Assembly: GCA_021161465.1 (NCBI GenBank)
Contig: JAGHAM010000029.1
Coordinates: 1-12,776, forward strand
Direction of reading: 5' to 3'
Length of the DNA stretch: 12,776 nucleotides
Source: Candidatus Iainarchaeum sp.
GTDB taxonomy: Archaea > B1Sed10-29 > WALL01 > JAGHAM01
A program made the position numbers and the translations under genes. Below are positions 1 to 12,776 of this stretch, one piece after another (position 1 is the first letter of the stretch; each line of letters starts with the position of its first letter). The notes under the pieces were generated by a model that saw only the letters and a program-made list of their open reading frames with translations, searched no databases and was not told the origin of the DNA.

Positions 1-160
1 CAAAATCGGCTGGCGCTTTAGAGGTTGCGCTTCGCGCAAGCCTCAGGTTCGAGAGAGCGAGAGGTCGAGGGTTCAAAATGGGGGTTTAACACCCCCTATC
101 ACCCCCGTAGGGATTGCTACGCAATCCGCTTGGGTTTGAAATTCCCTCCCGAGGCTTCTT
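1..160. other. Hairpin-rich non-coding region
   Basis: No gene is visible here, but the sequence is full of inverted repeats. Positions 21-30 pair with 34-44 around a TTC loop, giving about 10 bp with one bulged G. Positions 80-85 pair with 91-96 (GGGGGT/ACCCCC). Positions 111-117 pair with 121-127 (GGATTGC/GCAATCC, loop TAC). The last two hairpins can be enclosed by a longer stem, 67-77 with 135-148, which is 11 bp with a 3-nt bulge. This could be a structured RNA, the end of a decayed mobile element, or an intergenic repeat. I could not fit it to a tRNA. Which strand is transcribed, if either, is unknown. Confidence 0.4.
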
Positions 161-220
161 TACAAGACAGAGTAGCATCCGTTTTTTATGTGTAATTGTT
201 CAAATTAAGAAGGTGGAACC

Positions 221-481
221 ATGCCTTTAGGAAGGGTACTTGGGGTACTCGTAGAAATACCAAACATGATAGAATATATTGTTGGAGCTTTTGTAGCGTT
301 CCTATTATATCGAATCACAAATACGGTGCTAGCCAACGTCGTTTCAGAAACGGTTTGTACTTTATCGGATTTGGGGTCTCAGGTATTATGCGTATACATG
401 ACTAATCCAGTAATCGGTTTTCTTCTGATGGTAGTACTTGTCTTCATTCTTATAGCTGGGTTTAAGGTGCGGTTTTTGTAA
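221..481 (+). CDS. Small two-helix membrane protein, unknown function
   Basis: This 86-aa protein has two hydrophobic segments, roughly residues 16-37 and 60-80, joined by a loop with two cysteines (C46, C57). It ends in a short basic tail (KVRFL). The start is supported by AAGGTGG five bases before the ATG, a good match to the archaeal anti-Shine-Dalgarno, and by a T-rich TATA-like stretch near 180-190. No family is recognised. An overlapping ORF from 196 in another frame is a shadow: it has no ribosome site and an unnatural composition. The gene lies just after the hairpin-rich region and before a possible degraded membrane ORF, so it may belong to a decayed mobile segment. Confidence 0.5.
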   Translation: MPLGRVLGVLVEIPNMIEYIVGAFVAFLLYRITNTVLANVVSETVCTLSDLGSQVLCVYMTNPVIGFLLMVVLVFILIAGFKVRFL

Positions 482-516
482 GGTAGTTTTATGAATCAAG
501 GAGAGATAAACAGACA

Positions 517-662
517 TTGCTTGGCGCTTTTATTGGGAGACCAATTGGAGTTTACTTTGGTTTGGCATTTTTCCAAATATGGGTTTATCTAGAACTCATT
601 TTGCGATTTTTGGTGGGATGGTAGGGACAATTATTGGAAACCAGTGGAGGAGATTTAGATAA
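517..662 (+). pseudogene. Possible frameshifted small membrane-protein ORF
   Basis: From a TTG at 517, 11 bases after AAGGAGAG, one frame reads through hydrophobic sequence (LLGAFIGRPIGVYFGLAFFQ and onward) to a TAG at 622-624. In a neighbouring frame the next stretch (FAIFGGMVGTIIGNQWRRFR) looks like the tail of a membrane protein and ends at 660-662. Joining the two by one frameshift near 600 would give a protein of about 47 aa with one or two helices and a basic end, similar in style to the upstream gene. This reading rests on hydrophobicity and composition alone, so chance is a real alternative. Confidence 0.22.
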
Positions 663-1033
663 TTGGATTTTTATCGACTAATTTAATGTGGTTGCCTACT
701 CCCCTTATACCCTTTTCTAGTTGATACTGTCTAGCTCATTTTTGAAGTGCTCAAGAGCTAGGTCCACGTTTGTTATAGAAACAATGTTTTAAAGTTTGAA
801 ACTAAAAGGGGTTAGCTAGGACCATTACTAGGATTCAGTGAGTATGCACAAACACGACAAGCAAAAAATAACCTATATTTAAAGGTATCGGTCATTTTTT
901 TATACTCATTTTCATTAAATATTAGACGGAACCTGAGATTTCTGGGATTGCACTCGGTGCTTCACCCATGGAATCGGCGAAGGTTTGTGAAGGTGTTGTA
1001 TCAGTTGGCGAGGGCCAATGCCCTCCCCACCTT
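663..1033. other. Intergenic stretch with two hairpins, no credible gene
   Basis: This lies between converging genes. It holds a bulged inverted repeat at 731-761 (CTAGCTC/GAGCTAG plus TTGA/TCAA), an A/T-rich TATA-like patch near 871-884, and a small hairpin GAGGGC-CAAT-GCCCTC at 1010-1025. The last hairpin sits just past the stop of the reverse-strand DUF3800-like gene and may help end its transcript. Reverse-strand ORFs here overlap that gene in another frame and look like shadows. Confidence 0.35.
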
Positions 1034-1684
1034 CTAATTTACATCTATTTCTATTATCTTTTCCAGGTCCTCGTACCCTTTTGTTCTGTACATCCCTAAC
1101 ATCACATCTGCGAGTAAGATGGAAGATTTTTGTCTGTTCCCAACTTCGCCGGTAATTCTTTTGCTTTTTCCACCAGCCCAACTTAATATGACATTGAAAC
1201 CTTTTCCTGCTTTTTTTGGTGAGACTTCTACCCCTCTTAAACGATGGCATAGATCCCTCAGGAGAGTTTCTAGGAACATCTTTGAATTCCCACCTCTTAT
1301 CTTGTCCCAGTCATCATCTATTTCTATTTGTAGTCCTTCTGTCTGTTTGCTTACGTTTGCCAAATGGGTTTCGAGAATTGCCGCAATTTTGTTAGGTAGC
1401 TGTCTGAAGTAGTAATCTTTTCTTTTATATCCTAGCGGACGTTTGTGTTTGAAAATAAAAAATACCACTCTACCCTCCTTAACCTCTTGCATAAGTTTGG
1501 TTTTCGATTTTTGTTTTACCTTGAATGGAACCTCAGACCAGTGGATATCTCCCATAAAACCATTTGATCGCAATACCTTTTCTATGGATTCCCTCAGCTT
1601 TGATATGTCATCTGGCCTGCCAATTGGCATACAGCTCATATGTGGTGCTGTTCCTGTGGTGTCATATCCAATCAAAACAACCAT
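1034..1684 (-). CDS. DUF3800-like protein, divergent RNase H-fold putative nuclease
   Basis: This 216-aa protein has three landmarks of the DUF3800 family. A first strand ends in an acidic residue (VVLIGYDTTG, D8). A GDIHWSEV block lies at residues 45-52, where the family has an 'IHxSEL'-like motif. A final helix reads ILLADVMLGMYR (189-200), matching the usual 'qlADlvag.r', with D193 as the likely metal ligand. Acidic residues at 121-125 (EIDDD) may add to the site. The usual first motif Y-I-D-E-S-G is changed, so activity is uncertain. The start at 1684 is preferred because GAGG lies eight bases upstream; a TTG at 1723 would extend the protein by 13 residues without better support. DUF3800 proteins often occur in mobile and defence regions, which fits the relBE neighbour. 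The family call comes from motif recognition only. Confidence 0.5.
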   Translation of the reverse strand: MVVLIGYDTTGTAPHMSCMPIGRPDDISKLRESIEKVLRSNGFMGDIHWSEVPFKVKQKSKTKLMQEVKEGRVVFFIFKHKRPLGYKRKDYYFRQLPNKIAAILETHLANVSKQTEGLQIEIDDDWDKIRGGNSKMFLETLLRDLCHRLRGVEVSPKKAGKGFNVILSWAGGKSKRITGEVGNRQKSSILLADVMLGMYRTKGYEDLEKIIEIDVN

Positions 1685-2066
1685 TATACTGTCCTCTTTC
1701 ATCTTTTGGAAGTTGTTTCTCAAAAACTTCTAGCTCTGGTAATTTTTGACTATTAATACAGCTGGTTTTTGTTGGTTACTGTGTGGATACTTCCAAGCAT
1801 GCTCTCTTTAGCTTACATTTTTAAAATAGGTTTTGACTATAGTTTTCCGAGATTTCGTTTGAAGAAGCAGTAACCCACATAAAGATTGATTTTGTGATTT
1901 AATCCCCTCACAGAGAATTCTTATTTGGATGATGAATCTTGGTCAGGTCAAGCTACTCCCCCGAGGCTTCTAACTTATGCCTATAGAAACCCAAACTATA
2001 CATGGGTCTTAGAGCAGGATGGTAGGCGATTAAGTTGTAGGGGCGGTTATTGGTTAGAGATGGATG
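1685..2066. other. Gene-poor gap, possible remnant sequence
   Basis: About 380 bases lie between the DUF3800-like gene and relE. A 62-codon forward ORF from a TTG at 1925 has no ribosome site and runs into the 3' end of relE on the other strand, so I do not call it. On the reverse strand the piece around 1950-1972 reads AGAAGCCTCGGGGG, and the same 12-base core AGAAGCCTCGGG recurs on the reverse strand at 148-159. It resembles, from memory, the right ends of archaeal IS200/IS605-type elements, but no tnpB or tnpA is present. Confidence 0.3.
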
Positions 2067-2076
2067 CTATTCTAAG
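2045..2076. repeat. 32-bp imperfect direct repeat, copy 1 (3' end of relE)
   Basis: Read on the reverse strand this is CTTAGAATAGCATCCATCTC and onward. It matches copy 2 at 2668-2699 in 27 of 32 positions, and all five differences are transitions. It contains the relE stop codon and its last Leu-Glu codons. Weaker similarity continues for about another 10-40 bases toward lower coordinates, including GCCCCT versus GCTCCT and a shared CTACCA. Confidence 0.7.
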
Positions 2077-2345
2077 AATGCGTACCCTTTGCCCCTGTGA
2101 ATTATTTCAGTGACTTTGACTTCTTTTCCTGTGACTGCATAGATGACTCGGTAGTTTCCCACCCTCAGGCGGTGAAGAACAGGGTCTTGAGCACCCCTTA
2201 GTTTCTTTATGTCTGCTCCACTCCTTGATTTGAAAGGCTCTTTTTCTAGCCTTCCTAACTTGTTCTTTATCCTTTTTTGTGTTGTGCTATCTAGCACTTT
2301 TAATTCTTTCAGAGCGGTTCTTGACAGAAGAACTTTATACTTCAC
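2067..2345 (-). CDS. relE: RelE-family mRNA interferase toxin
   Basis: This 92-aa protein is a typical archaeal RelE/ParE-superfamily toxin. It begins YKVLLSRTALKELKVLD, continues with a basic helical middle, then the family core KKLRG...LHRLRVGNYRVIYAV (about residues 47-68) and the C-terminal VTEIIHRGKGYAF. The basic and aromatic residues R59, R61, Y65, R66 and the H/R-G-K tail correspond to positions used by RelE toxins to cut mRNA in the ribosomal A site. The start is taken as the GTG at 2345, which overlaps the antitoxin gene by 11 nt; the TTG just upstream (2348) is equally spaced from a GAGGAG site. The longer frame up to 2393 would only add out-of-frame antitoxin sequence. Translational coupling with the antitoxin is likely. 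The last codons lie inside a direct repeat. Confidence 0.85.
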   Translation of the reverse strand: MKYKVLLSRTALKELKVLDSTTQKRIKNKLGRLEKEPFKSRSGADIKKLRGAQDPVLHRLRVGNYRVIYAVTGKEVKVTEIIHRGKGYAFLE

Positions 2346-2514
2346 CAAGTGGAACGAACTCCTCTTCGTCGAGTATTCTCTTCTGTCTATCATAGAACAG
2401 CTGTCTTCGGGCCAGTCTGTATAGCCTGTTGATTATTTCGTCGTAGGTCTCATCTTTTCGACCTATTTCTTTCAAGAGTTGTTGGGTTTCTTTCGTTACT
2501 GCTACTGTAGTCAT
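2335..2514 (-). CDS. relB: RelB-like antitoxin
   Basis: This 59-aa ORF starts MTTVAVTKETQQLLKEIGRK and continues DETYDEIINRLYRLARRQL, then ends in an acidic tail (DEEEFVPLGEV). The pattern is that of archaeal ribbon-helix-helix-like antitoxins paired with RelE: an N-terminal beta strand (TTVAV), a first helix, then the K-x-E-T-Y-D-E-I-I helix. The C-terminal part would wrap the toxin. The ATG at 2514 follows GGTGAGGG closely. Its stop (TAA, 2335-2337) overlaps the start of relE, the usual antitoxin-first order. It was found by translating the sequence upstream of relE. Expression is probably autorepressed through the 17-bp palindrome just upstream. Confidence 0.85.
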   Translation of the reverse strand: MTTVAVTKETQQLLKEIGRKDETYDEIINRLYRLARRQLFYDRQKRILDEEEFVPLGEV

Positions 2515-2530
2515 ACCCTCACCTATAACT

Positions 2531-2560
2531 GTTATAATTATTATAACGATTATATTTAAG
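2531..2560 (-). promoter_or_regulatory. relBE promoter with palindromic operator
   Basis: Reading on the reverse strand, a TATA-like box (CTTAAATATAATC, 2548-2560) is followed at once by a perfect palindrome GTTATAA-TTA-TTATAAC (2531-2547). The antitoxin ATG lies 17 bases further on. A dyad placed between the TATA box and the expected transcription start is where an autorepressor would block initiation. The TATA call and operator role are inferred; the palindrome is seen directly. Confidence 0.6.
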
Positions 2561-2667
2561 TGTTTCTGTGAGCCAGTAAGCGTGGTAGTCTAGAGGAATA
2601 TTCTCTGAACATCCCTGAGTCTCTTATATTGTGGTAGTTCGGCAGAAGCTCTGAGGCATGAGGAGCA

Positions 2668-2699
2668 GGCTATTAGCTAGAAATGAATGCTATTCTAAG
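2668..2699. repeat. 32-bp imperfect direct repeat, copy 2 (3' end of the 241-aa gene)
   Basis: This is the same orientation and register as copy 1. In each copy the stop codon of the adjoining reverse-strand gene begins at the 23rd base, and the last two codons read Leu-Glu. Together the two copies bracket the relBE module, about 623 bp apart. Confidence 0.7.
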
Positions 2700-3415
2700 T
2701 CTTGCGAATTATTTGTGGTTGTGCTAAGCTTATTTCTTTTGATGTGTTTCCTTAGTTCTCTTTTTAGATTCGCCAAGTTTCCTGGTTTCTTCCATTTCCT
2801 AATTGCAAAGTCTATTGAGGAAAGGTTTTCTATCTCTCGTAGGTGTTTTTCAGTTAACTCATCCACACTCTTCACACCGATTATCTGTAACGCTTGTGAG
2901 AGCTTCTCTCCATGCTTAGCTCTAGTTTTCTTAACAGGGCTTTCATTAGTTATCTTTCCTTTTGCCCATTTCTCTATATCAGGCCAAATCTGCTTCATCT
3001 TTTTTTTGTCAATTGTGGTGATACGGCTTGGTGTGGATATGATTCCATTGGGGGTACTTTTTCTCTTTCCTTCTTCTTTATACACTAAGCCAAGTTCATG
3101 CAAAACACTAATTACGTTGTATGCACTGCTAATGTGCCCAGCCCCTTTTACTGATAAAGCGTTTGTTGGCGGTTTAGACTTGTACAAGTTGCCTAGAATT
3201 TCTCTCCTCCTTTGGGATGGCTTTTCATCCAGAACCCCTAACACCATACCTACTTTGTTTATGTCTGTATTCAATCTTTCTGCTATACTCTTTTTAGCTA
3301 TAAACCCAGAGAACTTTTCCCTCACTTGCCCAATAGTCTCTGGTGAGATACTCTTAACACCCGCCTCTCTCTTTATGTGCTTCAGGATGTCACGTGTTCT
3401 GACTTCTTTCACCAT
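2690..3415 (-). CDS. Unrecognised basic protein with helix-turn-helix-like segments
   Basis: I do not recognise this 241-aa protein. It is strongly lysine/arginine-rich with no membrane segment or signal peptide. Residues about 39-64 (KKSIAERLNTDINKVGMVLGVL) look like a helix-turn-helix. Residues about 92-130 (HISSAYNVISVLHELGLVYK then a basic GKRKSTPNG wing) resemble a winged helix. The C-terminal third (about 165-235) is helical and very basic. A nucleic-acid-binding role is a reasonable inference, nothing more. The start at 3415 has no Shine-Dalgarno, but a TTTATTA box about 28 bases upstream supports a leaderless transcript. A 264-codon ORF on the opposite strand (2658-3452) is its hydrophobic mirror image. 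Its stop lies inside direct repeat copy 2, and it sits upstream of relBE on the same strand. Confidence 0.65.
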   Translation of the reverse strand: MVKEVRTRDILKHIKREAGVKSISPETIGQVREKFSGFIAKKSIAERLNTDINKVGMVLGVLDEKPSQRRREILGNLYKSKPPTNALSVKGAGHISSAYNVISVLHELGLVYKEEGKRKSTPNGIISTPSRITTIDKKKMKQIWPDIEKWAKGKITNESPVKKTRAKHGEKLSQALQIIGVKSVDELTEKHLREIENLSSIDFAIRKWKKPGNLANLKRELRKHIKRNKLSTTTNNSQDLE

Positions 3416-3492
3416 GCAATTATTTACTAAGCAGTTGGTAATAAACCATTAGGTTCCGAGGGGTCTTGTGACTCTTCCCGTCGTGGCAAAAA

Positions 3493-3520
3493 CACCAGAA
3501 GCATTTCGCGTGAAGCGCGA
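3493..3520 (-). terminator. Putative terminator after the antiporter gene
   Basis: On the reverse strand, ten bases past the antiporter stop, TCGCG-CTTCA-CGCGA forms a compact hairpin (3506-3520). It is followed by a T-rich patch (GTTTTTG, about 3487-3493). Archaeal terminators rely mainly on the T-tract, so this is a reasonable but unproven terminator. Confidence 0.4.
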
Positions 3521-3529
3521 GTTTCCCTT

Positions 3530-4741
3530 TCATTTAGTTGGCAGTATCCCCCCTGTAGTGCGTGCTTTTGTTACTCTCCATCTTACAATCAGGTATGAGA
3601 ACAGTATGGGTATGACGAATGTGAATACTACTGTTGATGCTATCAGGGCAGAATACAACTCGTTGTTTATTATGCCTTTTTCAAGCAGAATCTTTATTAT
3701 CACGATGCTCGTGCTGAATCTCACGGAGAGGCCAATACCAATCAGTGTGGATTTCTTCAAACCAAGTTCTTTTATCGTTGCCAAATAACTTCCAATCATC
3801 TTTGCTGCTCCTGTCACCAAAACTATCAGTAGGATGAGCAATGGAGCAGTGAGTAGGTAAGCGGGACTTATGGCTGCTCCAACTGAGAAGAAAAATATGG
3901 GTGCAAACAGACCATAGCACATAGTCCGTATCTCTTTCTCTATGAATTTCAGCCTTTCGTCCGGGATGAATGTCCTGATGGATACACCAGCAAGCAATGC
4001 AGCTAGGGGCGCGCTGTCGGCATATTCCCCTATCCCAAGGAATAAGAACATAACGGAAATCGTGAACAGGAACAATGTTTCGATGCTTAGGAAGTGGAAT
4101 TCCTTGCCAGCCTTTCCGAATTTGCTGAATAAAGCAGCCATTCCAAATAATGCAAGGAGTGAACCTATGGTCAGGAGCGTGCTTATGTGGTTGTTTGCAG
4201 TGGAGCCTATCAATGCTATTACCAGTATTAGTGTAAGTATCTCAATCAAATCATCGAACACACCAATCCCTATTATGGTTTGCCCCAGGTCACTGTTCAC
4301 TAGCTTGAACTCATCAAGGATTGGAATCAGCACGGCCTCACCAACCGTGGAAAAGGATAAAGCTACAATTATAGCTATAATCCAATCAGGGATGAATATG
4401 TAGTAAACCAGCAACGCGCCAAATAAAGTTCCAAGCAAAATCGTCACAAAGGTGGTCTTGAGAATTAGACCACTTTTCCTTTTCATTTCGTGCAGGTCTA
4501 TCTCAAAACCAATGACAAAAAGCAGGAAGTACATTCCAAGGCTGGCTAGGAAAGCAAAGGTTGGTGATGCTACTATTGGTGCTATCTCACCAGAAAAAGG
4601 GTTTTTTATGGCAGCTATAAACCCAATTATCAAAGCTGCAAAGACCCATGGCACTTTCACTCTTTCAAGCAGCCATCCTATGAGTAAGGTGAATATGAAT
4701 ACGATACCTAAGAACAGAAATATGTTCAATAGCAGAATCAT
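3530..4741 (-). CDS. CPA2/Kef-type cation:proton antiporter
   Basis: This 403-aa membrane protein has about 12-13 hydrophobic segments spread across its length, typical of the Na+/H+ exchanger domain of the CPA2 family, with no C-terminal TrkA-N/RCK domain. Family landmarks are present. STVGEAVLIPIL (131-142) is the unwound-helix region. GVFDDLIEI (160-168) carries the paired aspartates D163-D164 of electrogenic antiporters. K314 lies in GAAKMIGSY, where the family has a conserved lysine, and GLSVRFSTSIVI (337-348) is the late conserved helix. It would exchange Na+ or K+ for protons across the cytoplasmic membrane; the ion cannot be told from sequence. GAGGT sits five bases before the ATG. 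The gene is divergent from mrp with an 86-bp shared promoter region. Confidence 0.88.
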   Translation of the reverse strand: MILLLNIFLFLGIVFIFTLLIGWLLERVKVPWVFAALIIGFIAAIKNPFSGEIAPIVASPTFAFLASLGMYFLLFVIGFEIDLHEMKRKSGLILKTTFVTILLGTLFGALLVYYIFIPDWIIAIIVALSFSTVGEAVLIPILDEFKLVNSDLGQTIIGIGVFDDLIEILTLILVIALIGSTANNHISTLLTIGSLLALFGMAALFSKFGKAGKEFHFLSIETLFLFTISVMFLFLGIGEYADSAPLAALLAGVSIRTFIPDERLKFIEKEIRTMCYGLFAPIFFFSVGAAISPAYLLTAPLLILLIVLVTGAAKMIGSYLATIKELGLKKSTLIGIGLSVRFSTSIVIIKILLEKGIINNELYSALIASTVVFTFVIPILFSYLIVRWRVTKARTTGGILPTK

Positions 4742-4827
4742 ACTATACCTCTACTACCATCTTGTTTAAATAACTTTATCAGCCATCAGGCGAATGTTTT
4801 TATAAACCTTTTTTTATAATCAGTCGA
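4742..4827. promoter_or_regulatory. Divergent promoter region, antiporter and mrp
   Basis: On the reverse strand a TTATTTAAAC box (about 4765-4774) serves the antiporter. On the forward strand TTTTTATAAACC (about 4797-4808) is centred about 26 bases before the mrp ATG, and no Shine-Dalgarno precedes that ATG. The mrp transcript is therefore probably leaderless. Confidence 0.5.
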
Positions 4828-5646
4828 ATGGAAGGGGCAAACAGGCTGGAAGAAGCTAAGAAGCGTGAAGAAAGGATAAAGCAAAACTTATCAAAGATAA
4901 AGCATAAGCTGGTCGTTATAAGTGGCAAAGGCGGGGTTGGAAAGACAACTGTTGCTATCAATCTTGCTTGTGGTCTTGTGAATAAAGGGTTCAAAGTTGG
5001 CGTGCTTGATATAGACTTTCATGGCCCAAATGTCCCGAAGATGCTTGGGGTTGAAGGCAAGCAACCTTTGGTATCTAACTCTATCCTGGAGCCAGTGGAG
5101 GCAATACCTGGTCTGAAAGTGATGAGTCTTGCCTTGTTGTCAAACAATCCAGACCAGCCAGTCATCTGGAGAGGACCCTTAAAGAACGTAGCTATCAAGC
5201 AGTTACTTGGGGATGTAAATTGGGGCGAGCTAGACTTTTTGGTCATAGATTCACCACCTGGTACTGGCGATGAGCCACTTGGTGTTTTCCAGACGATTTC
5301 TGGCTTGGATGGGACCATCATAGTTACAACTCCACAGGAAGTTGCTCTGATGGATGCTAGAAAGGCAATAGGCTTTTCCAGGGAGCTTAATGTTCCTGTC
5401 GTTGGAGTGATAGAAAACATGAGTGGTTTGATATGTCCACACTGCGGAAAAGAGATACAACTGTTTAAGGCAGGTGGAGGGGAAAAACTTGCTAAGGAGT
5501 TTAAGGTGGCCTTCCTTGGCAGGATACCATTGGACCCGAAGATAGTTGAGAACAGCGACTCAGGCAAACTGTCATGTTTAGGAGACTCAAGAACATCCAA
5601 GTTCCTACAAGAAGTCGTGGATAATATCCTAGAGAGAGTCCCCTAA
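4828..5646 (+). CDS. mrp: Mrp/NBP35-family Fe-S carrier ATPase
   Basis: This 272-aa P-loop NTPase carries the deviant Walker A of the MinD/Mrp group, GKGGVGKTT at residues 33-41. It also has [14 protein letters not shown] (61-74), DSPPGTGDE at 141-149 and [10 protein letters not shown] at 167-176, all hallmarks of Mrp/ApbC/NBP35. A C-x-x-C pair (C203, C206) in ICPHCG is the site that holds a bridging Fe-S cluster between two subunits. The protein is thought to bind and hand Fe-S clusters to target enzymes in the cytoplasm. The N-terminal 25 residues form a charged helix without the four-cysteine motif of eukaryotic NBP35. It faces the suf cluster, and its last 18 nt overlap the end of sufB on the other strand. 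The leaderless start is supported by the TATA box. Confidence 0.93.
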
Positions 5647-6540
5647 GAAACCATTCACTATTAAGTTTATCACTTCTTTCTCGGTTAGGCCTCTGCTCCT
5701 AAGATAATTCATTTCATATTCAGATATCCTTCCTATGGATGCTTCATGACTCATCACAGCATCTTTGTTTTTGTCTACAATTTCTGGGATGAATGTTATC
5801 GATGAGTCTTTGTCAATCAGCATACCCTGGCAATCAAGGTGGCCTTTTCCAGCGCCTTCTGCAACCACTTTACTGTGGGCTATCACGTTGCTACTCTTGT
5901 TTGCCACTAATCTTAATCTCACAATACCTGTTGCATCATCGCCCTTAAGATGGATTACATCACTGGTTTCAAGCTTGGAGTTAATGGCATTTGCAATGAT
6001 ATTTAGGTTGGCACTTGAGCCCTTATCCCCATAGACAGTGGTTTTCATGTTTAATCTCTTTGGTGGAGAAGTGCTTTTGTAGTAATAGTCAAGCTTTGCA
6101 TCCTTTTTTAGATAGAATTCATAGTCCGGCTCAACGAAGTCATCTCGCCCCCAGCTGTGAATACTTTTGTAGTCAAGCTTTGCCCCCCTCTTCACTATAA
6201 TTTTTCCAGTTGCATAGTGTCTTGCACACAGATTCTTTGCAAGCGCGCTGCATGCTGAGAGCATAGTTACCTTCAGACCTTCTTCCACCACCAACAGGTT
6301 TGTCATTTGCTGTGATACTTTCTTCGTTGCAGCAGTTACACAACTTGATATTGGCATTTTTGGTTGTTTCTTCACCCACAAGAAGTATCCCTCTTTGGGC
6401 CTTTTTTTAATCTCCTTCCTTACCCAAGCATATCTACCAAAGGCTTCCTCTATCTTTAGCAGTTCAATTCCAACGTCAGCGAAGGCTTTCTTCAGCTCAT
6501 GGTCAACTAGATCGTACTCTGCACTTTTTGCATTTTTCAT
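5629..6540 (-). CDS. sufB: SufB/SufD-family Fe-S scaffold subunit (minimal type)
   Basis: This 303-aa protein is a short SufB/SufD homologue of the kind found in minimal archaeal Suf (SMS-type) systems; bacterial SufB is near 490 aa. The C-terminal block is well conserved: [10 protein letters not shown] (234-243) places C237 at the position of the E. coli SufB scaffold cysteine (C405). [21 protein letters not shown] (264-284) carries the H265-E266 pair corresponding to H433-E434, and VNGF closes the fold. The middle should form the beta-helix. With SufC it would build Fe-S clusters in the cytoplasm. The ATG at 6540 is chosen because GAGGT lies six bases upstream; ATGs at 6546 and 6582 are in frame but worse placed. 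It overlaps sufC by 38 nt, so translation is probably coupled. Confidence 0.88.
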
Positions 6541-7237
6541 ATCCATACCTCTTGATAGTCCTCCATACAGTTTTCCAGTCATCTGAGGTGCAAATTATTT
6601 TGCCGTTTATCATTACATGTATTTTCTCTGGTTTTAGGAAGCGCAGTATCTCCCCATTATGTGTTATGACTAGGGCAGATGCGTTCTCTTTGTTCAGCAT
6701 TTGTTTTGAGTATGATGTGAGGGTTTTAACTTTTTCTATGTCAAGCCCCGAATCCAATTCATCGAATATTATCAACTTTGGCTTAAGTGAAAAAACCTGC
6801 ATCAGTTCTGATAATTTTTTCTCTCCTCCAGATAAACCTTTATTCAGTTCTCTTTTCAGCAGGTGCTCCCCACTTATACCATCATCCAAACCAGTATTTG
6901 AAATCCTATTTAGCAGGTCACCTAGCTTGACATTTTTTACAACTGGCGGGTTCTGGAAGGCGAGCGCGATGCCGGTCTTGGCCCTTCCCTCTGGGGGCAG
7001 TTTTGTCAGGTCTTTCTTGTTTAGATATATCCTACCTTTTGTTACCTTGTACTCTGGTATCCCCATTATAGCATATGCAAGTGTAGACTTGCCGCTTGCA
7101 TTTGGTCCAAGGAGGGCATGCACTTCGCCTTTTCCTATGTCTAAGTCCACACCCCTCAACACTTCCTTGTCGTCTACACTTACGTGCAAATCCTTAATGC
7201 TTAACGTTGTGTTCACCTTCTTTGCATGGTTCTGCAT
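6503..7237 (-). CDS. sufC: SufC ABC-type ATPase
   Basis: This 244-aa ABC ATPase has all motifs: Walker A GPNASGKST (44-52), Q-loop Q95 in AFQNPP, signature LSGGEKK (135-141), Walker B LIIFDELDSGLD (155-166) and H193 in ITHN. The LDSGLD and AFQNPP forms are those of SufC rather than of transport ABC proteins. It would power conformational change in the SufB scaffold. The tail (residues 230-244) is very basic and holds an extra C-x-x-C (C236, C239). The start is uncertain: the ATG at 7237 has no ribosome site, while an in-frame GTG at 7216 lies closer to where the family begins (SIKDLHV). Both starts lie inside the end of the nifX-like gene. Confidence 0.92.
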   Translation of the reverse strand: MQNHAKKVNTTLSIKDLHVSVDDKEVLRGVDLDIGKGEVHALLGPNASGKSTLAYAIMGIPEYKVTKGRIYLNKKDLTKLPPEGRAKTGIALAFQNPPVVKNVKLGDLLNRISNTGLDDGISGEHLLKRELNKGLSGGEKKLSELMQVFSLKPKLIIFDELDSGLDIEKVKTLTSYSKQMLNKENASALVITHNGEILRFLKPEKIHVMINGKIICTSDDWKTVWRTIKRYGYEKCKKCRVRSS

Positions 7238-7562
7238 TGTTTATCTTACCGGAGAGTATGTCCTCTAGAACATCCTTGATAGTGTTATCGATACCAGTTA
7301 TTGGAGTTACACCTAGCTTTTTAAACCACTCCAGTGCACGGGGGCCCATCCCACCAGCAACCATAATATCAACGTTTTGCTTTGCTATGAACTCCGGAAC
7401 CTTTCCTGGTTCGTGGTTTTCAAGGAATGGGTTCTTTTTGGTCTCTATTTTTACATGTCCCTCCTCCACATCTACAATTATGAAGAAGTTGCACCTGCCA
7501 AAATGGTTTGCTATCTTAGCTTCAAGACCTTTGTTTTCGTCTGATGAAAATGCGATTCTCAT
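7194..7562 (-). CDS. NifX/NafY-like dinitrogenase cofactor-family protein (MTH1175 type)
   Basis: This 122-aa protein has the single small domain shared by NifX, NafY and the C-terminus of NifB. It opens MRIAFSSDE, followed by HFGRCNFFIIVD (20-31) and IMVAGGMGPRALEWFKKLGV (66-85), then a Cys/His-containing end (C113, H118, H122). Stand-alone archaeal members are not nitrogenase proteins. They are thought to bind metal clusters or Fe-S/Mo intermediates and often sit beside Mrp-type ATPases, as here. GGTGA six bases before the ATG, with a T/A-rich box near 7592-7606, supports this start. It is first in the nifX-like > sufC > sufB cluster and overlaps sufC by up to 44 nt. The real substrate is unknown. 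Confidence 0.85.
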   Translation of the reverse strand: MRIAFSSDENKGLEAKIANHFGRCNFFIIVDVEEGHVKIETKKNPFLENHEPGKVPEFIAKQNVDIMVAGGMGPRALEWFKKLGVTPITGIDNTIKDVLEDILSGKINNAEPCKEGEHNVKH

Positions 7563-7647
7563 GAACTGTCACCGGGTTTTTATTTTTAGATGTTAAAATT
7601 TAAAAAAGCATTTAAATAACCTAGTAATAAATAATGGGAGGGTACGT
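7563..7647. promoter_or_regulatory. Divergent promoter region, nifX-suf cluster and MscS-peptidase operon
   Basis: The 85 bases are very A/T rich. Forward TATA-like boxes lie at about 7598-7606 (AATTTAAAAAAG) and 7611-7619 (TTTAAATAA), with GGGAGGG five bases before the forward ATG. Reverse TTTTTAAATTTTAAC (7592-7606) fits the nifX-like gene. Which forward box is used is not clear. Confidence 0.45.
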
Positions 7648-9144
7648 ATGGTTGAGTTTTTACAGGGAATTCAGATGACTCCAGAGATTTTAAAGGCTTT
7701 CTGGGTACTGGCTATAATCATAGCAGGGTTTGGGATAACCGGACTTTTCAATAAGTTAACGTCAGGAATGGTGAGAAAGCGGAGCTTTTCAAGAGTTTTA
7801 GTAAAGGCAATAGAATATCTTCTTATTATTGGCACAATCTTCGTTGCAGTTTATGTTTATGACCCTTTACTTCAATCCTCCTTAATGACTAGTTTGGCAG
7901 TTTATGGACCTGTGTTGCTATCGGCAATTCTTGTGTTTGTGCTTGGTATTGCTGTTGTTAATCTATTCATTGAGCTTCTGGAGATGTTTTTCGCAGGAAT
8001 ACGTTTTAAGGCTTATCTGCGGCACATCGGTTTTGATGAGTCTATCCTAAAATTGTCGTTCCTCATGCTAAAGCTTTTCCTTTACCTTATAGTGCTCCAG
8101 GTGTCACTTGCCCAGTTTAGCATACCAAAAAGCTCCATAGACACCCTTATATCAGCTGTTAGCTATGGATTGGCGTTCCTTATAATCGCGCTTATTTTCT
8201 TTGGCTTGAAGGACTCTACAAAAAGCTGGTTTGCTGGCCTTTATCTGAATTCATCCAGACTGTTGAAAGTTGGTCAAAGAATATTTGTGGATGATGCAGA
8301 TGGCGAGGTAGTTGGGATTGAACCATTATTTACTATCGTTGATACCGGGAAAGGATATTACATATCTATACCAAACTCAAGGCTGCTTGATGGCTATATC
8401 AGGATAAAGAAATCCCGGTTTGATTTGAAGACACTAGAATCAATGAGGAGGCATTACGTTGCACAGGAGGCGTCATATTGTGTGCCGGCAGTTTTAGATA
8501 TGATGCTAATGCTATTTGGTTTCCCGGTCAAGGGTGGGCAGGATGCCATAGCCAAGGCTGCCGAGACTAAAATCCCTGGTGGAACCGAGGTTAATAAGGC
8601 ACTGAAGGCCGTGTCTAAATTGACAAAGAATGAGGTCAAAGGTCTCTTTGTACCGTACAAGGAGATATTGAATTTAAGGGATGAAGTTAAGGCGTGGCTG
8701 TCCGAAGGCGGTCTAGTTGTGTTGAATTTCTATAAGGCGATGCTGTTTCCTGGTGTTAAGAAAGACCAGAAGCATGCTGTCTTGTGCATCGGTGTTGAAG
8801 GTGATGAGCTCCTGATAATTGACCCTAACAAGGAGACTGGTGGCGTTTACCTTGTTAACTACAAAGATATGGAGAGAGCAATGGGCCCAATAGAAGGTGC
8901 TGAGAGGGGTTATGTTGCTTATGCCCCACGTGGCACAAAGGCTTATTGGAGAGTGAAGAACAAGCTTGTATACTCAAACCCAATACATTATGATGAGCTA
9001 AGCAAGGGTATAGAAAGAAAATTAAAGCAGATATTCAGGGAGTCAAAACTAGTTAAAGATGTGTTTCCAGAGTATGTGAGGGAATTCCTGGATGAGTTTA
9101 AGACTGCAGAGTCCGAAAAGATACAAAGGTTGTGGAAACCATGA
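7648..9144 (+). CDS. MscS-like channel fused to a C39-like cysteine peptidase domain
   Basis: This 498-aa protein has two parts. Residues 1-260 are MscS-like. Hydrophobic helices lie near 16-34, 55-72, 86-112, 138-157 and 168-187, and the MscS beta-domain follows (WFAGLYLNSSRLLKVGQRIF at 194-213, VGIEPLFTIVDT, IPNSRLLDGYIRIKKS). Residues 264-430 resemble peptidase family C39 or a papain-like fold: Q273 and C278 in YVAQEASYCVPA (oxyanion and nucleophile), H376 in KKDQKHAVLCIGV, and D392 in LLIIDPN. A charged helical tail (430-498) follows. The peptidase part would be cytoplasmic, so membrane tension or osmotic state could control proteolysis. The start follows GGGAGGG. The stop overlaps the RimK-like gene by ATGA, implying joint action. 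The closest known designs place C39 domains on ABC exporters, not on channels. The substrate is unknown. Confidence 0.82.
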   Translation: MVEFLQGIQMTPEILKAFWVLAIIIAGFGITGLFNKLTSGMVRKRSFSRVLVKAIEYLLIIGTIFVAVYVYDPLLQSSLMTSLAVYGPVLLSAILVFVLGIAVVNLFIELLEMFFAGIRFKAYLRHIGFDESILKLSFLMLKLFLYLIVLQVSLAQFSIPKSSIDTLISAVSYGLAFLIIALIFFGLKDSTKSWFAGLYLNSSRLLKVGQRIFVDDADGEVVGIEPLFTIVDTGKGYYISIPNSRLLDGYIRIKKSRFDLKTLESMRRHYVAQEASYCVPAVLDMMLMLFGFPVKGGQDAIAKAAETKIPGGTEVNKALKAVSKLTKNEVKGLFVPYKEILNLRDEVKAWLSEGGLVVLNFYKAMLFPGVKKDQKHAVLCIGVEGDELLIIDPNKETGGVYLVNYKDMERAMGPIEGAERGYVAYAPRGTKAYWRVKNKLVYSNPIHYDELSKGIERKLKQIFRESKLVKDVFPEYVREFLDEFKTAESEKIQRLWKP

Positions 9145-10019
9145 AGTTTGTTCTAGTTCCGGGTAGCAGGAACTACAAGGATGCCACGAATCGTTTTGTG
9201 GAAACCGCAAAGAAATATTTCAAGACATCAATAGCAGCCCCGTTCTCTGAGATAAAGACGATTGTAGATAAAACTGATAGGTCGATAATATACAGGAAGA
9301 CTAACTTATGCGAGTTCGACGCGGTATATATGCGTTCGTCGTCACCTGACATTAGCTATGCACCGATAATCTTAGATATCCTCGTGGATGCAGGTGTTTA
9401 TTCACCAATACAACCAGATGCAATACCTATAGCAAAGAACAAGTTTTATACACTTAAGATAATGGCAGAGGCGGGGTTGCCGACCCCTAAGTCTGTGCTG
9501 ATGACCTCACCAAACATAGTTCAGGATGTGGTTGAATATTTTGATTTCCCGGTGGTTGTGAAGCTACTTGGTGGTATGGGTGGAAAGGGAGTTATGCTAG
9601 TTTCCAACAAGAGCGACTTTGCCCCAATAATAGACGCTATGGCGAGATTGAATCAGGTTGTGGCAGTTGAGGAGTTCCTGAAGAACCCGGGTGAGGACCA
9701 CCGTCTTTTTGTTATTGGGGATCAGGTTTCTGCTTCCATGAAACGAAAGTGTGTTAAGGAAGGAGAGTTCAGGGCTAATATAACCATTGGCGGGAAACCC
9801 GAGAAGTACAAGCCAACACCCGAGGAAGAGGAGATTGCCCTGAAAGCAGCTAATGTGATTGGTATGGAGATTTGTGGCGTTGACCTAATCCCAAGCGAGA
9901 ACGGTCCTGTTTTGATAGAAATAAACGATGGCCCAAGCTTGAAGGGAATAAGTACGGTGACTAAGTTTGATTTGTATGACACCATCGTAAAGTACATATA
10001 TGACAGAGCTAAGTCTTAG
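9141..10019 (+). CDS. RimK-type ATP-grasp ligase
   Basis: This 292-aa ATP-grasp enzyme forms amide bonds using ATP, in the RimK group that adds glutamate or other amino acids to a protein or small-molecule carboxylate. The order is as expected: a substrate domain (YMRSSSPDISYA, 63-74); K141 and the glycine loop GGMGGKG (144-150); VEEFL (176-180) at the adenine site; EDHRLFVIGD (185-194) with D186 and R188; and the metal-binding D248 and EIND (260-263) followed by GPSLKGI, the counterpart of the RimK 'N-x-x-P-G-L-x-G' end. The ATG at 9141 overlaps the previous stop as ATGA; an in-frame GTG at 9132 is less likely. Its acceptor could be a protein, a cofactor such as F420, or a peptide. Context suggests work with the peptidase partner. 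Confidence 0.9.
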   Translation: MKFVLVPGSRNYKDATNRFVETAKKYFKTSIAAPFSEIKTIVDKTDRSIIYRKTNLCEFDAVYMRSSSPDISYAPIILDILVDAGVYSPIQPDAIPIAKNKFYTLKIMAEAGLPTPKSVLMTSPNIVQDVVEYFDFPVVVKLLGGMGGKGVMLVSNKSDFAPIIDAMARLNQVVAVEEFLKNPGEDHRLFVIGDQVSASMKRKCVKEGEFRANITIGGKPEKYKPTPEEEEIALKAANVIGMEICGVDLIPSENGPVLIEINDGPSLKGISTVTKFDLYDTIVKYIYDRAKS

Positions 10020-10103
10020 TTTTGTAGTTCGTTTGTGCTTGATAAAATTCATCTAATCTAACATGTTTGTCACATATATACAACTGTTAGCTGTTTGCAT
10101 AAG

Positions 10104-10128
10104 AGGATATAATATCACTAGATATCCT
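10104..10128 (-). terminator. Inverted repeat between convergent genes, possible terminator
   Basis: AGGATAT (10104-10110) and ATATCCT (10122-10128) form a 7-bp stem with an 11-nt loop, directly after the retropepsin stop and 85 bases past the RimK-like stop. It may serve either convergent gene. There is no strong T-tract. Confidence 0.3.
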
Positions 10129-10484
10129 TAAACAATCTCTGGTGGCTTACCACCTTTGGATATGTCTATCACAAAGTTGTTATAGATTATGTCTCGTCCT
10201 ATGAGGACTTTGCATTTTGAATGTTCTCTTTTGCTCAAGGTTGCTTCTGTTTCATAGGTTTTACCTAATATGTGGATTTTGACTTTCACCACCCCTCGCT
10301 TCTGCCCAGGCGAGAGCGCACTGTGTATTTTTTTATGCTTTATTATTGGACCGAGTTCAGCCTTTTTAGCTAGTTCCAGGTCTATGCTGGTTCTGGCCGC
10401 GCCAGTGTCAAACTTTGCCATAGCACTTACTTTTTTCTTCCCACAGACAACAACTGGTTCAACGAGTCCAACAACTTCTTTCAT
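10128..10484 (-). CDS. RimB-like retropepsin-fold protein ('ATP-dependent zinc protease' family)
   Basis: This 118-aa protein belongs to the retropepsin-like family often encoded beside rimK. It shows KFDTGAARTSID (24-35), where D26-T-G-A is the aspartic protease motif, then H88, and VLIGRDIIYNNF (93-104), the usual hydrophobic-hydrophobic-G partner of the active site, with the family's R-D. Active enzymes are dimers with one Asp from each chain. The length is that of a single retropepsin domain. In bacterial Rim systems the RimB member antagonises or trims RimK products. The gene converges on the RimK-like gene and is not in its operon. The start is supported by a TTTTTTTAAG box about 28 bases upstream, with no Shine-Dalgarno, so the transcript is likely leaderless. 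Confidence 0.85.
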   Translation of the reverse strand: MKEVVGLVEPVVVCGKKKVSAMAKFDTGAARTSIDLELAKKAELGPIIKHKKIHSALSPGQKRGVVKVKIHILGKTYETEATLSKREHSKCKVLIGRDIIYNNFVIDISKGGKPPEIV

Positions 10485-10507
10485 GAGTTTCTTTTAGCTC
10501 TTAGCCT

Positions 10508-10657
10508 TAAAAAAAGTTGATGTCTAACTGGGCTGTCAACATATTGGCCTGTACTCAAGTGTTTTCCCGTGCTAATCCATCATGCATGCCGTGAATTCAA
10601 TAAACATAGTTTAACTTTTCTAGTGAAGCTAAACCAAGCTATACCACACCTTTAAAT
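10508..10657. promoter_or_regulatory. Promoters of the retropepsin gene and mgtE
   Basis: At the left end the reverse-strand box TTTTTTTAAG (about 10508-10517) serves the retropepsin gene. At the right end the forward box TTTAAAT (10651-10657) is 28 bases before the ATG at 10683 but only about 10 before the ATG at 10665. The sequence between holds no gene, and no magnesium riboswitch was recognised. Confidence 0.45.
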
Positions 10658-10682
10658 TGATGTTATGGCCTTTTTATTAGCT

Positions 10683-12020
10683 ATGACTATAGACATAGTG
10701 ACTTTGGAGAACCTCCTCTCTGAGAGGAAGGTCAAGGAAGCTAAGTCACTTTTGAAGTCAGCTGACAAGGCTTTAATAGCTGTGCTGCTTGACCAAGCAA
10801 GGGGCGAATATAAATCTAAGATATTCTTGCTTCTGGATGACGATGTGGCATCAGATGTTATATTAGATGTCAGTGACTACACCAGGCAGGAGATACTATC
10901 CCATCTAACTAAGGGAAAGATTACCAAGCTTGTCGAGGAGATGGAATCAGATGAGTCGACGGACTTATTGACGAGTTTACCTAGGCGTCTTGTGAAACAG
11001 ATTCTGAAATACCTAACAAAGAAAGAGAGGACCAGCATCGAAAAGCTGCTTACTTATGGCGAGGATACTGCTGGCGGGCTGATGAAAGTAGAGAAGGTCC
11101 TTATAAGGGAGGATACCTTAGTTGGGGAAGCCATAGAGCAAATAAGGAAGCAGAATGTTGAGAACCTACACAATGTATTTGTGGTTGATAAGAAAGGGAG
11201 AATCAAAGGAGTGCTACCCCTTAGAAACCTAATCATTGCCAAGAACAACACTAAGGTTTCAAAGATTATGGATAGAAAGGTTGTCACGGCTAATGTGTCT
11301 ATGGATGTGGAGCAGGTTGCTCGTTTGTTCAAGCAATATGACCTTTATTCTATGCCAGTCGTTGACTCAACCAATCGCATTGTTGGGAGGATAACGGCTG
11401 ATGATGTGATGGATGTTATAGAAGATGAGGCAGAAGAGGACCTTTACAAGCTTTCAGGTATTGGGGCAGATGAGCGGGTTTATGACCCTATCCAAAAGGC
11501 TATCAGGGGTAGGATGCCCTGGCTTGTTGTAAATTTGTTCACCGCGCTGCTTGCAGCCCTAACAGTATCTCTCTTTGAGGGCACCATACAAAAGCTTGTG
11601 CTTTTAGCAGTGTTTATGCCCGTCGTTGCTGGGATGGGTGGAAACGCAGGAACACAAACATTGACTGTCATTATTAGGGGAATTGCCCTCGGTCATTTAA
11701 ACAAAAAGGGAATGAAGCGGGTCATCCTAAAGGAACTATCTCTTGGTCTCCTAAACGGGATTTTAATTGGAGCAATAACTTCCATTATAGCTTATTTATG
11801 GAAAGGAAAACCATTAATTGGATTTGTCATATTCCTTGCAATGGTGATAAATCTCCTGGTTGCAGGGACTGTAGGAACACTCATACCAATCATCTTGAAG
11901 AAGTTGAACATAGACCCGGCTGTTGCATCTAGCGTTATAGTGACAACATTTACGGATGTAATTGGGTTTGCTTCATTCCTTGGGATAGCAACGATACTCC
12001 TGAGTGCTACCACTATTTAG
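10683..12020 (+). CDS. mgtE: MgtE-type magnesium transporter
   Basis: This 445-aa protein has the complete MgtE layout: an N-terminal helical superhelix (about 5-125, ending EDTAGGLMK); two CBS domains (about 135-185, with LHNVFVVDKKGRIKGVL, and 195-248, with YSMPVVDSTNRIVGRITADD); a connecting helix; then five membrane helices (277-440). The pore motif PVVAGMGGNAGTQ (313-325) and the last-helix aspartates D411 (DPAVASS) and D425 (TTFTDVIGF) are those of the Mg2+ selectivity region. It lets Mg2+ into the cell, and the N and CBS domains close it when Mg2+ is high. I prefer the ATG at 10683 over 10665 because the TATA box is 28 bases upstream and neither has a ribosome site, so the mRNA is probably leaderless. 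Confidence 0.93.
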   Translation: MTIDIVTLENLLSERKVKEAKSLLKSADKALIAVLLDQARGEYKSKIFLLLDDDVASDVILDVSDYTRQEILSHLTKGKITKLVEEMESDESTDLLTSLPRRLVKQILKYLTKKERTSIEKLLTYGEDTAGGLMKVEKVLIREDTLVGEAIEQIRKQNVENLHNVFVVDKKGRIKGVLPLRNLIIAKNNTKVSKIMDRKVVTANVSMDVEQVARLFKQYDLYSMPVVDSTNRIVGRITADDVMDVIEDEAEEDLYKLSGIGADERVYDPIQKAIRGRMPWLVVNLFTALLAALTVSLFEGTIQKLVLLAVFMPVVAGMGGNAGTQTLTVIIRGIALGHLNKKGMKRVILKELSLGLLNGILIGAITSIIAYLWKGKPLIGFVIFLAMVINLLVAGTVGTLIPIILKKLNIDPAVASSVIVTTFTDVIGFASFLGIATILLSATTI

Positions 12021-12025
12021 TAACA

Positions 12026-12037
12026 TTTTTATTTTAT
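12026..12037 (+). terminator. T-rich tract after mgtE
   Basis: A run of ten T in twelve bases starts 5 bases after the mgtE stop. T-tracts alone can end archaeal transcripts. The same stretch could equally act as an upstream T/A-rich promoter element for the next gene. Confidence 0.3.
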
Positions 12038-12063
12038 TGCATGGTAAATATACATGAGCTGAT

Positions 12064-12615
12064 ATGATGGAATCTTATGAGGGGACATATGGGGAAAAGA
12101 AGGAAACAGCAGGTCAGACCAAGAGAGAGGAGGAAATTGCCCTGGCAGTACTGATAGGGTTATTGGTAGTTGCTTTGTTTGTCTTGTTTGATGCTTTTTC
12201 TTTGGCATTATCACATGATGAAGGAGTTCAAGAGCAGCACGCAGCTCAAGTGCCGAATACTGCGAATGCTAGCATTGATTTGGCCTCTTCTTATTGTAAG
12301 AAACAGGGTTATCAACTGAGCTCTGGGAGTGGCCCTGGTGAGGCAGTTTGTGTGTTTCCTGATGGGTCAAAATGTGAGGTATTGGCGTTTTTCCGCGGTA
12401 GTTGCCAATACCCTAAGAATAAGTGTACGGATATATCCCCTGCTAGTAATGCTCCTGCTCTAACTGGCAAGGAGCTTGATAAAGGGTGGTATTTCGGTTC
12501 ATGCAACCAGAAGAAAAAGAACACTCCTGGTGATTGGGCCCATCTGATGGAAGGCACTAGGAGTGCTATGTGGTATAGGCCAAGCAATGAAACAGGAGTA
12601 TCGTGTGATTGTTGA
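12064..12615 (+). CDS. Membrane-anchored DUF333-like cysteine-rich protein
   Basis: This 183-aa protein has a charged N-terminus (1-24), one membrane helix (about 25-48) and an outward-facing domain by the positive-inside rule. Residues 70-114 match the DUF333 pattern: ASSYCKKQGYQL, then AVCVFPDGSKCEVLAFFRGSC. In this family an asparagine, proline or serine lead is followed by a cysteine, then C-x-F-x-D-G-S-x-C and an aromatic-x-x-G-x-C end. The rest (115-183) has four more cysteines (C121, C147, C181, C183), so eight in all, which suggests disulphides outside the cell. The function is unknown; DUF333 proteins in bacteria are called putative hemolysins without firm proof. Two adjacent ATGs (12064, 12067) are possible starts. 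It is downstream of mgtE with its own likely promoter. Confidence 0.7.
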   Translation: MMESYEGTYGEKKETAGQTKREEEIALAVLIGLLVVALFVLFDAFSLALSHDEGVQEQHAAQVPNTANASIDLASSYCKKQGYQLSSGSGPGEAVCVFPDGSKCEVLAFFRGSCQYPKNKCTDISPASNAPALTGKELDKGWYFGSCNQKKKNTPGDWAHLMEGTRSAMWYRPSNETGVSCDC

Positions 12616-12636
12616 TCTAATCATAGATAAGATTAA

Positions 12637-12776
12637 AAATACTTGTACTGTATTTTCCCTTGCATGCCAGATGATAAACTATTGGAATGGTACAAGGAAC
12701 AACTTGGAAAAGGATTGAGCAGAGACGACATAATACAAATCCTTTATGAGCTTGGCTACTCTGAGGATGAAATCTC
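12637..12776 (+). CDS. Start of a small helical protein, cut by the window edge
   Basis: The coding part starts at the ATG at 12664; the entry also spans the TATA-like box just upstream. Thirty-seven codons are visible, reading MPDDKLLEWYKEQLGKGLSR and then DDIIQILYELGYSEDEI. The pattern (helix, G-x-S-x-x-x-I-x-x-x-L-x-x-x-G-Y, helix) is a short UBA-like or helical-hairpin N-terminal module, common at the start of small membrane or assembly proteins in some archaea. A box GATTAAAAATAC (about 12632-12643) lies about 26 bases before the ATG, so a leaderless transcript is likely. The remainder of the protein is outside the window and its function cannot be told. Confidence 0.6.

Follow-up and report, generated by a model that had tools for sequence, protein, structure and literature searches.

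An MscS-type channel fused to a papain-like cysteine peptidase and accompanied by a RimK-type ligase in DPANN archaea

What would a channel of the MscS type do with a cysteine peptidase domain in the same chain? The question is raised by one gene in a 12,776-nucleotide stretch of Candidatus Iainarchaeum sp. (contig JAGHAM010000029.1; hereafter the window), which an earlier note had read as an MscS-like channel carrying a C39-like peptidase that osmotic or membrane stress might switch. MscS channels and papain-like peptidases are each well studied, and their combination in one chain is new in the literature searched. No description of such a fusion was found there, although an earlier mention in the amidoligase survey of Iyer et al. 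(2009) is possible, and the 2023 census of papain-like proteinases makes no mention of MscS (PMC10318531). The answer to which the analysis leads is that the protein may be a membrane-anchored amide hydrolase working with a RimK-type ligase on an MscS-type scaffold, a statement that we believe about as readily as we doubt it. The whole looks like a membrane-tethered make-and-break pair in tiny archaea, mostly from very salty places. The features on which the argument is built are collected in Table 1.

Table 1. Coordinates and supporting evidence for the features of the locus, in window numbering.
Feature	Position	Strand	Evidence
MscS-type channel + papain-like (C39/C83-type) cysteine peptidase fusion	7648..9144	+	Intact ORF, 498 aa
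Membrane part, residues 12-203, five helices	7681..8256	+	AF2 secondary structure, hydropathy, loop charges
MscS beta-domain, about residues 204-254	8257..8409	+	PF00924; Foldseek to MscS/YnaI
Papain-like peptidase domain, residues 257-430	8416..8937	+	Gln273 (oxyanion), Cys278 (catalytic), His376, Asp392, Arg420
C-terminal tail, conserved, residues 431-498 (WRxKxxLxY...SKxxExxL...RxW)	8938..9141	+	Alignments; low model confidence
RimK-type ATP-grasp amide ligase, 292 aa	9141..10019	+	PF08443, TIGR00768; K/D/E/N intact
RimB/RloA-type (PF05618) retropepsin-like aspartic peptidase	10128..10484	-	FDTGA motif; convergent with ligase

Elsewhere in the window, positions 4828-7562 encode an Mrp/NBP35-like ATPase (+), a SufB/D core protein (-), a SufC-like ABC ATPase (-), and a dinitrogenase FeMo-co domain protein (-), a cluster that looks like a small Fe-S assembly locus. 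A 108-aa ORF at 2067-2393 (-) resembles a putative RelE/ParE-type toxin, and a membrane-anchored DUF333 protein (PF03891, E 5.6e-8) is encoded at 12064-12615 (+), adjoining the gene of an MgtE magnesium transporter.

The first part of the protein is the MscS membrane and beta-domain that the earlier note had recognized. The Pfam profile of the MscS beta-domain, PF00924, matches residues 190-248 (E 5.5e-8, 33.3 bits against a cut-off of 20.2), and as expected for the MscS superfamily, the beta-domain directly follows the last transmembrane helix. In the Foldseek list of the full-length model, MscS and YnaI structures come first, at probability 1.00, followed by Alr0975, the C39 domain of ComA, and PeiR. 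Past the beta-domain, Pfam yields no match other than C39_2. The alpha/beta vestibule domain of canonical E. coli MscS is absent, and in the AF2 models its position is occupied from residue 257 on by the papain-like domain. The full-length model (pLDDT 75, pTM 0.45) is weak on domain arrangement and usable per domain only. Loop charges give the orientation: loop 33-49 contains five K/R and no D/E, loop 109-135 has four K/R and four D/E, and neither loop 76-89 nor the N-terminus holds any K/R, so that the beta-domain and peptidase would face the cytoplasm. Over most of the tail, the pLDDT is 40-64. The last 8-20 residues of the fusion protein in loci L050, L051, L052, L053, L054, L055, L058, L067, and L073 form an acidic extension with a common LDEF/LNEF-type motif (e.g. 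LDEFIDDN, LDEFTDTDE), possibly a docking motif or a glutamylation acceptor. This motif is missing from the window's clade, whose fusion proteins end with RLWKP.

An assembly or frameshift artefact was considered and rejected, as the same fusion is present in 34 further distinct loci from several DPANN phyla. A search of 198 archaeal genomes recovered 14 further full-length fusions, and GTDB genomes scanned for two peptide patterns, which divergent relatives may escape, gave 30 loci. All of the scan loci come from records named as DPANN or unplaced archaea (Diapherotrites, Micrarchaeota, Aenigmatarchaeota, Nanohaloarchaeota, and a single Woesearchaeota), and once duplicates are set aside, 35 distinct fusion proteins remain, window included. 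The gene occurs in four of the 19 genomes from the window's own phylum, and it was not found in the phylum of genome G026, a small sample of five genomes. Nanohaloarchaeota carry it in 25 of 28 genomes, and in 11 of the 12 of good quality. These organisms are obligate halophiles, and the near-universal presence of the gene among them suggests that it is probably important for tiny halophiles. Hypersaline water is the habitat of Nanohaloarchaea (PMC10266531). This distribution also bears on the idea that the fusion is accidental, with an osmotic valve and a housekeeping peptidase sharing one chain and no mechanistic coupling between them. The pTM of the model, from which little can be learned about domain arrangement, leaves some room for this, but the same junction and the same partner gene recur across deeply diverged lineages and throughout most of the Nanohaloarchaeota, so we consider it highly improbable.

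The second part of the protein belongs to clan CA, with a predicted papain-like fold and with Gln, Cys, His, and Asp following each other in the expected order. Residues 273, 278, 376, and 392 are exactly those that had been pointed out beforehand (the Cys278 codon is at 8479-8481), and the peptidase span of 260-430 first given for the domain was accurate. In the window protein, Peptidase_C39_2 is matched weakly at residues 270-394 (E 0.034, 15.1 bits, cut-off 24), and the scores recorded for family C39 (PF03412 / PF13529), 15.1 and 17.2 bits, are below the cut-off of 24. The family shows that this weak match is no chance result. At E values of up to 1, C39_2 (PF13529) matches 34 of the 35 family members (best 9.1e-13), the C39 profile matches 29 (best 4.8e-9), and the phytochelatin synthase profile PF05023 matches 20 (best 1.9e-6), the window protein not being one of these last. 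A separate model of the C-terminal part, built with 35 sequences, has a pLDDT of 83, with a core above 90. When this predicted domain is aligned using VIA-align, its closest counterpart is PeiR (C71; Z 18.9, rmsd 1.9 over 147 residues, 18% identity), followed by Alr0975 (C83; Z 16.7, rmsd 2.8, 159 residues), the C39 domain of ComA (Z 16.2, rmsd 2.1, 137 residues), and the peptidase domain of PCAT1 (Z ~16). Z scores of 16-19 to C71, C83, and C39 enzymes thus agree with the papain-like fold first proposed. Staphopains and other clan CA proteases are poorer matches (Z ~12), and classical C1 papains are absent among the structural matches listed, from which their exclusion does not follow. In a profile search, the Alr0975 entries are the sole solved sequence relatives below an E value of 0.001 (E 6e-4). 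On these models, the domain is papain-like and sits in the C39/C83/C71 neighbourhood, without being C39 proper. The term "C39-like" is right as to the fold, the kind of peptidase, and the complete site, but it is too narrow, because the structures of phytochelatin synthase (C83) and PeiR (C71) resemble the domain at least as closely. The Alr0975 alignment spans the region from the Q-C motif to the arginine of "KTRGF", and R420 falls on that arginine. Numbered from Gln64 (PMC3855540), the "KTRGF" arginine would be residue 232. Arg232 of NsPCS may be a substrate-binding residue, the R420-R232 correspondence being one of alignment only.

Conservation of the active site indicates in which lineages the domain is likely to be an enzyme. 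Q273, C278, H376, and D392 are complete in 26 of the 35 homologues, from several named phyla. The nine exceptions make up a single Nanohaloarchaeal clade (bootstrap 98, SH-aLRT 96), and the loss corresponds to one change on the tree, compared with about eight when labels are shuffled. The expectation that C278 and H376 would be kept therefore holds for all close homologues and fails in this one distant clade. The intact set conserves 67 positions, and only seven of these have largely disappeared from the nine proteins, namely Q273, C278, P280, G312, H376, G385, and R420. D392 is retained in all 35 proteins, and in the nine the membrane part, beta-domain, and tail are still conserved. This joint loss of Q, C, H, and R420, and of little else, argues that the site is under selection as an active site, and the pattern in the nine looks like the release of one. 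In the intact lineages, the domain is very probably a working amide hydrolase. Since in the nine the operon persists although the active site is dead, catalysis is dispensable in some lineages, which speaks against our main reading. The same clade is a ready natural control for parting the channel function from that of the enzyme.

These nine proteins speak for another explanation, by which the papain-like domain would serve chiefly to bind a ligand or as a scaffold, gating the channel when the ligase product binds, with catalysis secondary or lost. They lack Q, C, and H, yet the domain is still there with its fold-defining residues (D392 without exception), and so is the operon. Precedents exist in HlyB, whose inactive C39-like domain binds cargo, and in RloB, which bears an inactive transglutaminase domain (PMC12239564). 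The second ligase described below is degenerate in 25 loci, so inactive enzyme copies are tolerated or used in this family. However, the complete site spans several phyla while its loss is confined to one clade, and binding alone would not keep Q273, C278, H376, and R420 invariant in all the others. We find this explanation unlikely.

The earlier note missed the gene context, which consists of a RimK-type ligase partner and a RimB/RloA-type retropepsin. In the window, the ligase gene begins within the end of the channel gene, their start and stop codons sharing an ATGA. The ligase fits the RimK family profile (PF08443 E 3.7e-42; TIGR00768 179.7 bits, above the cut-off of 143.4), has the ATP/Mg residues of the family, and is the only RimK match in this genome. 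A same-strand ligase with intact K, D, E, and N is found within the next genes in 33 of the 34 loci that have downstream sequence (L064, which ends at a contig edge, is left out of this count). In the Woesearchaeota locus L072, there is no recognizable ligase beside the fusion gene. The upstream neighbours vary by lineage, so the constant unit is the fusion gene plus the ligase. In 25 loci, the channel gene is separated from the intact ligase by a degenerate ligase copy, in which some of the K, D, E, and N residues are replaced. These ATP-grasp copies (L049, at 7355-8173; the gene at +1 in L050, L054, L056, L059, L066, and others) are perhaps conserved pseudo-enzymes that act as a regulatory subunit, and the one that was scanned gave no Pfam match at E 0.01. 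In L049, L056, L070, and other Nanohaloarchaeal loci, translation GTPase-like and S6e-like genes are upstream of the channel-ligase cassette and PIN-like and RpoE'-like genes are downstream (all named by sequence look only), as if the cassette had been inserted into a conserved archaeal cluster. An ancestral role in ribosomal S6-type modification was rejected. To our knowledge archaea lack bacterial S6, and the translation genes beside the Nanohaloarchaeal loci differ from the neighbours in other lineages.

Some neighbourhoods recall glutathione synthesis. A GCS2 gene (glutamate-cysteine ligase family) is found within three genes of the fusion in seven loci from two lineages. In such a pathway, GCS2 and the ATP-grasp ligase would make gamma-glutamyl peptides, on which the domain, like phytochelatin synthase (C83), would act as a deglycylase or transpeptidase. 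The channel would respond to such thiols or to adducts of them, in the manner of Kef systems. The Alr0975 relationship, which extends to R420, is consistent with this, and so is the gene list published for cultivated nanohaloarchaea, where an MscS (SVXNc_0867) and, separately, "GshAB" (SVXNc_0869-70) are reported (PMC10266531). Judged by tag order alone, SVXNc_0867-0870 fits the fusion operon, with the degenerate ligase as 0868, in which case the parts would already have been noticed in print and the fusion would not. Nevertheless, GCS2 has no match in the window genome and is not found nearby in 28 of the 35 loci. Lys206 and Tyr207 of NsPCS have no evident counterparts in the fusion domain, and the best structural match is PeiR rather than a C83 enzyme. 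These points make the pathway quite unlikely.

The structural match to the ComA and PCAT1 peptidase domains could instead point to an export device in which the peptidases process a ligase-made or leader-bearing peptide that then exits via the MscS-type pore. Export by such a pore has a precedent, as the MscS-type MscCG of Corynebacterium exports glutamate. But the fusion protein has no ABC part, the clustered neighbourhoods show neither an ABC part nor a conserved small precursor gene, the constant neighbour is the ligase, and small solutes are what MscS pores pass. Classical C39 exporter processing was rejected because of the missing ABC part and precursor, and we hold export in this wider sense to be very unlikely.

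The retropepsin adds a second hydrolase to the locus. It has the DTG motif and matches PF05618 with 37.1 bits (cut-off 27), while the NCBIfam matches to RloA3 (E 2.7e-7, 30.4 bits vs 210) and RimB (E 5.9e-6, 26.2 bits vs 200) are below the equivalog cut-offs. The gene is in the same place in the three closest loci, which gives four in the window's clade. Without the channel, a PF05618 retropepsin adjoins RimK in four other archaeal loci (L086, L087, L088, and L090), and on haloarchaeal plasmids a retropepsin match lies inside the gene annotated as a RimK-type ligase. These pairs and fusions suggest a recurrent writer-eraser pair, which is joined here by the channel-peptidase. RimB both removes the poly-glutamate made by RimK and stimulates RimK (PMC11957791). 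On the haloarchaeal plasmid of L093 (NZ_CP085305.1, 203356-206663), the RimK-annotated gene that contains a retropepsin match adjoins genes of the succinylglutamate desuccinylase/aspartoacylase and glutamate-cysteine ligase families, apparently another ligase-plus-hydrolase set in a halophile.

A model can be proposed in which these components work together. With a constant RimK-type ligase and a RimB/RloA-type retropepsin close by, the system is more suggestive of a small amide or peptide product than of the general sensor-protease first imagined. The ligase would join an amino acid (glutamate, following the RimK precedent) to a carboxylate of a small molecule, a peptide, or a protein tail. 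The peptidase of the fusion would then cleave the resulting amide bond or trim the product, and in the window's clade the retropepsin would be a second eraser. We lean slightly toward the view that the domain acts on the product of the ligase or on something that the ligase modifies. MscS subunits assemble into rings, so one pore probably has several peptidase domains beneath it, and by analogy it is fairly likely that the channel forms a ring whose cytoplasmic cage consists of the peptidases. The activity of the peptidase would change, or the product would be let out, when hypo-osmotic stress opens the channel or when the ligase product binds. Control of the peptidase by tension or channel state is conceivable, though we doubt it somewhat. 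The complete "chanzyme", an MscS ring and peptidase cage in which a RimK-made product is broken down or released under the direct control of tension or a ligand, is proposed only tentatively. In addition to the dead-site clade, points against the amide-hydrolase reading are the lack of a recognizable ligase in L072, the lack of bacterial S6 in archaea and of a GCS2 match in the window genome, and the weakness of the full-length model on domain arrangement. If the coupling is true, the protein would be a prokaryotic mechanosensitive enzyme-channel, and a one-protein link between osmotic stress and covalent peptide metabolism.

Comparison with known systems shows which parts are shared and which are new. 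As in MscS and YnaI, transmembrane helices lead into a beta-domain that PF00924 detects above its cut-off, but the fusion has five helices and a papain-like peptidase in place of the cytoplasmic alpha/beta domain. With the C39 domains of ComA, PCAT1, and HlyB it shares the fold, the Q-x(4)-C and H...D layout, and the anchoring of a cytoplasmic peptidase to the membrane. In family C39, the domain is N-terminal on an ABC exporter and cleaves double-glycine leaders, whereas this one is C-terminal on a channel. Alr0975, a primitive phytochelatin synthase, shares the Q/C/H/D residues, the aligned arginine, and the fold. The fusion protein differs from it by its membrane part, by the two NsPCS residues without evident counterpart, and by a genome without GCS2. 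PeiR, a pseudomurein endoisopeptidase, gives the highest structural score, although fold alone does not show function, and it acts on cell walls, which would require an extracellular domain, whereas the fusion peptidase is placed in the cytoplasm.

Likenesses in plan are found among ligase-retropepsin systems. RimB-RimK of Pseudomonas and the archaeal RimK-retropepsin pairs and fusions have no MscS-peptidase partner, and the RpsF substrate is absent in archaea, but as in the window, a RimK-type ligase stands beside a PF05618 retropepsin. The rlo operon of Pseudomonas aeruginosa (RloA, RloB, and RloC) combines a membrane protein that bears an enzyme-like domain with an ATP-grasp enzyme and a retropepsin (PMC12239564). 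Without the three retropepsins, mutants are unable to grow when exposed to hypo-osmotic stress, a defect that disappears when RloB or RloC is lost (PMC12239564). RloB is a periplasmic inactive transglutaminase on seven transmembrane helices, without MscS (PMC12239564), whereas the DPANN protein has an MscS part and a cytoplasmic domain whose site is mostly intact. RloA is secreted, whereas no signal peptide is evident in the window peptidase. The likeness between rlo and the DPANN locus is one of parts and plan, and we make no claim that the membrane proteins are homologous. If the proposed coupling is true, the poorly understood Rim/Rlo osmotic-stress systems would gain an archaeal relative, in which the sensor is joined to the eraser.
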